A DNA stretch of 64,000 nt. It comes from Chryseobacterium sp. FP211-J200 (GTDB taxonomy: Bacteria > Bacteroidota > Bacteroidia > Flavobacteriales > Weeksellaceae). The DNA lies in the NCBI RefSeq assembly GCF_001643375.1, contig NZ_LSHB01000002.1:1-64000 (forward strand), in the 5' to 3' direction. This document shows, one piece after another, positions 1 to 64,000 of the stretch (positions are counted from its first letter, which is position 1; each line of letters opens with the position of its first letter). The translations under genes and the position numbers were made by a program. The notes under the pieces are model-generated. The model was not told the origin of the DNA. It worked only from the letters and a program-made list of their open reading frames with translations, and did no database searches.

Positions 1-92
1 AATCTTCCGACCATGACTACGAATTTCTTCAGCCTTTAATCTTTTTATTTATACTAAAAGCCAACTGCAAAAAGCAATAAGCCAAAAGCTAT

Positions 93-1124
93 TTATAACA
101 TTTTCAAATTGTTCACCTCCAATTCTGTAAGAATTCTCCAGTGTCCTCTTTTGATATTTTTCTTGGTAAGTCCGGCGAACATTACTCTGTCCAACGCTTC
201 CACTTCGTAACCCAGTTTTTGGAAAATTCTGCGGACTACTCTATTCCATCCGATGTGGATTTCGATGCCGACTTCATTTTTCGGTTTTCCTTCGATGAAA
301 GAAATACTGTCAACTTCTGCAACGCCTTCCTCCAAACGGATTCCTTCGCCGATCAATTTCATATCGTCATTCGTCAATTTTCTATCCAAAACTACGTGGT
401 AGATCTTTCTCATTGCGAAAGATGGGTGCGTAAGTTTCTTTGTGATGTGACCGTCGTTTGTCAAAAGAATAACACCAGTTGTTTGTCTGTCCAATCTTCC
501 AACAGGGAAAATTCTGTACGGCGATGCGTTTGCTGTCAGATCCATCACCGTCTTTCTCGCTTTTTCGTCTTTGGTAGTTGAGATGTAACCTTTTGGCTTG
601 TTCAATAGAACATAAACTGGCTTTTCTGGTGTGATATTTTGGCTATCGAAAACAACTCTATCTGTTTTCTGAACCTGATACCCCATTTCTGTTACCACAG
701 CTCCATTGACCTCCACAAGACCTTGCGCGATCAATTCGTCCGCTTCTCTTCTACTGCAAATCCCAGAATTGGCAATATATTTATTAAGTCTGATGGTATC
801 TTTGTGAACTTCCTTACTGATCTTCTCCAACCTTCTTCTTTGGATGAAAGATTTGGTTTTATCTTCAGCCGTTTCTGGTCGGATGTATGGTTTTTTATTT
901 GAAGGCTTTTTGCTGAATGGTTTTTTATCGCCATTTTCGTATTTGTCTCTACTGTCAAAATTACGGTCGCCACCTCTTGTCGTCTTAGGTTTACGCGCAC
1001 CTCCTGCAGAAGGCCTGCTTTTGGACGTTCTTTCGCCAGAGCTACGGGAGTTTCCAGAAGGTCTGCTACTACCTGCACTTCTAGGTTTTTTGTCTCTTTC
1101 TGGTCTTTTTCCGTCTTCGCTCAT
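93..1124 (-). CDS. Pseudouridine synthase, RluB/RsuA family
   Basis: Predicted to isomerise a uridine in rRNA to pseudouridine. About the first 100 residues are a basic, low-complexity K/R/S/G-rich extension that looks disordered. An S4 RNA-binding domain follows (around 110-155, IRLNKYIANSGICSRREAD), then the RsuA-type catalytic domain with the signature GRLDRQTTG, whose Asp (about residue 212) is the expected catalytic residue. The open frame could begin six codons earlier at a TTG, but an ATG at 1124 (MSEDGKRP) sits downstream of a TAnnTTTG box at 1140-1147 that overlaps the TTG, so the ATG is preferred; 343 residues. The long basic tail is common in Bacteroidota members of this family. 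The rRNA target (RluB versus RsuA or RluE type) cannot be decided from sequence alone. Confidence 0.9.
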   Translation of the reverse strand: MSEDGKRPERDKKPRSAGSSRPSGNSRSSGERTSKSRPSAGGARKPKTTRGGDRNFDSRDKYENGDKKPFSKKPSNKKPYIRPETAEDKTKSFIQRRRLEKISKEVHKDTIRLNKYIANSGICSRREADELIAQGLVEVNGAVVTEMGYQVQKTDRVVFDSQNITPEKPVYVLLNKPKGYISTTKDEKARKTVMDLTANASPYRIFPVGRLDRQTTGVILLTNDGHITKKLTHPSFAMRKIYHVVLDRKLTNDDMKLIGEGIRLEEGVAEVDSISFIEGKPKNEVGIEIHIGWNRVVRRIFQKLGYEVEALDRVMFAGLTKKNIKRGHWRILTELEVNNLKML

Positions 1125-1139
1125 TTCTAAAAATTTTTG

Positions 1140-1147
1140 CAAAGATA
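1140..1147 (-). promoter_or_regulatory. TAnnTTTG -7 box for the pseudouridine synthase
   Basis: The minus strand reads TATCTTTG, a full match to the Bacteroidota -7 consensus, 15 nt upstream of the ATG at 1124. It lies across the alternative TTG start, which argues against that start. Confidence 0.5.
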
Positions 1148-1227
1148 GTGAATTAGTTAAGAGTTACGAATTCTGAGTTTAAGAATTCCGAAAATTGAGA
1201 ATAATGTAATTATAATTTTAAAATTAA

Positions 1228-1674
1228 TCAAAACCTTTTGTAGAATATATAATCAGTGTTCAAAGGTTCTAATCCAGCTTCTTTCATCAGCAATGCAATT
1301 TGTCCGCGATGATAAGTTGAATGATTGATAAAATGAAAGAAAATTTCCTGAACCGAATTTTCAAATCGATTCCCTTTGGAATTTTTATAATTGATTATTT
1401 CTGTAATGTCTCTTTCAGCAAGGATTTTGGAACTATTGATGAAATTTTCAGAATTGATTTCTATTAAAGAATTGTCAGCATTGATTTGCCATACTTCAAA
1501 TTGATTTTGATTAAGGATTCTAGCATTCCAGATTTGATGGGCATTAAGAATATGATTGAGAAGGCTTTTACTTTTTTCGCCCCAAACCAATTTATTTTCA
1601 AGATAATTCTGAATCAATGATTGATTGAAATGTTGGTTGTATTTTAATAGGTCTTTAAAATGTTCTATCATCAT
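1228..1674 (-). CDS. DinB-family protein
   Basis: A 148-residue four-helix DinB/YfiT-like protein. The histidines expected to bind a divalent metal are visible in ILNAHQIWNARI and in HFINHSTYHRGQ; the HRGQ signature near the C-terminus is typical of the family. Many members are thiol-dependent transferases or hydrolases, but the substrate here is unknown. The start overlaps the stop of the upstream mutA-like gene in an ATGA arrangement (4 nt), so the two are probably translationally coupled and co-transcribed. No functional link to methylmalonyl-CoA metabolism is obvious. Confidence 0.8.
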   Translation of the reverse strand: MMIEHFKDLLKYNQHFNQSLIQNYLENKLVWGEKSKSLLNHILNAHQIWNARILNQNQFEVWQINADNSLIEINSENFINSSKILAERDITEIINYKNSKGNRFENSVQEIFFHFINHSTYHRGQIALLMKEAGLEPLNTDYIFYKRF

Positions 1675-2825
1675 TCAAACATTTCAGCCAAACGGACTTG
1701 TTTAATTTCAGCAGAATCATAAAGTTCAGAAACCGATTTTTTAACCTCCAATTTCGGATAAAGATTGACACCGATGATTTTGATTTTCCCCTCTTCTACC
1801 CAACTTTGCTCTTTCGTGGCTTGTTCGAAAATGATTTTTTGGATTTCTCCTGATTTCAATTGTTCTAGATAACCGCCTTTTTCCTCGATGTCAAGAAATA
1901 GTTTCCAGGATTTTTCAGCGAATTGTTGCGTGATATCTTCCACAAAATAACTTCCGGAAGTCGCGTCTTCAAAAACATTGATGATGCTTTCATAAGCCAA
2001 AACGATTTGTTGTTTGAAGGAAATCTCTTTGGATAGTTCTGTTGGATTTTCGATTTTATAATTGTTGCAAAAAACCGCGTCAGCTCCACCGATCATTGCA
2101 GAAGCCAATTCCAAAGTAGAGCGGATCAGATTGTTGTCTTGGTCGTTTTTCGATTTATTTCTTAACGAAGTTTCAACGAAAATATACGGAATTATATCTT
2201 TCTCAAACTCTTTAGAAAGCTGGTTGAACAAATATTTAAAAGCTCGAATTTTTGCAATTTCAAAGAAGTACTGACTTCCAACTGCAAACTTGAAAATCAA
2301 TTTATCTAAAATTTCAGGGCTAAATTTCTCAACCAATTCTTTCGATTTCGCCAAAGCAAAACTTAACTGTTGAATGATGGAAGCGCCGGAGTTTTGATGT
2401 AAACTAACATCAATACAAATATTTTTTTCAAATGATTTTGACAATAATTCACCAGCAAGATGTTCATTGATTTCAGCTTTCTGGTCATCAGAAAAAATAT
2501 CGATCAAAGAAAAATACCGGTTGGATTCTTCTGTCAAGATATGTTCTAAAAGCTTGGCATTGTTAATGAAAATCGATTTCTCATCCAGGTTTTGGACATT
2601 TTCATTGAGGAGAAAAGCAAAAGCCTGATCTTCCAAACCTTCCTGATATTCTGCTACAAGATGTGTACTTTCTTCTACTTTCGGAAGGAGTTTGTATTCA
2701 GAATTGTTTTGGTAATAAGGTTTTACATCAATATTTTCCAAATTCTCTTTTTGAAGAATTGCGTAGATGTCATCCGTTTTGAGTTGCTTTTTTACGAGCT
2801 GTTCCCAATTTTCCAATGTACTCAT
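1671..2825 (-). CDS. mutA: Methylmalonyl-CoA mutase small (beta) subunit
   Basis: Predicted small subunit of adenosylcobalamin-dependent methylmalonyl-CoA mutase, which interconverts succinyl-CoA and methylmalonyl-CoA. The protein starts MSTLENWEQLVKKQLKTDD, a typical mutase N-terminus, and has the TIM-barrel segments NNYKIENPTELSKEISFKQQ and GSYFVEDITQQFAEKSW expected of the family. At 384 residues it is much shorter than classical small subunits of about 600; the cobalamin-binding C-terminal part is missing, as is usual for flavobacterial small subunits. The large catalytic subunit is not in this window. The gene lies directly downstream of an FtsB/DivIC-like gene (15 nt gap) and overlaps the DinB gene. 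Confidence 0.88.
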   Translation of the reverse strand: MSTLENWEQLVKKQLKTDDIYAILQKENLENIDVKPYYQNNSEYKLLPKVEESTHLVAEYQEGLEDQAFAFLLNENVQNLDEKSIFINNAKLLEHILTEESNRYFSLIDIFSDDQKAEINEHLAGELLSKSFEKNICIDVSLHQNSGASIIQQLSFALAKSKELVEKFSPEILDKLIFKFAVGSQYFFEIAKIRAFKYLFNQLSKEFEKDIIPYIFVETSLRNKSKNDQDNNLIRSTLELASAMIGGADAVFCNNYKIENPTELSKEISFKQQIVLAYESIINVFEDATSGSYFVEDITQQFAEKSWKLFLDIEEKGGYLEQLKSGEIQKIIFEQATKEQSWVEEGKIKIIGVNLYPKLEVKKSVSELYDSAEIKQVRLAEMFE

Positions 2826-2840
2826 TCTGAAAGTTTTTTT

Positions 2841-3191
2841 TTACTTCTTAGCGATCTTTGAACTGTCCACTACCAAGATGAAAATCTCTTCATTTGGTTT
2901 TTTCATAAAGTAGTTTTCGCGGGCATACTTCTCTTTTTCTTCTTTGTTGTTCATCAGTTTACGGTAGAATTTGTCATTCTTTTCGTATTCGGTTCTGTAG
3001 AAATCGAGTTGTTTTTCGTAGCGTTTTATTTCGCCATTCAGCTCGTTGATCACCAGAAATGATGTACTGTCGAAGAATATCATCCAGACCAAAAACCCGA
3101 TAAGCGTCAACAGATATTTGTTGAACACATAAGTTTGAAAAAACTTCAGTGTTGGCGATTTTTTCTTGATTTCTTTTATCAGTTCTTTCAT
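2841..3191 (-). CDS. Septum formation initiator (FtsB/DivIC-like) protein
   Basis: A 116-residue bitopic membrane protein. One transmembrane helix is predicted at about residues 28-46 (LLTLIGFLVWMIFFDS), followed by a charged coiled-coil (ELNGEIKRYEKQLDFYRTEY) and a short periplasmic segment (MNNKEEKEKYARENYFMKKP) ending in EEIFILV. This is the layout of FtsB/DivIC, which bridges FtsL and FtsQ in the divisome. It is followed 15 nt later by mutA, which suggests a shared transcript. The assignment rests on architecture and the KYARENYFMKKPNEEIF motif typical of DivIC proteins. Confidence 0.85.
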   Translation of the reverse strand: MKELIKEIKKKSPTLKFFQTYVFNKYLLTLIGFLVWMIFFDSTSFLVINELNGEIKRYEKQLDFYRTEYEKNDKFYRKLMNNKEEKEKYARENYFMKKPNEEIFILVVDSSKIAKK

Positions 3192-3218
3192 GGTAAAATC
3201 ATTATACTTTGTTACAAA

Positions 3219-3310
3219 TCTGCAGCCCGGCTTGAGTGGAAATCCTTTTTTGCGGCTGGAAAAGCTTTGGCAAAAAGATTGGGAACGGAAGACGGAAATA
3301 GCTGCCCTAA
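3219..3310. repeat. Dispersed intergenic hairpin repeat, copy A
   Basis: Lies between the FtsB-like gene and udk. It opens with TGCAGCCCGGCTTGAGTGG and closes, read on the minus strand, with TTAGGGCAGCTATTTCCGTC. Its two ends match those of 20538-20661 and its parts recur at 32886-33010 and 35129-35275. GC content is well above the neighbouring spacer DNA. No ORF is credible inside. Confidence 0.7.
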
Positions 3311-3324
3311 AAATTACTATTCTA

Positions 3325-3942
3325 TTAATGAACTTTTTTAAGCGAGTTATTGATGACAGTCGTCAGAAAATCGATCGCAACTGAGTTTTGTCTCATATTT
3401 GGAACAATCAGGTCGGCTTCGTTTTTTGAAGGCTCGATGAATTCCTGATGCATCGGTTTCAAAGTTGTCTGGTAACGGTGAAGAACTTCTTGAAGATCTC
3501 TTCCTCTTTCCTGCGTATCTCTACGGATCCTTCTAATTAATCTTTCGTCTGAATCTGCGTGGACAAAGACTTTAAGATTAAATTCTTTCAGCAATTCCTT
3601 ATTGGTCAAAACCAAGATCCCTTCAACGATCAAAACGTTTTTCGGTTCCACGGTTACATGATCTCCAGTTCTCGAGTGTGTTACAAAAGAATAGATCGGC
3701 TGCTCTATACTTTGTTGGTTTTTCAAATCTTTTACGTGCTGAAGCATCAATTCAAAATCGATGGATTTCGGATGGTCGTAATTGAGAACTTCTCTTTCGG
3801 ACAAAGTAAGATTTGGATTGTCGTGATAATAATTATCTTGAGAAAGCACATTAACACCTTCTATATTAAGTTGTTGCAATATTTTGTTTACAACAGTAGT
3901 TTTTCCGGAACCTGTTCCACCGGCAATTCCAATCACGAGCAT
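3325..3942 (-). CDS. udk: Uridine kinase
   Basis: Phosphorylates uridine and cytidine in the pyrimidine salvage pathway, in the cytoplasm. The P-loop GIAGGTGSGKTT lies at residues 5-16, the substrate segment SQDNYYHD follows, then DHPKSIDFELM and the lid-region Arg cluster RLIRRIRRDTQERGR. Length, 205 residues, is normal. A TAnnTTTG box lies at 3957-3964, 15 nt before the ATG, so the gene probably has its own promoter, and repeat copy A separates it from the FtsB-like gene downstream. Confidence 0.95.
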   Translation of the reverse strand: MLVIGIAGGTGSGKTTVVNKILQQLNIEGVNVLSQDNYYHDNPNLTLSEREVLNYDHPKSIDFELMLQHVKDLKNQQSIEQPIYSFVTHSRTGDHVTVEPKNVLIVEGILVLTNKELLKEFNLKVFVHADSDERLIRRIRRDTQERGRDLQEVLHRYQTTLKPMHQEFIEPSKNEADLIVPNMRQNSVAIDFLTTVINNSLKKVH

Positions 3943-3956
3943 TTTTACAATTTTTA

Positions 3957-3964
3957 CAAAAATA
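3957..3964 (-). promoter_or_regulatory. TAnnTTTG -7 box for udk
   Basis: The minus strand reads TATTTTTG, 15 nt upstream of the udk ATG at 3942. Confidence 0.45.
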
Positions 3965-4022
3965 ATATAATTTTTATTTACACTCGTTTTTAATCTTTAA
4001 AATTTGAAATTTAGAATCAAAA

Positions 4023-4045
4023 AAAGCTAGTTAAAAACTAGCTTT
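4023..4045 (-). terminator. Rho-independent terminator after the Asn/Gln-rich lipoprotein gene
   Basis: Perfect 9-bp stem AAAGCTAGT / ACTAGCTTT with a 5-nt loop starting just past the stop codon of the 4050-4631 gene; on the minus strand it runs straight into a T-run. Confidence 0.85.
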
Positions 4046-4049
4046 CTGA

Positions 4050-4631
4050 TTATCTTCTTCCACTGGATCTTTGGGAATTGTTTTCCTGTGGAACTTTAGG
4101 TAGAACCCGTGTATTATTTTGCGGTATTGTTCTACTATTGTTTTTAGGCTGTACACGGTTGTTGTTTCGAGATTGGTTTCGCATTCCACTATTTACATTC
4201 GGCTGTACTCTATTATTTTGAGATTGATTTCTAATGCCGCTATTGCCATTGGGCTGGACTCTGATATTATTTTGATTTCTACCAATATTATTTTGGCCTC
4301 GAGTGGTCGTTTCAGATCTAGACCTCGTTCCACTGGAAATACTATTTTGTAAAGAGCTTCTCTTTGGAGAAATAATGATATTTCCACGGTTTCTATTACT
4401 CGAACTGTAAACAGCTCCATTTCTGTAATAATTGTTGTTGTAGTCAAGATAAACAGCGTTTGGCGCATACCAATAGCCGTCCGGTGACTGGTAATAACCA
4501 TCTCTGTAACCATCAGAATAGCCCTGAGAATATGGGTCATTGTTGTATGCGTAAGGATTTGAAGTCGTCATACAGGAAACCATTGTAAAAGCAATGATAG
4601 TTGGCAATATTATTTTAAATAGATTTTTCAT
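4050..4631 (-). CDS. Asn/Gln-rich repeat lipoprotein, function unknown
   Basis: No family recognised. The N-terminus is a lipoprotein signal with lipobox MVSC at about residues 17-20. Residues 25-75 are Tyr/Asn/Gly-rich (YSQGYSDGYRDGYY). The C-terminal half consists of imperfect units of about 17-18 residues built around NNRVQPNxNSGxRNQS, low in complexity and strongly basic (Arg) with many Asn/Gln. A surface or envelope role is inference only. An inverted repeat at 4647-4668 precedes the gene and a strong terminator follows it, so it is probably monocistronic. Confidence 0.75.
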   Translation of the reverse strand: MKNLFKIILPTIIAFTMVSCMTTSNPYAYNNDPYSQGYSDGYRDGYYQSPDGYWYAPNAVYLDYNNNYYRNGAVYSSSNRNRGNIIISPKRSSLQNSISSGTRSRSETTTRGQNNIGRNQNNIRVQPNGNSGIRNQSQNNRVQPNVNSGMRNQSRNNNRVQPKNNSRTIPQNNTRVLPKVPQENNSQRSSGRR

Positions 4632-4646
4632 TTTTGTAAGTTTTAA

Positions 4647-4668
4647 TTACTATTCACATTAATAGTAA
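4647..4668. promoter_or_regulatory. 8-bp inverted repeat upstream of the 4050-4631 gene
   Basis: TTACTATT and AATAGTAA are separated by 6 nt, ending 15 nt before the start codon. It could be an operator or an RNA hairpin in the 5' leader; no T-run follows in the direction of transcription. Confidence 0.35.
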
Positions 4669-4742
4669 CGGTATAATTACAAAGAATCTGCCAAGTCGGT
4701 TTTTGGTAGATCTTCCTCGAAAATATGGTTGATTGATGAAAA

Positions 4743-5366
4743 CTATTCCTCGGGCGAAATCCCAAGAATATAATAGAAAACAGCCAGATCTCTGGCAAGA
4801 AATTCGCGCGTGTGATTTCTGTAGAAACTTTCGTTTTTGGTGACGTCTTGCGCATCAAATCCCAAGGCGTTCATTCCATTATTTCGGGCAAAAAACAGAG
4901 CTCGGAGATTGTGAAAACCTTGCGAAACAATGATGACATTTTTTTGATTGTAAGTATTTTTGCAATTCAAAATACTCTTGTGGGTGTTGAAACCTTTCGG
5001 ATCTTTGATGATGATATTTTCTGGTACACCTTCGTTATAGACCAAGAACTTCTTCATTGCTTCGGTTTCGTCGTAATTTTTACTTTTCTCTCCGCTCACG
5101 ATGATCTTTTTGATTTTTCCATGATGATAAAGCGTTCCAACCGCGTCCATCCTAGCTGTGAAATAAGGATTGGCGACGCCTGAACGCATCTTTGGAGATG
5201 TTCCCAATACCAAGGCACAATCTCTTGGTGGCACTTTGCTGATCTTTGTGTAAGTTCTACCACTGGTAAGCGCATACACCCAGAAATTTGCCAAAATCAT
5301 CAGCAAAAATCCGAATTCCAAAAGCACGAACGCTATTTTGAAAAAGTTTGTAAACGCCTTGAACAT
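4743..5366 (-). CDS. SanA/YdcF-like (DUF218) membrane protein
   Basis: A 207-residue protein with one N-terminal transmembrane helix (about 10-32, FVLLEFGFLLMILANFWVYA) and a DUF218 domain outside the membrane. Family motifs visible are ALVLGTSPKMRSG, MDAVGTLYHHGKIKKIIVSG and a conserved VSQGFHNLRALFFAR segment. This matches SanA of enteric bacteria, linked to envelope barrier function (vancomycin exclusion), rather than the shorter cytosolic YdcF. The gene ends 111 nt before the Asn/Gln-rich lipoprotein gene and starts 1 nt after the stop of the reductase gene, so it is probably in an operon with the latter. Confidence 0.85.
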   Translation of the reverse strand: MFKAFTNFFKIAFVLLEFGFLLMILANFWVYALTSGRTYTKISKVPPRDCALVLGTSPKMRSGVANPYFTARMDAVGTLYHHGKIKKIIVSGEKSKNYDETEAMKKFLVYNEGVPENIIIKDPKGFNTHKSILNCKNTYNQKNVIIVSQGFHNLRALFFARNNGMNALGFDAQDVTKNESFYRNHTREFLARDLAVFYYILGISPEE

Positions 5367-5367
5367 A

Positions 5368-6495
5368 TTAAATCATATCAAAATCTAAATAAATCTCCTT
5401 GCTCATCGCAATGGCTGTACAAGGTAAGATTTTTCCCTGATGTTTTTCGCTGTCTGTCAAATATTCGTCTTCCGTCATATCCACTTCTCCACTTTTTAGG
5501 TAGCAAAGACAACTTCCACAAATTCCGGATTTGCAGGAATAAGGCAGTTTGTAACCCAAATCCAATAACTGCTGAAGGATCTTCCTTTCGTTATTTTTAA
5601 GGATGATTCCGTCTTTTTCGATGTGATTGAATTTGATTTTAATTTCAACATTTTCAATGAGAGGAAATTCTTTTTCGGTTGGATAGATGTCTTCATTGTA
5701 AGCTTCGAACAACTCAAAATGAATATTTTTTTTCGGAATTCCGTGGTTGTAGCACGCATTTGCGACAGATTTTATCATTGCGCCGGGACCACAGATCAAA
5801 ACTTTGTCTGTACTGTCCCAGATTGTAGATTCCTCGTCATCCTCGTCCAGATGAAGGATTTGATTAATGATAAGCGAGACTTTCTTCTCATCAATTCTAC
5901 CTTGAAATAACTTGTCTTTCACAGGTTCTTGTGAAATGAAATAGAAACTTTCCAATCTTCCGGCAGATTCTATTTGAAGCTTTTCCAGTTCATCCTTCAG
6001 AATAATATCTTCGTAACTTTTGTTGCCGTAAAAGAGAAAAATTCGGGAGCTTTTCTCCTCAATCAAAATATTTTTGATGTGACTTAGGATTGGCGTGATT
6101 CCAATTCCTGAGGCAAAAGCAATGATTGTGCGTTTTTCATTCGGTCTTGAAGGCAAGAAAAATCTTCCCAAAGGTTCGCTCACAGAGATTTCGTCGCCAA
6201 CTTTATAATGATCGAAAAGAAATTGTGTAGAACTATTTTCGCCATTGATTTTGATAGCCAAGGCCAATTTTTCTTCAGAAGGTGCTGATGTAAAGGAATA
6301 ATCGTTCTGAATTTCCTTTTCATAAAAGTGATATTTCAGTGTCACATATTGCCCTGCACGAAATTGAAATAGGGATTTCAACGCCTCGGGAATCTCTAAT
6401 TCCAAAGCAAAAGCTTGTTTGGTCAGTTGTTGTTTTTTAGCTATTTTTAGCCTGTGAAACTGAGGTTGGTTGGCTACTGTTAATTGATTCTCCAT
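5368..6495 (-). CDS. FAD / 2Fe-2S ferredoxin-NAD(P) reductase (PaaE/Hmp-type)
   Basis: An electron-transfer flavoprotein of about 375 residues. The N-terminal FAD barrel contains FRAGQYVTLKYHF and DYSFTSAPSE; the NAD(P)-binding domain contains FASGIGITPILSHIKNI and a late LICGPGAMIKSV; the C-terminal plant-type 2Fe-2S domain has SCKSGICGSCLC and a final PCTAIA cysteine. This order (FAD-NAD-2Fe2S) is that of PaaE and related oxygenase reductases. The frame can be extended two codons to a TTG at 6501, but the ATG at 6495 is preferred. The partner oxygenase is not nearby, so the acceptor is unknown. Confidence 0.88.
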   Translation of the reverse strand: MENQLTVANQPQFHRLKIAKKQQLTKQAFALELEIPEALKSLFQFRAGQYVTLKYHFYEKEIQNDYSFTSAPSEEKLALAIKINGENSSTQFLFDHYKVGDEISVSEPLGRFFLPSRPNEKRTIIAFASGIGITPILSHIKNILIEEKSSRIFLFYGNKSYEDIILKDELEKLQIESAGRLESFYFISQEPVKDKLFQGRIDEKKVSLIINQILHLDEDDEESTIWDSTDKVLICGPGAMIKSVANACYNHGIPKKNIHFELFEAYNEDIYPTEKEFPLIENVEIKIKFNHIEKDGIILKNNERKILQQLLDLGYKLPYSCKSGICGSCLCYLKSGEVDMTEDEYLTDSEKHQGKILPCTAIAMSKEIYLDFDMI

Positions 6496-6581
6496 TGTCA
6501 AGAATCAAATTTAATGAAAATTGACAGAAGAAAAAATCTAAATTCAAGACAAGCTCGTAAATTCATGTAAATTAAAATTCT

Positions 6582-7151
6582 ATGAAAAAGATAATATTAT
6601 ATTCACTTCTGTCGATCAGCTTCTTAGCTTGTAAAAATAATGATGAAAAAGTTGCGGAGAATCAAGTAAAAGAAGATTCTATAAAAATTGAACCTGCAAA
6701 ATCCGAAGCCGATGTTGCAGAATTGGTAGAATTTTCGCCTGAAAAAATGTCAGCTTACATTCAAAATAAAAACCCTGACACTTTATATGTGACCAATTTT
6801 TTCGCCACTTGGTGCGGTCCGTGTATGCACGAGATTCCGTTTTTCCACAAAAAGATGGAGGAGTTGCAAGGTCAACCTGTAAAATTCACATTTGTAAGTC
6901 TTGACAACAAAACCGATTGGCCAACCGAAGTAAGCGATTTTGCAGATGAATTTAATATCAGAAAAAATGTAACATTGCTGGACGGAAGTCTTTTGACAGC
7001 TGAGTTTTTCAAACAGAATTTCAAAACTTGGGACGGCAGCGCAATTCCTTTTACATTGATTAAAAAAGGCGATAAAGTGGATGAAACCTTGGGTTCTATG
7101 ACGGAAGAGGCTTTGAATCAGAAATTATCTCAGTTCTTATCTGCAAAATAA
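6582..7151 (+). CDS. TlpA-like thioredoxin-fold lipoprotein
   Basis: A periplasm-facing thiol-disulfide protein of 189 residues. The N-terminus is a lipoprotein signal with lipobox FLAC (about residues 14-17). The redox motif is WCGPC in FFATWCGPCMHEIP, followed by the TlpA-type strand VKFTFVSLDNK and the cis-Pro region around GSAIPFTLI. Such proteins keep periplasmic cysteines reduced or help cytochrome assembly; the target here is unknown. It is divergent from the reductase gene and precedes an ABC permease gene by 43 nt, possibly co-transcribed. Confidence 0.85.
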   Translation: MKKIILYSLLSISFLACKNNDEKVAENQVKEDSIKIEPAKSEADVAELVEFSPEKMSAYIQNKNPDTLYVTNFFATWCGPCMHEIPFFHKKMEELQGQPVKFTFVSLDNKTDWPTEVSDFADEFNIRKNVTLLDGSLLTAEFFKQNFKTWDGSAIPFTLIKKGDKVDETLGSMTEEALNQKLSQFLSAK

Positions 7152-7194
7152 AAAAGTAACAATCAATGATGAAAATAAAACTAAAAGATAAATC

Positions 7195-8163
7195 TTGAAA
7201 AACAAGTTCGGAATTCTCTGCTTTTCTATCATTGTCGGAATCATCATTTCGTTCCTTATCAATTTGAATGTTGGTTATGCAAAACTCAACTTCTCTGACT
7301 TTTTAAATTCTGAAAGAGAAAACTTTGAAATCGCAGGATTCAGAATCAATCGTGCTTTAGCGATGATTTTAGCTGGAATCGCCATTCCAACGAGTGGTTT
7401 TCTTTTACAGGAATATTTCAAAAATCCTTTGGCTGGTCCTGATGTTTTGGGAATCACGTCGGTTTCCAGTTTGTTTGTGGCCTTTTATATTTTCTTTTCG
7501 CAAGATATTTTGATTCCAGATTTTATTCAGAATAGTTTTATCACCTTATCTTCGATTTTGGGAAGTGTAGTTTTGATGATGATTTTGTTATTATTTTCGA
7601 ATCGGTTTCGGGATAGAAGTTTCATCATTATTTTCGGATTTTTGATTTCAGCTTTGGCTGGAGCAGTTGTTTCATTTCTTCAGTTTTATGTGGAAAGTCA
7701 AAGTCTGAAAAACTATATTTTATGGACTTTCGGCGCAAATAATCAAGCTAATTTTTCTCAAATTTCAATCTTAACCATTTTAATAATTATAGGTTTGTTT
7801 TTTACTTTCAAATCCATAAAACCTTTGATCGGAAATTCTTTGGGTTCAGCTTATGCACAGAGTTTTGGCATTAGTCAATCGAAACTGAAAATCAGTATTA
7901 TTGTTGCTTCATCTGTTCTATCGGCTTCTGTGACAGCTTTTTTAGGTCCAATTTTATTTATTGGCGTTGTGGTTCCACACTTTTGCAGAATGCTTTGGAA
8001 TCCCGCTCAACTTTGGCATCAATGGATTTTGAATATTATTCTGGGAATTTTTATCATGCAGATTTTCTCTATTATTTCAGAAATGAGTCAGTTTCCGATT
8101 AATATTATTACAACGTTTTTTGGCATTCCGGTCATTTTATTGATGCTGGTTAAAAAGAAATAG
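7195..8163 (+). CDS. FecCD-type ABC transporter permease
   Basis: An inner-membrane permease of the iron-siderophore/haem/cobalamin importer family, 322 residues with about nine hydrophobic helices. Family motifs visible are NRALAMILAGIAIPTSGFLLQ, the coupling region NPLAGPDVLGITS and GPILFIGVVVPHFCRML. No ATG is available at the start: the frame opens at a TTG (7195). Directly upstream an ATGATG at 7166 reads MMKIKLKDKS and then hits a stop that overlaps this TTG, so a one-base indel could have split a normal N-terminus. It pairs with the ATPase gene 100 nt downstream; no periplasmic binding-protein gene is adjacent. Confidence 0.85.
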   Translation: MKNKFGILCFSIIVGIIISFLINLNVGYAKLNFSDFLNSERENFEIAGFRINRALAMILAGIAIPTSGFLLQEYFKNPLAGPDVLGITSVSSLFVAFYIFFSQDILIPDFIQNSFITLSSILGSVVLMMILLLFSNRFRDRSFIIIFGFLISALAGAVVSFLQFYVESQSLKNYILWTFGANNQANFSQISILTILIIIGLFFTFKSIKPLIGNSLGSAYAQSFGISQSKLKISIIVASSVLSASVTAFLGPILFIGVVVPHFCRMLWNPAQLWHQWILNIILGIFIMQIFSIISEMSQFPINIITTFFGIPVILLMLVKKK

Positions 8164-8199
8164 TTTGTCAAATCTTATAAGAAATAATAAAACATAATT

Positions 8200-8256
8200 T
8201 TGTCATTCTGAAAGAATCTCAACAACTTAGATTCCTACTGAAGGACAATGGCAATT
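8200..8256. repeat. TGTCATTCTGAAAGAATCT-type dispersed repeat
   Basis: Imperfect inverted repeat between the permease and ATPase genes: left arm GTCATTCTGAAAGAATCT, right arm AGATTCCTACTGAAGGACAA. The pattern resembles intergenic repeats I recognise from other flavobacterial genomes. It sits inside a presumed transcription unit. Confidence 0.55.
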
Positions 8257-8263
8257 CATAAAA

Positions 8264-9208
8264 ATGAGTTTCTTAGAAATAGATAATACATCGATCGGTT
8301 ATTCAGAACCATTAATTTCTGATATCAATACTTCCTTAGAGTTAGGCGAAGTTTGCCTTTTGATGGGAAATAATGGCATCGGAAAAACGACTTTGATCAA
8401 ATCAATTCTTGGACAAAATAAACTTTTAAGTGGCGAAATTTCATTAAATGGAAAATCAATTCAGAAATTGAATCCGAACGAAATTGCTTCACAAATTGCC
8501 ATCGTTTTTTCGAAAGCTGAAATTCCGGATAATTATACGGTTACAGATTTAATTTCATTAGGCAAATACATTCATTATCCTTATTATTTTAAATTAAATG
8601 AGGCCGATAAAAAGGAAATCGATGATATTATAGATAGATTGAATCTAACTCAATTTCGAAATAAAAAACTCACAGAACTCTCTGACGGTAATCTTCAAAA
8701 AGTCTTTATTGGAAGAGCTTTGGCGCAGAATTCGCCTTTCATTATTTTGGATGAACCAACAACGCATTTGGATGAAGAAAACAAATTGATGATTCTTTCT
8801 TTGATTCGTAATTTAGCAAAAAATGAAAAAAAACTGATTCTGTTCTCTTCCCACGACTGGCGATTGGCAAAGGAATTTTCGGACAAAATCTGGTGGTTGA
8901 AAGATAAAAAACTCATCAGCGGAATCTCCGAGGAAATCATCCTAAACAATCCTGAATTAATTACACCAAAGATTTTAGATTTTAATCACAACTTTTATCC
9001 GCCAGAAATTGATGCGCCAAAATTGGAAAAGGAAATGATGTTCTCTTTCCTTCAAAAAAACTTTGCCTCAGATTTGAGAAAATTTAAATTGACGTTTAAA
9101 AATGACAAATGGGAACTGAAAACGGATGATTTTCATGACAATTATCATGCATTGACCGAAATTAAACAATCTCTTCAAAAGCTGATTAATACTGACAATT
9201 TGAGTTAA
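8264..9208 (+). CDS. ABC transporter ATP-binding protein (FecE/BtuD-like)
   Basis: Energises the permease encoded just upstream. Walker A is GNNGIGKTT (about residues 34-42), the signature is LSDGNLQKVFIGRAL (Gly-Gly replaced by Asp-Gly), Walker B is FIILDEPTTHLD and the switch His is in LFSSHDW. At 314 residues it is about 55-60 residues longer than typical members; the extra C-terminal segment, from about residue 250, is charged (FKLTFKNDKWELKTDDFHDN) and matches nothing I recognise. The substrate (iron chelate, haem or corrinoid) cannot be told from sequence. Confidence 0.88.
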   Translation: MSFLEIDNTSIGYSEPLISDINTSLELGEVCLLMGNNGIGKTTLIKSILGQNKLLSGEISLNGKSIQKLNPNEIASQIAIVFSKAEIPDNYTVTDLISLGKYIHYPYYFKLNEADKKEIDDIIDRLNLTQFRNKKLTELSDGNLQKVFIGRALAQNSPFIILDEPTTHLDEENKLMILSLIRNLAKNEKKLILFSSHDWRLAKEFSDKIWWLKDKKLISGISEEIILNNPELITPKILDFNHNFYPPEIDAPKLEKEMMFSFLQKNFASDLRKFKLTFKNDKWELKTDDFHDNYHALTEIKQSLQKLINTDNLS

Positions 9209-9291
9209 ATAAAGATTTCTGATTTTTATTTATTAAGATTTGCATAACAATTAACCACTTGTAAATCAATTAATTAAATATTATAAACTAT

Positions 9292-9315
9292 AAATACTAT
9301 GCATGCATAGTATTT
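9292..9315. promoter_or_regulatory. 24-bp perfect palindrome, candidate MarR operator
   Basis: A perfect dyad of 12+12 bases with half-site AAATACTATGCA, centred between 9303 and 9304, 29 nt upstream of the MarR-family start and just upstream of a TAnnTTTG box. Its position over the expected -33 region fits repression by the protein encoded downstream. Confidence 0.7.
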
Positions 9316-9319
9316 TTTT

Positions 9320-9327
9320 TATATTTG
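9320..9327 (+). promoter_or_regulatory. TAnnTTTG -7 box for the beta-oxidation cluster
   Basis: Reads TATATTTG, 4 nt after the 24-bp palindrome and 16 nt before the ATG at 9344. Confidence 0.55.
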
Positions 9328-9343
9328 TATAAAGCACTTCAAT

Positions 9344-9805
9344 ATGCCAGTTATGGAAAAGAAAAACTCAGATAAAGTCGAAAGTGTTGACTTGATGTTA
9401 AAATCGGCTTGGTTAGCGGTCTCGAAAATGTATTCGGATCAGGCTTACCTGTATAATTCAACTGCTGTTCAAGCACTTACATTACTTAAAATTGACCCAA
9501 AAGAAGGAACAAGAAGCACAAACCTTGGTCCTAAAATGGCGATAGAACCTACTTCTCTTACAAGAATTATCAAACTTCTTGAAGATAACGGTTACATCTA
9601 CAAAGAAAAAACTACGACGGATAAACGCGAAGTCATTATAAAACTGACTGAAAAAGGTATCAACTCGCGAAATCTATCAAAAGAAGTTGTCGTTAATTTT
9701 AATAAAAAAGTTTTGGAAAGAATTGCTCCCGAGAAGTTTGAAATTTTCAGGGAAGTAATGACAGATATTCTAAAAATTGCAAACGAACTAAATCATAAAA
9801 AATAA
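9344..9805 (+). CDS. MarR-family transcriptional regulator
   Basis: A 153-residue winged-helix regulator. The recognition-helix region is LGPKMAIEPTSLTRIIKLLE and the wing carries the family-typical YKEKTTTDKREVIIKLTEKG; flanking helices would form the dimer interface. The start could be the ATG at 9344 or a second one three codons later. It is the first gene of a beta-oxidation cluster and lies 11 nt before fadN, so it most likely controls that cluster, binding the perfect palindrome at 9292-9315 and responding to an acyl-CoA or fatty acid (inference). Confidence 0.9.
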   Translation: MPVMEKKNSDKVESVDLMLKSAWLAVSKMYSDQAYLYNSTAVQALTLLKIDPKEGTRSTNLGPKMAIEPTSLTRIIKLLEDNGYIYKEKTTTDKREVIIKLTEKGINSRNLSKEVVVNFNKKVLERIAPEKFEIFREVMTDILKIANELNHKK

Positions 9806-9816
9806 ATCTCATATAA

Positions 9817-12189
9817 ATGAACAGAAAAATTAAACACGTTACAGTGCTTGGTTCCGGCGTTATGGGTTCCGGCATCGCCTGCCATTTGGCAGGAAACGGC
9901 ATTCAGGTTTTGATGTTGGATATGCCTCCGAAAGATTCGGAAAATGCCGACAAAAAAACAAGAAACAGCGTTGCGCAAGGTCATCTTAACAACGCTTTGA
10001 AAAGTAATCCTTCACCAATCTATGACAAATCCTTCGCTTCTAGAATTACCGTTGGAAACTTCGAAGATGATTTGGAAAAAATCAAAAATTCGGATTGGGT
10101 TATTGAAGTCATTGTCGAAAGATTGGACATCAAACAATCGATGTTCGAAAAAGTAGACAAACTGCGCAAACCAGGAACTTTGATTACTTCCAACACGTCT
10201 GGAATTCCAATTCACTTGATGTCAGAAGGAAGGTCAGAAGATTTCCAAAAGCATTTCTGTGGAACGCATTTCTTCAATCCGCCAAGATATTTGAAGTTGT
10301 TTGAAGTGATTCCAGGTCCGAAAACAGATCAATCTGTTGTGGATTTCTTTATGTCTTATGGCGAGAAATTCCTGGGAAAAACGACGGTTCTTTGTAAAGA
10401 TACCCCAGGATTTATCGGAAACAGAATCGGTGTTTATTCGATGGCAAAAATTATGGAATTGACAGAGGAAGTCGGTTTGACCATTGAAGAAGCGGATTCC
10501 TTAACAGGTGATTTGCTGCATCGCCCAAAAACAGGAACTTTCAAATTGGGAGATTTGGTTGGTTTAGATACAGCTTTCAACGTCACGAAAGGTCTTCAAG
10601 CCAATTTGAAAGACGACGAAATGGTTCAGGCTTTGAAAGATTCCAAAACTTTGAATCATTTAATTGAAAATAAATTCCTTGGCGATAAAGCGAAAAAAGG
10701 ATTCTATTATAAAGAAAAAGACGCTGGCGGAAATGTAAATCGTTTCGTTCTTAATTATGAAACGCTTGGTTACGAACCAACGAAACAGCCAAAACTTCCC
10801 ATCGTGAAAGCGGCGAAAGAAGCAGGAAGTTTGAAAAACCGTTTGCCAATTTTGTTGAAAGACCAAACCAAAGCTGGCGAATTGATTAGAAAACATTACG
10901 CTTCACTTTTCGCGTATGTTTCTCAGCGCGTTCCGGAAATCACCGATGTGTTCTACTCCATCGATGATGCGATGAAAACCGGTTATGCGTGGAAATATGG
11001 ACCATTTGAAAATTGGGATTTCTTAGGAATTCAGAAAGGAATCGATTTGGTGGAAAGCGAAGGCTATAAAGTGGCTGATTGGGTTAAGGAAATGCTGGCT
11101 TCCGGAAACGAATCTTTCTACAAATTGGAAAACGGAAAGCAGTTATTCTACAATCAAAATACAAAAACTTACGAACCAATTCCAGGTTTGGATGCTTTCA
11201 TTATTCTTGATAATATCAGAAAAGAAAAAACCATCTGGTCTAATTCTGAATCTGCCTTAATCGATCTTGGCGACGGCATTTTGAACTTCGAATTCCGTTC
11301 AAAAATGAACTCTTTAGGCGGAGGCGTTTTGGAAGGTCTTAATAAATCCATCGACATTGTTGAAAAAGATTACAGAGGTTTGGTTATAGGAAATCAGTCT
11401 GATAATTTCTCTGTAGGAGCAAACCTTGCAATGGTAATGATGATGGCCGTTGAACAAGATTGGTACGAACTGAATATGGCCATAAACCTATTCCAACAAA
11501 CATCAATGAAACTGAGATATTCATCAATACCAGTTATTGCGGCACCTTTCGGAATGACGCTTGGTGGCGGTTGCGAATTCTCGATGCATTCAGACAAAAT
11601 CGTTGCTGCGGCAGAAACTTATATCGGTTTGGTGGAAGTTGGCGTTGGTTTGATTCCAGGCGGTGGCGGAACGAAAGAGTTCGCTTTACGAGCTTTGAAA
11701 GGCGCTCTTCCTGATGATGTTAAAACGAATCATCTCCGTAATTACTTTATGAACATTGCAACCGCGAAAGTGGCAACTTCTGCTCACGAAGCTAAGCAAA
11801 TGGGAATTTTGACCGATAAAGATATCATCGTTGTTAACAAAGACCGACAAATTGCAGAAGCAAAACGTCAGGCGATTGTTTTGGACGAATTAGGATATAC
11901 TGCGCCAGTTCCGGAAAAAATTAAAGTCCTCGGAAAAGAATCAATGGGAATGTTCTACGTTGGAACAGACCAAATGGTTGCCGGCGGTTACGCTTCAGAA
12001 CACGACAGATTGATTGCCAACAAAATCGGTTACGTAATGACCGGCGGAAATCTCTCCGAACCAACAGAAGTTTCCGAACAATATCTTTTAGACCTCGAAA
12101 GAGAAGCATTCCTTTCACTTTGTGGCGAAAGAAAAACGCTTGAGAGAATTCAGACAATGTTAACTACTGGTAAGCCACTTAGAAACTAA
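9817..12189 (+). CDS. fadN: 3-hydroxyacyl-CoA dehydrogenase / enoyl-CoA hydratase (FadN-type)
   Basis: Catalyses hydration and dehydrogenation steps of fatty-acid beta-oxidation. The N-terminal NAD domain has the Rossmann motif GSGVMGSGIACHLAGNG; the 3-hydroxyacyl-CoA dehydrogenase active-site region is FCGTHFFNPPRYLKL followed by KDTPGFIGNRIG. A crotonase domain occupies roughly residues 500-720, with the oxyanion-hole segments FGMTLGGGCEFSMHSD and GLIPGGGGTKE. The domain order (dehydrogenase first, hydratase second) and the length of 790 residues match FadN of Bacillus rather than E. coli FadB, and the neighbours FadA and FadE complete the same trio. Confidence 0.92.
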   Translation: MNRKIKHVTVLGSGVMGSGIACHLAGNGIQVLMLDMPPKDSENADKKTRNSVAQGHLNNALKSNPSPIYDKSFASRITVGNFEDDLEKIKNSDWVIEVIVERLDIKQSMFEKVDKLRKPGTLITSNTSGIPIHLMSEGRSEDFQKHFCGTHFFNPPRYLKLFEVIPGPKTDQSVVDFFMSYGEKFLGKTTVLCKDTPGFIGNRIGVYSMAKIMELTEEVGLTIEEADSLTGDLLHRPKTGTFKLGDLVGLDTAFNVTKGLQANLKDDEMVQALKDSKTLNHLIENKFLGDKAKKGFYYKEKDAGGNVNRFVLNYETLGYEPTKQPKLPIVKAAKEAGSLKNRLPILLKDQTKAGELIRKHYASLFAYVSQRVPEITDVFYSIDDAMKTGYAWKYGPFENWDFLGIQKGIDLVESEGYKVADWVKEMLASGNESFYKLENGKQLFYNQNTKTYEPIPGLDAFIILDNIRKEKTIWSNSESALIDLGDGILNFEFRSKMNSLGGGVLEGLNKSIDIVEKDYRGLVIGNQSDNFSVGANLAMVMMMAVEQDWYELNMAINLFQQTSMKLRYSSIPVIAAPFGMTLGGGCEFSMHSDKIVAAAETYIGLVEVGVGLIPGGGGTKEFALRALKGALPDDVKTNHLRNYFMNIATAKVATSAHEAKQMGILTDKDIIVVNKDRQIAEAKRQAIVLDELGYTAPVPEKIKVLGKESMGMFYVGTDQMVAGGYASEHDRLIANKIGYVMTGGNLSEPTEVSEQYLLDLEREAFLSLCGERKTLERIQTMLTTGKPLRN

Positions 12190-12198
12190 TTTTTTTGT

Positions 12199-12226
12199 AA
12201 AATGTAAAAAGTATTAATGTATTAAC
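12199..12226. repeat. Left flank repeat of the four-helix-bundle gene
   Basis: Starts ATGTAAAAAGTATTAATG after TGTAA and runs up to the start codon at 12228. From 12196 it matches 31367-31393 in the trpB-trpA spacer with one mismatch in about 28 nt. It forms an inverted relation with the right flank (GTATTAATGTATT versus AATACATT). Confidence 0.75.
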
Positions 12227-12227
12227 G

Positions 12228-12590
12228 ATGCACAATTTTAGAGATTTAGAAGTTTGGACAAAATCAATGAAACTTTGTAAAGTATTTTACTTGGCTTCTA
12301 ACAATTTTCCAAAAGATGAATTGTTCGGATTAACTTCTCAAGCAAGAAGAAGTTTAATTTCAATTCCGTCTAACATTGCTGAAGGCGCTGGTCGTGATAC
12401 AAATGCTCAATTTTCTCATTTTCTGAATATTGCTTTAGGTTCATCATTCGAATTTGAAACTCAAATATTAATTGCTAATGATTTGGGATACTTTAAAAAT
12501 GATGATTTTAATAACATCTACTCTGAAATCAAACACATCCAAAATATGTTAGCAAAATTGAAGCAGAAATTTAATACTCAAACATTTTAA
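12228..12590 (+). CDS. Four-helix-bundle protein (23S rRNA IVP / S23 family)
   Basis: A 120-residue, all-helical protein of the family found in 23S rRNA intervening sequences and related to Avd of diversity-generating retroelements. The signature is clear: FRDLEVWTKSMKLCKVFY at the N-terminus, then LFGLTSQARRSLISIPSNIA, EGAGR and FLNIALGSSFEFETQILIA. Biochemical role is unknown; Avd is a basic nucleic-acid-binding pentamer. The gene interrupts the fadN-fadA transcription unit and is flanked tightly on both sides by repeats that recur as a short, gene-free hairpin between trpB and trpA. This suggests that the gene travels with, or occupies the loop of, a dispersed repeat. Confidence 0.88.
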   Translation: MHNFRDLEVWTKSMKLCKVFYLASNNFPKDELFGLTSQARRSLISIPSNIAEGAGRDTNAQFSHFLNIALGSSFEFETQILIANDLGYFKNDDFNNIYSEIKHIQNMLAKLKQKFNTQTF

Positions 12591-12628
12591 AATCATTAAT
12601 ACATTTTACATTAATACGTAAATACAAC
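12588..12628. repeat. Right flank repeat of the four-helix-bundle gene
   Basis: Starts at the stop codon and contains CATTAATACATTTTACATT then AATACGTAAATACAACAAAA. It matches 31407-31446 in the trpB-trpA spacer with about five mismatches in 39 nt. Confidence 0.75.
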
Positions 12629-12636
12629 AAAAAACA

Positions 12637-13812
12637 ATGGAAGCATATATAGTAACAGGATACAGAACAGCAGTTGGTAAAGCGCCGAAAGGTTCTTTGC
12701 GTTTTACACGCCCGGATGATATGGCGGCAACTGTGATACAACATCTGATGAAAGATGTTCCAAATCTTGACCCGGCTCGCATCGACGATTTGATTGTCGG
12801 TTGTGCAATGCCGGAAGCAGAACAAGGACTAAACGTCGCAAGATTGATTTCATTAATGGGATTGGATACCGACAAAGTTCCAGGCGTGACAGTGAACAGA
12901 TACTGCGCATCAGGTTCGGAAGCGATTGCGATTGCGGCGGCGAAAATCAAAGCCGGAATGGCGGAATGCATTATTGCTGGTGGTGCAGAAAGTATGTCAT
13001 ATATTCCGATGGGCGGTTACAAACCGATTCCAGATACGGATTTGGCAAAGAAACATCCCGATTATTATTGGGGGATGGGATTGACGGCGGAAGCAGTTGC
13101 CAACGAATTCAAAGTAAGTCGTGAGGAGCAGGACCAATTTGCTTACAACTCGCACCAGAAGGCAATGAAAGCCATCAAGGAAGGAAAATTTGAAAGCCAG
13201 ATTGTTCCGATTGATGTAGCATATAATTTCCTTGACGAAAAGGAAAAAATCCAGACCAAAGAATACGCCTTCAAACAAGACGAAGGTCCAAGGGCTGATA
13301 CTTCAGTAGAAGCGCTAGCGAAACTTCGTCCCGTTTTCGCAGCGAATGGTTCTGTAACTGCAGGTAATTCTTCTCAAACATCTGACGGTGCAGCTTTCAC
13401 AATGGTAATGTCCGAAAGAATGGTAAAAGAATTAAACTTAACTCCAGTTGCGAGACTTCTCTCCTATTCGACTGTCGGCGTTCCGCCAAGAATTATGGGA
13501 ATCGGGCCGATGTTCGCCATTCCAAAAGCGTTGGAACAAGCTGGACTTAAACAATCCGACATCGATTTGTTTGAATTGAATGAAGCTTTTGCTTCTCAGT
13601 CTGTTGCCATCTTAAGAGAATTGAATATCAATCCAGACATTGTCAACGTAAACGGAGGAGCCATCGCACTTGGACATCCACTTGGCTGTACAGGAACAAA
13701 ATTGACAGTCCAACTTCTTGACGAAATGAAACGCAGAAACAGCAAATACGGTGTTGTGACAATGTGCGTGGGAACTGGTCAGGGCGCGGCGAGTGTTTTT
13801 GAATTACTTTAA
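12637..13812 (+). CDS. fadA: Acetyl-CoA C-acyltransferase (3-ketoacyl-CoA thiolase)
   Basis: Thiolytic last step of beta-oxidation, releasing acetyl-CoA. The 391-residue protein has the acyl-accepting cysteine in VNRYCASGSEAI (about residue 90), the NEAFASQS motif, and the C-terminal GGAIALGHPLGCTGTK His and VVTMCVGTGQGAA Cys, so all catalytic residues are present. It lies downstream of fadN but is separated from it by the four-helix-bundle cassette. A DUF1016 gene and an acyl-CoA dehydrogenase gene follow on the same strand. Confidence 0.95.
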   Translation: MEAYIVTGYRTAVGKAPKGSLRFTRPDDMAATVIQHLMKDVPNLDPARIDDLIVGCAMPEAEQGLNVARLISLMGLDTDKVPGVTVNRYCASGSEAIAIAAAKIKAGMAECIIAGGAESMSYIPMGGYKPIPDTDLAKKHPDYYWGMGLTAEAVANEFKVSREEQDQFAYNSHQKAMKAIKEGKFESQIVPIDVAYNFLDEKEKIQTKEYAFKQDEGPRADTSVEALAKLRPVFAANGSVTAGNSSQTSDGAAFTMVMSERMVKELNLTPVARLLSYSTVGVPPRIMGIGPMFAIPKALEQAGLKQSDIDLFELNEAFASQSVAILRELNINPDIVNVNGGAIALGHPLGCTGTKLTVQLLDEMKRRNSKYGVVTMCVGTGQGAASVFELL

Positions 13813-13863
13813 TATAATTTAAACCTTAAAGGTTACCTGAATTTGAAAATTATTCTTTAAAAT

Positions 13864-14871
13864 ATGTTATCCAATTCATCATTAATTTCCGAAATCAAAA
13901 ACATTATTTCTCAATCTAGAGATAATGCGATTCGGTCGGTGGATTATCAGCGAACAGTGATGTATTGGCATATCGGACAAAGAATTTTTGAAGAAGAGCA
14001 AAACGGAAAAGAACGTGCAGAATACGGAACTTATCTTATAAAGTATCTTTCTGAGCAACTTCAGCCGGAATTTGGAAGTGGATTTTCTTACAGACAATTG
14101 AATTGGTATCGGCAATTTTATAAAACATTTCCAATTATGTCCGCACTGCGGACACAATTGAACTGGACTCAATATAAGCTGCTTACGTCTATAGATGATG
14201 AGCACAAAAGAGAATATTACATCGCTGAATCTGTCAAAAACAATTGGTCTGCAAGGCAATTAGAAAGACAAATCAATAGTAGTCTTTATGAAAGATTATT
14301 GTTGAGCAACGATAAAGAAAGCGTTTTAGCAATCGCAAAAGGCGAAATGATTCCCAACGAGCCTTCTCAAATTATCAAGGACCCAATGGTTTTGGAATTT
14401 TTGGGTTTGAAAAAAGAATCCGCTTATTACGAAAAAGACTTTGAACAGGCGATTATCACCAATTTACAGGATTTCCTTTTAGAACTTGGCAATGGGTTTT
14501 CATTTGTTGCGAGACAAAAAAGAATTCATTTGGAAGGTGATGACTTTTTCATTGATTTGGTCTTTTACAACCGATTGATGCAATGTTTCGTCATCTTCGA
14601 AATCAAAACCCACAAGTTGACGCACGAGGATTTGGGACAGTTGCAAATGTATGTCAATTACTACGACAGAAAAGAAAAGCTGGCTCACGAGAACAAAACC
14701 ATTGGAATTTTACTTTGTGCAGAAAAGAATAATGCATTGGTGAAATTTACTTTGCCAGAAAAGAATGAAAGTATTGTAGCCAGCAAATATCAATTGTATC
14801 TCCCAACAGAAAGTCAAATTTTAGAAGCCCTGAAAATCGACCTTGATGAATTTAATAATCAAAAAAATTAA
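13864..14871 (+). CDS. DUF1016 / YhcG-family PDDEXK nuclease-like protein
   Basis: A 335-residue two-domain protein. The N-terminal DUF1016 part has VMYWHIGQRIFEEEQ, YLIKYLSEQLQPEFGSGFSY and LNWTQYKLLTSIDDEHKREY; the C-terminal YhcG part is a PD-(D/E)XK fold, with FIDLVFYNRLMQCFVIFEIK giving the D...ExK residues. Members are common in accessory DNA and are suspected nucleases, but no function is established here. It sits 51 nt after fadA and 15 nt before the acyl-CoA dehydrogenase, on the same strand, so it is likely a late insertion into the beta-oxidation operon. No partner methylase or toxin gene is adjacent. Confidence 0.88.
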   Translation: MLSNSSLISEIKNIISQSRDNAIRSVDYQRTVMYWHIGQRIFEEEQNGKERAEYGTYLIKYLSEQLQPEFGSGFSYRQLNWYRQFYKTFPIMSALRTQLNWTQYKLLTSIDDEHKREYYIAESVKNNWSARQLERQINSSLYERLLLSNDKESVLAIAKGEMIPNEPSQIIKDPMVLEFLGLKKESAYYEKDFEQAIITNLQDFLLELGNGFSFVARQKRIHLEGDDFFIDLVFYNRLMQCFVIFEIKTHKLTHEDLGQLQMYVNYYDRKEKLAHENKTIGILLCAEKNNALVKFTLPEKNESIVASKYQLYLPTESQILEALKIDLDEFNNQKN

Positions 14872-14886
14872 AAAAACAACAATAAA

Positions 14887-16674
14887 ATGAGTACTGAAAC
14901 CCAAACATTAAACGGCGGAGAATTCCTTGTAAAGGACATCACTGCTCAGGAAATCTTCAGCATCGAGGAACTTTCCGAAGAACAAAAAATGCTTCGCGAT
15001 TCTGCAAAAGAATTCATAGATAAAGAAGTGGTTCCAAACAAAGAACGCTTCGAGAAAAAAGATTACGCTTACACGGAAGAAGTGATGCGTAAAATCGGAG
15101 AAATGGGATTCTTGGGAATAGCAGTTCCGGAAGCTTACGGCGGATTGGGAATGGGATTCGTGACCACAATGCTGGCCTGCGATTACATCTCTGGAACAAC
15201 TGGTTCATTAGCAACCGCTTACGGCGCGCACACAGGAATTGGAACTTTACCAATCCTACTTTACGGAAGCGAATATCTGAAAAACAAATACCTTCCGGAC
15301 TTAGCGGCTGGAACTAAATTCGGTGCTTATTGCTTGACTGAGCCAGACGCTGGTTCCGATGCCAACAGCGGAAAAACAAGAGCCAAACTTTCTGAAGACG
15401 GAAAACATTACATCATCAACGGACAAAAAATGTGGATTTCGAATGCAGGTTTTGCAGACACTTTTACATTGTTCGCCAAGATTGACGATGACAAAAACAT
15501 CACAGGATTTGTTATCAACCGTTCGGAATTGGAAAATCCAGAGAGTCTGACTTTCGGAGAAGAGGAACACAAATTGGGAATCCGTGCGTCTTCTACGCGT
15601 CAGGTTTTCTTCAATGATATGAAAGTTCCGGTGGAAAATCTTTTGGGCGAAAGAAACAACGGTTTCAAAATCGCTCTTAATGCCCTAAACGTTGGCCGAA
15701 TCAAATTGGCGGCAGCGTGTCTGGATGCACAAAGAAGAATCCTGAACCATTCATTGACTTATTCTACGGAGAGAAAGCAGTTTGGCGTTTCTATAAACAC
15801 TTTCGGAGCGATTCGCAAGAAGTTGGCAGAGATGGCGACTGGCGCTTTCGTGAGTGAGGCTGGTTCTTACCGTGGTGCAAAAGATGTCGAAAATAAAATC
15901 GAGGAACTGGTTGCCGGCGGAATGAACCATGAAGAAGCGGAACTGAAAGGTGTTGAGGAATTCGCTGTAGAATGTTCTATCCTGAAAGTTTTCGTATCAG
16001 ATTTAGCACAACATTCAGCGGATGAAGGGATTCAAATCTTCGGTGGAATGGGCTTCTCAGAAGATACACCAATGGAATCTGCCTGGAGAGATAGCAGGAT
16101 TTCCAGAATTTACGAAGGAACAAACGAAATCAACAGACTTCTTGCCGTTGGAATGCTTATCAAGCGTACAATGCAAGGGAAAATCGACCTTTTGACGCCT
16201 GCAAAAAACGTAGGAAAAGAATTGATGGGAATCCCGTCTTTCGACATTCCGGATTACTCGGAATATATGTCTGAGGAAAAAGAAGTCATCAAAAACCTGA
16301 AGAAAGTATTCCTGATGGTTTCCGGTTCTGCCCTTCAAAAATATATGATGGACATCGAGAAACAACAGCATCTTCTCCTGAACGCTTCCGAAATTCTGAA
16401 CCAAATCTATATGGCAGAATCAGCAATCCTGAGAGCTGAGAAACATTTCGACACAGATTCTGTAGAAGCTTCAATGGCAAGACTGAATCTTTACAAAGCA
16501 ACAGACATCATCGCAACCAACGCCAAAGAAGGCATCGTGTCTTTCTCCGAAGGCGACGAGCAAAGAATGATGCTTGCCGGACTAAGACGTTTCACAAAAT
16601 ACGTGAACACTCCAAATCCAATTGCTTTGACGGAAAAGATTGCTTCTCATTTTATTGGGAAAGGTTATTACTAA
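14887..16674 (+). CDS. fadE: Acyl-CoA dehydrogenase (FadE-type)
   Basis: FAD-dependent first step of beta-oxidation, introducing a trans-2 double bond into acyl-CoA. The 595-residue protein shows YCLTEPDAGSDANS and MWISNAGFADTFTLFAK (FAD-binding region), the R...F helix QRRILNHSLTYSTERKQFG and the C-terminal RIYEGTNEINRLL motif. A C-terminal extension of about 170 residues beyond the core is like FadE of Bacillus and mammalian VLCAD, in agreement with the FadN/FadA neighbours. A strong terminator follows at 16698-16725, so this is the last gene of the cluster. Confidence 0.93.
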   Translation: MSTETQTLNGGEFLVKDITAQEIFSIEELSEEQKMLRDSAKEFIDKEVVPNKERFEKKDYAYTEEVMRKIGEMGFLGIAVPEAYGGLGMGFVTTMLACDYISGTTGSLATAYGAHTGIGTLPILLYGSEYLKNKYLPDLAAGTKFGAYCLTEPDAGSDANSGKTRAKLSEDGKHYIINGQKMWISNAGFADTFTLFAKIDDDKNITGFVINRSELENPESLTFGEEEHKLGIRASSTRQVFFNDMKVPVENLLGERNNGFKIALNALNVGRIKLAAACLDAQRRILNHSLTYSTERKQFGVSINTFGAIRKKLAEMATGAFVSEAGSYRGAKDVENKIEELVAGGMNHEEAELKGVEEFAVECSILKVFVSDLAQHSADEGIQIFGGMGFSEDTPMESAWRDSRISRIYEGTNEINRLLAVGMLIKRTMQGKIDLLTPAKNVGKELMGIPSFDIPDYSEYMSEEKEVIKNLKKVFLMVSGSALQKYMMDIEKQQHLLLNASEILNQIYMAESAILRAEKHFDTDSVEASMARLNLYKATDIIATNAKEGIVSFSEGDEQRMMLAGLRRFTKYVNTPNPIALTEKIASHFIGKGYY

Positions 16675-16697
16675 ATAATTAATTTGATTGAAATAAT

Positions 16698-16725
16698 AAA
16701 CCCTCTGAAATTTTTCGGAGGGTTT
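16698..16725 (+). terminator. Terminator closing the beta-oxidation cluster
   Basis: Hairpin AAACCCTCTGA / TCGGAGGGTTT (one G-T pair) with a short A/T loop, then a T-rich tract, beginning 23 nt after the fadE stop codon. Confidence 0.85.
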
Positions 16726-16802
16726 GTTTATTTTCTTTATTATCAAGAAATATAAGGTAATCCCTATATTATTTAACTTTAAAATTTTTTATTCAATTTT
16801 AA

Positions 16803-17114
16803 TTATGACTGGGGGTCAAAAGGATATCCATTTTTATAAAGTTTTATAACATATTTTTCACTATTTTTTTCAATGTCAATATTTGGATATTGTGGTGTTT
16901 CTAATTGAGAAGATTTAATCTCAATTTTTGTTAATCCTTCTTTGATATCTCTGTCAACAATTTCAAATTGTTGAATGATATCTTCAAATTCATCATCATT
17001 TGAAAGTGATATTTTTCCATAGCCAACTATTTTAACCCAAATAACCTCTTTCTCAAAATCGTGTGAAAAAGGTAATTCTAAACTTTCAATTTTTCCTTTA
17101 TAAATTTCTTCCAT
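16803..17114 (-). CDS. Hypothetical protein in accessory island
   Basis: A 103-residue acidic protein with no recognised family, no signal peptide and no membrane segment. It has a beta-rich, charged composition (VIWVKIVGYGKISLSND). It lies 12 nt after the interrupted gene 17127-17723 on the same strand, in DNA noticeably more AT-rich than the metabolic genes on either side. Small paired proteins like these are often immunity or antitoxin-like, but nothing in the sequence proves that. Confidence 0.6.
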   Translation of the reverse strand: MEEIYKGKIESLELPFSHDFEKEVIWVKIVGYGKISLSNDDEFEDIIQQFEIVDRDIKEGLTKIEIKSSQLETPQYPNIDIEKNSEKYVIKLYKNGYPFDPQS

Positions 17115-17126
17115 TTCAATTTTTTT

Positions 17127-17723
17127 TTAATTCTTACTAAAATACCAAAAATTTGAGACTTCAATTTTTTTCACATTAACTATATAATCTTGTTTAGGAA
17201 TTATTTTAATTATTTCTTCATTTTTATCCTTAATAATTATAGATTGATTGTCTACTTCAAGTTTACCAACAAAATATAATCTTTCATTTTGTGAAGAATT
17301 CATTTTCATAATGTCAATTTCTGAAAAATTATATTTAGAAGCGTCTTTCAAATGTTTTAGTTTTATTTTGAGTTTTTCATTAAATGAATATCTACAATTT
17401 TCAGGTACCCATTTTTTTTTATATTTTCCGTCATTCAATATTTTAATTAAATATTGAGTAAATTCGTAAATATAATTTTCTTCAATTTCAATTATTTTAT
17501 AAGTTGGAAGACCTGTTCCTATTATGTCTAAATTTTTTTTAATTTCATTCATTAATTCAGAAAAGGAAAAAAAATCCTTCTTAAATTCTCAAGGACTATC
17601 TCCGACATATCCACTAAAATCAAGAATATATTTATCTGATTGTTCTCTATAAATTGAAATATTTATATCATACGATTCGTACTGTCCTCGTAATGAATTG
17701 TGTGTTAATTCTAAAATCTTCAT
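17127..17723 (-). pseudogene. Hypothetical gene interrupted by an in-frame TGA
   Basis: A single reading frame of 199 codons runs from an ATG at 17723 to a stop at 17127, with one TGA at codon 45 (17589-17591). Before it the frame reads MKILELTHNSLRGQ and ends FSGYVGDSP; after it, EFKKDFFSFSEL runs in the same frame into MNEIKKNLDIIGTG at 17552, from which 141 residues remain open. The continuity of acceptable protein sequence across the stop argues for one ancestral gene of about 198 residues. No family is recognised. Alternatives are a sequencing error, true nonsense mutation, readthrough, or independent use of the 44- and 141-residue parts. Confidence 0.65.
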
Positions 17724-17745
17724 ATCTTTAAAATCATTGATAAAA

Positions 17746-18045
17746 TTAAATTTTAATACTCAATTCCAAACGTCCTCCAAAACCAAGTTCAACAATCTTT
17801 TGAAGCGTCGATATTCTGGTTTCTTTTAGATTATTTTCAATTTTGGAAATATAGGATTTAGTCGTTCCAACTTTTTCCGCTAATTCTTCTTGTGTCATTC
17901 CCAATTCCAAACGTGTATAGTGGATGAGTGCACCTATTTTAAAATTGTTGTAACCATCCTCAAGTTCGTCACGTTCTTTTGTTCCACGTTTGCCGAAGTT
18001 TTTCTCTTTGAATGCATCAAGAGTTGTTAGATTTTTTGCTGTCAT
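17746..18045 (-). CDS. XRE-family HTH protein, HigA-like antitoxin type
   Basis: About 99 residues with the start at MTAKNLTTLDAFKEKNFG; the frame extends to an ATG at 18078, but that would overlap the upstream gene by 16 nt. The N-terminal GKRGTKERDELEDGYNNFKI segment is typical of HigA-like antitoxins, and the HTH is LGMTQEELAEKVGTTKSYIS followed by KIENNLKETRISTLQKIVE. Such antitoxins usually pair with a HigB RNase encoded next to them; no HigB-like ORF is present, and the adjacent 18063-18533 protein does not look like one. It could regulate its own island genes. Confidence 0.85.
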   Translation of the reverse strand: MTAKNLTTLDAFKEKNFGKRGTKERDELEDGYNNFKIGALIHYTRLELGMTQEELAEKVGTTKSYISKIENNLKETRISTLQKIVELGFGGRLELSIKI

Positions 18046-18062
18046 ATTTATTTCATCAATAT

Positions 18063-18533
18063 TTATTTCAAAGTCCAAACATTAGCAACTTCAAAATGTT
18101 TGTAAAATAATATCCAATTTGTTTTTTCTGAAGTTATAGTTACATCGTCAGAACCTGCATATAGAAAATCAGTCCAATATTTTAAAAATATTTCTTTCGT
18201 TGTTTTTAAAACAGTTTTACGTTGCCAAGAAATAAGAATATCTTCATTCCAAGGTTTCAGAATTAGCTCCAATTGATTTCGAAATCTTTCAACTTTTTCC
18301 TGATTTTCTGAATTTGCACTCATCCAATCAGTTTCAGAATATTTATCTTTTAAATAATTCTCATTTTCAAAAAAGTCAATGATTTTATTTAATCTTTTAG
18401 ATTCATCTTCTGATAAGGCTTGAATCAATTCTCTCTCGGACGCAGAAATATCGGAATGAGTTTTATCAAATCTCCATCCCAATTCAAAGTCTTCTAATGG
18501 AATTATTTCTCTAATATCAATTTTAATATTCAC
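18063..18533 (-). CDS. Hypothetical protein, possibly DUF2947-like
   Basis: A 156-residue soluble acidic protein. The order of features, an N-terminal PLEDFELGWRFDKTH, a central acidic helical stretch and a C-terminal KEIFLKYWTDFLYAGSDD, then WILFYKHFEVANVW, resembles my memory of DUF2947/immunity-like proteins, but this is a weak recognition. It ends 17 nt before the preferred start of the XRE gene, so the two are probably one transcript. It may be the partner of that regulator, but no toxin motif is visible. Confidence 0.6.
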   Translation of the reverse strand: MNIKIDIREIIPLEDFELGWRFDKTHSDISASERELIQALSEDESKRLNKIIDFFENENYLKDKYSETDWMSANSENQEKVERFRNQLELILKPWNEDILISWQRKTVLKTTKEIFLKYWTDFLYAGSDDVTITSEKTNWILFYKHFEVANVWTLK

Positions 18534-18585
18534 TTAGTAATTTTTAAATAAGTAATTATAGCAGGAACTTAATAAAATTTTAAAA

Positions 18586-19797
18586 TCAAAACAAACTCAA
18601 CTGAATCCCACCATTCGGTTTCCCCGGCTTCGCATCGCCAAAAACAGTTTTTCCACCAAACCGCCACGAGTTTTGTCGCTCCTCTTCTATTACTTTTTCA
18701 AGACTAAAATCTGGTGTGAATTGCTCTTCGGTTCTCACAGCAATTTCGTGAAGTTTCTTGATGGCTTGACTCTTATCCGTGTTTCCCAACTTAGATTTCT
18801 CGATGCCGGTTCGCAGGATAGAAATGGTTTCGTCATAGGTTTTGGTAGGCACAGGAAACGGATGACCGTCTTTCCCGCCGTGCGCAAAAGAAAACCGCGC
18901 TGGGTCAGAAAATCTCGATGGCGCACCGTGAATTACTTCACTCACAAGTGCCAGAGACTGCATCGTTCTGGGACCAACGCCTTTCAGCATCAGCAATTCC
19001 TCAAAATTCTCAGGCTGATTTTCTCTCGCAAGCCAAAGAATATTTCCCAGCTTTTTCATATCCACATCACTCGCCAAAACCTCGTGATGCGCCGGCAAAA
19101 TCAAGCGTTGGAAATCCTGCATCCATTTCTCAGAATCGGTTTTTGTGATGTCAACAATACCATTTCTGCTTTGTTCCGCCTGTGAAGAAGTCAGATTGAG
19201 AATATTACCACGATTCACACCGGAAATTCCCGTATGAGGCTCATTGACAAAAGAACTGACATTCTCAGAAAGCCAATGATAACGCCTCGCAGTTCCGTCG
19301 GAATCGTGCATTCCCTGCTGAACAACCGCCCAATTTCCCTGATCCGACAAAATAAAATTATGAAGATAAAGCTGATAACCATCCTGGATTGCCGTGTTAT
19401 CAACCTTCGCAGAAAGCTTACTGCATCGTACAAGTTCATTTCCATTAAGTCCGGTGGAATCTGCAATTTTCAGAAGTTCGTTTGGTGTTTCTTTGGAGAA
19501 TCTTCCCTTTCCGCCAGCGATGTAGATTCCCAGCGATTTAGAATTCGGATTGATGGAACGTTTTAAAGCGCCCATCACAGAGGTCGTAATTCCGGACGAA
19601 TGCCAATCCATTCCCATCACCGCCCCAAAACTTTGAAACCAAAACGGGTCTGCAAGTCTTCTTAGAACTTCATCTTTACCATAATCCGCGAGAATCACTT
19701 CCACGATGGCGAGCCCAAGTTTGGACATTCGTTCATAAAGCCAAGGCGGAACCTGACCGTAATGTAAAGGCAAATCTGCAGTTCCGGAACGTTTCAT
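18586..19797 (-). CDS. DUF763 domain-containing protein
   Basis: A 403-residue protein of the DUF763 family, recognised from the N-terminal RSGTADLPLHYGQVPPWL, the central MGMDWHSSGITTSVMGALK and the segment AHHEVLASDVDMKKLGNILW. A helix-hairpin-helix-like stretch LLMLKGVGPRTMQSLALVSE suggests DNA binding, and the conserved FAHGGKDGHPFPVP is a family hallmark. Function is unknown; DUF763 proteins have been suspected of nucleic acid roles. Only the family assignment is firm. Confidence 0.9.
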   Translation of the reverse strand: MKRSGTADLPLHYGQVPPWLYERMSKLGLAIVEVILADYGKDEVLRRLADPFWFQSFGAVMGMDWHSSGITTSVMGALKRSINPNSKSLGIYIAGGKGRFSKETPNELLKIADSTGLNGNELVRCSKLSAKVDNTAIQDGYQLYLHNFILSDQGNWAVVQQGMHDSDGTARRYHWLSENVSSFVNEPHTGISGVNRGNILNLTSSQAEQSRNGIVDITKTDSEKWMQDFQRLILPAHHEVLASDVDMKKLGNILWLARENQPENFEELLMLKGVGPRTMQSLALVSEVIHGAPSRFSDPARFSFAHGGKDGHPFPVPTKTYDETISILRTGIEKSKLGNTDKSQAIKKLHEIAVRTEEQFTPDFSLEKVIEEERQNSWRFGGKTVFGDAKPGKPNGGIQLSLF

Positions 19798-19840
19798 TGT
19801 GTGAAATTACGACTTAAATTTCTTTTTGTAAAAATCTTTG

Positions 19841-19978
19841 AACCACAAAAGTCACAAAATAAAATTATCAAAAAAAAATTCTTTCCAAGAACAAAAAAGT
19901 TAATATTTATAGGACATTATCTTTTTTAAACTTACGATAAACTTAAAGAAACCCTTTGCTTTTGTGACTTTTGTGGTT
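19841..19978. repeat. Inverted-repeat element with 19-bp perfect ends
   Basis: The left end AACCACAAAAGTCACAAAA (19841-19859) is exactly inverted at 19960-19978, enclosing 100 bp of AT-rich DNA without an ORF. It lies in the 241-bp gap between the DUF763 and ArsC-like genes. The layout is that of a MITE-like or REP-like element. A diverged relative may lie at 60288-60392. Confidence 0.75.
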
Positions 19979-20038
19979 ATCAAAAAAATTCCGAAACGAT
20001 TATCGCTCCGGATTGATTTACTGTACAAATTTTATGGC

Positions 20039-20401
20039 TTAATTTTCTTTCTTAGAAAGGAAATAATCTTTTAATTTACCAAGGTTGATCTTGTCACTGC
20101 CTACGAAAATCTCTTCTTCCGTCAAGAAAACCGGACGTTTCAAAAACGTATAGTGGTCCAGTAGCAATTCTTTGTAATCTTTTTCCTGTAGGGTCTTTGG
20201 GTCAAGTTCCTGCAGTTTTATCTGGTTGGATTTCTTATTGAAAAGGGCTTCATAAGAACCCGCCAATTTGTACATATCTTCCACTTCTTCCTCAGTAATT
20301 GGGTTTGTTTTTATTTCACGTAGTTCCCAATCCCTTGTATCATATTGTCCTAATATTTTTCTACAAGTATCGCAAGTTTTAAGATAAAATACTTTTTTCA
20401 T
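20039..20401 (-). CDS. ArsC/Spx-family (YffB-like) protein
   Basis: A 120-residue thioredoxin-fold protein starting MKKVFYLKTCDTCRKIL, with a CxxC at about residues 10-13 instead of the single Cys of classical arsenate reductases, and the family segments ELREIKTNPITEEEVEDMY, LFNKKSNQIK and LKRPVFLTEEEIFVG. This composition is closer to the YffB/Spx-like subgroup than to arsenic resistance; no ars genes are near. The frame extends to an ATG at 20428, but a TAnnTTTG box at 20406-20413 lies between the two ATGs, so the inner one is chosen; the mRNA might be nearly leaderless. Confidence 0.85.
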   Translation of the reverse strand: MKKVFYLKTCDTCRKILGQYDTRDWELREIKTNPITEEEVEDMYKLAGSYEALFNKKSNQIKLQELDPKTLQEKDYKELLLDHYTFLKRPVFLTEEEIFVGSDKINLGKLKDYFLSKKEN

Positions 20402-20405
20402 TTTG

Positions 20406-20413
20406 CAAAAATA
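20406..20413 (-). promoter_or_regulatory. TAnnTTTG -7 box for the ArsC/Spx-like gene
   Basis: The minus strand reads TATTTTTG and ends only 4 nt before the chosen ATG, implying a transcript that starts at or next to the start codon. Confidence 0.35.
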
Positions 20414-20504
20414 CATTTTATTTTTCACATGTTGGCTATGTCGTTTAGTTATCTTATATTACGCCCCGACGCAAGGTCTCATCTTGTGCATTTTACATCC
20501 ATAA

Positions 20505-20522
20505 CTTTAACGTTCGTTAAGG
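20505..20522. promoter_or_regulatory. Short dyad TTAACG-TT-CGTTAA
   Basis: A 6-2-6 inverted repeat in the gap between the divergent ArsC-like and thioesterase genes. It might be an operator, but there is no independent support. Confidence 0.25.
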
Positions 20523-20537
20523 ATTTAAGTTTCATAT

Positions 20538-20661
20538 TTTGGGCAACTTATCCGTCCTCCACTCCCGCTTTTTTTGTCATGGCGAACAACGGTAAGCAAT
20601 CAATAGAACCAGTCAGAAATCGCAATGACAAAAAAGAGCTCCGTTCAGGCCGGGTTGCAGA
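20538..20661. repeat. Dispersed intergenic hairpin repeat, copy B
   Basis: Begins GGGCAACTTATCCGTCCTCC and ends with GGCCGGGTTGCAG. Inside, TTTTTTGTCAT and ATGACAAAAAA form a stem, and the segment between reads like the common GTCATTGCGA...CGCAATGAC intergenic repeat, so the copy looks mosaic. It fills most of the 320-bp region between the ArsC-like and thioesterase genes; the open frame across it is not a gene. Confidence 0.75.
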
Positions 20662-20721
20662 TTCGTCTTCGAAACAAGATTTTTTATTAAAATTGAAATT
20701 TCCATTTCTATTCAAAAGCCT

Positions 20722-20729
20722 TACATTTG
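20722..20729 (+). promoter_or_regulatory. TAnnTTTG -7 box for the thioesterase gene
   Basis: Reads TACATTTG, 20 nt upstream of the ATG at 20750. Confidence 0.5.
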
Positions 20730-20749
20730 AATTTAATTATCAAAAAAAA

Positions 20750-21217
20750 ATGGACAACAAACCAATTACTTTTCAGTTTATCTCAGAACCTACAGACGTC
20801 AATTTTGGAGGCAATGTCCATGGTGGAAGCGTGATGAAGTGGATAGACCAGGTCGGATACGCCTGTGCAAGCAATTGGTCATCCAGCTATTGCGTTACCG
20901 TTTACGTCGGCGGAATCCGGTTTTATCAACCCATCAAAATTGGGGAAATTGTCAAGCTGGAATCTCACGTGATTTACACGGGAACTTCCAGTATGCACAT
21001 CGCCATCGATGTCTATTCCAGAAATATCAAAGAAAAAACCTTCGAGAAGAAAACGCATTGTATTATTGTTTTTGTAGCCGTGGACGAAAAAGGAAAATCT
21101 GTCCAAGTTCCAAAATGGACGCCAACCACAGAACAGGAAAAACAAATGCAGGAATACGCCATCAAACTAATGAATCTCCGCCGCGACATCGAGGATGAGA
21201 TGAAACCTTTTCTTTAA
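20750..21217 (+). CDS. Acyl-CoA thioesterase, hotdog fold (YciA/BFIT-like)
   Basis: Hydrolyses acyl-CoA to free acid and CoA. The 155-residue hotdog protein has FISEPTDVNFGGNVHGGSVM, the signature of the acyl-CoA hydrolase subfamily, with N and H/G residues of the active loop, then WIDQVGYACASNWSS and a conserved GEIVKLESHVIYTGTSSMHI. The frame is open 107 codons further upstream, but that part is repeat copy B; the ATG at 20750 follows a promoter-like box and gives a family-typical length. Substrate chain length is unknown. Confidence 0.9.
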   Translation: MDNKPITFQFISEPTDVNFGGNVHGGSVMKWIDQVGYACASNWSSSYCVTVYVGGIRFYQPIKIGEIVKLESHVIYTGTSSMHIAIDVYSRNIKEKTFEKKTHCIIVFVAVDEKGKSVQVPKWTPTTEQEKQMQEYAIKLMNLRRDIEDEMKPFL

Positions 21218-21297
21218 TTAATTTCAAATTAAACAATCTATAATTGAAAAATAACAATTAATAACGATTATAAATTGAACAACCTTTAACAATTCGA

Positions 21298-22911
21298 ATG
21301 ATTCAATACGAATATCAATATTTAATTTTGCTCCGAATTAAAAATATATTCAAATTGAATAAAAAAATTATCAGTTTATTGGCCTTATCATTATTGGTCA
21401 GTATCAATGCGCAGGTTTTCAATGCAGGTTTCGAGAACAACAATGGAACACCTTTATCACAATTCAAAACCATCAATGCGGATGGAAATTTGGTTCCATT
21501 CTTTGCACAAGTTCAGGATTTCAATACAGAAGCGTGGATTCAGTATTATGATGCCTATGATAATAAGATTGCTTTCAGCACATCATATTATGACCCGGAA
21601 GGCCAGTCAAATGACTTGTTGATCACGCCTTCCATTACAATCCCTCAAGACGGTAATCCGACACTTTATTGGAAAGGAAAATCCTATGATTTTGACTTCC
21701 CGGATTCTTACGCGATCAAAGTTTCCGAAACCAACAACAATCTGGAATCTTTCACTACCACATTAGTTCAAATCGATAACGAGCAGGCTTTTGACTTTGC
21801 AGAACATACTTTGGATTTGTCCGCCTACAAAGGAAAAACAATCTATTTGGCTTTTGTAAATAATACGAATAGCGGAACTTATTTGGCTTTAGATGATTTG
21901 TATATCAGTCAATCTTCCGATTGCGTAATGCCATCTTTGAACGGATTTGCAGTTTCAAATCTAAAACCAAATTCTGTAACCATCGATTGGTCTACAACAA
22001 CCGGAATTACCAATTACGATACAGGTTTAACCACCTTTGACACCTCAGTTTCATCAAAAGGAATTACTTCTTCTACGACTAAAAGTTTTGATAATCTACA
22101 ATCTGGAAAAAGATACCAATTCTTCCTAAAAAATGCAGATTGCGGCTCTGGTTGGGCTGGACCAAAGTCAGTTTGGACACCTTCAGAACTTCCTTATGCA
22201 TACGACTTCGAAAAAACAGCAGAAAATTACGGCGAATATGATTCTGACGGTTGGGCTTCCAATTCTTGGATAAACGGTGATAATGAAACTGTTGCCCAAA
22301 ATGGAAGTGGTTACGTTTACAACAATACCAGCACCAGCACGACTGCAGTTAAGAATGACTGGATTTTCTCCTATCCAATTTATCTGAAAAAAGATGAAAC
22401 GGTCACTGTAAAATATTATTCCGGAATCGGGAGTGATGAAGCAAATCCGGCTACTCTAAAACTTGCTGTAGCAACCAGCCAAGACAGGAATGATATTATT
22501 GAGACGCTAAGCACAAACGTAATCTGTACAAGTGCCTACACAGAATTTACGAAAACTTACACAGCAACCGCAGACAATGTTTATTATTTCGGATTTGGAA
22601 ATACAACGGCCCCAGTCACAACGACGACATCTTTACGAGTTGACAATGTTACTCTTACGAAGAATATTTTAGCTGTTAATGATGTAAATAAAACTTCAAT
22701 CAAAGTTTATCCAAATCCCGTCGTTGACCAATTGACTATCAAAACTGATGAGACTTTAAAATTAGTTCAAGTATATTCCATAGATGGAAAACTACTTAGA
22801 ACCATCGAAGGAAATAATAACAAAGTTGACTTTAGAAATTATCCAAAAGGAACTTACTTGGTAAAAATCGAAACCAACAAATCGGTTACTTCGCAGAAAG
22901 TGATAAAATAG
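21298..22911 (+). CDS. Secreted T9SS cargo protein with choice-of-anchor/fibronectin-like domains
   Basis: Exported and, by its C-terminal tail, predicted to be delivered to the cell surface by type IX secretion. The hydrophobic signal is KKIISLLALSLLVSINAQ. The ATG at 21298 would put an odd 19-residue extension in front of it, so a TTG at 21355 may be the real start. A cleaved-adhesin/choice-of-anchor-J-like jelly roll follows (FNTEAWIQYYDAYD, SNDLLITPSITIP), then a fibronectin type III-like stretch (NSVTIDWSTTTG), a second jelly-roll-like domain, and the sorting tail starting IKVYPNPVVDQL and ending LVKIETNKSVTSQKVIK. A surface adhesion or binding role is inference. Confidence 0.85.
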   Translation: MIQYEYQYLILLRIKNIFKLNKKIISLLALSLLVSINAQVFNAGFENNNGTPLSQFKTINADGNLVPFFAQVQDFNTEAWIQYYDAYDNKIAFSTSYYDPEGQSNDLLITPSITIPQDGNPTLYWKGKSYDFDFPDSYAIKVSETNNNLESFTTTLVQIDNEQAFDFAEHTLDLSAYKGKTIYLAFVNNTNSGTYLALDDLYISQSSDCVMPSLNGFAVSNLKPNSVTIDWSTTTGITNYDTGLTTFDTSVSSKGITSSTTKSFDNLQSGKRYQFFLKNADCGSGWAGPKSVWTPSELPYAYDFEKTAENYGEYDSDGWASNSWINGDNETVAQNGSGYVYNNTSTSTTAVKNDWIFSYPIYLKKDETVTVKYYSGIGSDEANPATLKLAVATSQDRNDIIETLSTNVICTSAYTEFTKTYTATADNVYYFGFGNTTAPVTTTTSLRVDNVTLTKNILAVNDVNKTSIKVYPNPVVDQLTIKTDETLKLVQVYSIDGKLLRTIEGNNNKVDFRNYPKGTYLVKIETNKSVTSQKVIK

Positions 22912-22948
22912 TTATAAAAATTAGTTTAGAATTTTTTCAATAAAATAG

Positions 22949-22978
22949 TTGTGGAATTAAAAATCATTTCTAAATTTG
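22949..22978 (+). promoter_or_regulatory. trp operon promoter
   Basis: TTG at 22949-22951 and TAAATTTG at 22971-22978 with 19 nt between, a full match to the Bacteroidota sigma-factor consensus. The predicted start site falls within a few bases of the leader peptide ATG at 22984. Confidence 0.7.
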
Positions 22979-22983
22979 CTGTA

Positions 22984-23058
22984 ATGAAAACAATGAACAA
23001 TATCTGGTGGTGGCTTTCTAACTCTTTGTCGGGTCTGAAAGGCTTATCGGTGTTCTAA
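22984..23058 (+). CDS. trpL: trp leader peptide (24 codons, WWW)
   Basis: A short ORF too small for usual gene calling: MKTMNNIWWWLSNSLSGLKG followed by LSVF and stop. Three consecutive TGG codons at positions 8-10, immediately upstream of trpE and followed by a terminator hairpin, are the hallmarks of ribosome-mediated attenuation: with charged tRNA-Trp scarce the ribosome stalls on the Trp codons and lets transcription continue. A second in-frame ATG at 22993 could be the start if the mRNA begins at about 22984; either way the Trp triplet is included. The attenuation role is inferred, not tested. Confidence 0.8.
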   Translation: MKTMNNIWWWLSNSLSGLKGLSVF

Positions 23059-23088
23059 ATTCTGAACTAACTATAACGCAATCATAAT

Positions 23089-23121
23089 AAGACTTCGACA
23101 TTTTTGTTGAAGTCTTTTTTT
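23089..23121 (+). terminator. trp attenuator terminator
   Basis: 12-bp stem from AAGACTTCGACA and TGTTGAAGTCTT (one G-T pair), 4-nt loop, then a run of T. It lies 30 nt after the leader peptide stop and 24 nt before trpE, so it would end transcription before the structural genes unless an alternative fold forms. A weak antiterminator candidate is GGGTCT (about 23031-23036) pairing with AGACTT. Confidence 0.85.
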
Positions 23122-23144
23122 ATTTAAATTTTAAAATTAATCTG

Positions 23145-24563
23145 ATGAAATTCAGTAAAACCATAAAAGTAAAAACTACTGTCAAATCCCAATTAGCAGA
23201 CCTTTTCACGCCAATCGGAATTTACCTTCGACTTCGCGACAACTTTCGAGATACGATCCTCCTCGAAAATGCAGGAAATCAAAACTCTGAAAATTCATAT
23301 TCTTTCATTTGTGTGAACGCCATTGCTGGAATTGAAATCAGAGATTATCACGAAGCTGAATTCAAGTTCCCTTTGGAAAATCCAGAAAAAATTCAGTTAG
23401 AAAATGAAAAATTATCAGATTTGCTTCAGGAGTTTTCCAGCACTTTTGAATGTGAAAAACCAAACCACGAGATAGGGAAAAGTGCACAGGGATTTTTCGG
23501 ATATACCAGTTATGATGCAATTCCGTTCTTCGAAAATATAAAATTCAAGGAACTTTCTGAGGAAAATAAAATCCCGTTGATGCGTTACAGATTGTATCAA
23601 TATGTCATCGCCATCAACCATCACAATGATGAAATGTTTTTAATTGAAAATAAGATAGATGGTTTGAAATCTGAACTTTCCACGCTAGAGAATTTCATCA
23701 ATCAAAAAAACGCGCCTGTTTTTCCATTTGAGATCACGGCAGAAGAAACTTCGAATTTAAAAGATGAAGAGTTTTTGGAATCCGTAGAATTTGCAAAGAA
23801 ACATTGTTTCCGCGGCGACGTTTTCCAATTGGTTTTGAGCCGAAGATTTGAACAAAAATTCCAAGGTGATGAGTTCAATGTTTACCGTGCTTTGAGGAAT
23901 ATCAATCCTTCTCCTTATTTATTCTTCTTCGATTATGGTGATTATAAATTAATTGGTTCAAGTCCGGAAAGCCAGTTGATTATCAAAAACGGAAAAGCCA
24001 TCATTCATCCAATCGCCGGAACTTTCAAACGAACCGGAAATATCGAAAAAGATCTGGAATCTGCCGAAGAACTCAAAAAAGACCCAAAAGAAAACGCTGA
24101 ACACACGATGTTGGTGGATCTTGCAAGAAACGATTTGAGCATTCACGGGAAAAATACAACGGTTTCGAAATTGAAGGAAATTCATTTCTTTTCCCATGTG
24201 ATACATATGGTTTCCGAAGTGGTTGCTGACGTGAAAGAAAATCAAAATCCTTACGAAATGATCGCCACCACTTTCCCACAAGGCACTTTGAGTGGCGCAC
24301 CAAAATACAGAGCGATGCAACTTATCGATGAACATGAAAAAACTTCAAGAAGTTATTATGCCGGTTGTATTGGTTTTGTAGGTTTCGACGGAAGTTGTAA
24401 TCAAGCGATTATGATAAGAACTTTCTTGAGTAAAAACAATACATTATTCTATCAAGCTGGCGCTGGAATCACAGCCAAATCCGTTGCAGAGAGTGAGTTG
24501 CAGGAAGTGAACAACAAATTAGGAGCTTTGAAAAAAGCCGTTTTAAAAGCAGAGAAATTATGA
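23145..24563 (+). CDS. trpE: Anthranilate synthase component I
   Basis: Converts chorismate plus ammonia/glutamine to anthranilate, first committed step of tryptophan synthesis. The 472-residue chorismate-binding enzyme shows NPSPYLFFFDYGDYKLIGSS, HPIAGTFKRTG, EHTMLVDLARNDL and TFPQGTLSGAPKYRAMQLI, the standard family motifs. It overlaps trpG by 4 nt, so the two subunits are translationally coupled. Expression is likely set by the leader and attenuator directly upstream. Confidence 0.96.
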   Translation: MKFSKTIKVKTTVKSQLADLFTPIGIYLRLRDNFRDTILLENAGNQNSENSYSFICVNAIAGIEIRDYHEAEFKFPLENPEKIQLENEKLSDLLQEFSSTFECEKPNHEIGKSAQGFFGYTSYDAIPFFENIKFKELSEENKIPLMRYRLYQYVIAINHHNDEMFLIENKIDGLKSELSTLENFINQKNAPVFPFEITAEETSNLKDEEFLESVEFAKKHCFRGDVFQLVLSRRFEQKFQGDEFNVYRALRNINPSPYLFFFDYGDYKLIGSSPESQLIIKNGKAIIHPIAGTFKRTGNIEKDLESAEELKKDPKENAEHTMLVDLARNDLSIHGKNTTVSKLKEIHFFSHVIHMVSEVVADVKENQNPYEMIATTFPQGTLSGAPKYRAMQLIDEHEKTSRSYYAGCIGFVGFDGSCNQAIMIRTFLSKNNTLFYQAGAGITAKSVAESELQEVNNKLGALKKAVLKAEKL

Positions 24564-25126
24564 AAATATTAGTCTTCGATAATTACGACAGTTTTACTTA
24601 CAATTTGGTTCAAATCATAGAACAGATTGTCGGTTCAGAAGTAGACGTTTTCCGCAACGATAAAATCGCCTTGGAAGACATCAACAAATACGATAAGATC
24701 ATTCTTTCTCCAGGCCCAGGAATTCCAGAAGAAGCAGGGATTTTGTTAGAATTAATAAAGAAATACGCGCCAACGAAATCGATATTCGGTGTTTGTCTTG
24801 GACAACAAGCTATTGCAGAAGCTTTTGGTGGAAGTTTGATCAATCTTTCCGAGATCTATCACGGTGTTGCAACGGAATCTATTCAAATCAATGCGCACCA
24901 GATTTTCAATGGTTTACCAGAAACTTTGGAAGTGGGTAGATATCATTCCTGGGCAGTTAATACAGAAGATCTTCCTTCAGAATTAGAAATCACAAGCGTT
25001 GACAAAAATGGAATGATCATGAGTTTGAAACACAAAACGTATGATGTACACGCTGTTCAGTATCATCCGGAAAGTATCTTGACACCCGATGGTAGAAAGA
25101 TTTTAGAGAATTTTTTAACGAATTAA
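24560..25126 (+). CDS. trpG: Anthranilate synthase component II (glutamine amidotransferase)
   Basis: Provides ammonia from glutamine to TrpE. The 188-residue class I amidotransferase carries the nucleophile Cys in GVCLGQQAIAEAFGG, the oxyanion motif LSPGPGIPEEAG, and the His-x-Glu pair in AVQYHPESIL. Starts inside the end of trpE (4-nt overlap) and ends 1 nt before a broken nuclease gene that has been placed between trpG and trpD. Confidence 0.96.
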   Translation: MKILVFDNYDSFTYNLVQIIEQIVGSEVDVFRNDKIALEDINKYDKIILSPGPGIPEEAGILLELIKKYAPTKSIFGVCLGQQAIAEAFGGSLINLSEIYHGVATESIQINAHQIFNGLPETLEVGRYHSWAVNTEDLPSELEITSVDKNGMIMSLKHKTYDVHAVQYHPESILTPDGRKILENFLTN

Positions 25127-25127
25127 A

Positions 25128-25794
25128 ATGAAAATTTTAAGCTGGAATATTGAGCGATTGAAAATCAATGAAAATACTGAACTGGATTTTATAAAAAAAT
25201 TAATTTCAGAGGAAAATCCTGATTTGTTTTTTTTGACAGAAACCAATTTAACAATAGATTTTGGAACTGAATATTTTAGCATACATTCAAAAGAATTACC
25301 ACATTTTCACGATGGTCAAAAATATAATGAAAAGGAAAATCGAGTCAGCATTTTTTCAAAGTATTCTTTCAGGGAAATAATAGGAACTTATGATAAATAC
25401 ACCGCAATTTGTGGAAAAATCAATACAGAATTTGGAGAACTAACTTTATATGGAAGTATCATCGGAAGTCTCGGCGGACGAGGTTTTCATTTTGAAAATG
25501 ACTTAGAAAATCAAAAAAAAAGAAATTAGAAAAATAGAAGGAAATGTCTGTTATTCAGGAGATTTCAATATTTCATTTTCGGGTTTTAAATATCCTAGCA
25601 AAAAAGTAATTGATGAAACAAAATTATTTTTCGAAAATGAAAATTTGAAGATTTTAACAAAGGAAAATGCAGATTGTGCTATCCATATTGTTATGGACAA
25701 AAGTTTTTTGAATGATAAAAAGGTTACAAGCAAAATGATAAAAATCGACAGAAAAATCTCTGACCACAATGCTGTAATTTGTAAAATTGAATAG
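25128..25794 (+). pseudogene. Endonuclease/exonuclease/phosphatase-family protein, frameshifted
   Basis: Begins MKILSWNIERLKIN, the EEP-family start with the metal-binding Asn, and has PDLFFLTETNL with the catalytic Glu. The frame stops at 25527-25529 just after a run of nine A (25513-25521). Skipping one base there restores an open frame with GNVCYSGDFNISF (the GDFN motif) and ends SDHNAVICKIE (the SDH motif) at 25794, so the intact protein would be about 221 residues with every catalytic motif. A +1 indel in the homopolymer, a sequencing error, or transcriptional slippage could each explain it. It lies 1 nt after trpG and 50 nt before trpD. Confidence 0.85.
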
Positions 25795-25844
25795 TTGGAA
25801 AATTAAAACAAATGAAAAAAAACTTCCATCCTAAAAATTAAAAA

Positions 25845-26834
25845 ATGAAACAAATACTACAATATCTTTTCAACCATCAGACTTTGACAAGAGCCGAAGC
25901 AAAGGCGATTTTGACTGAGATTTCACAGAATAAATTCAATGAAAGCGAGGTTACGGCCTTCGTCACCGTTTTCTTGATGAGAAGCATTACTTTGGAAGAA
26001 CTCACTGGTTTTCGAGAAGCATTACTTCAATTGGCAAAACCTATCGATTTGGGAACGAACGATTTGGTTGATATTGTCGGAACTGGTGGCGACGGAAAAA
26101 ACACGTTCAACATTTCGACTTTGGCGAGTTTCATCGTTGCAGGAACCGGACAAAAAGTCGCTAAACAAGGTAACTACGGCGCATCATCAATCTCTGGTTC
26201 GTCCAATGTTCTGGAAGAATTGGGTTACAAATTCAAAGATAATTCTGAGGATCTTAAAGCTGATCTGGAAAAAGGAAACATCTGTTTCATTCACGCACCA
26301 CTCTTCCATCCAGCTTTGAAATCTGTGGCGCCTTTGAGAAAACAATTGGGACTCAAAACATTCTTCAATATTTTAGGGCCGTTGGTAAATCCGGCGAAAC
26401 CAAAATATTCTATGATTGGCGTTGCAAATCTTGAAATCGCCAGAGTTTATCAATACCTTTTGCAACAGCAGAAAAGCGACTTTATGCTCGTTCACGCTTT
26501 GGATGGTTATGATGAGATTTCATTGACTGGAGATACAAAGATTATCAATAAATTTGGCGAAAAAATATATTCGGCAGAAGATTTGAAATTCAAAAACATA
26601 GAAGCGGAAAGTATTTTTGGAGGTAATACCAAAGAAGAAGCTGCGAAGATTTTCATCAATATTTTGGAAGGGAAAGGAACTGAGGAACAGAATTCTGTAG
26701 TTTTGGCAAACGCTGCAGTCGCACTTTTAAACACTAATAAATATGGAAATTACGACGATTGTCTGGCACTTGCAAAGGAAAGTTTGGAGAGCGGAAAAGC
26801 ATTAAATTGTCTAAAGCAATTAGTCGATAATTAA
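25845..26834 (+). CDS. trpD: Anthranilate phosphoribosyltransferase
   Basis: Transfers the phosphoribosyl group of PRPP to anthranilate. The 329-residue enzyme has the PRPP/metal motifs VDIVGTGGDGKNTFNISTLA and VAKQGNYGASSISGSSNVLE, with HPALKSVAPLRKQLGLKTFF and the NILGPLVNPAKP segment. Glycine-loop residues look complete, so it should be active. It follows the broken nuclease gene and precedes an ankyrin lipoprotein gene by 23 nt. Confidence 0.96.
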   Translation: MKQILQYLFNHQTLTRAEAKAILTEISQNKFNESEVTAFVTVFLMRSITLEELTGFREALLQLAKPIDLGTNDLVDIVGTGGDGKNTFNISTLASFIVAGTGQKVAKQGNYGASSISGSSNVLEELGYKFKDNSEDLKADLEKGNICFIHAPLFHPALKSVAPLRKQLGLKTFFNILGPLVNPAKPKYSMIGVANLEIARVYQYLLQQQKSDFMLVHALDGYDEISLTGDTKIINKFGEKIYSAEDLKFKNIEAESIFGGNTKEEAAKIFINILEGKGTEEQNSVVLANAAVALLNTNKYGNYDDCLALAKESLESGKALNCLKQLVDN

Positions 26835-26857
26835 ATGTAAAATTTAATAAAGCACAA

Positions 26858-28231
26858 ATGAAGAATCTACTCTTATTTTTGATCATATCTTTTGCATTCC
26901 AATCTTGCAAAGACAAGACGGCTGAGAAGAAAACAATTCCAACTCCAGAGATCCAACAAAAAATTGTGGAACTTCCGAAAGTGGAAAGCGAAAAAATAAT
27001 AGAAATCATTAAAAATGGTGATGTTAAAGGCATTCAAGATCTCTTAAAAAAAGGAGTTGATATCGATTCCAGATTCGAAGGATTTTTCAGAGGTGGACGT
27101 CAGGAAAATGCGAACGATTTTTCCAATAAAGACTGGACAATGCTGATGGTAGCAACTTTTTACAACCAAGGAAGAATTGCAGAATTACTACTTAAAAACA
27201 AGGCAAACATCGATGCTCAAAACAAAGCTAGCCATACCGCACTTTTTTTAGCGTGTGCTAACAGAGGTGAAGAAATGGCAAAATTTTTACTTGAAAACAA
27301 TGCCGATGCAACAATTGACAGCAAAGATTCGGATGGAACTTCTACTTTACAATGGGCGATAGCTTATGAATGGAATGATGTTGCTCAAAAAATGTTGGAA
27401 CAAAATGTAGACGTCAATAGTTCCAGTAAAGAAACAGGAAGAAATGTACTGTTAGACGCTTTATACAGCGAAACTATTTCTGAGGATTTGATTTCAAAAA
27501 TCATCGAGAAAGGCGCGAATATCAATTACATCAATCCAAAGGACGGAGAAAACGCTTTGATGATGGCTTGCAGAAGAGATTTTTCCGACATTGCAAAAAT
27601 GATTTTTAGCAAGGGTGGAAATGTAAATTCTGTTTCCCAAAGCGGGACAACGCCACTTTCTTGTGCTTCAGGAAAAAATTCCTGTTCAACAGAACTTATG
27701 CAGTTTTTAATTGAAAAAGGAGCAAAAATAAATCCCAACAACAAATATGGAAGAACACCACTGATAGAAGCTGTTTCATCGAACTGCATAGAAAAAGTGA
27801 AATTTTTGGTGGAAAAAGGAGCCAACGTCAACCAAAAAAGTGACGGTGCTGGAGGTGTTTCTCCACTCTCGGAAGCAGTTTGGGAAACCAATTTCGAAAT
27901 CACAAAATATCTTGTGGAAAACGGTGCAGATGTCAACATCCAGAAAGACAATGGTGATACAGCATTGCTGGAGGCAGTTTGGAATGAGAAGAATTATAAC
28001 GCAGTCAACTTATTAATACAAAAAGGTGCGGATGTTAACAAAACGAATGATGACAAGCAAACGCCCCTTCTAAAAGCCATTCAATATAATCATTACGATA
28101 TTGCGGTATTACTTTTAAAAAACGGAGCAGGAACTGATGTTACAGATTTTTATGGACATACAATCCAAAGTACACTCAAAGAAACCGTCGATAGAACTGG
28201 AAACAAAAAATGGCTCGGTTTGAAATTGTAA
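26858..28231 (+). CDS. Ankyrin-repeat lipoprotein
   Basis: A 457-residue protein with a lipoprotein signal ending in the lipobox FQSC (about residues 13-16) and about twelve ankyrin repeats from residue 45 to the end, recognisable by units such as GRTPLIEAVSSNCIEKVKFL and DTALLEAVWNEKNYNAVNLL. Ankyrin stacks bind proteins; as a lipoprotein it would act in the periplasm or on the outer membrane. It lies between trpD and trpC on the same strand with small gaps, so it is probably transcribed with them, although no link to tryptophan synthesis is known. Confidence 0.88.
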   Translation: MKNLLLFLIISFAFQSCKDKTAEKKTIPTPEIQQKIVELPKVESEKIIEIIKNGDVKGIQDLLKKGVDIDSRFEGFFRGGRQENANDFSNKDWTMLMVATFYNQGRIAELLLKNKANIDAQNKASHTALFLACANRGEEMAKFLLENNADATIDSKDSDGTSTLQWAIAYEWNDVAQKMLEQNVDVNSSSKETGRNVLLDALYSETISEDLISKIIEKGANINYINPKDGENALMMACRRDFSDIAKMIFSKGGNVNSVSQSGTTPLSCASGKNSCSTELMQFLIEKGAKINPNNKYGRTPLIEAVSSNCIEKVKFLVEKGANVNQKSDGAGGVSPLSEAVWETNFEITKYLVENGADVNIQKDNGDTALLEAVWNEKNYNAVNLLIQKGADVNKTNDDKQTPLLKAIQYNHYDIAVLLLKNGAGTDVTDFYGHTIQSTLKETVDRTGNKKWLGLKL

Positions 28232-28279
28232 TTAATTGAAAACGACTTTTAAAATACTTAAACAATATAATTAGAAAGA

Positions 28280-29059
28280 ATGAACATCCTCGATAAAATC
28301 ATAGAACGGAAAAAACAGGAAGTTGCAGGTTCAAAATCTAAAATTACTGTCGAGCAGCTGAAAGATTCAGAATTCTTTGGAAGGGCAACTTTTTCGTTGA
28401 AAGAAACTTTGAAATCCAAATCCGGGATTATTACGGAATTTAAAAGGCAATCACCTAGCAAAGGAATCATCAATAATAAAGTTTCGCCTTTGGAAGTGGT
28501 TTCTCAATACGAAAAATTTGGAGCAAGCGCAGTGTCTATTTTAACTGATAAGGATTTTTTCGGCGGAAGTTTTGAAGATATTTTGAGCGTCAGAGATCAC
28601 ATCAACATTCCAATTTTGAGAAAAGATTTTATGGTCGATGAATATCAATTCTACGAGGCAAAATCAATTGGAGCCGATGTCATTTTGTTGATTGCATCTT
28701 GCCTTTCACCGACTCAGGTTTCGGAATTTACAGAATTGGCTCATCAATTGAATCTTGAAGTTCTATTGGAAATCCATTCCGACGAAGAACTTGTTCATAT
28801 CAATAAAAACGTTGATTTTGTCGGCATCAACAACAGAAATTTGAAGGATTTTAAAGTTGATTTGCAACATTCTGTCAATTTGAAAAACCAACTCCCAAAC
28901 GATATTTTATCAGTTGCAGAAAGTGGGATTTATAATGAAGAAGATTTCAGATTCCTTAAAGAAAAAGGGTTTGATGGATTTTTGATGGGAGAATATTTTA
29001 TGAAGAATCAAGATCCAGGGAAGAAATTTGGGGAACTTATTCAAGAAGTTAGAAATTAG
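28280..29059 (+). CDS. trpC: Indole-3-glycerol phosphate synthase
   Basis: Ring closure of CdRP to indole-3-glycerol phosphate. A 259-residue TIM barrel with the family motifs ITEFKRQSPSKGII, ASAVSILTDKDFFGGSFED, PILRKDFMVDEYQFYEAKSI, GINNRNLKDFKVD and VAESGIYNEEDF, with catalytic Lys and Glu residues in the expected places. It is separate from TrpF here, not fused as in enteric bacteria. A 16-nt spacer with a short repeat separates it from trpF. Confidence 0.96.
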   Translation: MNILDKIIERKKQEVAGSKSKITVEQLKDSEFFGRATFSLKETLKSKSGIITEFKRQSPSKGIINNKVSPLEVVSQYEKFGASAVSILTDKDFFGGSFEDILSVRDHINIPILRKDFMVDEYQFYEAKSIGADVILLIASCLSPTQVSEFTELAHQLNLEVLLEIHSDEELVHINKNVDFVGINNRNLKDFKVDLQHSVNLKNQLPNDILSVAESGIYNEEDFRFLKEKGFDGFLMGEYFMKNQDPGKKFGELIQEVRN

Positions 29060-29075
29060 ATTTTAGAAGTTAGAA
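29044..29075. repeat. Short direct repeat AGAAGTTAGAAAT at the trpC-trpF junction
   Basis: AGAAGTTAGAAAT occurs twice, at about 29045-29057 and 29062-29074, spanning the trpC stop and the trpF leader. Such simple AGAAGTTAGAAATTAGA tracts look like a dispersed family of low-complexity spacers. Confidence 0.45.
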
Positions 29076-29720
29076 ATGGAAAACCAACTAAAACTTAAAG
29101 TTTGTGGACTCACAAAACTTGATCAGATTCAAGAATTAATTGATTTAAAGGCTGATTTCCTAGGCTTTATCTTTTATGATAAATCGCCGAGATTTGTCTT
29201 GAATCATTTAAGTTTAGAACATATTTCAAACATTGAACATTCAGGAAAAGTTGGTGTTTTTGTGAATGAAGATTTGGAGAATATAATTGAAATTGCAGAA
29301 AAGGCAAACTTAAATTTCATCCAACTTCACGGCGACGAGACAGACAATTTCATTTCAGAATTAAGAGAAAAACTGAACCCAGAAATTAAAATAATAAAAG
29401 TCATCAGAATCGGAAATCAAACGCCTGACGAATTACAAAAAACCATCAACGAACAACCAAAAACCATCAACTATCTCCTGTTTGATACGGACTCAAAAGC
29501 TTTTGGAGGAACAGGACAAACCTTCGACTGGAATATTTTAAATGAGATTGAAATTCCAATTCCTTATCTTTTAAGTGGTGGAATTTCGCCCGAGAATAAC
29601 CATCAAATTACAACCATCAACCATCAACCAATCGCGCTCGACATCAATTCGAAATTCGAAATCGAACCGGGACATAAAGATTTAGAAAAAATTAAAAATC
29701 TTTTACCATTATTAAAATGA
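29076..29720 (+). CDS. trpF: Phosphoribosylanthranilate isomerase
   Basis: Amadori rearrangement of phosphoribosylanthranilate. A 214-residue TIM barrel with the catalytic Cys in KVCGLTKLDQIQEL, the segment LGFIFYDKSPRFV, LNFIQLHGDE, the catalytic Asp in LLFDTDSKAFGGTGQTFDW and the phosphate-binding PYLLSGGISPEN. The stop overlaps the start of an OsmC-family gene by 4 nt. Confidence 0.96.
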   Translation: MENQLKLKVCGLTKLDQIQELIDLKADFLGFIFYDKSPRFVLNHLSLEHISNIEHSGKVGVFVNEDLENIIEIAEKANLNFIQLHGDETDNFISELREKLNPEIKIIKVIRIGNQTPDELQKTINEQPKTINYLLFDTDSKAFGGTGQTFDWNILNEIEIPIPYLLSGGISPENNHQITTINHQPIALDINSKFEIEPGHKDLEKIKNLLPLLK

Positions 29721-30190
29721 AGAATCATCAATATAAAAGCAAAATCCTTTGGACCGGAAATACTGCAGAATCAACAAAAAATTATCGTTCTTACACAAGA
29801 AATTACACGATTTCTATTGATGGAAAAACTGATATTTTAGGTTCATCTGACCCAGCTTTTTTAGGAGATACGCAATTGCATAATCCTGAAGACCTTTTGT
29901 TGGCTTCGGTTTCTTCGTGTCATTTGTTATGGTATCTTCATCTTTGTTCCGTGAACAAAATTCTGGTTTTGGAATATGAAGATCTTGCCGAAGGAACAAT
30001 GATCGAGAATGAGAACGGAAGTGGAAAATTCAGTGAAATTACTTTAAAACCAAAGATTGTGGTTGCTGAAAAAGAAATGATACAAAAAGCGGTTGAACTA
30101 CATCAGAAAGCCAATGAATATTGCTTTATAGCCAATTCATTAAACTTCGAAGTGAAACATCAACCAGAAATAACATATAAAGAAAATTAA
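29717..30190 (+). CDS. OsmC-family peroxidase-like protein
   Basis: A 157-residue OsmC/Ohr-type protein, expected to reduce organic hydroperoxides with two redox cysteines. These are visible in [19 protein letters not shown] (first) and [16 protein letters not shown] (second). It overlaps trpF by 4 nt (ATGA) and is followed by trpB after 1 nt, so it is clearly embedded in the trp operon and translated with it. Whether it protects an oxidation-sensitive tryptophan enzyme or is only a passenger cannot be told here. Confidence 0.88.
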
Positions 30191-30191
30191 A

Positions 30192-31370
30192 ATGAACTTT
30201 CAAAACCCAGATAAAAATGGCTACTACGGCAATTTCGGAGGTGCTTTCGTTCCTGAAATGCTTTACCCGAACGTTGCCGAATTACAGGAAAAATACATCC
30301 AGATCATCGAATCTGAAGAATTCCAAACTGAGTTTCAGGACTTGCTGAAAAACTATGTCGGACGCGCTACGCCGCTCTATTTCGCAAAAAATCTGAGCGA
30401 AAAATATCAGACGCAGATCTATCTGAAAAGAGAAGATTTGAATCACACTGGAGCACACAAGATCAACAATGCTTTGGGACAAGCTTTGTTAGCTAAAAAA
30501 TTGGGGAAACACAGGATCATTGCAGAAACCGGCGCCGGTCAACACGGCGTTGCAACTGCGACTGCTTGTGCGTTGTTAGGTCTTGAATGCATCGTTTACA
30601 TGGGCGAAGTCGACATTGCAAGACAATCTCCTAATGTTGCCCGAATGAAAATGCTTGGTGCAACCGTAATTCCCGCAACTTCCGGTTCCAAAACCTTGAA
30701 AGATGCGGTGAATGAAGCCTTGAGAGATTGGATCAACAATCCGGAATCTACACATTACATCATCGGAAGCGTGGTTGGCCCGCATCCTTTTCCAGATCTT
30801 GTCGCAAGATTCCAAAGTGTGATCTCGAAGGAGATCAAAGAACAACTGAATGAGAAGATAGGTAGAGAAAATCCAGATTACCTGATTGCCTGCGTTGGCG
30901 GCGGTAGTAATGCGGCAGGGACTTTTTACCATTATGTGAATGAAGAAAGTGTGAAGATCATTGCGGCTGAAGCTGGTGGTTTTGGCGTCGATTCAGGAAA
31001 ATCTGCAGCCACCACTTTTCTTGGAACTTTAGGAATTCTGCACGGAAGCCAAAGTCTTGTAATGCAGACGGAAGACGGTCAAGTCATCGAACCTCATTCT
31101 ATTTCCGCAGGTTTGGATTATCCTGGAATTGGACCAATGCACGCCAATCTTTTCAGAGAGAATCGCGCTGAGTTTTTCAGTATCAATGACGATGAAGCTT
31201 TGAAATCTGCTTTTGAACTGACAAAGATAGAAGGCATCATTCCAGCTCTAGAAAGCGCGCACGCTTTGGCGGTTTTGGATAAAAAGAAATTCGAGAAGGA
31301 TGATGTGGTGGTGATCTGTCTTAGCGGTCGAGGTGATAAGGATATGGAGACTTATTTGAAACATCTGTAA
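30192..31370 (+). CDS. trpB: Tryptophan synthase beta chain
   Basis: PLP enzyme that joins indole and serine. The 392-residue protein has the PLP lysine in [15 protein letters not shown], the phosphate cup [12 protein letters not shown], and the conserved [20 protein letters not shown] and [14 protein letters not shown] segments. It is the TrpB1 type that pairs with TrpA. The stop codon runs directly into the hairpin repeat that separates it from trpA by 76 nt, unusual for these normally tightly coupled subunits. Confidence 0.97.
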
Positions 31371-31446
31371 AATGTAAAACGTATTAATGTATTTATGACC
31401 TCAGAATCGTTAATACATTTTACGTCAATACTTTAATACAACAAAA
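31367..31446. repeat. Empty counterpart of the four-helix-bundle cassette repeats
   Basis: The trpB-trpA spacer joins a left half (TGTAAAATGTAAAACG then TATTAATGTATT) and a right half (CGTTAATACATTTTACGTC then AATACTTTAATACAACAAAA) through a loop of about 13 nt. These halves match the two sides of the four-helix-bundle gene at 12228-12590 (one mismatch in 28, about five in 39). AATGTATT and AATACATT give an 8-bp stem. Confidence 0.75.
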
Positions 31447-32181
31447 ATGAAAAAACTAAACATATACTTCACAGCCGGAGTACCCGAGCTGGAATACACA
31501 GGAAAAATAGCCAAACTGATCCAAGATTCTGGAGCGGATATGATGGAAATTGGGATTCCGTATTCTGATCCTGTTGCGGATGGACCTGTGATCCAGGATG
31601 CGCATTCTTTGGCTTTGAAAAACGGAATGAGCATCAAAAAACTATTCGAACAATTAGGAGAAGTCAAGGATTCTGTGACGATTCCTAAGATCTTAATGGG
31701 ATATTTAAATCCAGTTCTGCAATTTGGGTTCGAGAACTTTTGTCAGAAATGTGCGGAAGTGGGCGTTTCGGGACTGATCATTCCAGATCTTCCGCCAATT
31801 GCCTTTGAAAATCAATATGGTGAGATCCTTAAGAAGTACAATCTGAATTTTACTTTTCTCGTAACGCCGGAAACTTCGGAAGAACGCATCCAATATTTGG
31901 ATTCTTTGAGTTCTGGATTTTTGTACGCAGTAAGTTCATCTTCCACCACAGGCAATGCAAACGCTGTTTTGAAGAACGAAGATTACCTGAACAGATTAGC
32001 TTCTTTGAACTTAACAAATCCAGTTTTCATCGGATTCGGGATCAAGGATAAATCGGATTTTGAAAATGTGACCGAGAAAGCTCAAGGCGGAATTATCGGG
32101 ACGGCTTTCGTCAAGATCTTGTTGGAAAATAATGATTGGGAAGCGAAAGGGAAAGCGTTTATTGAAGGTGTGAAAAATTAG
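31447..32181 (+). CDS. trpA: Tryptophan synthase alpha chain
   Basis: Cleaves indole-3-glycerol phosphate to indole, which is channelled to TrpB. The 244-residue TIM barrel has the catalytic Glu in DMMEIGIPYSDPVADGP, the Asp-containing GLIIPDLPP, FLYAVSSSSTTGNAN (loop 6) and FIGFGIKDKSDF, and GGIIGTAFVKILLE near the end. All seven trp functions are therefore present in this cluster. A secreted hypothetical protein gene follows 13 nt later. Confidence 0.96.
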   Translation: MKKLNIYFTAGVPELEYTGKIAKLIQDSGADMMEIGIPYSDPVADGPVIQDAHSLALKNGMSIKKLFEQLGEVKDSVTIPKILMGYLNPVLQFGFENFCQKCAEVGVSGLIIPDLPPIAFENQYGEILKKYNLNFTFLVTPETSEERIQYLDSLSSGFLYAVSSSSTTGNANAVLKNEDYLNRLASLNLTNPVFIGFGIKDKSDFENVTEKAQGGIIGTAFVKILLENNDWEAKGKAFIEGVKN

Positions 32182-32194
32182 TCACTTCCCTAGA

Positions 32195-32887
32195 ATGAAA
32201 ATTTTTACAATCATATTATTCTCCTGTTTCTCAACATTCATATCTGCTCAAATTTGCAGTTGTTCAGAGACACCATATCTTGACGATCTAATTTCTTGCA
32301 AGACCACAGCGTTTCAAAACGGTACAAAAATCTATTGGGAGTTTGATTGTAACTCATCTTGGATCACGTTTCAAAATGGTGCGTTGAAAAAGAAAATATT
32401 TGAACTGGACAAAGATGAAATGGAATTCAGTGGACGATTAGGTTATAAGAGTTGGACAGAATTTGGCAATTCTTTTTTAATTGAAAACAGTGTTGTTTCA
32501 GGTTGTTGTCAACCAGATGAGTATATTCTTTACGATAAAATTACGGGTGATAAAATATCAGATCTTGGAACATTGGTCTTCATTGAGAAAATTGGAGAGA
32601 AGCCATTTGTCTTAACAATAAAAAACAATGATGATCTGATTTTTACGAACCTGAACGATAATAAGTCTTATGTAGTGAAAATCCCAAAAGATAAGATCGC
32701 AAAGACGTTGGAAAACTCAAATGAATTATATGCTGAAAATCTGTTCGGTAATGTTCAAATAAAAAACGGATTGTTATCAATAGAATTGAAATATAAAATT
32801 TCAAAGAAACGCAAATGGAAAAAGGAAATTATAACATTTGATGTGAACAAAGCTGAAAATAATCATCGACAGTCTGCATTGCAATAG
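32195..32887 (+). CDS. Hypothetical secreted protein
   Basis: No family recognised. A 230-residue protein with a signal peptide (IILFSCFSTFISAQ) and cysteine-rich mature N-terminus (CSCSETPYLDDLISC) plus a later VVSGCCQPDEYILYD. The cysteines could form disulfides in the periplasm. It starts 13 nt after trpA, so it may be read from the trp transcript. The last residues (NNHRQSALQ) run into repeat copy C, so the original C-terminus may have been altered by the repeat. Confidence 0.7.
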   Translation: MKIFTIILFSCFSTFISAQICSCSETPYLDDLISCKTTAFQNGTKIYWEFDCNSSWITFQNGALKKKIFELDKDEMEFSGRLGYKSWTEFGNSFLIENSVVSGCCQPDEYILYDKITGDKISDLGTLVFIEKIGEKPFVLTIKNNDDLIFTNLNDNKSYVVKIPKDKIAKTLENSNELYAENLFGNVQIKNGLLSIELKYKISKKRKWKKEIITFDVNKAENNHRQSALQ

Positions 32888-33010
32888 GGATAGAAGTGGT
32901 TATCCTTTTTGTTTTTTGCGTGGGGAAAAGCTTCGGGAAAAACAAAAAGATAGTAACGGATAGCCCGGCCCGAGCGGCGGCCTTAGTGTTGGCGAGGGAT
33001 TGCCCAAATG
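32886..33010. repeat. Dispersed intergenic hairpin repeat, copy C
   Basis: Contains GGGATAGAAGTGGTTATCC, CAAAAAGATAGTAACGGATAG, AGCCCGGCCCGAGCGG and ends GATTGCCCAAAT. Its AGCCCGGCCCGAGCGG core and GCCCAAA end match the corresponding parts of copies A and B (AGCCCGGCTTGAGTGG; TTTGGGCAACTTATCC). Markedly GC-rich for this window. Confidence 0.7.
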
Positions 33011-33017
33011 ATGCTAT

Positions 33018-33055
33018 AAAAAAAAGAGTTTCAATTGACTGAAACTCTTTTTTAT
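33018..33055. terminator. Bidirectional terminator
   Basis: Stem GAGTTTCA / TGAAACTC flanked by A-run on the left and T-run on the right, so it can serve the + strand gene ending at 32887 and the - strand gene ending at 33058. Confidence 0.85.
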
Positions 33056-33057
33056 TT

Positions 33058-33405
33058 TTAATCCTCGTTGCTTTCGAAGATGGTTGAGAAAGCTGATGTG
33101 ACCAGTGAGAGCAAAATACTGAACAAAAGTGCCCACCAGAAACCCGCAACTTCCATACTGTCCATCAGATAATCGGCCAATAAGATGATCAACGCGTTGA
33201 TGACAAATGAAAATAGACCTAATGTCAAGATCGTGATCGGCAATGACAGGATCGATAGGATCGGTCTTACGATCAGGTTGAGAAGTCCCAAAACAATGGC
33301 GAAAATAACAGTGGACATAAAGCCGTCGAAATGGACGCCTGTAAGGACTTTGCTAAGGATAAACGCTGATATTGCGGTGATCAGCAAACGGATAATGAAG
33401 TTCAT
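33058..33405 (-). CDS. Phage-holin-family (4-TM) membrane protein
   Basis: A 115-residue protein of the family often called mycobacterial 4-TM phage holin or PF04020, with four predicted helices: LLITAISAFILSKVL, TVIFAIVLGLLNLIV, ILTLGLFSFVINALIILLAD and FWWALLFSILLSLVTSAFS. The NLIVRPILSILSLPITILTL motif is diagnostic. Despite the name these are chromosomal inner-membrane proteins of unknown function and no phage genes are near. Confidence 0.88.
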   Translation of the reverse strand: MNFIIRLLITAISAFILSKVLTGVHFDGFMSTVIFAIVLGLLNLIVRPILSILSLPITILTLGLFSFVINALIILLADYLMDSMEVAGFWWALLFSILLSLVTSAFSTIFESNED

Positions 33406-33450
33406 AGTTCTGAATTTTATAGGTTAAAACTTTCTATTCAAAAACCAGAC

Positions 33451-34461
33451 CTAATTGGCTTTTAGCGTCCAGATAGCGCCGTTTTTGGTCGTTGTTTTCT
33501 CCAGTTTTCCTTGGGAAGTGAGTTCGTTCAACATTCTTTCGCTTTCCTTTCTGTTGTTACCAGACAGCTCGTTGAACTCCTTAGCCGTCATAGAACTGTA
33601 CTTTTTGAAGAGTGATTCCCAATCTTTTGCGTACTCGCTCTTTGTCGCTTTTGGATTGGCAGTTAGGATCGCCGTTTCGTAGAACGGATATGGTTTTGTG
33701 CCGTAAACCGTTTGAGATTCACCATTGGCATCCACGAAAAATAAAGTAGGAAATCCTCTCACGCCTAGCTTCCTGGCCAACTTCAGATCATCTTCGAAAA
33801 GCGTTTTGGCTTTGCCTTCGAAATCTGACTTCAACTGATCCACATCCAAACCAACTTTCTCTGCTGCCAAAGCGATGTTTTCCCATTTGGCAATGTTTTT
33901 CTTTTTCAAGAAGACCAATTCCCTTAGTTCTCTCATAAAGATGATCGCCTTTTCTCCACTCTGCAACTGTGCTGCTTTGAAAGCTATGGACGGCGGATAC
34001 GAAGAATCCAATGGATCTTCCAGCCAAACATCGCCATCAATCGGCATATCGTAATGGCCGCTGACCTCGTCCCAATGGTGCGCAACGTCCGAAGGTTTGC
34101 TGATCCCGCCACTGTTGTAATTCCAGTCAGGAAGTAGTCCTCCCATGTGATATTCCAATTCGATTTCCTGGCCATACTCCAGTTTCATCTTTCTCAATTG
34201 CGACTCTATACCCCAACAGGACGAGCAGATCGGATCGGTGAAATAGATCACCTTGATGGATCGTTCTTTGTTATCGATTTTGACATTGTTGTTATTCCCA
34301 ACTTCAGGAACGCCGCATACGCCAGTTTCTGCGTCGCAAAGCAGTGGATTGTTGTTTGTTGTAGATTGGTTCATCGTTTTTTTAGTTTTCTTGGTCTGTC
34401 CGTTCAAGGAGAAAGACAACAGACATAAGCATATCAGGATTAGTTTTTTAGTGTTCATCAA
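33451..34461 (-). CDS. DsbA-family / SpxH-like thioredoxin-fold protein
   Basis: A 336-residue protein. The N-terminus has a hydrophobic signal-like segment (LILICLCLLSFSLNGQ) followed by a Ser/Thr/Asn-rich linker. The thioredoxin-like domain has the redox motif CSSC in FTDPICSSCWGIESQLRK, then HMGGLLPDWNYNSGG, the helical insertion and the cis-Pro strand VRGFPTLFFVDANGE. The pattern is that of DsbA/YjbH (SpxH) proteins. A C-terminal extension, about 280-336, looks like a winged-helix (LSGNNRKESERMLNELTSQG). If exported it acts on periplasmic thiols; SpxH relatives in Firmicutes are cytosolic ClpXP adaptors, so the family name should not be taken as function here. Confidence 0.8.
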   Translation of the reverse strand: MMNTKKLILICLCLLSFSLNGQTKKTKKTMNQSTTNNNPLLCDAETGVCGVPEVGNNNNVKIDNKERSIKVIYFTDPICSSCWGIESQLRKMKLEYGQEIELEYHMGGLLPDWNYNSGGISKPSDVAHHWDEVSGHYDMPIDGDVWLEDPLDSSYPPSIAFKAAQLQSGEKAIIFMRELRELVFLKKKNIAKWENIALAAEKVGLDVDQLKSDFEGKAKTLFEDDLKLARKLGVRGFPTLFFVDANGESQTVYGTKPYPFYETAILTANPKATKSEYAKDWESLFKKYSSMTAKEFNELSGNNRKESERMLNELTSQGKLEKTTTKNGAIWTLKAN

Positions 34462-34468
34462 TTCGAAA

Positions 34469-35101
34469 TTATCTTGTCACCGAGCTGCTTTTCTTGTAAA
34501 ACTGCAAGGTCTTGTAAGATTCATTTCTTTCTTTTTCCAATTTATCCGAAATCAGGACTCCAAACAAATGGTCGATCTCGTGTTGGAAGATCACAGCCGT
34601 GAAACCTTCCACCATCTCGTCATGTTTCTTATTTTCGAGGTCATAATATTCCAAGCGGATGCTGTAGCTTCTGTAAAACTCGCTGCGGAAAGTTTCTATG
34701 GACAGGTCGCCTTCCGGACCTTTGTTCAGAATTTCGGACCACCAGGTGATCTTCGGATTGATAAAATATTCTACCGGCGCATTCGGTTTATCGAAGCGTT
34801 GCACCAGCACCACTCTCCTATTGATCCCGACCTGAGGCGCCGCGATCCCAACACCACCGTCTGTTGCAGCAAGAGCCAACCTCATCCTTTCTATCAGGAC
34901 TGGCAGGTTTTTATCTTTGGGCGATATCTCTTCGGACTGGTTCAGCAGGACTTTGTGTTGGTCCTCCTGGTCGGTCTGGTAGATCGGTAAAGCCGTTTTG
35001 ATATCTCCGGCGAGGATCAGTTCCTTTTCTTCCTTTGAGAATTTCTGAGAAAAAGCAAAAGTTCCCAGACACAATAACATTAAAACCGTAAAATTCCGCA
35101 T
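34469..35101 (-). CDS. Exported peptide deformylase-like protein with altered metal ligand
   Basis: Peptide deformylase fold, 210 residues, but with an N-terminal secretion signal (LLCLGTFAFSQ), which cytosolic deformylases lack. Motif 1 is GVGIAAPQVG (intact), motif 3 is FQHEIDHLFG (HExxH intact), but motif 2 is EGDLSIE where EGCLS is usual, so the metal-binding Cys is an Asp. It may bind a different metal or have another substrate. A separate cytosolic def gene should exist elsewhere in the genome. It has its own TAnnTTTG box and lies 7 nt upstream of the DsbA-like gene, so the pair are probably co-transcribed. Confidence 0.85.
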   Translation of the reverse strand: MRNFTVLMLLCLGTFAFSQKFSKEEKELILAGDIKTALPIYQTDQEDQHKVLLNQSEEISPKDKNLPVLIERMRLALAATDGGVGIAAPQVGINRRVVLVQRFDKPNAPVEYFINPKITWWSEILNKGPEGDLSIETFRSEFYRSYSIRLEYYDLENKKHDEMVEGFTAVIFQHEIDHLFGVLISDKLEKERNESYKTLQFYKKSSSVTR

Positions 35102-35116
35102 CGTTTATTTTTATTT

Positions 35117-35124
35117 CAAAGATA
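35117..35124 (-). promoter_or_regulatory. TAnnTTTG -7 box for the deformylase-like gene
   Basis: The minus strand reads TATCTTTG, 15 nt upstream of the ATG at 35101. Confidence 0.5.
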
Positions 35125-35128
35125 ATAA

Positions 35129-35275
35129 TTTGGGCACCTTATCCGCCTTCCGATTCTGCTTTTTTCTTTTTGGTGCCTTCTGCTACGCTCAGGCACCAAA
35201 AAGAAAAAAGACTGCGCTCATAGAGTTTATGCTGAGCGAAGTCGAAGCAGGGTGCGCTTCGCAAGGTTGACACGT
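35129..35275. repeat. Dispersed intergenic hairpin repeat, copy D
   Basis: Starts TTTGGGCACCTTATCCGCC, like copy B, then contains a perfect 20-bp stem (35159-35178 paired with 35191-35210) with a 12-nt loop, and ends near GCTGAGCGAAGTCGAAGCAG, a phrase I recognise from intergenic repeats of other Bacteroidota. The 536-bp gap between the deformylase gene and the efflux operon holds this copy, an inverted repeat, a terminator and another repeat; 35276-35370 shows nothing recognisable. Confidence 0.75.
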
Positions 35276-35374
35276 TCAGATCTGCTTGATATTGATATCA
35301 AATTTCATAATTTTTTAAAGCTGGAAAATGCCCATTGCCAAGTACGATGGATAGAGCATCTGCAGAGGTCATCC

Positions 35375-35414
35375 AAAACAACTTGATGTTTTCCTAAAAA
35401 GGTCAAGTTGTTTT
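35375..35414. repeat. 12-bp perfect inverted repeat
   Basis: AAAACAACTTGA and TCAAGTTGTTTT separated by 16 nt. It is followed by two further near-copies of CTTGATGTTTT (35427-35437 and, as CAAGATGTTTTT, 35448-35459), giving a short irregular repeat array to about 35460. No CRISPR-like regular spacing. Confidence 0.55.
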
Positions 35415-35486
35415 GATGAAAAGGTCTTGATGTTTTTGATCAAACCTCAAGATGTTTTTCAATTTAAAACAAAATGAGACATAAAA

Positions 35487-35516
35487 ACGTTCCCCCAAAA
35501 TGATCCGGGAGAACGT
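35487..35516 (-). terminator. Terminator after the metal efflux operon
   Basis: On the minus strand ACGTTCTCCC pairs with GGGGGAACGT (one mismatch) and is followed by TTTT. It lies about 120 nt past the pump gene stop codon. Confidence 0.6.
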
Positions 35517-35542
35517 CAACTAGAGAGAAACTAACAACATAC

Positions 35543-35610
35543 ATCGGGTTTCGCCCGACGCTACTCATATTCAGCCACTTCGTGGCTACTTATAAATATG
35601 ACTACTATTA
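35543..35610. repeat. GGTTTCGCCC...GGCTACTTATA repeat, left copy
   Basis: Contains GGGTTTCGCCCGACGCTACT, CATATTCAGCCACTTCGTGG and CTACTTATAAATATG; small hairpins GGGTTTCGCCC and CCACTTCGTGG. A second copy lies at 38822-38872; the two bracket the broken pump gene. Confidence 0.65.
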
Positions 35611-35638
35611 TAATAGGAACTTCAGAATTCCTTGATGA

Positions 35639-38600
35639 TCAATTGATGACTTCATTTTTTCTTCTGTTGAAGATCCAGAAGATGATCGGGAAGATCAGCA
35701 AGGTCAATATCGTTGCGGTGATCAGTCCACCAATGATGACGATTGCCAAAGGTTTCTGGGACTCAGAACCAATACCTGTGGAAAGTGCAGCTGGCAAAAG
35801 TCCGATAGAGGCCATCAAAGCGGTCATCACCACAGGTCTTGTTCTCACCTTCACGCCTTCCATAATGGATGAATCCAAGGATAACCCGTTCTTCACATTT
35901 TGATGGAATTCGGAGATCAGGATCACACCATTCTGGATACAGATCCCAATCAAGGCGATCATCCCGACTCCGGCAGAGATCCCGAAATTCATATTGGTCA
36001 AATGCAGTGCGATGATAGCACCGATCAAGGCAAAGGGAACATTCGCCAAGACTAAAAGTGAATCTTTCATATTCCCAAATAAGATAAACAACAGGAAGAA
36101 GATGCCTATGATACTGATCGGAACCACCTGTGTCAAACGATTGGTAGCTCTCTGCTGATTCTCAAACTGCCCGGTCCATCCGATCGAGTAACCATCAGGT
36201 AATTTGATCTTGTCCACTTTCTTCTGCGCATCGGCAATCGTTCCGCCAAGGTCACGGTCACGGATAGAGAACTTGACCCCAATGTAACGTTTGATATCAT
36301 CTCTGTAAATGAAAGCCGCCCCATTTTCTTTCTCAATTGTACTGATCTCTTTCAATGGGATCTTCGCACCGTCTTGTGTTGGAACCATTAGAGAAGCAAT
36401 ATCGGTTTCATTCTTTCTGTATTCCTGAGCGTAACGCAATCTGATCGGAAATTTTCTTTCGCCATCGAACATCTCGGAACCGGTCTTTCCACCAAAAGCC
36501 ATTTCCAGAACCGCCTGTGCATCTGCTGGCAATACGCCATAGGCCGCCATTTTGCTTCTGTCCAGAACCACACTGATCTCGGGCTGACCAATGTTCTTGA
36601 TAATCCCTGGCTCTTTCACACCATCTACATCTTTGATAGAAGCCAGAACTTCGTCCGCCAATCTGTCCAAAGTGTGAAGATTGTCGCCATAGATCTTGAT
36701 CCCATTTTCTGCTTTGAAACCTGCCACTGCTTCCGCAACGTTATCAGAAATGGGTTGAGAATAGTTGAAGGTGATACCTTGGTAATTCTTCAGTTTTTTA
36801 TCGATTTGCTCGATGAGTTCTTCATAAGTGATCTTCCGTTTCCAATCTTCCTTCGGTTGAAGACTCACCGCGAACTGTACGAAACCAAATCCGTTCGGGT
36901 CGGTTCCGTCGTTACTTCTACCGGTTTGCGCCAGAACATCTGTCACTTCCGGAAAACTCATAATGTCTTTTTTGAGGTCGTTGGCTGTGACAAGAGATTT
37001 GTCTAAGGACGAGCTCATCGGCATCTCGGCTGTGATCCAAAGGGATCCTTCATTTAATTGTGGTAAGAATTCGGTTCCCAGGAATGTTGCTGAAAATAAA
37101 GTGATCGCCAAAACTGCAGTCGAAAACAAAAGGCTGACTTTCTTATATCTGAAGGTGAACTTCAAATCTTTCATCACATATTTATCCCAGAATTCTACGA
37201 ATGGGTTGTGTCTTTCCTTCACATTTTTCTTTAATAGCAAATGCGACATCACAGGCACCAAAGTCAACGTGAATATCAATGCGCCTACCAAGGCAAAACC
37301 TAATGTGAATGCCAATGGAGAGAACATTTTACCCTCAACCTTTTGGAAAGAAAAGATTGGTAAAAGTGAGGTGATGATAATTAATTTTGAAAAGAAGATC
37401 GCCTTTCCTAGTCCAGTTCAGGTCTGTTTGATCCAACCCGCTTTTGCCATTTTGTTGAAACGTTCCATGCCGTATTTCTTCGCTTTGTGGTCGAGCATGA
37501 CGAATAATCCTTCGACCATCACGACGGCGCCATCAATGATGATCCCGAAATCTACTGCTCCCAATGATAATAGATTAGCGCTCATTCCAGCCATCTTCAG
37601 ACAGAAAAAGGCAAACAATAGGGATAATGGAATGATGATGGAAACAATCAAGGTTGTTCGCCAATCTGCCATAAAGATCAATACGATAACCTTTACGAGA
37701 ATGATCCCTTCCAAGAGGTTATGCATTACATATTCGTGGTAAAATCCATCAGGTTCTGGCGGTCATAGAAGGTTCTCATTTTGACATCCTTCGGGAGAAT
37801 TTTGGTATTTAGTTCATCGATTTTGGCTTTCACCAGTTTCAGAACTTCCTGCGCATTCTCGCCTTTTCTCATCACGACGATCCCTTCCACCGTGTCGTTC
37901 TCATTATTAAGCGAAGCCTGTCCAACTCTCGGCATCGAACCTTCGTGAACATCGGCCACATACTTGACAAGGATTGGATTTCCGCTGTCGTTATGAACGG
38001 TGATGTTTTCGATATCAGCAATGGATTTAACTAACCCAATTCCACGAACCACATAAGCCTGTCCGCTTTTCTCGATGACATCACCGCCGACATTCAGGTT
38101 ACTGTTGGTGACGGCTTCCAGAACTTCGGTTGGTGTCAGGTTGTATTTATCTAATTTTCTGGGATCGATACTCAATTCAAAAACTTTGTCCTGACCTCCG
38201 AAAACATTGACGTCCGCAACGCCGGGAACACTTCGCAAGGCTCTGTCTACTACCCAGGTTTGAAGCGTGAGAAGGTCTCTGGAATCGCGGTCTTTGCTTT
38301 CTAAAGTATAACGGTAGATTTCTCCAGTTGGTCCGTAAGGCGGCTGAACTTTAGGGTCTATTTCGTCTGGTAAACTAACTGTTCGTAGTTGATTATTGAC
38401 CATATTCCGTGCGAAAATATCGTCTACGCCGTCCTCAAACAGGATCTTAACGATTGAAAGTCCGAACATGGTGGTACTTCGGACGCTTGTCTTTTTCTGG
38501 ACCGGACTCATTGCCAGCTCAATCGGTGTGGTGACGAATCGTTCTACTTCTTCTGCACTTCGTCCGTTCCATTGTGTGATGATGACGATCTGTGTATTCG

Positions 38601-38736
38601 TAACATCTGGGAAAGCTTCAATCGGCATATTTTTGAAACTGATGAATCCGGCAACCGCCAGGATCGCAACCCAAATGAATGTGAAGGCTTTATTTTTAAG
38701 GGAAAATCCTATGATACTTTTTATGAATTTGTTCAT
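35639..38736 (-). pseudogene. CusA/CzcA-type heavy-metal RND efflux pump, broken twice
   Basis: Together the pieces would make an RND inner-membrane pump of about 1,030 residues. The N-terminal part starts MNKFIKSIIGFSLKNKAF with PIEAFPDVTNTQIVI and ends prematurely at 37726; one missing base at about 37729 shifts the frame, leaving a TAATG stop-start. The next part (MHNLLEGIILVKVIVLIF) carries the RND Asp motif LGAVDFGIIIDGAVVMVEGL and stops at an in-frame TGA, 37418-37420; the same frame continues with LGKAIFFSKLIIITSLLPIF and is open to 35639 with QNGVILISEF. The local sequence around the TGA looks scrambled relative to the expected KQTGLE-GKA. The adaptor and outer-membrane genes are intact. 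Confidence 0.88.
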
Positions 38737-38821
38737 ATTTTATATTTTGAATCACAATTTTATTTATGATTATTCATATTGATATTGACCACAGATCAAA
38801 TCTGCAGCGATTCGTATTAAC

Positions 38822-38872
38822 CATAGGTTTCACCTACGGCTACTTATATTGAACCCTTCGGGTTTTATTGAA
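38822..38872. repeat. GGTTTCACC...GGCTACTTATA repeat, right copy
   Basis: AGGTTTCACCTACGGCTACT followed by TATATTGAACCCTTCGGGTT; two small hairpins as in the copy at 35543-35610. It occupies the gap between pump and adaptor genes. Confidence 0.65.
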
Positions 38873-38877
38873 ATCTC

Positions 38878-39960
38878 TTAGTTATTCAGAGAGCGATAGA
38901 TCAATAATTGATTGTTGGTTACGACCGTTTCTCCTTCTGCAAGGCCGCTTGCGACGTAGGTGTTTTCTGTGTTCTGTTTGAGGATTTTGATTTCTTTGAC
39001 CTTAATGTCGGTTTGGGATTTATAAACCACTACAAAATATCGGTTGTCGTCAAAGATCACAGCACCGGACGGAATGGCCAAAGCGGTTTCGTTTTCTGCA
39101 GAAGAAACTCGGATGGTCGCTTTACTTTCCGGGATCAATAAGCCTTGAGAATTATCCAAAACCACCCTAGCCTGCATCGAATTGGTACCAGGGTCGATGA
39201 TCTTGAAGACCTTATCGATCTTACCAAAAAATACTTTATCGGGATAGGACAATGTGGAAACCTGGGCTTTCATTCCTAGGTTGATCTTATCAATATACGC
39301 TTCGTTGACATTCATAATGGCCCAGACATTTTTGGTATTTGCGACATCGAAAATATTCTCGCTTCGGTCACTTCTGAGTTCCATATCTTTATTGATGTCT
39401 TTGTGAACGATGTAGCCATTGATCGGCGAGATCACGCTGTAGATATTGCCTCTTTTCACATTGTAAACGGTGCTCACGGCATTGGATCGGTGCAAAGCGT
39501 CTTTGGCTTTTTGAACTTCACCCTGTGTTTCCAAGATATCTTTTTCGGTATTTAATTTTCCGGCGTACATTTCTTTGGAAACACGAAGATTGTTCTCAGC
39601 GACCAGCAAATCTGTTTTTGCATCGCTGACATCTTTCTGAACTTCGGCAAGCTCTGTACTTCTGATGGTTGCCAGAACCTGACCTTTGTGGACGTAATCT
39701 CCAAGTTCAACATTCACACTCAAAACATTACCGCCAACCAAAGGGAAAATATCGATGTACGTATTTTTGTCGGCAGAGATCTTTCCGTAGAAACTGTATT
39801 CGTCTTCGATGAATTTCTTCTCCACTTTTGCGAATGTTGTAGACTTCAGCATCGTTTGGCTCAATTCAAAACCTTTTGTCTCTTCCTTCACGGTTTCTTC
39901 CTTTTTGGAGCAGGAAATCAAACTGATGGCGAAGATAATGGGAATAATGATTTTTTGCAT
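38878..39960 (-). CDS. RND efflux periplasmic adaptor (CusB/CzcB-like)
   Basis: Membrane-fusion component linking the inner-membrane pump to the outer-membrane channel. The 360-residue protein has a lipoprotein signal with lipobox LISC, a barrel-sandwich/lipoyl half (FPLVGGNVLSVNVELGDYVH), a long coiled-coil hairpin (AEVQKDVSDAKTDLLVAENN) and a beta-barrel end (ALAIPSGAVIFDDNRYFVVV). No His/Met-rich metal-binding tail is evident, so the metal is not clear. It overlaps the TolC-family gene by 1 nt and is followed by the broken pump gene after 141 nt. Confidence 0.9.
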   Translation of the reverse strand: MQKIIIPIIFAISLISCSKKEETVKEETKGFELSQTMLKSTTFAKVEKKFIEDEYSFYGKISADKNTYIDIFPLVGGNVLSVNVELGDYVHKGQVLATIRSTELAEVQKDVSDAKTDLLVAENNLRVSKEMYAGKLNTEKDILETQGEVQKAKDALHRSNAVSTVYNVKRGNIYSVISPINGYIVHKDINKDMELRSDRSENIFDVANTKNVWAIMNVNEAYIDKINLGMKAQVSTLSYPDKVFFGKIDKVFKIIDPGTNSMQARVVLDNSQGLLIPESKATIRVSSAENETALAIPSGAVIFDDNRYFVVVYKSQTDIKVKEIKILKQNTENTYVASGLAEGETVVTNNQLLIYRSLNN

Positions 39961-41207
39961 TAATAAAAGATTTTGGTTTGTACTAATTGATTGAGCTGTT
40001 CTGCGGAGATCATGATTTGCTTTTTCATCTCGTAGATCTGCAGAACCGTTTGTCTGTAGCTTTCAAGAAAGTCTGTGAAATCCATCAGGCTGATGTTTCC
40101 GCTTCGAAAGTTTTTGAGAATGCCGTTGTAAACTGTATTAAGGTTTTCAACATCCACAGGTTTCAGTTCAAAATATTGGTCGTATTGATTTTTCCACGTT
40201 TGATAGGCGGACTCTACTTGTGTTTCGAGATTGAGTTTTTGATATTCTGAGTTTTTCTCATTTTGTTGAATGGCGTATTTTGCTTTTTCAACATTTCCTT
40301 TGTTCACTTTCCAAAGTGGAATCGGGATTCCAACCTTCAAATTTATCTCATTCCTGAATGTTCCAGAGTTTTGATCATACTCTGCTCCGAGATTCAGATC
40401 AGGTGTGTTCAATGATCTTTGCCATTGGGCGAAGAGTTTGCTGTTCTCCATCAACCTAAGATTATACAGATAATCGGCATTGTTGACCAAAGCTTTTTCT
40501 TTAAGGATTTCCAGATTTCCGAAAGGTTGAGAGATCAAAATATCATTCTCGTCGAGTTTGGAAATGTTGGGAAGAATGTTGTCTGAAATACCTGTCAGGA
40601 TCTTCATATTTTGTTGGAACGCCAAAATATTATTGTTGATCTCGATCTTATCATTGTTCAACTGGATGACGATGCTTTGAAGTCTTACGTAATCCTTTAG
40701 CGAGATATTTCCTTTATCCGTCTGGATTTTATAGGCTGCCAAAAGCTCATTCATATACTTCAGTTGCCCATCGATGCTGATCTGCTTTTTTTGTTCGTAG
40801 ATCAGATTGTAATAAGTCTCCCGAAGTTGAGATCTAAGGTCAACCAACAACTGATTGAATTGCAATTGAGAAAGCTCCTTGTTAGACTTTGCAAATTGGA
40901 TTTCATTTTTCTTTTTTCCACCGAGATAGATCAGCTGTGTAATCTCCGCACCTTTTGCCCTTCCAACATCGAAAGCACGTTTGTCCTCGGGATTATAAGC
41001 ATTCACGTAACCGCTAATTTGTGGCAATTCCCAGATCTTGGCCTGCATAATATCGGCGTCTGCCATATTGATATTGTACTGCGCGGCGAGAACTTGAAGG
41101 TTGTTTTTTTGAAATGCTAATTCGCAATCCTGAAGAGACATCTGCTGCTGTCCGGATAGACAGACAAATGCCGAAACGGATAACACCAGCGTTGTTATTT
41201 TATTCAT
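39960..41207 (-). CDS. TolC-family outer-membrane channel (CusC/CzcC-like)
   Basis: Outer-membrane exit duct for the efflux system, 415 residues, with a signal peptide (LVLSVSAFVCLSGQQ) and two long helical OEP repeats; typical phrases are ADIMQAKIWELPQISGYVN, the equivalent second-repeat NLKVGIPIPLWKVNKGNVEK and ESAYQTWKNQYDQYFEL. It is the first gene of the operon order channel-adaptor-pump. It diverges from a GLPGLI gene across a 139-nt region that should hold both promoters. Confidence 0.9.
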   Translation of the reverse strand: MNKITTLVLSVSAFVCLSGQQQMSLQDCELAFQKNNLQVLAAQYNINMADADIMQAKIWELPQISGYVNAYNPEDKRAFDVGRAKGAEITQLIYLGGKKKNEIQFAKSNKELSQLQFNQLLVDLRSQLRETYYNLIYEQKKQISIDGQLKYMNELLAAYKIQTDKGNISLKDYVRLQSIVIQLNNDKIEINNNILAFQQNMKILTGISDNILPNISKLDENDILISQPFGNLEILKEKALVNNADYLYNLRLMENSKLFAQWQRSLNTPDLNLGAEYDQNSGTFRNEINLKVGIPIPLWKVNKGNVEKAKYAIQQNEKNSEYQKLNLETQVESAYQTWKNQYDQYFELKPVDVENLNTVYNGILKNFRSGNISLMDFTDFLESYRQTVLQIYEMKKQIMISAEQLNQLVQTKIFY

Positions 41208-41346
41208 TTTATCTCGTTTTGGTTTTGCAAAAATGCCTTACCTCGATTAAAACGGACTTAAATGAGACTTAAAAAAAACTTAATTGTTTTTAAACAAATC
41301 AGTTATTGTGTTATATTTAATGAAATTTAAAACGTTGAATTTCAAG

Positions 41347-42186
41347 ATGAAAAACCTAATTACATCATTCTTATTACTAATCTTTTCTATAAATTCTGCG
41401 CAGACTCACCGGTTTATTTATGAGTTGCAATACAAATATGATTCGACAAGTTCGGATCATCAGAAAGTCAATATGATCCTGGACATCAGCCCGAAAGAAG
41501 TGAAATTTTATGGACGTGATCTTCTGATTGCGGATTCTCTCAATAAAAAATTCGGGAATATGGACAATAAAAATGTAGATATGACGGGACAAATTGTGAA
41601 ACGGAAACTGAATTCTTCTGAAAATGAAAATTTCATCAATATAAAATTCAATTACTATTCATTCAAAACGAATGATAAAATAGATTGGAAAATATCTACT
41701 GAAACCAAAAAAGTTCAGGATTACACTTTACAGAAAGCGACTGCGAAATTTGGTGGAAGAAACTGGATCGCCTGGTTCAACAAGGACATTCCCTTGAATG
41801 AAGGACCTTTCAAATTCCGAGGTTTACCAGGTTTGATTTTTGAAATTAAAGATGATAAACAGGAATTCATATACAGTTTGGTCAAAAGTCAAAAAACCGA
41901 AGGAATACCTGTAACCAATGATTTTCTTGAAAGTAATTTTGGCAACAAAGCGATTCCTGTTTCAGAAAAACAGATCCAAAAACTGATGATGGAGTTCTAT
42001 AATGACCCTTTAGCTTTTGAAAGAACCAACTTCAGCAAAAACAGCAGCGATTGGCGCATTAATATTGGCGGAAGGGAAATACACAGCCTTGAAGAACTGA
42101 ATGCAGAAACCAAAAATATGCAAGTCATCATCAAGAAATATTATAATACTTTGGAACTGGACAAAGCCGTTCATTACCCAAATTGA
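41347..42186 (+). CDS. GLPGLI family protein
   Basis: A 279-residue protein of the Bacteroidota-specific GLPGLI family, named after the motif present here as FRGLPGLIFEIKDD. The start at 41347 gives a clean signal peptide (KNLITSFLLLIFSINSAQ); the frame is open back to 41284, but that adds an implausible leader. These exported proteins are often found next to TonB receptors or metal systems and have no known function. It is divergent from the TolC-family gene and convergent with a sensor kinase gene. Confidence 0.88.
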   Translation: MKNLITSFLLLIFSINSAQTHRFIYELQYKYDSTSSDHQKVNMILDISPKEVKFYGRDLLIADSLNKKFGNMDNKNVDMTGQIVKRKLNSSENENFINIKFNYYSFKTNDKIDWKISTETKKVQDYTLQKATAKFGGRNWIAWFNKDIPLNEGPFKFRGLPGLIFEIKDDKQEFIYSLVKSQKTEGIPVTNDFLESNFGNKAIPVSEKQIQKLMMEFYNDPLAFERTNFSKNSSDWRINIGGREIHSLEELNAETKNMQVIIKKYYNTLELDKAVHYPN

Positions 42187-42192
42187 TCAATA

Positions 42193-43557
42193 TTATTTAT
42201 TAAAAATCACAGTGAAAAGATTCTCATGATCTGAAAGTGAATTGTAAGAAATCTCCGCTTTGTGATATTCCAAAATACGTTTTACGATGCGCAAACCAAG
42301 GCCGGAACCTGATTTGTTTTGAGAATTGCTGCCTCGCATAAACGCTTCGAAGAGTTTTTCTCTTTCGGAAATTGGAATAATCGTGCCTTTTGAGAAAACA
42401 TTGACGATGATCCGGAATTCGGTTTCCTTTATGGAAATATCAACTTCTTGATCATATGAATATAAAGCGGCGTTTTTGAACAGATTGACGAATGTAATTT
42501 CGAGTAAAGACTTCACACCTTTTACTGTAAGAATTGCGTCATCACTACTCTCTTCGTCGATCTGGAAATCCATTTTGAAATCGGGAAAATTGCGATGGAC
42601 AGACTCGAAAGCATCGAAAACCACTTCGTCAATACGTACTTCTTCATAAACCGTCGCAATGCCTTCCTTATCGAATTTTGAAAGCAAAAGCAATGAAATC
42701 GTGAGGTCAGACAATTGGTGAACATCCAACAACATTTGCTGCAAAGTCGCTTTGGTCTTGAGTGAATGATTTTCTAATTGAATTAAGTTCTCTAGCTGGA
42801 AAGCCATTCTCGTCAACGGTGTTCGCATCTCGTGGGCTGCACTGGAATTGAAGTCTTTCTGTGACTGGAAAACATCATTCAGACGGTTGGTCATCAGATT
42901 GAAGGATGTTGCCAGAACGCCAATTTCGTCTTTGGGATTTTTGACCACAACGGGCGTGGTCAACCTATGAACGCTGATCTCGGAAATATCGGACTTCAAA
43001 ATCTCCAATGGTTCCAAAAACTTCGAAACGATGTAATAGCTGAAAAACCAGATGAGAAGGATGCTGACGACATAGGAGAAGATCAACATATATTTTAGAA
43101 AGTCAAGCTTGGATTCGCCTGTAACGTCCTGAGCACTGGTAAGAATGTAATAATTATCACCATTGATATTTCGTAAGGCCGCATAGATCTCTGGCGCCGA
43201 ATGTTCTATATAAACCGTTTTTTCTTTGTCCAATCGACTCAGTAGCGTTTCGTCCCAAGTGATCTTCTTATCCTTCAATGTACTGTAAACCAATTGCTTT
43301 TCTGCATTGAAGATCATAATATTCTCATTCAGCAAAACGTTATCCGAGTTCTCATCAAAGAAAATAGGCGCTTCCTTTTCAAAATCTCTGGATTTCTCTA
43401 TAAAGTTGACCGTGAAAACCAATCGTTTTTGGAATCTTTCCTTAAACTCATCTCTCCTAAAATCGTTGAAAGAAATATAGACCACAAACATCATGATCCC
43501 GAAGATCAGAGAAAATGCGATGCTGAGACTAAGTGCTATTCGGCGTTTTAGAGACAT
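42193..43557 (-). CDS. Sensor histidine kinase
   Basis: Membrane kinase of 454 residues: transmembrane helix 1 at about 8-30, a periplasmic sensing domain of about 115 residues, helix 2 at about 150-172, HAMP, the phospho-acceptor His in AAHEMRTPLTRMAFQ, and an ATPase domain with VNLFKNAALYSYD (N box) and GSGLGLRIVKRIL (G box). The two-component order response regulator then kinase, and proximity to the efflux operon, recall CusRS-type metal sensing, but the periplasmic domain shows no metal-binding signature I recognise. It lies 60 nt after the regulator gene. Confidence 0.92.
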   Translation of the reverse strand: MSLKRRIALSLSIAFSLIFGIMMFVVYISFNDFRRDEFKERFQKRLVFTVNFIEKSRDFEKEAPIFFDENSDNVLLNENIMIFNAEKQLVYSTLKDKKITWDETLLSRLDKEKTVYIEHSAPEIYAALRNINGDNYYILTSAQDVTGESKLDFLKYMLIFSYVVSILLIWFFSYYIVSKFLEPLEILKSDISEISVHRLTTPVVVKNPKDEIGVLATSFNLMTNRLNDVFQSQKDFNSSAAHEMRTPLTRMAFQLENLIQLENHSLKTKATLQQMLLDVHQLSDLTISLLLLSKFDKEGIATVYEEVRIDEVVFDAFESVHRNFPDFKMDFQIDEESSDDAILTVKGVKSLLEITFVNLFKNAALYSYDQEVDISIKETEFRIIVNVFSKGTIIPISEREKLFEAFMRGSNSQNKSGSGLGLRIVKRILEYHKAEISYNSLSDHENLFTVIFNK

Positions 43558-43560
43558 GAT

Positions 43561-43591
43561 CTATAAATGATGAATGATAAGTGATAAACGA
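43561..43591. repeat. TGATAAGTGATAAACGA simple repeat
   Basis: ATGATGAATGATAAGTGATA followed by AACGA between the regulator and kinase genes. It matches the left arm of the inverted repeat at 56967-57028 but has no right arm here. Confidence 0.45.
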
Positions 43592-43617
43592 CCAAGTTCT
43601 AATTTTCAACTTTGAAT

Positions 43618-44295
43618 TTATAATGGACTTAGGTAATATCCGAAACCTGGCCTGGTGTGGATGAGTTTGGTTTTGAAGTTCTTATCAATTTTTTTACGGA
43701 GGAAATTGATGTAAACTTCAATCGCGTTGTTGGTGGATTGGAATTGATTTTTCCAGACTTCGTCGGAAATGTATTGTTTGGAAAGTGTTCTTCCGTTCGC
43801 TCTTGCAAGTAAAACCAATAACTGAAATTCTTTCACCGTCAAACTGATCTCTTCACCGGAGCGGAAAACCTTGCTGTCTTCTGGGAAGATCTCGAGATCT
43901 TCTATGACGATTTTTTCGACTTCTTCTGTCTTTGGCGTCAATCTTCGCATTTGGGAATTGATCCTCAATAATAATTCCTCCAACAAAAATGGTTTCACAA
44001 GATAATCGTCTGCAGCGTGCAGAAAAGCTTCCTTCTTCTCCTCGATGCCGTCGTAGGCAGAGATGATGATGATCGGCGTTTCGGAATTGGTCTCGCGAAT
44101 GGTTTTGCAGATCTCCAGTCCGTTGATCTTAGGAACATTGATGTCCAATAAAAAAATATCGTATGCTTTGTTGGTGAACATATTCAGGAACACTTCGCCG
44201 TCTTCAGCTTTGTCAGTTTTTATGGATCTCGATTCCAGAAAAAGTGCAATTTCTGAAGAGAGAACAGAATCGTCTTCTAAAAGTAATGCCTGCAT
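43618..44295 (-). CDS. OmpR-family response regulator
   Basis: A 225-residue response regulator. The receiver has the acidic pocket LLEDDSVL, phospho-acceptor Asp in FLLDINVPKING (about residue 52), the Thr/Ser switch in IIIISAYDG and Lys in DYLVKPFLLEELL. The C-terminal winged helix has ISLTVKEFQLLVLLARANGR and NAIEVYINFLRKKIDK. It is followed by its cognate histidine kinase. Likely targets are the adjacent efflux and GLPGLI genes (inference). Confidence 0.95.
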   Translation of the reverse strand: MQALLLEDDSVLSSEIALFLESRSIKTDKAEDGEVFLNMFTNKAYDIFLLDINVPKINGLEICKTIRETNSETPIIIISAYDGIEEKKEAFLHAADDYLVKPFLLEELLLRINSQMRRLTPKTEEVEKIVIEDLEIFPEDSKVFRSGEEISLTVKEFQLLVLLARANGRTLSKQYISDEVWKNQFQSTNNAIEVYINFLRKKIDKNFKTKLIHTRPGFGYYLSPL

Positions 44296-44418
44296 TTGAT
44301 GAGAATTTTTTACAAATATGGGAAAAAGTAAATTGGCAATTTGAAAAGTGAAAAATCTTTTATTTTACGCTAAGATTTTAACTAAATTCGCTTCAATCTA
44401 ATTTTCAAGCTAAAAATA

Positions 44419-45006
44419 ATGAAAGCAAAAATAATAATCGTTTTAATTTTCTTTTTTTCAATCCTTTCCTTTGGGCAAACCAAGACTAACAATTACGAGA
44501 ATGATATCAAAAAATCTTTAGGCCAATTCGTGCAAAATATCAAGACAAAAAATATCAATAATGCTGTCGAATGTATTTATCCTAAATTTTTCACAGTTGT
44601 TCCGAAAGAGCAAATGAAGCAAATTTCTAATTTTACTTATAACAATCCAATGCTTGATATCAAGATTTTAGATTTTAAAGCAATAAGCGTAGAAAAACCA
44701 GAAAAGATTAACAATGAATTGTTTTCTATTGTCAATTACAGCTCTAAAATGAATTTGAAAGTTGATTGGAATTCGATTCCCAATGGACAAACCATGAAGA
44801 AACAAATCAATGACGGTTTGTACAAAAAATTTGGAAAAGCTAATGTGACCTATATTCCGAAAGGCGATTATTACTTGATTAATTCAAAAATGAAGGCTTG
44901 TGCGATTTCTGGCAATGGTAAAGATTGGAAATTTTTAATTCTCGAAGAAAGTTACAAGAAAAACTTAAATAATATTTTACCAAAAAAAATCATCGACAAA
45001 TTCTAA
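44419..45006 (+). CDS. Hypothetical secreted protein
   Basis: A 195-residue protein with a signal peptide (IVLIFFFSILSFGQ) and no recognised domain. The mature part has a helical NDIKKSLGQFVQNIKTKNIN opening and a C-terminal GDYYLINSKMKACAISGNGK DWKFL pattern reminiscent of small NTF2-like or DUF4878-type exported proteins, a weak impression. It converges on the ChaN-like gene, the two coding regions overlapping by 4 nt at their ends. Confidence 0.7.
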   Translation: MKAKIIIVLIFFFSILSFGQTKTNNYENDIKKSLGQFVQNIKTKNINNAVECIYPKFFTVVPKEQMKQISNFTYNNPMLDIKILDFKAISVEKPEKINNELFSIVNYSSKMNLKVDWNSIPNGQTMKKQINDGLYKKFGKANVTYIPKGDYYLINSKMKACAISGNGKDWKFLILEESYKKNLNNILPKKIIDKF

Positions 45007-45881
45007 TAAGTCTTCGTCATATCACTCGGAATCACCAAATTGAATTCCGTCGGGATAAAATCTTTTTCAGGTAAAATTAATTCCGGTTTTTCAGATTCAA
45101 AGACAGAGATTACGGCAATTTTCAAATTCGGGTTTTTCTTTTTCAAATACCAATAGATTCCGCCGTATTGCTTGCTGTGATAGTCGCCGTTGTAGTGGAT
45201 AAAGGTCTTTCCAGCCTGTAGATTTTCGAAAATCGATTCTGCCATTGTCGCGTCTTTTATGGCTTGTGCTGAAATGAAGTTCATCAATATCAATTCGTCC
45301 ACGTGGTCGCCCATCAAGGATCTCATTTCTTTGTAGCCAGGCGTTTCCAAAGTGACTTCAATTGGTAATTTGGCAATCCATTTCTTTTCGTTTTCCGGCA
45401 ATTGGTTTAAGCTTTCGATTCCCGATTTTGACGTTTGAGATGCGTATTTTCTGGGAACATTGGTCGCAATGAATTTCAGTTGATGGTCTTTCGCAAAATC
45501 CACCAAAGGTCTGTAATCCGTTTCGTAATTTTTCCAGAGCCTAACAGAATCTTTCATGACTTTCGGGTCAATTTTTCCAGCTAGATAAGAATCAAGCGCT
45601 TTTTGATTGTCTCTTTCAAACATCTCTGCGCCTAGAATGATCTGACCTTTTTTCTGATCAAAAAGCGCTTCCGTTATCCTTTTCTCCAGCCAATGATTGA
45701 TGGAATTATCATGATGTTCGCCAATGAAAACCACATCATAATCTACCAATTGCTTCATGACTTTTTCTGGTGAAACTGCCTTTGACTTTTTATCAAAAAA
45801 CTGATACGAACTGAAATCCTGAGCCTTAAAACCATTAAGATTTAAGATCAAAATAAGCAATACTAACTTTTTCATTTTCAA
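45003..45881 (-). CDS. ChaN-like haem-binding protein
   Basis: A 292-residue exported protein of the ChaN family. It has a signal peptide (LVLLILILNLNGFKAQ) and family motifs VVFIGEHHDNSINHWLEKRI, GAEMFERDNQKALDSYLAG and MAESIFENLQAG, then FIHYNGDYHSKQYG. ChaN of Campylobacter binds haem and is iron-regulated. Its place beside the haem uptake cluster supports a role in haem handling in the periplasm. A terminator-like hairpin lies between it and the HemS-like gene, so it may be transcribed separately. Confidence 0.85.
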   Translation of the reverse strand: MKMKKLVLLILILNLNGFKAQDFSSYQFFDKKSKAVSPEKVMKQLVDYDVVFIGEHHDNSINHWLEKRITEALFDQKKGQIILGAEMFERDNQKALDSYLAGKIDPKVMKDSVRLWKNYETDYRPLVDFAKDHQLKFIATNVPRKYASQTSKSGIESLNQLPENEKKWIAKLPIEVTLETPGYKEMRSLMGDHVDELILMNFISAQAIKDATMAESIFENLQAGKTFIHYNGDYHSKQYGGIYWYLKKKNPNLKIAVISVFESEKPELILPEKDFIPTEFNLVIPSDMTKTY

Positions 45882-45893
45882 ATATATAAAAAA

Positions 45894-45927
45894 GTCGTTC
45901 TAAAGTCAATTAAAACCAAAGAACGAC
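45894..45927 (-). terminator. Terminator after the HemS-like gene
   Basis: On the minus strand GTCGTTCT pairs with AGAACGAC around an 18-nt loop and is followed by a T-run (complement of 45887-45893). The T-run ends 5 nt before the ChaN-like start codon. Confidence 0.6.
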
Positions 45928-45954
45928 CTTGTAATTTATAATAATACTTTCAAT

Positions 45955-46977
45955 TTATAAACCAGCGACTAGATCTTTCCAACCTTGAAGTTCCGGATTC
46001 CCCGGTTTTCTCTTTCCGAAAAGCTGCACGATAAAATCACCTTCTCTGTTGAACACTTCAATCGAAGTGACTTCGCCGTCTTCGGTCGGTTTTTTGGTGA
46101 TCCACGTTTCCGCGATCTTTGTCGTGTCAAGGTGAAGATTGAAATCGGGATCCATCACATTGAACCATTGCTGATGCCAAAGTGTCTTGTTCACTTCGCC
46201 CGTATGGATCTGGATGATTCCTCTGTTCCCAACGAAGATCATAATTGGAAGTTCTTTTTCAGAAGCATCTTCCAACACGTTCACTACTTTAGAATTCTCT
46301 ATTTTCGTAGCGTAACCTTCTGGCGCCAATCTCAATGCCTGAGTTCTAGTCACACCGAATTTCCTAAGCATCATAAAGAAATCGTGTGTGTCTTTCAGGT
46401 CTTTCCAAGCCTGTTGGAAACCAGCCACATCGATATCTGAATCTGCTTTCTCTGCAGGTTTACCAGGAACAGACTCGGTAACAACATTTGGAGATTGCTC
46501 ATCCGCTGCATATTTCTTTGTCAAAGCATCGAATTCTGCTTCGTTGCTTTTGTTTGTCAAATAGATCTTGTGAAGCGCCAAGCCATCTTTTCCGAAGAAT
46601 TGCAAGCTTTTTCTGTCGCCCTCGATCACAGAAAAACCGAATTTCCAAGAGTTGATGAAGATTCTTAGATCGATATCTTCACCAACGAAAACCTGTCCGT
46701 GAGGATTGCTGAAATCTGGATTCAAATAGATTCCTTTTCTTTCGTGCACGCATTCGTCGTTTCTGGTCAAAGCCATTACTTTTTCAAGTTTGACAACTTC
46801 CTGAAGAAGGTCTGCAAATTCTGGCTTCAAAACCGTAACTCCGTTTCCTACGTTTACAGCAAGCAATTCAGCTTCGCTCACACCTAATTGTTCTGCCGCG
46901 TTTCTTATTCTCAAATGTGGGTTTTCTGCTTTCAGTGCTTCCCATTTTTCTTTTAATTCATTAATTAATGTACTCAT
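45955..46977 (-). CDS. HemS/ChuS-like hemin-degrading or haem-trafficking protein
   Basis: Cytosolic haem-handling protein of 340 residues, made of two structural repeats. The N-terminal half has LRIRNAAEQLGVSEAELLAV and VMALTRNDECVHERKG; the second half repeats the pattern as GVTRTQALRLAPEGYA and LPIMIFVGNRGIIQIHTGEV. VMDPDFNLHLDTTKIAETWI and the C-terminal DFIVQLFGKRKPGNPELQGW are family hallmarks. Members bind haem and in some species break it open to release iron. It is downstream of the methyltransferase and transporter genes of the haem cluster, separated from the former by a repeat-containing gap. Confidence 0.92.
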   Translation of the reverse strand: MSTLINELKEKWEALKAENPHLRIRNAAEQLGVSEAELLAVNVGNGVTVLKPEFADLLQEVVKLEKVMALTRNDECVHERKGIYLNPDFSNPHGQVFVGEDIDLRIFINSWKFGFSVIEGDRKSLQFFGKDGLALHKIYLTNKSNEAEFDALTKKYAADEQSPNVVTESVPGKPAEKADSDIDVAGFQQAWKDLKDTHDFFMMLRKFGVTRTQALRLAPEGYATKIENSKVVNVLEDASEKELPIMIFVGNRGIIQIHTGEVNKTLWHQQWFNVMDPDFNLHLDTTKIAETWITKKPTEDGEVTSIEVFNREGDFIVQLFGKRKPGNPELQGWKDLVAGL

Positions 46978-47002
46978 ATTAATTTATTTTGTTTAGTATT
47001 TT

Positions 47003-47088
47003 TTGCACGCAAAGTGCGCTAAGATTTTTTTTAATCTTATTGAAAATATTAAGTTTCGCAAAGGCGTAAAACTCATCAAAGATTATTT
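47003..47088. repeat. GCACGCAAAGTGCGC...CGCAAAGGCGTAAA intergenic repeat
   Basis: Fills the gap between the methyltransferase and HemS-like genes: GCACGCAAAGTGCGCTAAG, an A/T tract with TTTTAATCTTATT, then AAGTTTCGCAAAGGCGTAAA. The wording resembles common flavobacterial intergenic repeats. It shows no open frame or promoter I can support. Confidence 0.45.
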
Positions 47089-47105
47089 TTAGTTTAAAAA
47101 TGAAT

Positions 47106-47750
47106 TTATTTTTTGATTGTCAGAACTTGATATTCTCTTTTTACTGATTCGCCAGTCTTACTTGTAATTAATTCTTCTTTGTCCGATTTGATCATCCTTT
47201 TAAAATTCGTCTGTGAGATCAGCAATTCGATGTCTTCGTAATTGTAAAGCTTGAAATCTGTTGTGAAAGGCAATGTTTTCATAAAATCCTTCTTCGCAAA
47301 AGTGAGGACAAAACTGCCGTGTTCCTTTAAAACCCTATAAATTTCATTAAGAAAATCGACTGGACTTTCCCAGAAATAGATGGTATTGACCGTTAATATT
47401 TTATCAAAACTTTCATTCTCAAAAGGAATCTTTTTCCCATCATACAATTGAAACTTAGCTTGAGAAAGATATTTCTGATTGATGATTTCAGCTTCCGACT
47501 TCATTGTCTCAGAGATTTCCAGACCTGTGTAATTGATGTTATCTGCAAAATCCAAAAGGTAAGACAAATGTCCAGCGTTGCCATGACCAAGCTCCAAAAC
47601 CTTTTCGTTATCCATTAACAGCAAAGATTTGATGGTTTCTTTGGTCATCGAAATATTGGTCTCGTTCATCATTTTGGCGACATCCTTTCCAACTTCTCCT
47701 TCTGGATTTGATAACTGTTGTGCTAATATTTTGAGTTCGTTTTCTGTCAT
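47106..47750 (-). CDS. Class I SAM-dependent methyltransferase
   Basis: A 214-residue Rossmann-fold methyltransferase. Motif I is VLELGHGNAGHLSYLLDFA, motif II-like YTGLEISETMKSEAE, motif post-I KIPFENESFDKILTVNTIYF, and a conserved EIYRVLKEHGSFVLTFAKKD. The substrate is unknown. It is 16 nt downstream of hmuV within the haem uptake cluster, so it is probably co-transcribed with it. A link with haem or haem-breakdown product modification is possible but not supported by any motif. Confidence 0.85.
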   Translation of the reverse strand: MTENELKILAQQLSNPEGEVGKDVAKMMNETNISMTKETIKSLLLMDNEKVLELGHGNAGHLSYLLDFADNINYTGLEISETMKSEAEIINQKYLSQAKFQLYDGKKIPFENESFDKILTVNTIYFWESPVDFLNEIYRVLKEHGSFVLTFAKKDFMKTLPFTTDFKLYNYEDIELLISQTNFKRMIKSDKEELITSKTGESVKREYQVLTIKK

Positions 47751-47766
47751 TAGTTTTAGTTTTTAT

Positions 47767-48543
47767 TTAACCAAATAAGATCATCGTATTGTCATTGACC
47801 GGATGTTTGCAGATCGTACAAGGGAAATTGTAAGCCTTGGAAATGGTTTCTGCGGTGAACACTTTTTCTGGTGAGCCGTAAGATAAAACCGAGCCTTTTT
47901 CCATTAATAAAATATGGTCCGCGAACTGTGCCGCCAGATTTAGGTCGTGCAAGACAACGATTGCTGTGTTATTATTCTTAGTAAAATTCTTTATCAGTTC
48001 CAATGTTTTGTATTGGTGCTTAATATCCAGATTATTAAGTGGTTCGTCCAGGAAAAGTAAAGTATTTTCTATCTCATTGTCCAACTGCGCTAAAACTCTC
48101 GCCAAGTGAACACGCTGCTTCTCGCCACCAGAAAGTGAATTGTATTCTCGCTTTTGAAAATGTACCACATCGGTTTCAACCATCGCTTTTTCCACCGATT
48201 GGAAATCTTCCTGATGCGGCTGTGAACTGAAATAGGGATAACGTCCCATCATCACAACATCGGCTACTAAAAGCGGAATATCCTGCGCGTTGTGCTGAGA
48301 GAATTTGGCTTTGTGTTTGGACAGTTCTTCCAGATTCCAATCGGACAGGATCTTGTCTTTGAATTGGATATTCTTTTTGTTATCCGTTTTAATTTCGTTC
48401 GCTAATAAATTCAGAAGGCTAGATTTCCCTGCGCCATTTGGACCTACGATCGCCAAAAATTCTCCGAAACCGACATTGACATCAACATCCTTCAAGATGC
48501 TGACTTTTTGACTTAGATAATTGATCTTTTGCCCTTTTATCAT
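47767..48543 (-). CDS. hmuV: Haem ABC importer ATP-binding protein
   Basis: ATPase of the haem importer, 258 residues: Walker A GPNGAGKSSLLNLLA (about 34-48), Q-loop around KFSQHNAQDIPLLVADVVM, signature YNSLSGGEKQRVHLARVLAQ, Walker B LLFLDEPLNNLD and switch His in VLHDLNLAAQF. The family-typical VVMMGRYPYFSS is present. It overlaps the permease gene by 4 nt, and HmuT/HmuU/TonB receptor upstream define the pathway, so the gene name is well supported by context. Confidence 0.93.
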   Translation of the reverse strand: MIKGQKINYLSQKVSILKDVDVNVGFGEFLAIVGPNGAGKSSLLNLLANEIKTDNKKNIQFKDKILSDWNLEELSKHKAKFSQHNAQDIPLLVADVVMMGRYPYFSSQPHQEDFQSVEKAMVETDVVHFQKREYNSLSGGEKQRVHLARVLAQLDNEIENTLLFLDEPLNNLDIKHQYKTLELIKNFTKNNNTAIVVLHDLNLAAQFADHILLMEKGSVLSYGSPEKVFTAETISKAYNFPCTICKHPVNDNTMILFG

Positions 48544-49598
48544 CTTAAGGTGTTTTTAAATTTAATTAAAATGGCAATAAAAATTGGTCCTCCGATCAAT
48601 GAAGTCAAGATTCCGATCGGAAGTTCTGAAGGCGCCACAATCGTCCTGCTTATCGTGTCTGCAAACAGTAACAAAATACTTCCACAGATGGCTGACAACG
48701 GTAAAATAAAATGGTAATCGGAACGGAAAAGCAATCTCAGAATATAAGGAACAATCAGCCCAACGAATCCAATCGTTCCGGAAAATGCGACGCAAGTTCC
48801 CACCATCAAAGCGGTTAAAACGACAATCTGTTTCTTCAAAGTTTCAACATTGATTCCCAAATGTTGCGCATCTTTTTCGCCTAACATCATAGCATTTAAA
48901 GCTTTTCCTTTTGGTAAAATAATGAGGTATGATAATATTAAAACAATTGTCAAAATAATATTTTTCGTCCAAGTAGCTCCCGCTAAACTGCCTAAATTCC
49001 AGAAGGTCAAATCTCTTAATTGTTCATCTTTTGAAATGTAGATCAGAAATCCCGTAATTGAAAATCCAATGGAAGTAATGGCGACTCCGCTTAGAAGCAT
49101 CATTACCACATTGGTTTTTCCGCCAGATGTTGAGATCCTGTAGACGATGATCATCGCCAACAATGCACCGACGAACGCAGAAACACCGACTAAAGAATTC
49201 CTTACAATTTCTGGAAGATAAGCCTCAAATGTATGTCCTAAAACAATGGCAATCGCTGCCAACAATGTAGCTCCAGAAGTAAGACCAATCGCCTCACCCG
49301 TAGCCAATGGATTTTTGAACATTCCTTGCAACGTAGTTCCGGAAACGGCCAACATACTTCCAACGAGAACGGCCATCACAATTCTGGAAGTCCGGACGTC
49401 CCAAATGATATATTTCTCACTCAAGGAAATTGACGAATCGCCTGTAATAAATTTCCAAAAAACCTCATAGGAACTGGATCTACCGAAATCAAAAACCCCG
49501 ATATTCATAGACAAAACCATCATCAGCATTAATAAAAAAAGACCGATAATGGCGTAAAATGTAAGACTTTTTGATTTCAAAATGTTGTTTTTTTTCAT
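48540..49598 (-). CDS. hmuU: Haem ABC importer permease (FecCD family)
   Basis: Inner-membrane permease of 352 residues with about ten helices. Family motifs are WDVRTSRIVMAVLVGSMLAV, NPLATGEAIGLTSGATLLAA and FSGTIGFVGLIVPYILRLLF. It works with HmuV (4-nt overlap) and HmuT (46 nt upstream). The run of neighbours, from TonB receptor to HemS, makes haem the probable substrate. Confidence 0.93.
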   Translation of the reverse strand: MKKNNILKSKSLTFYAIIGLFLLMLMMVLSMNIGVFDFGRSSSYEVFWKFITGDSSISLSEKYIIWDVRTSRIVMAVLVGSMLAVSGTTLQGMFKNPLATGEAIGLTSGATLLAAIAIVLGHTFEAYLPEIVRNSLVGVSAFVGALLAMIIVYRISTSGGKTNVVMMLLSGVAITSIGFSITGFLIYISKDEQLRDLTFWNLGSLAGATWTKNIILTIVLILSYLIILPKGKALNAMMLGEKDAQHLGINVETLKKQIVVLTALMVGTCVAFSGTIGFVGLIVPYILRLLFRSDYHFILPLSAICGSILLLFADTISRTIVAPSELPIGILTSLIGGPIFIAILIKFKNTLR

Positions 49599-49644
49599 AG
49601 GAATAAATTCCTATGTTAGAAAATCTATCGTCCCTTTGAGACTT

Positions 49645-50526
49645 CTATTTTGTGGATTCTATTAACAGTTTGTTCAGGCTGGCAGCTGCTTCCCCAACTC
49701 TTGGACCGAATGAAGATAACAATCCGCCATCCATAGCAATCACTCTTTTATTTTTACCAGCGTTGGTCTGAGGAACGCCTGGCATTTTAAGAGCACCATC
49801 TATTCCACCAGAACCTTGTAGCCCGCTGCTGAAGAACAATAAGACATCTGGATTTGATTGTACGACTGCTTCCGGTGTCAACGGTTTGAAATCTTCGAAG
49901 TCATTGGCTGCATTCTCGCCGCCAGCAATCTCAATGATTTTAGCCATTGGTGTGTTTTTGCCCCCGACCATCATCATGTTTCCTCTTGCGTAGATGAATA
50001 GGACTTTTGGTTTTTTAGCGATTGGCTTGATTTGCTTAATATCCGCATCGATTTTATCGATTAAGGTTTGCTGGTTTGTGTTTCCTAAAGCTTTGGCAAC
50101 CTGGTCAATTAATTTCTTCGTTCCATCGATCGTGAATTCTTGATTGAACAACTCGGATTTGATCCCTGAAGCTTTGATCTTTGTCAACAGGTCTGGATTG
50201 ATGTCTTTGTCAGAAGCGACAATCAAAGATGGATTAAGCGCCAAAAGCGGCTCAATCGTCATCGAACGGACATGACCTAACTCTTCTGCTGTATTTTTCA
50301 AAGTCTCCGGATAGGTGCTCGTTACATCTATTCCAACAATCTCCTTCTCGTGGCCCAAGGCCACAACGATCTCGGTAATTCCGCCGCTGATACTTACAAT
50401 TCTTTGGTTGGAAACTGGTTTTTCAGATTTGGTTTCTGGAGTGGTTGCCACTTTGGAATCTTCTTTTTTACAAGAGACGCCGGCAAGAAGTATTGCTGAA
50501 ATAAGGGCTATTTTGATGTTTTTCAT
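49645..50526 (-). CDS. hmuT: Haem ABC importer substrate-binding lipoprotein
   Basis: Binding protein of 293 residues with a lipoprotein signal, lipobox GVSC (about residues 16-19). The class III periplasmic binding fold is indicated by ISGGITEIVVALGHEKEIVG, VRSMTIEPLLALNPSLIVAS and FKPLTPEAVVQSNPDVLLF. In HmuT/ShuT, Tyr or His residues contact haem; a candidate Tyr lies in VLFIYARGNMMMVGG. It passes haem from the outer-membrane receptor to HmuUV. Confidence 0.92.
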   Translation of the reverse strand: MKNIKIALISAILLAGVSCKKEDSKVATTPETKSEKPVSNQRIVSISGGITEIVVALGHEKEIVGIDVTSTYPETLKNTAEELGHVRSMTIEPLLALNPSLIVASDKDINPDLLTKIKASGIKSELFNQEFTIDGTKKLIDQVAKALGNTNQQTLIDKIDADIKQIKPIAKKPKVLFIYARGNMMMVGGKNTPMAKIIEIAGGENAANDFEDFKPLTPEAVVQSNPDVLLFFSSGLQGSGGIDGALKMPGVPQTNAGKNKRVIAMDGGLLSSFGPRVGEAAASLNKLLIESTK

Positions 50527-50554
50527 TGTTTATTTTATTGTAGTTTGATTTGGC

Positions 50555-51655
50555 TTAGAGTGGTTTGTATTCGAATTGTGGGAAACCTCTATAGTTTGCG
50601 TCATCTTTCATTCTTAAGAATCTGATTTTAAAAAAGAATCCATCACTATCTCTTAGAACATAAAATTTATTAGAGTAGACCTCAGCACCGTTAGTTCCTG
50701 TTGTGGTTCTCCAATTGCTTCCTATTGCTCGTTGGTCATTATTTATAAATTTGCTACCATCAACATCTTCTTTTTTGAAATTATTGTAAGCCGTCTCTCC
50801 TTGTCCGGCAGCCGTTGTAATCTCGTATACACCTGCTCCTCCTAAAATATTATGTAAAACTATATCTGGATAGATATATGAAGTATCCAGGTTATTCGCA
50901 GGATTTAAAGTTAGGTTGGTAAAAACGGTGTAACACAAATCCCACTCCTTCTTTTTGGGCTGAACATTTGCAATTGTTCCTGTTTTGAAAGAGAAAAATT
51001 TGTAGTTATATTCTGAATCTTTTGAGATAATAAATTCTTTATGCGAAGTATCGTCTAAATCAGCATACTGAATTTTGTAGCCTAAAGCGTTTCTTAATAT
51101 TCTTATTTTTTTCCATCCTCTCAAATCTCCAACATTATAGATCGTTCCTGGACTGGTAGTTCCTGTATAGGTTTTGTAACCCATATTCAGAAGGTAAACA
51201 TTGTTCAGGTTATCATCAACATTGATTGCCGAGATGCCACTGGTCTGATTGACGATATCTCCGTCTGGATTATCGACATACTTAGCATTATCTGTATAAT
51301 TCGCTGCTTGGACAAGCAATTTAAGGTCTTTAATAGTTTCGGAATTTACCGCATCAATATTATTGACATTCTTAACTTCTCCAACAGACATTACCAATGA
51401 GCTATTTAGCATCACACGAAATTCGTCTCCGCAGTAGAATCCTAGATCCCAAAGCTCTCTGTGGGTCTTGGAAACATCCCCTGTACTTAGATCAATCCAG
51501 AACTGGTTAGCTTCTGTGGGATCCGCTTGCTCGTTTAAAGTAAGTACACTACCTTCTATAGGAAGGATTTTGACCGGAGTAGCATCCTCAGCAACACAAG
51601 AGGTGAAAATGGAAAATATAAGTAGAATTAAAGTAAAATTTGTTGTCTTTTTCAT
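50555..51655 (-). CDS. hmuY: HmuY-family haem-binding lipoprotein
   Basis: A 366-residue lipoprotein (lipobox FTSC) of the HmuY family, haem scavengers first described in Porphyromonas gingivalis. Motifs are FWIDLSTGDVSKTHRELWDL, KFFSFKTGTIANVQPKKKEW then DLCYTVFTN, and a C-terminal NKFYVLRDSDGFFFKIRFLR. The protein is attached to the outer membrane and hands haem to the TonB receptor encoded 2 nt upstream. It shares its architecture with the secreted protein encoded at 54866-56149. Confidence 0.9.
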   Translation of the reverse strand: MKKTTNFTLILLIFSIFTSCVAEDATPVKILPIEGSVLTLNEQADPTEANQFWIDLSTGDVSKTHRELWDLGFYCGDEFRVMLNSSLVMSVGEVKNVNNIDAVNSETIKDLKLLVQAANYTDNAKYVDNPDGDIVNQTSGISAINVDDNLNNVYLLNMGYKTYTGTTSPGTIYNVGDLRGWKKIRILRNALGYKIQYADLDDTSHKEFIISKDSEYNYKFFSFKTGTIANVQPKKKEWDLCYTVFTNLTLNPANNLDTSYIYPDIVLHNILGGAGVYEITTAAGQGETAYNNFKKEDVDGSKFINNDQRAIGSNWRTTTGTNGAEVYSNKFYVLRDSDGFFFKIRFLRMKDDANYRGFPQFEYKPL

Positions 51656-51657
51656 AA

Positions 51658-53766
51658 TTAGAAATTAAAATTAAATCGTCCAAAATAACTTCTTCCGTAG
51701 AACATTCTTTCCGCAGCACCTGTTGTCCCGTGGACTCCGCCCGTACTTCCAGAAGCTCCATTACGGACATCGGAAATATCAAAAATGTTTCGAACTCCAA
51801 AAGTAATGGTGAAATGGTCTTTCCATATTTTTTGGGAAACCGAGGCATCCATTAATGAAAATGCATTTTGTCTTCCCAAAATATACTGAGTTACACCCAG
51901 GCTTTTATCCTCCATAATTCGGTAAGTCTTACCTACTCCTTTATAGTAAATTGCAAATGATGTTTTAGTTTTTAGGAGATTATAGTAGGCAGATGCATTG
52001 ATCTCCGGAGAATACTGGTATCTATCATCTTGAGTTTGATTAAGGTCCATCATTCGACCTAAAACGGAAAATCCTAGATTAAGTCCAAAATTCTTATTGG
52101 AAATTTTACCAGAAACTGTGTTAAGCCAAGATTCATAACTGTCAACATTGATATATTTATACTGTAAAGGTTGCTCATTGGTAATGGCCAATTCTATACG
52201 GTCACGGGTTTGCAGATAAAGGGAACTGATATCAACGCTCCATTTAAATTGAGTTTCCGGCTTACTAAAAATCGAATAATACAACATTCCTGAGTAAGAA
52301 CTTTCTGGCTTTAAACCACTGTTTCCTTGGATATTATGATTACTATCTACCAGAAAAGTGAATAATTCCTCAAATGTTGGATTTTTGTTAGCAGAACCTA
52401 CAACTGCTCTAAATTCGGATTGATCATTGATGGTTTTTTTTAAAACCAATGAGAAATTTGGTTTTGTTTCGAATGTATCAGAAAAATTCATCCTTACGCC
52501 TGGTCTCAAGAACCAATTTGAACTAAGATCAAACTCGGCGGAAGCAAAAACCCCCACGTTTAAAACATTATTTTCAATATTGTTATTGTCGAATTTTCCT
52601 GTATCTGTGCCAGCAAATCCTTTGGTATAATCACCCTCATATCCCAATTGTACATTGGATTTGTCTGAGTTCAAAAAATTACTGATTGTTCCTCTGGAAT
52701 AGAATGTTTCGGCTTCGTAGTATGTGCTTTTATTCTCTCTGGAAATCTCTTGTATCGCAGGAACATCAAAAATATAATCTTCTTTTTTTCTAGACTGTTT
52801 TTGATAGGAAAAATCACCAGTAAATTTTGTTTTCTTAAAAATCTCTGTCTGGATATTCAAATGATGAAGCATTCTTTGTGTAAAATAATCTCTGTCTATC
52901 GCTGTAAAAGTACGTTCTCCTTCACCTAAATCCTTTGGGACTAGTAAGGGATTATAGAAATTGATCTCTTCCATCAGATAATCTGCTTTGTAGAAAAACT
53001 GTGTTTTCGAACCAGCAAACCTTAATAAAAAAGTAGGGTTCCACTGTTCTTTTGGCTGCCATTCATAACCCCTTCTGTTATCTTGCTCAAAGTAATTTTT
53101 ACCTTTATTACTGCCCCAAAAACCCTGAAAATCATTTCTGTTCAATGACAAATCGGTGTACCATTTATCAGATATGTTATGGGATATCCCTAATGATTGT
53201 ATGTGTCTACCTTTTCCGTAATCTACCCAATCATATTCTTTACCTACAGTTTCTTCCTGTACAAAACCTCGGATATTCCATTTTTTCTTTGAGTTCTTTC
53301 TGGTAATAATATTGATAACACCGGCGACGGCATTGTTTCCGAATTCGACACCCATAGACCCTTTCACAATCTCTATTCTTTCAATATTATCGAGGCTCAA
53401 TTTTGTTAGATCAATATTACTTCCTAATCCAGTGTCACCTACAACAGGGATATTATCTACCAATACTTTGGTGTAATCGGCACCCAAGCCCATGATATTA
53501 GCTTTTGAGTCGCCCGTGTTTTTTTCCGGAACTATCAGGATATTTAAAGTCTGATTAAGTACTTCTGCTACATTGTTTACAGCCATTCTCTTTATGTCAT
53601 CGCTGCTTATAACTTCTACCTTATACAAAGACCTTTTAATAGACTGGGCCGTATATTGCCCAGTAACTACAACTTCTTCAATATTTTTTTGACTAAGTGA
53701 ATCTTTCTGTCCGTACGCAAAATTCAAAATTGCTACTGATAAAAGGCTCATCGTTCTCTTCTTCAT
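51658..53766 (-). CDS. TonB-dependent haem receptor (HmuR-like)
   Basis: Outer-membrane receptor of 702 residues, signal peptide at the N-terminus (LLSVAILNFAYGQ), plug domain with the TonB box region IEEVVVTGQYTAQSIK, then NVAEVLNQTLNILIVPEKNT and IERIEIVKGSMGVEFGNNAV, and a 22-strand barrel ending in FGRFNFNF. Its fixed place upstream of hmuY, hmuT, hmuU and hmuV makes haem the likely ligand; haem-receptor barrel motifs were not specifically checked. The start is preceded by a region with Fur-like half-sites shared with the divergent gene at 53873. It is the first gene of the haem operon. Confidence 0.9.
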   Translation of the reverse strand: MKKRTMSLLSVAILNFAYGQKDSLSQKNIEEVVVTGQYTAQSIKRSLYKVEVISSDDIKRMAVNNVAEVLNQTLNILIVPEKNTGDSKANIMGLGADYTKVLVDNIPVVGDTGLGSNIDLTKLSLDNIERIEIVKGSMGVEFGNNAVAGVINIITRKNSKKKWNIRGFVQEETVGKEYDWVDYGKGRHIQSLGISHNISDKWYTDLSLNRNDFQGFWGSNKGKNYFEQDNRRGYEWQPKEQWNPTFLLRFAGSKTQFFYKADYLMEEINFYNPLLVPKDLGEGERTFTAIDRDYFTQRMLHHLNIQTEIFKKTKFTGDFSYQKQSRKKEDYIFDVPAIQEISRENKSTYYEAETFYSRGTISNFLNSDKSNVQLGYEGDYTKGFAGTDTGKFDNNNIENNVLNVGVFASAEFDLSSNWFLRPGVRMNFSDTFETKPNFSLVLKKTINDQSEFRAVVGSANKNPTFEELFTFLVDSNHNIQGNSGLKPESSYSGMLYYSIFSKPETQFKWSVDISSLYLQTRDRIELAITNEQPLQYKYINVDSYESWLNTVSGKISNKNFGLNLGFSVLGRMMDLNQTQDDRYQYSPEINASAYYNLLKTKTSFAIYYKGVGKTYRIMEDKSLGVTQYILGRQNAFSLMDASVSQKIWKDHFTITFGVRNIFDISDVRNGASGSTGGVHGTTGAAERMFYGRSYFGRFNFNF

Positions 53767-53793
53767 TGAAAAATTTTTTGCGAAGATAAGATT

Positions 53794-53848
53794 TTATTTA
53801 GAATCAATAAAAATAATTCAGTACTTTTGTAGAATAATTCTAAATAAC
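53794..53848. promoter_or_regulatory. Divergent control region with Fur-like palindromes
   Basis: Between the TonB receptor (minus) and a secreted T9SS gene (plus). A half-conserved site TTATTTAGAATCAATAA lies at 53794-53810, and a perfect 6-1-6 palindrome TAGAATAATTCTA at 53830-53842 extends rightwards into AATAAC. The plus-strand -7 box TACTTTTG (53822-53829) abuts the palindrome, so a bound repressor would cover the start site. The pattern fits iron-dependent Fur control (inference). Confidence 0.6.
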
Positions 53849-53872
53849 ATTTTAAGTTTAATAATATCAACT

Positions 53873-54661
53873 ATGAAAGCAAAACTATTTTTGGCAGCTT
53901 CTTTATTTGCAGTCGTTGCAAACGCACAATTAACTTCTATCGACGAAAACTTCAATAATTTTACAGCCGGAAGCACAACCTTTCCTCAAAGCGGCTGGTC
54001 TGTAAAATTGCCAACGGGACCATTTCCTCCCCAACCAATGATGATCGTTACAGCAGACACAAACAAATCTATCCAGGCTTATCCTGGAAGTACAGTCGCT
54101 CAGCCGATGTACCTGATCACGCCTCAGATCGTGGCTCCTGCTGGAGACAAAACATTGTCTTTTGACTCTGGAATGGTAACTGGCGGATTAGGAACCACCG
54201 GTTCTGTGCAAGTTGGACTCGCTACTGACCCAGCTGATATGACCACTTTCGTAGCTGTAGGTAACCCGATCGAATTAACAAGTACAACAGTTCAGAATTT
54301 TAAAGTTGGAATTCCAGCATCTACTGCTACATATTTGGTGATCAGAACAACCTCAGCAACAATGCATTCACCGATCCATATCGACAATGTAAAATATGAC
54401 AGTGATCTGTCGGTTGCAGACAATGCATTTTCTTCCAACAATGTAAAATTTGCTGTTACCGCAGACAACAACGCTTTGAAATTCTCTTCAACTTCTACCC
54501 TTTCCACTACTAAAATTTATTCTGCGACTGGACAATTGTCTACTGAAGGAAAAATCATCAATAACACATTTGATATTGCAAAACTAAAGACAGGCATTTA
54601 TTTCATTGTGATTGAAAACATGAACGGACAGTCTGTAAAATCTAAATTCATCAAAAAATAA
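53873..54661 (+). CDS. Secreted T9SS cargo protein, choice-of-anchor-J-like
   Basis: A 262-residue exported protein: signal peptide (LFLAASLFAVVANAQ), one jelly-roll domain of the choice-of-anchor-J/cleaved-adhesin type (SVKLPTGPFPPQPMMIV, PMYLITPQIVAPAGDKTLSF), and a T9SS sorting tail with TKIYSATGQLSTEG and LKTGIYFIVIENMNGQ. Its position opposite the haem receptor and its Fur-like promoter suggest it is made in iron starvation. A role in haem or iron capture is possible; the domain itself is a generic binding or adhesion module. Confidence 0.82.
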   Translation: MKAKLFLAASLFAVVANAQLTSIDENFNNFTAGSTTFPQSGWSVKLPTGPFPPQPMMIVTADTNKSIQAYPGSTVAQPMYLITPQIVAPAGDKTLSFDSGMVTGGLGTTGSVQVGLATDPADMTTFVAVGNPIELTSTTVQNFKVGIPASTATYLVIRTTSATMHSPIHIDNVKYDSDLSVADNAFSSNNVKFAVTADNNALKFSSTSTLSTTKIYSATGQLSTEGKIINNTFDIAKLKTGIYFIVIENMNGQSVKSKFIKK

Positions 54662-54697
54662 GTTGAATTAGGATAAAATAACTTATTTATAATTAAG

Positions 54698-54727
54698 CCT
54701 TTCGAGTTTTTCTTGAAAGGTTTTTTT
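54698..54727 (+). terminator. Terminator after the 53873 gene
   Basis: CCTTTCGAG and CTTGAAAGG (one mismatch) around a T-rich loop, followed by a T-run. Confidence 0.75.
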
Positions 54728-54782
54728 GTGATGGTAATTTTAATATAGCAGATATGATTTATGTCAAGTTTTATTTCTAATC

Positions 54783-54837
54783 TTATTTAGAATAATTAAA
54801 AACAATTATATAGTTTTGTAGAATAATTCTAAATAAC
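54783..54837 (+). promoter_or_regulatory. Second Fur-like control region
   Basis: Same order as at 53794-53848: a site TTATTTAGAATAATTAAAA at 54783-54801, a -7 box TAGTTTTG (54811-54818) and the identical palindrome TAGAATAATTCTA at 54819-54831 followed by AATAAC. Only one gene, 54866, lies downstream, so the arrangement is a copy of the control unit in front of another T9SS gene. Confidence 0.65.
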
Positions 54838-54865
54838 AGATTTAAAAATTAAAAAAATCTAAATT

Positions 54866-56149
54866 ATGAAAACAAGACTACTTTTGGCAAGTTTACTTGC
54901 ATTGACTGTAAACCAAACGGTTCTATCACAAACGGACGAGAATGGTTATACACAGGTTGAACTTACCACTGGACCACAATATGCAAACAGAGTGTTCTTT
55001 GACCTCTCCGCAAACAACATTGTTTCACAACCAGCTACAGGATGGGATATCGCGTTCTACAGAAACAGTGCTATGGATTTCGGGATCAAAGTAAATGATG
55101 CAACAAGCGTCTTGACCTACCAAGTTTCTGCCGATCATGCCGCATTTGATACTGTAATACCTGCAGATAAGGCATCTTGGGGAGAACCACTTTATAATCC
55201 AGACCAGACAGAAAGGATCCAAGATGGTGCATTTGACGCTGCCACATTGTTGCCTGCCACAAGTCTTAATTTTGGATGTGGATCTTATGATATCGCAACG
55301 CACAAAGTCAATGGTAAAGTCGTTTTTGTATTGGAATACGGTACAACTTATTACAAATTTTTCATCAATGAATATGCTGCTAGTTACACTTTCAAATATG
55401 CAAAATGGAATGGAACATCTTGGGACGCAACACAGACTAGAACAATTGCTAACGGCACAGACGATGCATTTTTCAACTACTTCTCTTTTGATACGGGAGA
55501 AAAAGTGACTAACCTGGAGCCAGCTAAAGCAAACTGGGATCTTATGTTTACCAGATATTATACTTTTTACGCTAATATCATGATGTACAAATTATCAGGT
55601 GTGATCCAAAGTCCGAATGTAACCGTTGCCAAAGTACAACCAGAAACTCAAGCTGTTTCTACTTTTACAGCACCTGCGGCGGCCGCTTATTCTAAAAACA
55701 TTACAACGATTGGTCATTCTTGGAAACCAACTTCTGGCGTGAATACCGATGTCGTCTATTATATCAAGGAAGGAACTAAATATTATAGATTGTATTTCAC
55801 AGATAACGGTGGTGCTTCTACAGGTAACATGTACTTCAAATACAAAGATATCACGTCTACATTATCGGTAGCTGATCTTGGAAAGAAAGGAAGTTTTGGG
55901 ATCTATCCGAATCCGACCAAAGAAGATAAAAAAGTGAACATCTTATTTGATGTAAAAGAAACTACTTCTAAGAACGGAACTGTTGAGTTATTCGATTTTT
56001 CTGGTAAGAAAGTTTTCGAAACGGCTATTGCAAATCAATCAGGATTCTCTGCTCAGGAAGTTGACCTTAATAGACTTAACTCTGGTGTCTATCTCGTAAA
56101 GATCACTTACGGCGGGCAAACAGAAACCAAAAAGCTTATTGTAAAATAA
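54866..56149 (+). CDS. HmuY-like protein with T9SS sorting tail (candidate secreted hemophore)
   Basis: A 427-residue exported protein with a Sec signal (LLLASLLALTVNQTVLSQ) and no lipobox. The body resembles HmuY: VFFDLSANNIVSQPATGWDI then AFYRNSAMDFG at the start and FNYFSFDTGEKVTNLEPAKA then NWDLMFTRY, matching FSFKTG...W-DL...FT of the lipoprotein encoded at 50555-51655. From about residue 345 it carries a T9SS tail, FGIYPNPTKEDKKVNILF to LVKITYGGQTETKKLIVK. It should therefore reach the cell surface or medium by T9SS rather than stay as a lipoprotein. The Fur-like promoter supports iron regulation. Haem binding is inferred from the family. Confidence 0.82.
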   Translation: MKTRLLLASLLALTVNQTVLSQTDENGYTQVELTTGPQYANRVFFDLSANNIVSQPATGWDIAFYRNSAMDFGIKVNDATSVLTYQVSADHAAFDTVIPADKASWGEPLYNPDQTERIQDGAFDAATLLPATSLNFGCGSYDIATHKVNGKVVFVLEYGTTYYKFFINEYAASYTFKYAKWNGTSWDATQTRTIANGTDDAFFNYFSFDTGEKVTNLEPAKANWDLMFTRYYTFYANIMMYKLSGVIQSPNVTVAKVQPETQAVSTFTAPAAAAYSKNITTIGHSWKPTSGVNTDVVYYIKEGTKYYRLYFTDNGGASTGNMYFKYKDITSTLSVADLGKKGSFGIYPNPTKEDKKVNILFDVKETTSKNGTVELFDFSGKKVFETAIANQSGFSAQEVDLNRLNSGVYLVKITYGGQTETKKLIVK

Positions 56150-56179
56150 GTCATATTTTCAGATTTTATTCTTTATGAG

Positions 56180-56202
56180 AACCACCTTCGGGTGGTTTTT
56201 TT
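56180..56202 (+). terminator. Terminator after the T9SS HmuY-like gene
   Basis: Perfect AACCACC-TTCG-GGTGGTT hairpin with a stable TTCG tetraloop, then a T-run. Confidence 0.9.
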
Positions 56203-56230
56203 GTTTCTTGTCGTTTGATCAAATAATGAG

Positions 56231-56238
56231 TAAATTTG
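56231..56238 (+). promoter_or_regulatory. TAnnTTTG -7 box for lipB
   Basis: Reads TAAATTTG, 21 nt upstream of the GTG start at 56260. Confidence 0.5.
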
Positions 56239-56259
56239 TATTAAATAATTCAAATCAAA

Positions 56260-56976
56260 GTGAATTCTCTCATCAATAAAAAAGTAAGGTTCCAGGATCT
56301 CGGCACCAAAGATTATCAGCCGACTTGGGACTATCAGGAAGAATTACTCAAACAGAATCTTGATATCAAGATCCAGAACAGGGAAAATCCAGAAGACCTG
56401 AAAATAACAAACAATCATCTTCTTTTTGTAGAGCATCCGCACGTTTATACTTTAGGAAAAAGCGGGCACGAGTCCAATCTTCTCGCCAACGAAAAAAAGC
56501 TGAAAGAAATAGAAGCCACTTACGTCAAAGTCAACCGAGGCGGCGATATCACTTATCACGGTTTTGGTCAGGTTGTCGGCTACCCTATTCTTGATTTGGA
56601 AAATTTCTACACAGACATCCATCGTTACATGCGCGATCTGGAGGAAGTCATCATCCGAACCATTGCAGAATATGGTTTGATTGGCGAACGTTCTCCTGGC
56701 GAAACCGGCGTTTGGTTTGATGTGGGAAAACCTTATGCAAGAAAAATATGCGCTTTGGGTGTAAAAGCTTCACGATGGATCACGATCCATGGTTTTGCAC
56801 TGAATGTAAATACCGATATGCGGTACTTCGATTACATCATTCCTTGTGGGATCTCTGATAAACAAGTGACTTCTATGAAAAGAGAACTGGAGAAGGAAGT
56901 TGATTATGAAGAAGTAAAAGAGAAGATAAAAAAACATTTTGCTGATGTTTTTGGATGTGACCTTTTTTATAAGTGA
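56260..56976 (+). CDS. lipB: Lipoyl(octanoyl) transferase
   Basis: Transfers octanoyl from ACP to lipoyl domains, first step of lipoate synthesis. The 238-residue protein has the FVEHPHVYTLGKSGHESNLL region, the RGGDITYHGFGQVVGYPILD core with the conserved Gly and His, and GVKASRWITIHGFALNVNTD, then PCGISDKQVTSM with the active-site Cys. The start is GTG, as no ATG precedes RBS-like DNA at the right distance. It converges with dgt across an inverted-repeat spacer. Confidence 0.95.
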   Translation: MNSLINKKVRFQDLGTKDYQPTWDYQEELLKQNLDIKIQNRENPEDLKITNNHLLFVEHPHVYTLGKSGHESNLLANEKKLKEIEATYVKVNRGGDITYHGFGQVVGYPILDLENFYTDIHRYMRDLEEVIIRTIAEYGLIGERSPGETGVWFDVGKPYARKICALGVKASRWITIHGFALNVNTDMRYFDYIIPCGISDKQVTSMKRELEKEVDYEEVKEKIKKHFADVFGCDLFYK

Positions 56977-57028
56977 TAATTGATAAACGATTTTAAATCA
57001 ACTATCATTTATCAATCATCAATTATAA
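56967..57028. repeat. Convergent-gene inverted repeat, TTATAA..TGATAAA
   Basis: Arms of 25 nt (56967-56991 and 57004-57028) agree at 22 positions when inverted and enclose 12 nt. It reaches into the last codons of lipB and touches the dgt stop, so it probably ends both transcripts; the left arm recurs at 43561-43591. Confidence 0.65.
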
Positions 57029-58387
57029 TTACATCGTCATCCCGATATCAATCCCCTTGATCTTTCTGTAAAGGTCGGTCGCAAAATTATCCGTCATTCC
57101 CGTAACAAAATCCAGAACACCCAACGTTTTCTGATAAACTGTCGCATCATCATAGATGAATTGCTGTGGAATCAGTTTCAAGGCCATTTTATCGTATGAT
57201 TTACGTTCGTCTTTTTCCTTGATGATCGATGGAACGAAATGATTCAGAAGTTCATACATGACGTTGTAACCAGCATTTTCTATTTCTATCACGGCTTTGT
57301 GATTGTAGATCTTCTCGATGGAGAAACGCTCTATCTCGGTCAATGAGGAACTTTCGGTTTTGAAGATATCAAGAATGCCTTTGTCCAGACTTCCGTCCAA
57401 GATCTTATCGAAATTACTTTTATAAAGCTCAATGGTTTTATTGATGAGAGAATTGATCACCTTCGCTCTCAGATAAGAGATCCTTTCGTTTTTATTGGTA
57501 ATAATTCCCAGCTTGTCTCCTACTCTTTTGATGTCGTCGGGATTTACGGATCTCACTAGATCAAGAAATAGGTTTTCGCAATCCTCCGTATTCACAATTC
57601 CGAGTCTGTGCGCATCTTCCATATCGATGATGTTGTAGCAGATGTCGTCCGCCGCTTCTACCAACCAAACGAATGGATGTCTTTTGAAGATCACAGGCTC
57701 ATCATGTTCAATCATCATTCCTGTAGATCTTGCAATATCCAAAAACTGTTGTTTTTCATTTTGGAAGAATCCAAATTTCTTACGGTTGATCACACCTTTT
57801 TTCTTAGCGATGGATTCACATGGATATTTGGCAATGCTTGCCAAAGTAGTGTAAGTCAGTTGTGCGCCACCTTCGTCTTTACCTTGTTGCTTATGCGTGA
57901 GAACACGGATTGCGTTGGCATTCCCTTCGAAGTTGACAAGGTCGCCCCACTCTTTTTCACTGAATTTAGATTTTAATTGATTTTCATTCTTCTCGAAGTA
58001 ACTCGCAATTGCATCTTCTCCCGAATGTCCGAAAGCCGGATTTCCAATGTCGTGACAAAGGCAAGCCGATGCGATCACATTGTGCAATTGGTGTTGATAA
58101 AAATCCTTTGACAGATCACTAATATCATCATGATAAGTTTCTGAAATATATTCACCAGCCAAACTTCCCAAACTACGGCCTACAGAGGCCACTTCCAACG
58201 AGTGCGTCAATCTATTGTGCACAAAAACACTTCCTGGCAAAGGGAAAACCTGCGTTTTGTTTTGAAGTCTTCGGAAAGCGGAAGAGAAAATGATGCGGTC
58301 AAAATCTCTTTGAAAATCTGTTCTGGAAACCACGTTCTGCTGGTGATTTCCGGTGCGCTGATTGGTGAAAATTGTGTTCAGTTCCAT
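57029..58387 (-). CDS. dgt: dGTPase (HD-domain dNTP triphosphohydrolase)
   Basis: Hydrolyses dGTP, and in this class other dNTPs, to nucleoside plus tripolyphosphate. The 452-residue HD protein begins FTNQRTGNHQQNVVSRTDFQ and shows the metal ligands H...HD...D in FVHNRLTHSLEVASV, CLCHDIGNPAFGHSGEDA and LVEAADDICYNIIDMED. Length and motif spacing match bacterial type 2 dGTPases. A TAnnTTTG box lies 8 nt before the ATG at 58387. Confidence 0.95.
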   Translation of the reverse strand: MELNTIFTNQRTGNHQQNVVSRTDFQRDFDRIIFSSAFRRLQNKTQVFPLPGSVFVHNRLTHSLEVASVGRSLGSLAGEYISETYHDDISDLSKDFYQHQLHNVIASACLCHDIGNPAFGHSGEDAIASYFEKNENQLKSKFSEKEWGDLVNFEGNANAIRVLTHKQQGKDEGGAQLTYTTLASIAKYPCESIAKKKGVINRKKFGFFQNEKQQFLDIARSTGMMIEHDEPVIFKRHPFVWLVEAADDICYNIIDMEDAHRLGIVNTEDCENLFLDLVRSVNPDDIKRVGDKLGIITNKNERISYLRAKVINSLINKTIELYKSNFDKILDGSLDKGILDIFKTESSSLTEIERFSIEKIYNHKAVIEIENAGYNVMYELLNHFVPSIIKEKDERKSYDKMALKLIPQQFIYDDATVYQKTLGVLDFVTGMTDNFATDLYRKIKGIDIGMTM

Positions 58388-58395
58388 ATTGGATC

Positions 58396-58403
58396 CAAAA
58401 ATA
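58396..58403 (-). promoter_or_regulatory. TAnnTTTG -7 box for dgt
   Basis: The minus strand reads TATTTTTG, ending 8 nt before the dgt start codon. Confidence 0.4.
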
Positions 58404-58457
58404 AGGCATTTTTATTTTTAACGGAATAATATTTGAGAATTTATCAAAAAAGTCATC

Positions 58458-59192
58458 ATGCCAGAAGGTCCAACTATTTATCTCATGAAAGAAGACCTTC
58501 AAAAGTTTGTTGGAGAAAAAGTCATTTGTGTTAGCGGAAATGCTGAAATTGACAGAGAAGAGCTCATTAATAAAAAACTGAAAGAAATCAGACTCTATGG
58601 GAAACAAACTTATTTGATCTTTGATAAGATGAGTATGAGGATCCATTTGTTAATGTTCGGCTCCTATGAGATCGATGAACAGACCAAGCCTGACAAATCT
58701 TTGAGATTGGGTTTAAATTTCAAGAAAGGAAAGGCTCTATTTTATACTTGTTCTGTAAAAATGGTTAATGATGATTTCCTCAAAACCATCGACTGGGAAG
58801 CTGATGTGATGAGTGACGATTGGAATCCGAAAAATGCCAAAGAAAAACTTAAAGCGAACCCTAAAATGATGGTTTGTGACGCCTTAATGGATCAAGATAT
58901 CTTTCCTGGTGTTGGCAATATCATTAAAAATGAAGTTTTGTTCAGAATTGGCGTTCATCCGGAAAGTGAAGTTGGAAATCTGCCTTTGAAGAAACAGAAC
59001 GACCTCATCGCAGAAGCCAGAAATTACAGCTTTGATTTTTTGAAATGGAAAAGAACAAACGAATTGAAAAAACATTGGCAGATCTATCACAAAAAGAAAT
59101 GTCCTATCTGTGGTAAAGAAGTCATCAAGAAAGATACAGGAAAAGGAAAACGCTCTAGTTTCTATTGCGAAAAAGACCAGAAACTCTATTAA
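58458..59192 (+). CDS. Fpg/Nei-family DNA glycosylase
   Basis: Excises oxidised bases and nicks DNA at the resulting site. The 244-residue protein starts MPEGPTIYLMKED, with the catalytic Pro and Glu in place once Met is removed, and has the YGKQTYLIFDKMSMRIHLLM segment with the conserved Lys and GxHLxM, then DQDIFPGVGNIIKNEVLF (helix-two-turn-helix). The C-terminal zinc finger shows KKCPICGKEV with two Cys, then KRSSFYCEKDQ, where the fourth position is Asp rather than Cys. It is 70 nt from the divergent dgt gene, both maintaining nucleotide pool or DNA quality. Nei type is more likely than Fpg from the short length. Confidence 0.88.
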   Translation: MPEGPTIYLMKEDLQKFVGEKVICVSGNAEIDREELINKKLKEIRLYGKQTYLIFDKMSMRIHLLMFGSYEIDEQTKPDKSLRLGLNFKKGKALFYTCSVKMVNDDFLKTIDWEADVMSDDWNPKNAKEKLKANPKMMVCDALMDQDIFPGVGNIIKNEVLFRIGVHPESEVGNLPLKKQNDLIAEARNYSFDFLKWKRTNELKKHWQIYHKKKCPICGKEVIKKDTGKGKRSSFYCEKDQKLY

Positions 59193-59277
59193 TTATAAAG
59201 ATTATTACGATAAAACTCAAGTGATAATCATTTGATTTCAACTTAATTTTACTTATCATTGGCAAAAATTTTACTTT

Positions 59278-60198
59278 ATGAAGAATAAATACTTACTAAT
59301 CCTATCTGTTATTTCGTCATTTGCTTTCGCTCAGCAAAACATCTCGTTTGAAAGTTCTGAAGGTTACACATTGGGAGACATCAACGGACAAAATGGTTGG
59401 ACAGTGACAGAATCCAGCGATGGTCCATTGACAAATCAAATTGTAACCAACGAACGTGCTAGTTCTGGAACTTATGCTTTCAAAAATGCTCACGTAGCAC
59501 AATTTGGCGACCAATGGTTTCCTATTTTTGGAATCGAGAAATCTTTTTCGCCAGCTTTGGATTACAAGAACACAACCATTTCTTACGACTTCTACTCTTC
59601 TGACCAAAACGGTTCTGACTTCGAGTTTGCCTTGTATCACGAAAATTTGGAAGATGAAGTGTTTGATATCGTAACGGCTGTTGGGTTTGAAAACAGAGGA
59701 AACATCTACATCTATCCCGACTTGAATCTAGGAGGTTACACCATCACCACTGCAAAATGGCAAGTGAACAGATGGTACAACTTGAAAATCGAATTCACTG
59801 AAGCTAATATCAAATATTACTTGGACAACAACTTGATCCTATCAGTTGCCAACAACAGCAAAGTAAACTTGGATGGCATGAATTTCCTGCATAATAACTT
59901 CGGCGGTGACGCTTATTACGATAATATCATCGTTAACGATGAAGTTTTGGCAGTCAATGATGCAAAAAAAGGAAACATCAAACTTTATCCAAATCCAGTA
60001 AAAGACATTTTGAAACTGAACCTTCCAAATGGTGAAAAAATCGCAACCATCGAAGTTTACAACACGCTTGGACAAAAGGTTTCGGACTTCAGCAATGTTG
60101 AGGAAATCAATCTAAAAGAATTGAAATCCGGCGTTTACATCATTAATTTGAAAAATAACAAAGGAAAAACTTACACTTCCAAAATTGTAAAACAATAA
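59278..60198 (+). CDS. Secreted T9SS cargo protein, jelly-roll domain
   Basis: A 306-residue exported protein with a signal peptide (LILSVISSFAFAQ), a single LamG/concanavalin-like beta domain (residues about 20-220: QNGWTVTESSDGPLTNQIV, TISYDFYSSDQNGSDFEFAL, WYNLKIEFTEANIKYYLDNN), and a T9SS sorting tail IKLYPNPVKDILKLNLP...TYTSKIVKQ. Function unknown; it should be surface-exposed. It is monocistronic, followed by a strong terminator. Confidence 0.85.
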   Translation: MKNKYLLILSVISSFAFAQQNISFESSEGYTLGDINGQNGWTVTESSDGPLTNQIVTNERASSGTYAFKNAHVAQFGDQWFPIFGIEKSFSPALDYKNTTISYDFYSSDQNGSDFEFALYHENLEDEVFDIVTAVGFENRGNIYIYPDLNLGGYTITTAKWQVNRWYNLKIEFTEANIKYYLDNNLILSVANNSKVNLDGMNFLHNNFGGDAYYDNIIVNDEVLAVNDAKKGNIKLYPNPVKDILKLNLPNGEKIATIEVYNTLGQKVSDFSNVEEINLKELKSGVYIINLKNNKGKTYTSKIVKQ

Positions 60199-60211
60199 TT
60201 GAAAACTTTGA

Positions 60212-60244
60212 AATCCCGTTCTAATTGAACGGGATTTTTTTTTA
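60212..60244 (+). terminator. Terminator after the 59278 gene
   Basis: Perfect 10-bp stem AATCCCGTTC / GAACGGGATT, 5-nt loop, T-run. Confidence 0.9.
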
Positions 60245-60287
60245 AAGGTGAGTTATATTAACACCTTAGTTGAATTAAAGAATTAAA

Positions 60288-60392
60288 TCATAGGTCACAT
60301 TAGAACACATTAGTTTTAAAAATCAAAGATTTTATCTAAAGTGAACTTTACCTATTTTCAATTTTAAAATCTCAAGTGACTTAAGTGTTTTA
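60288..60392. repeat. GTCACATTAG...AAGTGACTTAAG intergenic repeat
   Basis: Left end TAGGTCACATTAGAACACAT, right end CAAGTGACTTAAGTGTTTT, imperfectly inverted, with A/T-rich middle. Resembles a diverged relative of 19841-19978 and of common flavobacterial spacer repeats. Confidence 0.5.
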
Positions 60393-60427
60393 AAAAATAA
60401 ATATCTTTAATAAAAATTAAAAAAACA

Positions 60428-61096
60428 ATGTCAACAGCCATCAATCCAGAAACGCTCAATTTCCTTTCAACGCTAGAAATCAATAACAACAGAGAATGGT
60501 TCAACGAAAACAAACAGCTCTATTTGGAAGCCAAAGCGAACTTTGAAAATGTGGTGAACGAAATCATCGCCGAAGTGGCCGAGTTTGACGAAAGCGTCGA
60601 ACGATTGGAAGCTAAGAATTGTATTTTCAGGATTTACAAAGACACTCGATTTTCCAAAGACAAAACGCCTTACAAAACCAACATCGGCGCGTCGCTCGTA
60701 GAAAAAGGTCCGAAAACATTAAACCACGCTGGATATTACATTCATCTGGAAAATGGAAAATCTTTTCTCGCAGGTGGCGTCTATATGACCGAACCGAAAA
60801 ATCTGAAAGCCATCCGAGAAGCCATCAGTTCTGACGGCGAAAAATTCATGAAAATCCTCAATAAAAAATCCTTCAAAGATGTTTTGGAACTGCAAGGCAC
60901 ACAATTGGTGAAAGTTCCGCAAGGTTTCGATAAGGAAAATCCAATGGCCGATTATCTTAAATTCAAACAATTTACCGTGTTCCATCCTTTGTCAGACAAG
61001 GAAGTTTTGGATAAGAACTTTGTAAAAAATACGGTGAAGGTTTTGAAGGAAATCTATCCATTCAATCGGTTTTTGAATGAAGCGATTGGAAAGTAA
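60428..61096 (+). CDS. DUF2461 domain-containing protein
   Basis: A 222-residue soluble protein of the DUF2461/TIGR02453 family. Recognised by NFLSTLEINNNREWFNENKQ, RIYKDTRFSKDKTPYKTNIG (the family signature), HAGYYIHLENGKSFLAGGVY and YLKFKQFTVFHPLSDKEVL. Function is unknown; no enzyme residues can be assigned. Its neighbours are a T9SS cargo gene and two membrane protein genes, which give no clue. Confidence 0.92.
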   Translation: MSTAINPETLNFLSTLEINNNREWFNENKQLYLEAKANFENVVNEIIAEVAEFDESVERLEAKNCIFRIYKDTRFSKDKTPYKTNIGASLVEKGPKTLNHAGYYIHLENGKSFLAGGVYMTEPKNLKAIREAISSDGEKFMKILNKKSFKDVLELQGTQLVKVPQGFDKENPMADYLKFKQFTVFHPLSDKEVLDKNFVKNTVKVLKEIYPFNRFLNEAIGK

Positions 61097-61147
61097 AATT
61101 AAAATCGGATTGATCGTTCGGAGTATTATTTTAAATAAATCAAACCA

Positions 61148-62077
61148 ATGAAAAATCGAAGTATCATTCTGCTTGTCGTTTGTGTTTTTATCAATTTGCT
61201 AATTGGTAATTTTGCTTTGTTGATGTTTCCAGATATGGATTTTCCATATCGGATTCTGATTTCATTGCTCATTATTGTTATTTATGGAACTGTATTTTTC
61301 CAATTAGACAACGATGAAAATCAAATTTTCAACAAATGGAAATTGGCGGGTATTGCAATTTTGTTAAGTCTTTTAGGAATGTTGGTGGCGTGTATTTTCA
61401 CTTCGATTGGGATGCGTTTGCCAAGTGATGATGTTGTCACAGCCGGATTGAAAGGCATCATTCCATTGTTCATCTTTTCGATCATATTTGCTTCGCCGTT
61501 TTGGATTCCGCTGGCGATTGTGAATTTTATTTGTCTTATTTATATGAAGAAAAAAACGCATAAAACGAATCCTAATTTCATATTTCCCTATTCCACCGAC
61601 AAAGAAATCAAACGCCAACAAATCTGGGAAAACCTTCAAACTGGACTTTTGTTTGAAGACACTCTGGTTTTCATTCCTTGGCTCACGCCTTACTCCGAGC
61701 TGGATCAATATGCCGAAGACAGAAAAGACAGTGGCGACAGAACCAATTGGTTTCTTGGAAAACACAAGATTTTGGACGGTTTTGAATCGTATATTGGCGT
61801 TATGAAATGGCTGGACATCGACAGCAAAAAACCATTTTCCAAAACCGACGAATTCTTAGGTGCCGAAAATAATGGTTATCAAAAATTCTTAGAACTAAAA
61901 GTAAAATTGACAGATCTGCTAGGAGAACCAACATCCATCGAACTGGAAAAATACGACAACCTCGATTTAGGTCATATCGAATGGACGAATGGGAAAGTCA
62001 GTATCTTTTTGAGTGGTATTGAGCAATTTGCTTGTAAGTATCGGCTTTATATGGGGTTGAAGGATGAGAAAAATTAA
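61148..62077 (+). CDS. Hypothetical membrane protein
   Basis: A 309-residue protein with four hydrophobic helices in the first 130 residues (IILLVVCVFINLLIGNFALL, ILISLLIIVIYGTVFF, LAGIAILLSLLGMLVACIF, IIPLFIFSIIFASPFWIPLA) and a charged soluble C-terminal domain (GFESYIGVMKWLDIDSKKPF, LELKVKLTDLLGEPTSIELE). No family recognised. It lies 51 nt after the DUF2461 gene on the same strand and 54 nt before another membrane protein gene, suggesting a small cluster. Confidence 0.7.
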   Translation: MKNRSIILLVVCVFINLLIGNFALLMFPDMDFPYRILISLLIIVIYGTVFFQLDNDENQIFNKWKLAGIAILLSLLGMLVACIFTSIGMRLPSDDVVTAGLKGIIPLFIFSIIFASPFWIPLAIVNFICLIYMKKKTHKTNPNFIFPYSTDKEIKRQQIWENLQTGLLFEDTLVFIPWLTPYSELDQYAEDRKDSGDRTNWFLGKHKILDGFESYIGVMKWLDIDSKKPFSKTDEFLGAENNGYQKFLELKVKLTDLLGEPTSIELEKYDNLDLGHIEWTNGKVSIFLSGIEQFACKYRLYMGLKDEKN

Positions 62078-62131
62078 TAGATGAGGAAATTTTGGATTGG
62101 GTTTTGTTATTTTTAATTTTCAGATAAAACT

Positions 62132-62941
62132 ATGAATCAAAAAAACCTTAGCATCACCATCAAAAAATTTGGCAAAAAGAACGAGTTGGTGCTTTTGCTT
62201 TTCAATGGGCTTTTTCTGATTTTGGGATTGCTGAGTTTATTTTTGAATTGGCGAAATGCGATCGCCATCATTCTGATTTTTGTTCTAGTATTTCTCGATA
62301 AAAAATTCAGAATAAAGTTTTCAATTTTAAGCATAATTTACGTTGTTTCAATTATTTTAATTTCGCAAATACCTGAAATTGAATTTGTAGAAATCCTCGC
62401 CACATCCATACTTTTCTCGCCATTGTTTTTCTATAAATCTAGTTTAGAAAGCATAAAAGATTATCAGAAAAATGATTGCTTCGAAGTTTTTTATTTGGAT
62501 TCTTCCCGATTAAAATGTCTTCACACAGAAGATAATGACTACAAATCCTACGCTTTGAATCCGAAACAATTCCTGAAGACATTTCGCGTCAATGAAATTA
62601 ATTCTTTTGGTTTTGAACGAAATAATTTACTGATTGTCACAAGCAAATTCATCATCAGACCACGAGAATTGAATGCTCAAAATATCGAAAAAATCCAATC
62701 GTTCGTAGAGGAAAACTTCCCTGATAAATTAAATCTCGAAAGTGAACATCACAAAGCTTTGAAGAACGAAAGTGAAATGTACCTTTCAAAACTGTTGCTG
62801 GTTTTGCCTCTTATCTTGGTATTTATCGTCATCTATTTTTTTTGTGACAATGGAAGAAATCAATTAGTGTCTTACAGCTCTATTGCGGTGACAATGTTAT
62901 TCTATATCTTTTTGATTATCAAAATAAAACGCAAAAAGTAA
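62132..62941 (+). CDS. Hypothetical membrane protein with PH-like middle
   Basis: A 269-residue protein: hydrophobic helices near the N-terminus (LLLFNGLFLILGLLSLFL, AIAIILIFVLVFLDKKF, FSILSIIYVVSIILIS, LATSILFSPLFFY), a soluble middle, and two helices at the C-terminus (LVLPLILVFIVIYFFCD, VTMLFYIFLIIKIK). The middle has a bPH-like ring (FEVFYLDSSRLKCL, NEINSFGFERNNLLIVTSKF then IIRPREL), so a YdbT/PH-domain-like membrane protein is possible; not certain. Confidence 0.65.
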   Translation: MNQKNLSITIKKFGKKNELVLLLFNGLFLILGLLSLFLNWRNAIAIILIFVLVFLDKKFRIKFSILSIIYVVSIILISQIPEIEFVEILATSILFSPLFFYKSSLESIKDYQKNDCFEVFYLDSSRLKCLHTEDNDYKSYALNPKQFLKTFRVNEINSFGFERNNLLIVTSKFIIRPRELNAQNIEKIQSFVEENFPDKLNLESEHHKALKNESEMYLSKLLLVLPLILVFIVIYFFCDNGRNQLVSYSSIAVTMLFYIFLIIKIKRKK

Positions 62942-62951
62942 TTTGATTTTT

Positions 62952-62959
62952 TAATTTTG
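62952..62959 (+). promoter_or_regulatory. TAnnTTTG -7 box for the TPR protein
   Basis: Reads TAATTTTG, 18 nt upstream of the TTG at 62978; supports transcription starting just before the open frame. Confidence 0.35.
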
Positions 62960-62977
62960 AAAATAAAGTAGTGAATT

Positions 62978-64000
62978 TTGGAAGCGAAGTTGACAATCAT
63001 CAAACAATGGAAATTCTCCTTGAATCAAAAAGGAAAAGTCCATATGGCTTTCAGGGAGTTTGGTGAGGCTGTGAAGGTTTTTGAAGCGGCAATCAAACTT
63101 CCATCATCCAACAAAAACTGTGAGATTTTTAATAATCTTGGGGTTTGCAAATTCAATCTCGGAAAAGGCTACGAATCTATCCAAGCTTGTCTGCAAGCCA
63201 AAAAATGCTATGAAGAAAGCAAGGAAGTCGCGAAGGTCAATTCCACGCTTTATATGTTGGGCTGGAGCCACGCGTATGTTGGAGAATATGACAAAGCGTC
63301 TTACTACTTTTTGAAACAGCTGGAGATTCTGAAAAAAGATACAGCTCAAGTTCTGAACAGAGGAAAAGTTTACCGCGGATTGGGAATCAATGCTTCTATG
63401 AAAGGTGATTTCAAATCGTCTATCAATTATCTGAATCAGGCATTAAACATTTCAAATTCCAAAAAAGACATTGTTGGCACTTTTGAAAACCTAAGCGCGC
63501 TTTCGTCCAGTTATGCGCAGATGAAAGATTTTGACAACGCCTTCAAATACAGCGAAAAAGGATTAATTGAAGCAAATAAAATCAATGATGAAGCGGTGAT
63601 TCTGGAAGCGAAGATAAACGCAATCACAGCATTGGTTGGTCTTAAGAAATTTGATAAAGCCTCAACATTCATTACCGAAATTGCAAAAGATACAGCCAAA
63701 TATTACTTTGTTCCGACGTTCAAAGTTCAATACTATCAAAACAATTCTTTGATTCAAGAAGGACTTGGTAATTACAAAGACGCTTTGCATTCTCAGAAAC
63801 GTCTGAAACAGTACAACGATTCCATTATTTCTGTCAACAATACGATTGGAATTTCACAGTTGAAAGACCAATATAATTTCGAAAAAGACCAAAACACCAT
63901 TCTTGCCCAAAAAACGGAACTCGGCAAACAGGCTATCAAACTTAAAAACAATACAATTCTTACAATCATCATTTCATCCGTTGCGATTATTTGTCTTGTC
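62978..64000 (+). CDS. TPR protein, 3'-truncated by the window end
   Basis: An open frame of at least 341 codons runs off the right edge. It contains about six tetratricopeptide repeats, with units such as FREFGEAVKVFEAAIKLP, YMLGWSHAYVGEYDKASYYF and NASMKGDFKSSINYLNQALN, followed by a coiled coil (LKDQYNFEKDQNTILAQKTE) and a hydrophobic helix at the edge (TILTIIISSVAIICLV). This layout, TPR then coiled coil then membrane helix, is that of flavobacterial sensor kinases and LuxR-type TPR regulators; the output domain is outside the window. Only TTG (62978) or ATG (63044) starts are available and no signal peptide is seen, so the N-terminus may be incomplete. Confidence 0.75.
   Translation, partial: MEAKLTIIKQWKFSLNQKGKVHMAFREFGEAVKVFEAAIKLPSSNKNCEIFNNLGVCKFNLGKGYESIQACLQAKKCYEESKEVAKVNSTLYMLGWSHAYVGEYDKASYYFLKQLEILKKDTAQVLNRGKVYRGLGINASMKGDFKSSINYLNQALNISNSKKDIVGTFENLSALSSSYAQMKDFDNAFKYSEKGLIEANKINDEAVILEAKINAITALVGLKKFDKASTFITEIAKDTAKYYFVPTFKVQYYQNNSLIQEGLGNYKDALHSQKRLKQYNDSIISVNNTIGISQLKDQYNFEKDQNTILAQKTELGKQAIKLKNNTILTIIISSVAIICLV

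Follow-up and report, generated by a model that had tools for sequence, protein, structure and literature searches.

An IVP-family gene in the loop of a dispersed inverted repeat between fadN and fadA of Chryseobacterium

A gene-bearing hairpin in the fadN–fadA spacer

The spacer between the fadN-like and fadA genes of Chryseobacterium sp. FP211-J200 holds a small gene of the IVP (four-helix-bundle) family that fills the loop of an inverted repeat, and the same repeat arms recur, joined to each other with no gene between them, in other operon spacers of this genome. We consider it fairly probable (about 0.6) that the element at 12196–12628 is one gene-bearing representative of a large family of operon-spacer elements bounded by hairpins, the IVP protein of which would aid their persistence or spread. 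Coordinates refer to the window, that is, the whole 64,000-nucleotide stretch of DNA that was analysed, and the features are collected in Table 1.

Table 1. Genes and repeat arms at the gene-bearing (fadN–fadA) and gene-less (trpB–trpA) junctions of the window
Feature	Position	Strand	Remarks
fadN-like 3-hydroxyacyl-CoA dehydrogenase/enoyl-CoA hydratase, upstream host gene	9817..12189	+	NCBIfam NF052272, 638 bits, below model cut-off
Left (5') arm of inverted repeat	12196..12226	+	TGTAAAATGTAAAAAGTATTAATGTATTAAC; pairs with right arm in predicted fold
IVP/four-helix-bundle gene in loop	12228..12590	+	120 aa; PF05635, TIGR02436
Right (3') arm of inverted repeat	12591..12628	+	AATCATTAATACATTTTACATTAATACGTAAATACAAC; pairs with left arm in predicted fold
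fadA acetyl-CoA acyltransferase, downstream host gene	12637..13812	+	TIGR01930, above cut-off
trpB	30192..31370	+	TIGR00263; stop codon within left arm of gene-less hairpin
Left arm, gene-less trpB–trpA hairpin	31366..31398	+	
Right arm, gene-less trpB–trpA hairpin	31405..31442	+	Fold -15.7 kcal/mol, z -2.6
trpA	31447..32181	+	TIGR00262

The left arm, which carries the words GTAAAAT/GTATTAAT and nearly lacks C, abuts the start codon of the IVP gene, and the right arm, in which G is nearly absent, abuts its stop codon. An earlier inspection of the same DNA (hereafter the sequence-only reading) had described an IVP gene filling the loop of an inverted repeat, and both the arms and the PF05635 match confirm this. 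It had also placed the elements between metabolic operon genes of the same orientation, in agreement with the profile matches to FadN-like and FadA and to TrpB and TrpA, all on the + strand.

The product of the loop gene scores above the curated cut-offs of PF05635 (23S-rRNA-intervening-sequence/four-helix-bundle; E 3e-38, 130.7 bits against a cut-off of 33.8) and TIGR02436 (120.6 bits, cut-off 24), and its AlphaFold model (pLDDT 93) consists of four helices. The structures closest to the model are 2gsc and 2rld, both members of the IVP protein family; next come Avd (4dwl; Foldseek E 0.02, TM about 0.77 at 7% identity) and the chains of Avd in the complex from diversity-generating retroelements (DGRs). 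Profiles and fold thus agree with the earlier assignment to an IVP/Avd-like four-helix-bundle family. Avd operates together with a reverse transcriptase. The IVP protein shares its fold with Avd; unlike the DGR accessory protein, however, it has no linked reverse transcriptase, the genome that carries it giving no RVT_1 match, and an Avd/reverse-transcriptase mechanism is therefore unlikely there. Among 23 congeneric genomes, 9 have any RVT_1 match. In the literature, PF05635 has been tied to rRNA insertions (PMC4990558, PMC11270868), DGR-type systems (PMC10053308), and cas loci (PMC3936711), and it is described as unclear what IVP proteins do and how the rRNA intervening sequences arose (PMC4990558).

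Gene-less copies of the hairpin in the same genome

At the trpB–trpA junction, about a dozen bases form the loop that joins the arms. The left arms of the two loci differ at 1 of 28 nt (12196–12223 versus 31366–31393) and the right arms at 5 positions in about 43 nt (12591–12633 versus 31405–31447), so the same repeat halves are indeed joined by a short loop between trpB and trpA, as had been noticed at the outset. The left-arm pattern (at most 3 mismatches) has two matches in the window, exactly at both loci, where shuffles expect 0.00; the right-arm pattern likewise has 2 matches, against 0.05 expected. Extending the search for the repeat halves to the whole 4.1-Mb genome, as the sequence-only reading had recommended, revealed that the arms are dispersed: the left-arm pattern (at most 3 mismatches) matches 12 times, compared to a single match for the reversed-pattern control. 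Among the matches read with their flanks were seven complete gene-less hairpins, all of them in spacers of codirectional genes, namely, trpB–trpA, purM–purN, before aroA, before a GatB/YqeY-type gene, mraY–murD, nuoE–nuoD, and accD–fbaA (gene names beyond fadN, fadA, trpB, and trpA were read from N-termini).

IVP genes lie between matching arms in the genus and beyond

The genome contains five PF05635 matches, every one between matching arms whose words are specific to the locus. The 23 congeners have about 115 such matches (1 to 9 per genome), from which 112 IVP loci were extracted; keeping a single locus for each combination of junction and IVP type (under 60% identity) left 43 independent loci. 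We scored the arms by local alignment of the upstream flank with the reverse complement of the downstream flank; 384 other genes tightly packed among codirectional neighbours, a set cleaned of other repeat-borne genes, served as controls. The median arm score was 19.5 at the IVP loci versus 10 at the control genes, and scores of at least 16 were reached at 34 of the 43 IVP loci versus 15 of the 384 controls (Mann–Whitney p 6e-23). When arms were swapped between loci, the median fell to 10, the control level; hence, arms match their partners within the locus. At 41 of the 43 loci, the genes on both sides are codirectional with the IVP gene (background, about 64%), and the gaps from the IVP gene to its neighbours measure about 40–45 nt, which means that the arms make up essentially the whole spacer.

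The composition of the arms is asymmetric, with a G:C ratio of 308:127 in the upstream spacers of IVP genes and 119:285 in the downstream ones, versus 5204:5963 in the control. The arms are effectively three-letter sequences, the 5' arm being C-poor and the 3' arm G-poor, a composition that should stop each arm from folding on itself. The idea that G-rich left and C-rich right arms serve as an orientation mark was rejected because a palindrome looks alike on both strands.

The arm words are short, degenerate, and partly tandem, as might be expected if low-complexity dispersed repeats had gathered in AT-rich spacers by slippage and the gene in the loop were there by coincidence. Coincidence is, however, excluded by the comparisons across loci and with control genes, as well as by dinucleotide shuffles (scores of at least 16 in 57 of the 631 codirectional spacers from the genus, versus 5 in the shuffles), and we regard this explanation as highly improbable.

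Outside the genus, 39 loci in other genera and families of the order share the arm–gene–arm layout, which is also found at named loci from Pedobacter, Pontibacter, Hymenobacter, and Chitinophagaceae. Across GTDB, 77 loci were scored, including single metagenome contigs labelled Nitrospinia, Planctomycetales, and CPR. Judging from downstream N-termini and flank alignment, the fadN–fadA junction itself carries an IVP in several other genera. The suggestion that other four-helix-bundle genes might have the same flanks is accordingly borne out for the presence of matching arms, genus-wide and beyond, but not for the words, which differ from locus to locus.

Relation between IVP proteins and arm words

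Across different junctions, IVP identity correlates with the similarity of arm words (Mantel rho 0.136, with 4 of 2000 permutations as high at k=5; 40 representatives, the signal coming mostly from the closest pairs). One IVP type occurs with the same words at two places, before carB and before a GatB/YqeY-type gene. Genomes with the IVP of the window contain on average 6.0 TTAATACATTTTAC repeats versus 2.2 in those without it (one-sided p 0.03, phylogeny ignored); the repeat counts track the IVP imperfectly, three genomes (G011, G014, and G021) having the gene and few repeats and one (G015) having 8 repeats, yet not the gene. These sequence comparisons support, without proving, a cognate relation between the IVP protein and the words of its arms.

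Junction occupants are exchanged among congeners

At fadN–fadA, the 23 congeners carry an IVP with TTAATACATTTTAC arms (6/23), a different IVP with GACAAGAG arms (4/23), a third IVP with TTAGATATTAGAAG arms (1/23), a Y1 transposase within a REP hairpin rich in GC (intact in 5/23, degraded in 2/23), another ORF (1/23), or a truly empty spacer (4/23). The trpB–trpA junction contains the TTAATACATTTTAC hairpin in 11 genomes and, in the remaining ones, either a different word family or an ORF, and mraY–murD is a short spacer without a hairpin in eight genomes and holds one of three word families in the others. On a tree of the 23 species, built from three genes with the parts next to the junctions omitted, these distributions require minimally 13 (fadN–fadA), 9 (trpB–trpA), and 8 (mraY–murD) changes of state. 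The occupants of the junctions are exchanged among congeners.

The sequence-only reading was to be given up if the flanks were unique or if all relatives carried the same gene and spacer at both positions; the flanks turned out to be dispersed in the genome, and fadN–fadA and trpB–trpA are each polymorphic across the 23 congeners, with some sites truly empty. Its notion of filled and empty forms needs amending: both were seen, but there are three states, with some relatives having no hairpin at all at the junction. As in DNA transposons and MITEs, terminal inverted repeats are accompanied by empty sites in relatives, and "MITE-like" is a plausible analogy for the element. Dispersed flanks and polymorphic junctions agree with the mobile element first suggested, but fresh transposition and target duplication were not seen: no target-site duplication was evident by eye at the junctions compared, where the spacer is replaced rather than split, and no recent copy pair was found at two junctions within one genome. 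The one identical pair, in genome G093, was considered as a moved element but lies within a duplication that spans at least 4.3 kb. In viral contigs, a search for the exact 22-nt right arm gave no match. Exchange between species of ready-made junction cassettes explains much of the pattern.

Some occupants deserve separate mention. The Y1-type transposase (PF01797) lies in the REP hairpin gcctcgtagaggcgacctgataat and is intact at five fadN–fadA loci (L084, L085, L088, L091, and L096), with only remnants at L074 and L078. At fadN–fadA of G017 (L093), the right arm is present twice, and the IVP stop codon comes from the right arm. In four genomes (G002, G005, G016, and G018; loci L071, L061, L070, and L057), the arms of the trpB–trpA hairpin extend into coding sequence, altering the C-terminus of TrpB and/or lengthening the N-terminus of TrpA. 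Other ORFs without obvious hairpins occupy fadN–fadA in G015 (L080) and trpB–trpA in G006 (L065) and G003 (L069).

Divergence and selection

In congeners, dN of the IVP gene is well below dS, and the gene is under purifying selection. In most pairs, the dS of the element is below that of the upstream gene end. For the two main fadN–fadA IVP families, the dS of the IVP gene is below that of full-length fadA in 21 of 21 pairs, and the left arm is 95–100% identical within the family of the window's IVP. The IVP dS is likewise below that of the upstream gene end in 27/28, 9/10, 6/10, and 3/3 pairs of other IVP families; in the VAREF/MTASF family, this holds for only 2/6 pairs because two different IVPs occupy the same junction. 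The lower dS of the IVP gene was considered as proof of transfer, an argument weakened by the fact that the first 300 nt of fadA have low dS also in genomes with empty sites; the fadN-side and tree evidence is retained. Constraint can account for part of the low dS, and the tree data are most simply read as exchange between species.

The hairpins could also be host structures serving regulation or operon processing, with the IVP gene as cargo, no mobilization by IVP, and all variety produced by homologous recombination between the flanks. IVP copies of one kind are mostly confined to one junction, divergence within orthologous junctions is low in a recombination-like manner, and species whose flanking genes have a dS of about 1 still share about 92% identity in the trp hairpin, as would fit a conserved function. 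Passive cassettes leave unexplained, however, why IVP genes lie inside matching arms (34/43 loci), why related IVPs at different junctions have related words, and why truly empty sites occur between species with close flanks, and we judge this explanation rather unlikely.

RNA pairing and transcription signals

If the element acted as an intervening sequence at the RNA level, RNase III would excise it from the mRNA as in 23S rRNA, and selection would operate on the RNA stem. Its anatomy equals that of the Coxiella intervening sequence, in which an ORF of the PF05635 family lies between terminal inverted repeats that form a 28-bp stem and excision is by RNase III (PMC4990558), and the codirectionality with transcription at 41/43 loci points the same way. 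The signatures of such selection are nonetheless absent: the arms display no excess of G–U over A–C mismatches (34 versus 45) and no compensatory changes were found in the trp hairpin, so that maintenance of RNA pairing is unsupported, and the 453-nt fold of the gene-bearing element is just 1 sd better than shuffles. We consider this alternative unlikely. In both elements, promoter-like matches remained within about one sd of shuffles, and the scan for terminators yielded no terminator-like site.

Comparison with known systems and a possible mechanism

Like the 23S rRNA intervening sequences of Leptospira and Coxiella, the element at 12196–12628 has terminal inverted repeats around an ORF for a PF05635 protein, and those sequences similarly have a sporadic distribution and forms with and without the ORF (PMC4990558). 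Unlike them, it resides not inside a 23S rRNA gene but at an mRNA operon junction, between fadN and fadA, and a genome contains several such elements, each having arm words of its own, with gene-less copies at many unrelated junctions. The resemblance to REP/REPIN and RAYT (TnpA-REP) systems lies in a small intergenic gene flanked by palindromic repeats, in the dispersed extragenic palindromes of the same genome that lack the gene, and in the use of the fadN–fadA junction, where RAYT is the alternative occupant in seven congeners (two degraded). RAYT is, however, a Y1 (HUH) nuclease, whereas the loop gene here encodes a PF05635 protein, a family without a known nuclease fold, and the REPs in the cases at hand are short and GC-rich, whereas IVP arms are 30–90 nt long, AT-rich, and composed of degenerate words. 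A GTAG/CGTC tetranucleotide beside the palindrome is described for REP/RAYT systems (PMC3733652). We call the element a protein-operon counterpart of the rRNA intervening sequences and the REP/RAYT elements. A search of the open literature found no report of IVP genes within operon hairpins; provisionally, then, such elements are apparently undescribed so far, as the sequence-only reading had supposed for the pairing of an IVP gene with a dispersed hairpin.

In the reading that we favour, the hairpin-bounded family, the unit would be 5' arm–IVP gene–3' arm, read along the direction of the operon, and the gene-less hairpins with the same words, at trpB–trpA and elsewhere, would be non-autonomous or decayed members. 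By analogy with the 23S rRNA intervening sequences, the arms may pair around the IVP reading frame in the operon transcript, and an RNase III-type cut could free the reading frame, which would be tolerated because of its location between genes. Since the IVP protein is a pentamer-type relative of Avd, which binds nucleic acids, its most likely ligand is its own hairpin, as RNA or single-stranded DNA, an inference modelled on the Coxiella intervening sequence and REP/RAYT. The protein might thereby help the cassette to persist or spread, as RAYT does for REP hairpins, and spread between species would for the most part occur when junction cassettes are exchanged via the conserved genes on either side.

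More tentatively, and with more doubt than belief on our part, IVPs might be dedicated, word-specific, non-nuclease partners of operon hairpins throughout bacteria, driving the copying, replacement, or maintenance of both forms; the rRNA intervening sequences would then be no more than the most familiar of the sites where a general system of mobile hairpins has settled. A nuclease-free protein family joins the genes that live with palindromic repeats, and the systematic presence of IVP genes in locus-specific operon hairpins makes binding, processing, and movement directly testable, with one genus offering dozens of natural replicates together with empty, gene-less, and alternative-occupant controls. 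IVP hairpin elements may also account for a share of the odd intergenic hairpins of Flavobacteriales.

Other hairpins and hairpin-borne genes

Codirectional spacers of the genus contain many gene-less hairpins of other word families, for example, TTTAACCACAAAGAACACAAAG. In the window, a hairpin at 56972–57034, between convergent genes, consists of GATAATTGATAAACGAT words; the same words make up the arms in a further IVP subfamily (cluster 8), of which no member was found in this genome. A Flavo-1 RNA (RF01705, 55.8 bits) is located at 32879–32974. Small genes of the PD-(D/E)XK_3 (GxxExxY) and GIY-YIG families, which, unlike IVP, are nuclease families, also lie between matching inverted-repeat flanks in this genus (e.g., a 126-aa product in G006 and a 98-aa product in G003), which suggests that several small gene families inhabit such hairpins.

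Follow-up and report, generated by a model that had tools for sequence, protein, structure and literature searches.

T9HmuY, a HmuY-Family Protein of Weeksellaceae with a Type IX Secretion Tail and Apparent Tandem Domains, as a Probable Haemophore-Like Partner of HmuR and Lipoprotein HmuY

The window, i.e., the whole stretch of 64,000 nucleotides analysed here, encodes a protein, T9HmuY, which is probably a tandem-HmuY, haemophore-like protein sorted by the type IX secretion system (T9SS), regulated by Fur and passing haem to a lipoprotein HmuY and its receptor HmuR. T9HmuY probably fetches haem for the importer encoded beside it. A secreted hemophore had been proposed by a sequence-only reading of this DNA. 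The analysis supports that proposal in part, i.e., the HmuY family and fold, the T9SS destination, the Fur-type control and the linkage to HmuR-HmuY; its remaining steps, haem binding, release and hand-over, we infer. The features of the gene are as follows.

54866..56149, + strand: T9HmuY, HmuY-family protein with predicted T9SS export (427 aa, ATG start)
~54866-54928, + strand: signal peptide, judged by eye (N-terminus MKTRLLLASLLALTVNQTVLSQ)
54944..55420, + strand: putative HmuY domain A (residues ~27-185; relatives' N-terminal halves pass the Pfam HmuY model)
55433..55864, + strand: putative HmuY domain B (residues ~190-333; related by hhalign to the lipoprotein's second, C-terminal HmuY domain)
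55901..56149, + strand: type A T9SS C-terminal sorting domain (residues 346-427; TIGR04183 60.3 bits)
54695..54723, + strand: terminator-like hairpin between the genes of AdhT9 (see below) and T9HmuY (consensus scan only)
56177..56200, + strand: terminator-like hairpin 3' of T9HmuY (consensus scan only)

Family and fold

Residues 22-343 of T9HmuY belong to the HmuY family (PF14064), and their homology to the lipoprotein HmuY of the neighbouring gene extends from end to end. The Pfam HmuY model gives no match above threshold on T9HmuY itself, and family membership was thus tested by several other routes: (i) BLASTP against the neighbouring lipoprotein HmuY gives E 7e-9 over about 310 aa; (ii) hhalign between 28 T9HmuY orthologues and 26 lipoprotein HmuYs gives a probability of 98% and E 4.6e-14 over 284 columns; (iii) the Pfam model matches 8 of the 28 close orthologues (best 1.8e-10) and 11 of the 34 full-length relatives (best 3.9e-11). 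The values obtained in (i) and (ii) mean that the WD/FSF/W-DL pattern, noticed earlier in both proteins, reflects homology and not chance. A search of the PDB with T9HmuY by phmmer found T9SS tails only, and the profile of the 28 orthologues found no PDB chain at E 10.

The AlphaFold2 model of T9HmuY (pLDDT 84.9, pTM 0.81) was compared with PDB chains by VIA-align. The top seven matches are all of the HmuY family, i.e., 3u22 (Z 12.6), 6r2h (12.1), 4gbs (11.4), 8b6a (11.1), 3h8t (10.6), 6eu8 (9.9) and 8b61 (9.2). The match to 3h8t, the HmuY of P. gingivalis with haem, covers 129 residues at 3.3 A. Rank 8 is taken by 4ei0 (Z 8.2), which belongs to DUF4466, after which the Z drops to 4.3 at rank 9. 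Foldseek also places a HmuY (PinO) first, with a marginal E of 0.0077; the fold claim leans therefore on VIA-align. On the basis of this model T9HmuY is predicted to have the HmuY fold, as the resemblance read from the sequence had suggested.

Export

The protein of 54866-56149 had been described as lacking a lipobox and ending in a T9SS tail, and this description holds. The N-terminus looks, by eye, like a Sec-type signal peptide. The first Cys is residue 138, thus no lipobox is possible. The tail scores 60.3 bits with TIGR04183 (cut-off 23) and 57 bits with Pfam Por_Secre_tail (cut-off 27), and it is kept in all of the 34 relatives, six of them from other genera. The genome of the window contains T9SS machinery genes, all above cut-off: SprA (2071 bits), PorU (1077 bits) and PorV (362 bits). 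T9HmuY has thus the features of a T9SS type A cargo, i.e., a signal peptide (by eye), a type A tail, and translocon and sortase genes in the same genome. It would cross the inner membrane by Sec. SprA/PorV would then take up its C-terminal domain and PorU would cleave it, and the HmuY part would be either anchored at the cell surface or released. With regard to the earlier claim that the protein reaches the surface or the medium, the T9SS destination is supported by the tail and by the SprA, PorU and PorV genes, and release from the cell is a conjectural further step.

Characterised HmuYs are usually outer-membrane lipoproteins, though the Pfam family PF14064 does not demand this state, and that of P. 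gingivalis can be shed by proteolysis. T9HmuY departs from this usual form and has a T9SS tail instead. The premise of the sequence-only reading that HmuY proteins are outer-membrane lipoproteins only is outdated: F. columnare C6N29_01035 has, like T9HmuY, a HmuY-family domain and a Por_Secre_tail domain, and the account of it in PMC9618737 reports it, citing Thunes 2022, as secreted by the T9SS. Since this HmuY is also T9SS-tailed, the missing lipobox makes a «classical» HmuY less likely and does not affect family membership.

Tandem domains and candidate haem ligands

T9HmuY and the neighbouring lipoprotein HmuY each appear to contain two HmuY domains in tandem. The N-terminal halves of two T9HmuY relatives exceed the Pfam HmuY cut-off (27) alone, with 32 bits over positions 2-144 of 157 (L063) and 29 bits over positions 1-144 (L049). 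Both halves of the lipoprotein do so as well (36.7 and 51.2 bits), and so does its N-terminal half in three further species. The C-terminal half of T9HmuY (domain B), tested alone, is not matched by the Pfam model; hhalign aligns the C-terminal halves of T9HmuY and the lipoprotein with a probability of 96% and E 1.8e-9, and the N-terminal halves with E 1.1e-7. When the two halves of one protein are compared directly, the match is weak (E 0.11 within T9HmuY and 0.0013 within the lipoprotein), so that the duplication is deduced from the separate Pfam matches. For comparison, the solved HmuYs of Bacteroidales have a single domain of 176-197 residues, and RhuA of R. anatipestifer (210 aa) has one Pfam match.

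His146 (55301-55303) is present in 28 of 28 close relatives and in 33 of 34 relatives overall. It lies in the domain A motif GWxxYDxxTH, which is also found as GWYTYDMSTH in RhuA, a HmuY reported to bind haem (PMC11967795). From its conservation, His146 may be a haem ligand of T9HmuY. Further conserved candidates are Met227, Met239, Met240, His284 and Met322. No His of domain A aligns with His134 or His166, the haem ligands of P. gingivalis HmuY, though the alignment is weak and uncertain.

It must be noted, separately, that Cys138 (55277-55279) lies in a GCG where relatives nearly always have Trp (the GWG motif ahead of His146).

Fur-box-like operators and the third gene, AdhT9

The region upstream of T9HmuY and the divergent intergenic region between hmuR and 53873 contain the following sites, listed together with the gene of AdhT9.

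54816..54834, no strand: Fur-box-like operator of T9HmuY, TTGTAGAATAATTCTAAAT (compare the Riemerella Fur consensus ATTTAGAATTATTCTAAAT, PMC5609570)
54811-54818: -7 element of the T9HmuY promoter, TAGTTTTG, overlapped by the operator 54816..54834
54785..54803, no strand: second, upstream Fur-box-like site at T9HmuY, ATTTAGAATAATTAAAAAC, with 18 of 19 bases as in the RAYM_00450 box (PMC5609570 Table 5)
53827..53845, no strand: Fur-box-like operator of the hmuR / 53873 intergenic region
53822-53829: -7 element of the same region, TACTTTTG
53873..54661, + strand: AdhT9, T9SS-tailed protein, a predicted jelly roll similar to the cleaved adhesin domains of gingipains (0-2 copies in relatives)

The same operator layout had been noticed in front of T9HmuY and of the haem operon, and it is confirmed to the base: 53828-53844 and 54817-54833 have one and the same palindrome, TGTAGAATAATTCTAAA, which at each of the two promoters shares bases with the end of a TAnnTTTG -7 element. 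With at most 1 mismatch to TTTAGAATNATTCTAAA, only four sites are found in the 4.1 Mb genome, two of which are these operators; the reversed pattern, used as a control, gives 0 sites in the same 4.1 Mb. For R. anatipestifer, ATTTAGAATTATTCTAAAT has been predicted as the Fur consensus; in EMSA, the purified protein bound fragments of promoters with boxes of this kind (PMC5609570).

The comparison was extended to 40 distinct loci, i.e., 15 of Epilithonimonas (window included) and others of Chryseobacterium, Kaistella, Soonwooa and further genera. A Fur-like box (within 3 mismatches, a level reached by 1.7% of random 150-bp stretches) precedes T9HmuY in 39/40 loci, hmuR in 37/40 and the AdhT9 gene in 23/30; hmuY, which lies inside the operon, is preceded by one in 0/39. 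The single T9HmuY locus without a box has a frame-broken gene. Under iron starvation, Fur would leave the palindromic operator at the T9HmuY promoter.

The operator of the haem operon lies within the divergent hmuR / 53873 intergenic region, and it therefore serves a third gene too, that of the T9SS protein AdhT9, which is divergent from hmuR with a Fur box of its own. AdhT9 is predicted to be a jelly roll (pLDDT 90) and its best PDB matches are the Lys-gingipain cleaved adhesin domains K1, K2 and K3 (Z 15.9, 15.5 and 15.0), followed closely by CBMs (14.4). It evolves fast, with 41% identity to its E. lactis counterpart. From these model matches AdhT9 could possibly be a docking factor for erythrocytes or haemoproteins.

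These gingipain matches of an adjoining, Fur-controlled T9SS protein bear on another explanation, namely that T9HmuY binds a host haemoprotein (haemoglobin, haem-albumin) and not free haem, as a surface receptor or adhesin, the lipoprotein being the one that binds haem. The canonical HmuY ligands not found in T9HmuY (by a weak alignment) and the divergence of domain B from the Pfam HmuY model also point in this direction. Against it, His146 is invariant in the 28 relatives, within a motif shared with RhuA, a HmuY for which haem binding is reported (PMC11967795), and this explanation is considered unlikely.

The neighbouring haem-uptake genes

The genes on the other side of AdhT9 are listed below.

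51658..53766, - strand: HmuR-like TonB-dependent receptor
50555..51655, - strand: HmuY lipoprotein with two putative HmuY domains (51170-51511 and 50567-51010; Pfam HmuY 77 bits)
47767..50526, - strand: haem-type ABC importer HmuTUV (SBP by profile; permease and ATPase named from sequence)
49645-50526, - strand: SBP of HmuTUV (Peripla_BP_2; IsdE-like)
48540-49598, - strand: permease of HmuTUV (named from sequence)
47767-48543, - strand: ATPase of HmuTUV (named from sequence)
45955..46977, - strand: HemS/ChuX haem-utilisation protein (HemS 241 bits)
45003..45881, - strand: ChaN-like haem-binding uptake protein (Cofac_haem_bdg 210 bits)

The assignment of 50555-51655 as a HmuY lipoprotein, already made from the sequence, agrees with its Pfam score and with Cys20, which is invariant among its 26 relatives. 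T9HmuY, AdhT9, HmuR, lipoprotein HmuY, HmuTUV, HemS and ChaN would be made together once Fur lifts, provided that Fur binds these boxes and the genes are co-expressed. T9HmuY would then bind haem in the medium, as expected from its family. The conserved linkage suggests that the haem would be passed to the lipoprotein HmuY / HmuR and then to HmuTUV and HemS, in this presumed direction.

T9HmuY could instead bind some ligand other than haem, hydrophobic or tetrapyrrolic (cobamide, protoporphyrin, siderophore), which the adjoining TonB receptor would import. The best model of this receptor is a B12 receptor, a weak match under cut-off (TonB-B12, 81 bits of 600), and the SBP matches both IsdE and BtuF models, also under cut-off. 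The operon, however, includes HemS and ChaN, and the proteins at the corresponding place of R. anatipestifer (L118), RhuR-RhuA, are haem uptake proteins (PMC11967795). Such a ligand is improbable.

Linkage and distribution in Weeksellaceae

In 40 of the 40 close loci T9HmuY adjoins hmuR-hmuY and is transcribed away from hmuR, and hmuY is 3' of hmuR in every close locus whose contig extends to hmuY. Between T9HmuY and hmuR these loci have 0, 1 or 2 small T9SS proteins like 53873-54661. Of 6 loci from more distant Weeksellaceae, 5 have T9HmuY beside hmuR-hmuY: it is divergent in L145 and L147, and co-directional in L144, L146 and L148. The sixth (L143) has a remote relative in a different setting. 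In the three co-directional loci, which come from other genera of the family, T9HmuY is 3' of hmuR-hmuY, and the lipoprotein HmuY, at 464-478 aa, is a longer protein.

Among 23 congeners, the lipoprotein HmuY is present in 15/15 of those with T9HmuY, and T9HmuY in 0/5 of those without the lipoprotein. Three of the 23 (one at a contig end) have the lipoprotein without T9HmuY, thus T9HmuY is dispensable. Of 296 genomes of Weeksellaceae searched with the T9HmuY profile, 175 gave matches, mostly strong ones (E < 1e-60); the weak ones are possibly lipoprotein HmuY. In Chryseobacterium sp. 39-10, a MAG, the T9SS HmuY gene (L066, 8001-9262) consists of two overlapping ORFs, owing to a frame break or an assembly error.

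T9HmuY is dispensable in some congeners which keep the receptor, and F. columnare deleted for its T9SS hmuY is reported to grow without defect in the media used (PMC9618737). This would suit a haem sink or shield (detoxification, surface storage, denial to competitors) and not delivery for uptake. Such a role is made very improbable by the strict linkage to an uptake receptor and by a Fur box of the iron-starvation and not of the haem-excess type.

Exchange of the receptor and lipoprotein pair

Compared with E. lactis, the other haem-operon genes, T9HmuY and LipB are 91-97% identical, and HmuR and lipoprotein HmuY 48-49%. This low identity holds against most congeners. Against E. arachidiradicis the identities are 76-91% for the operon genes and T9HmuY, 86% for HmuR and 77% for HmuY; against one further genome (G012), HmuR is 89% and lipoprotein HmuY 85% identical. 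From these identities, the genus looks to have two versions of the hmuR/hmuY pair, and the pair (50555-53766) seems to have been replaced as one cassette, the exported HmuY being left in place. If the system works with both cassettes, the hand-over by T9HmuY cannot depend on lineage-specific contacts.

Comparison with known systems

The T9SS-secreted HmuY of F. columnare is already published, thus the idea of an exported HmuY is not new. In PMC9618737, as far as its account of this protein goes, it is proposed as an aid to haem uptake, with no mention of a second HmuY domain or of a lipoprotein HmuY as its partner; it is likened to T9HmuY by description, not by sequence. T9HmuY is a variant of this precedent: its domains are apparently in tandem, it is paired with a lipoprotein HmuY, and its divergent unit is putatively under Fur control.

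P. gingivalis HmuY and its Bacteroidales kin (Tfo, PinO, Bvu, BfrB/BfrC) have the HmuY fold predicted for T9HmuY (Z 9-12.6), and the TonB receptor partner and iron regulation proposed for it. They differ in being single-domain lipoproteins, and their bis-His or bis-Met ligands are not evident in T9HmuY. HfpR-HfpY of F. psychrophilum resembles the system proposed here in that a haem-binding protein of the HmuY family shares a transcript with its TonB receptor and is repressed by iron; the description available in PMC9331221 contains no T9SS-exported HmuY. P. gingivalis Hbp35 is, as proposed for T9HmuY, a T9SS-exported haem-binding protein (review PMC10202324).

The closest arrangement is that of RhuH-RhuR-RhuA in R. 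anatipestifer (L118). RhuH is a secreted high-affinity haemophore needed for growth on haemoglobin or haemin, and its gene is divergent from rhuR-rhuA, a receptor-HmuY lipoprotein operon, across a Fur-box promoter (PMC11967795). RhuH differs from T9HmuY in belonging to DUF6607, in having no T9SS tail and in being found in OMVs (PMC11967795); RhuA has a single HmuY domain vs. two in the lipoprotein of the window. The 298-aa protein of L118 (5073-5969) aligns from end to end with the solved structure of RhuH (PDB 8xjc), scoring 672 bits. It must be noted that DUF6607, a Pfam family of unknown function, has thus a characterised haemophore member.

Hbp35 is of a different, thioredoxin-like family. 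Owing to its identical position, T9HmuY was considered as a member of the RhuH/DUF6607 family, and this was ruled out on sequence: BLASTP of RhuH against the window proteins gives no match better than E 1.7. RhuH was not found in the genome of the window. As regards fold, 8xjc is not among the VIA-align matches listed for the T9HmuY model. RhuH is at the same divergent position and unrelated in sequence to T9HmuY, i.e., different secreted proteins occupy one regulatory slot. This suggests that unrelated proteins (Riemerella RhuH, T9HmuY) fill a secreted-haemophore slot beside hmuR-hmuY in different lineages.

Meaning for Weeksellaceae

Three elements go beyond the sequence-only reading: the tandem HmuY domains, the third, secreted protein gene with a Fur box, and the swapped receptor/lipoprotein pair. 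A tentative and less probable model is a two-tier HmuY relay of Weeksellaceae. A T9SS-exported double-HmuY would gather haem at a distance from the membrane and pass it to a surface-anchored double-HmuY lipoprotein on HmuR, with the help of a Fur-controlled T9SS adhesin docking on haemoproteins; the exported tier would be receptor-agnostic and persist through swaps of the receptor/lipoprotein cassette from species to species. The natural cassette swap beside an unswapped exported HmuY is a ready test of contact-specific haem transfer.

With the matches in 175 of 296 genomes (the weaker ones possibly lipoprotein), T9SS-exported HmuY passes from one reported protein of a fish pathogen to a widespread trait of Weeksellaceae, and T9HmuY is a member of a genetically linked set with the lipoprotein HmuY and the receptor. 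It would add to the surface-anchored HmuY a haem-catching layer of longer reach.
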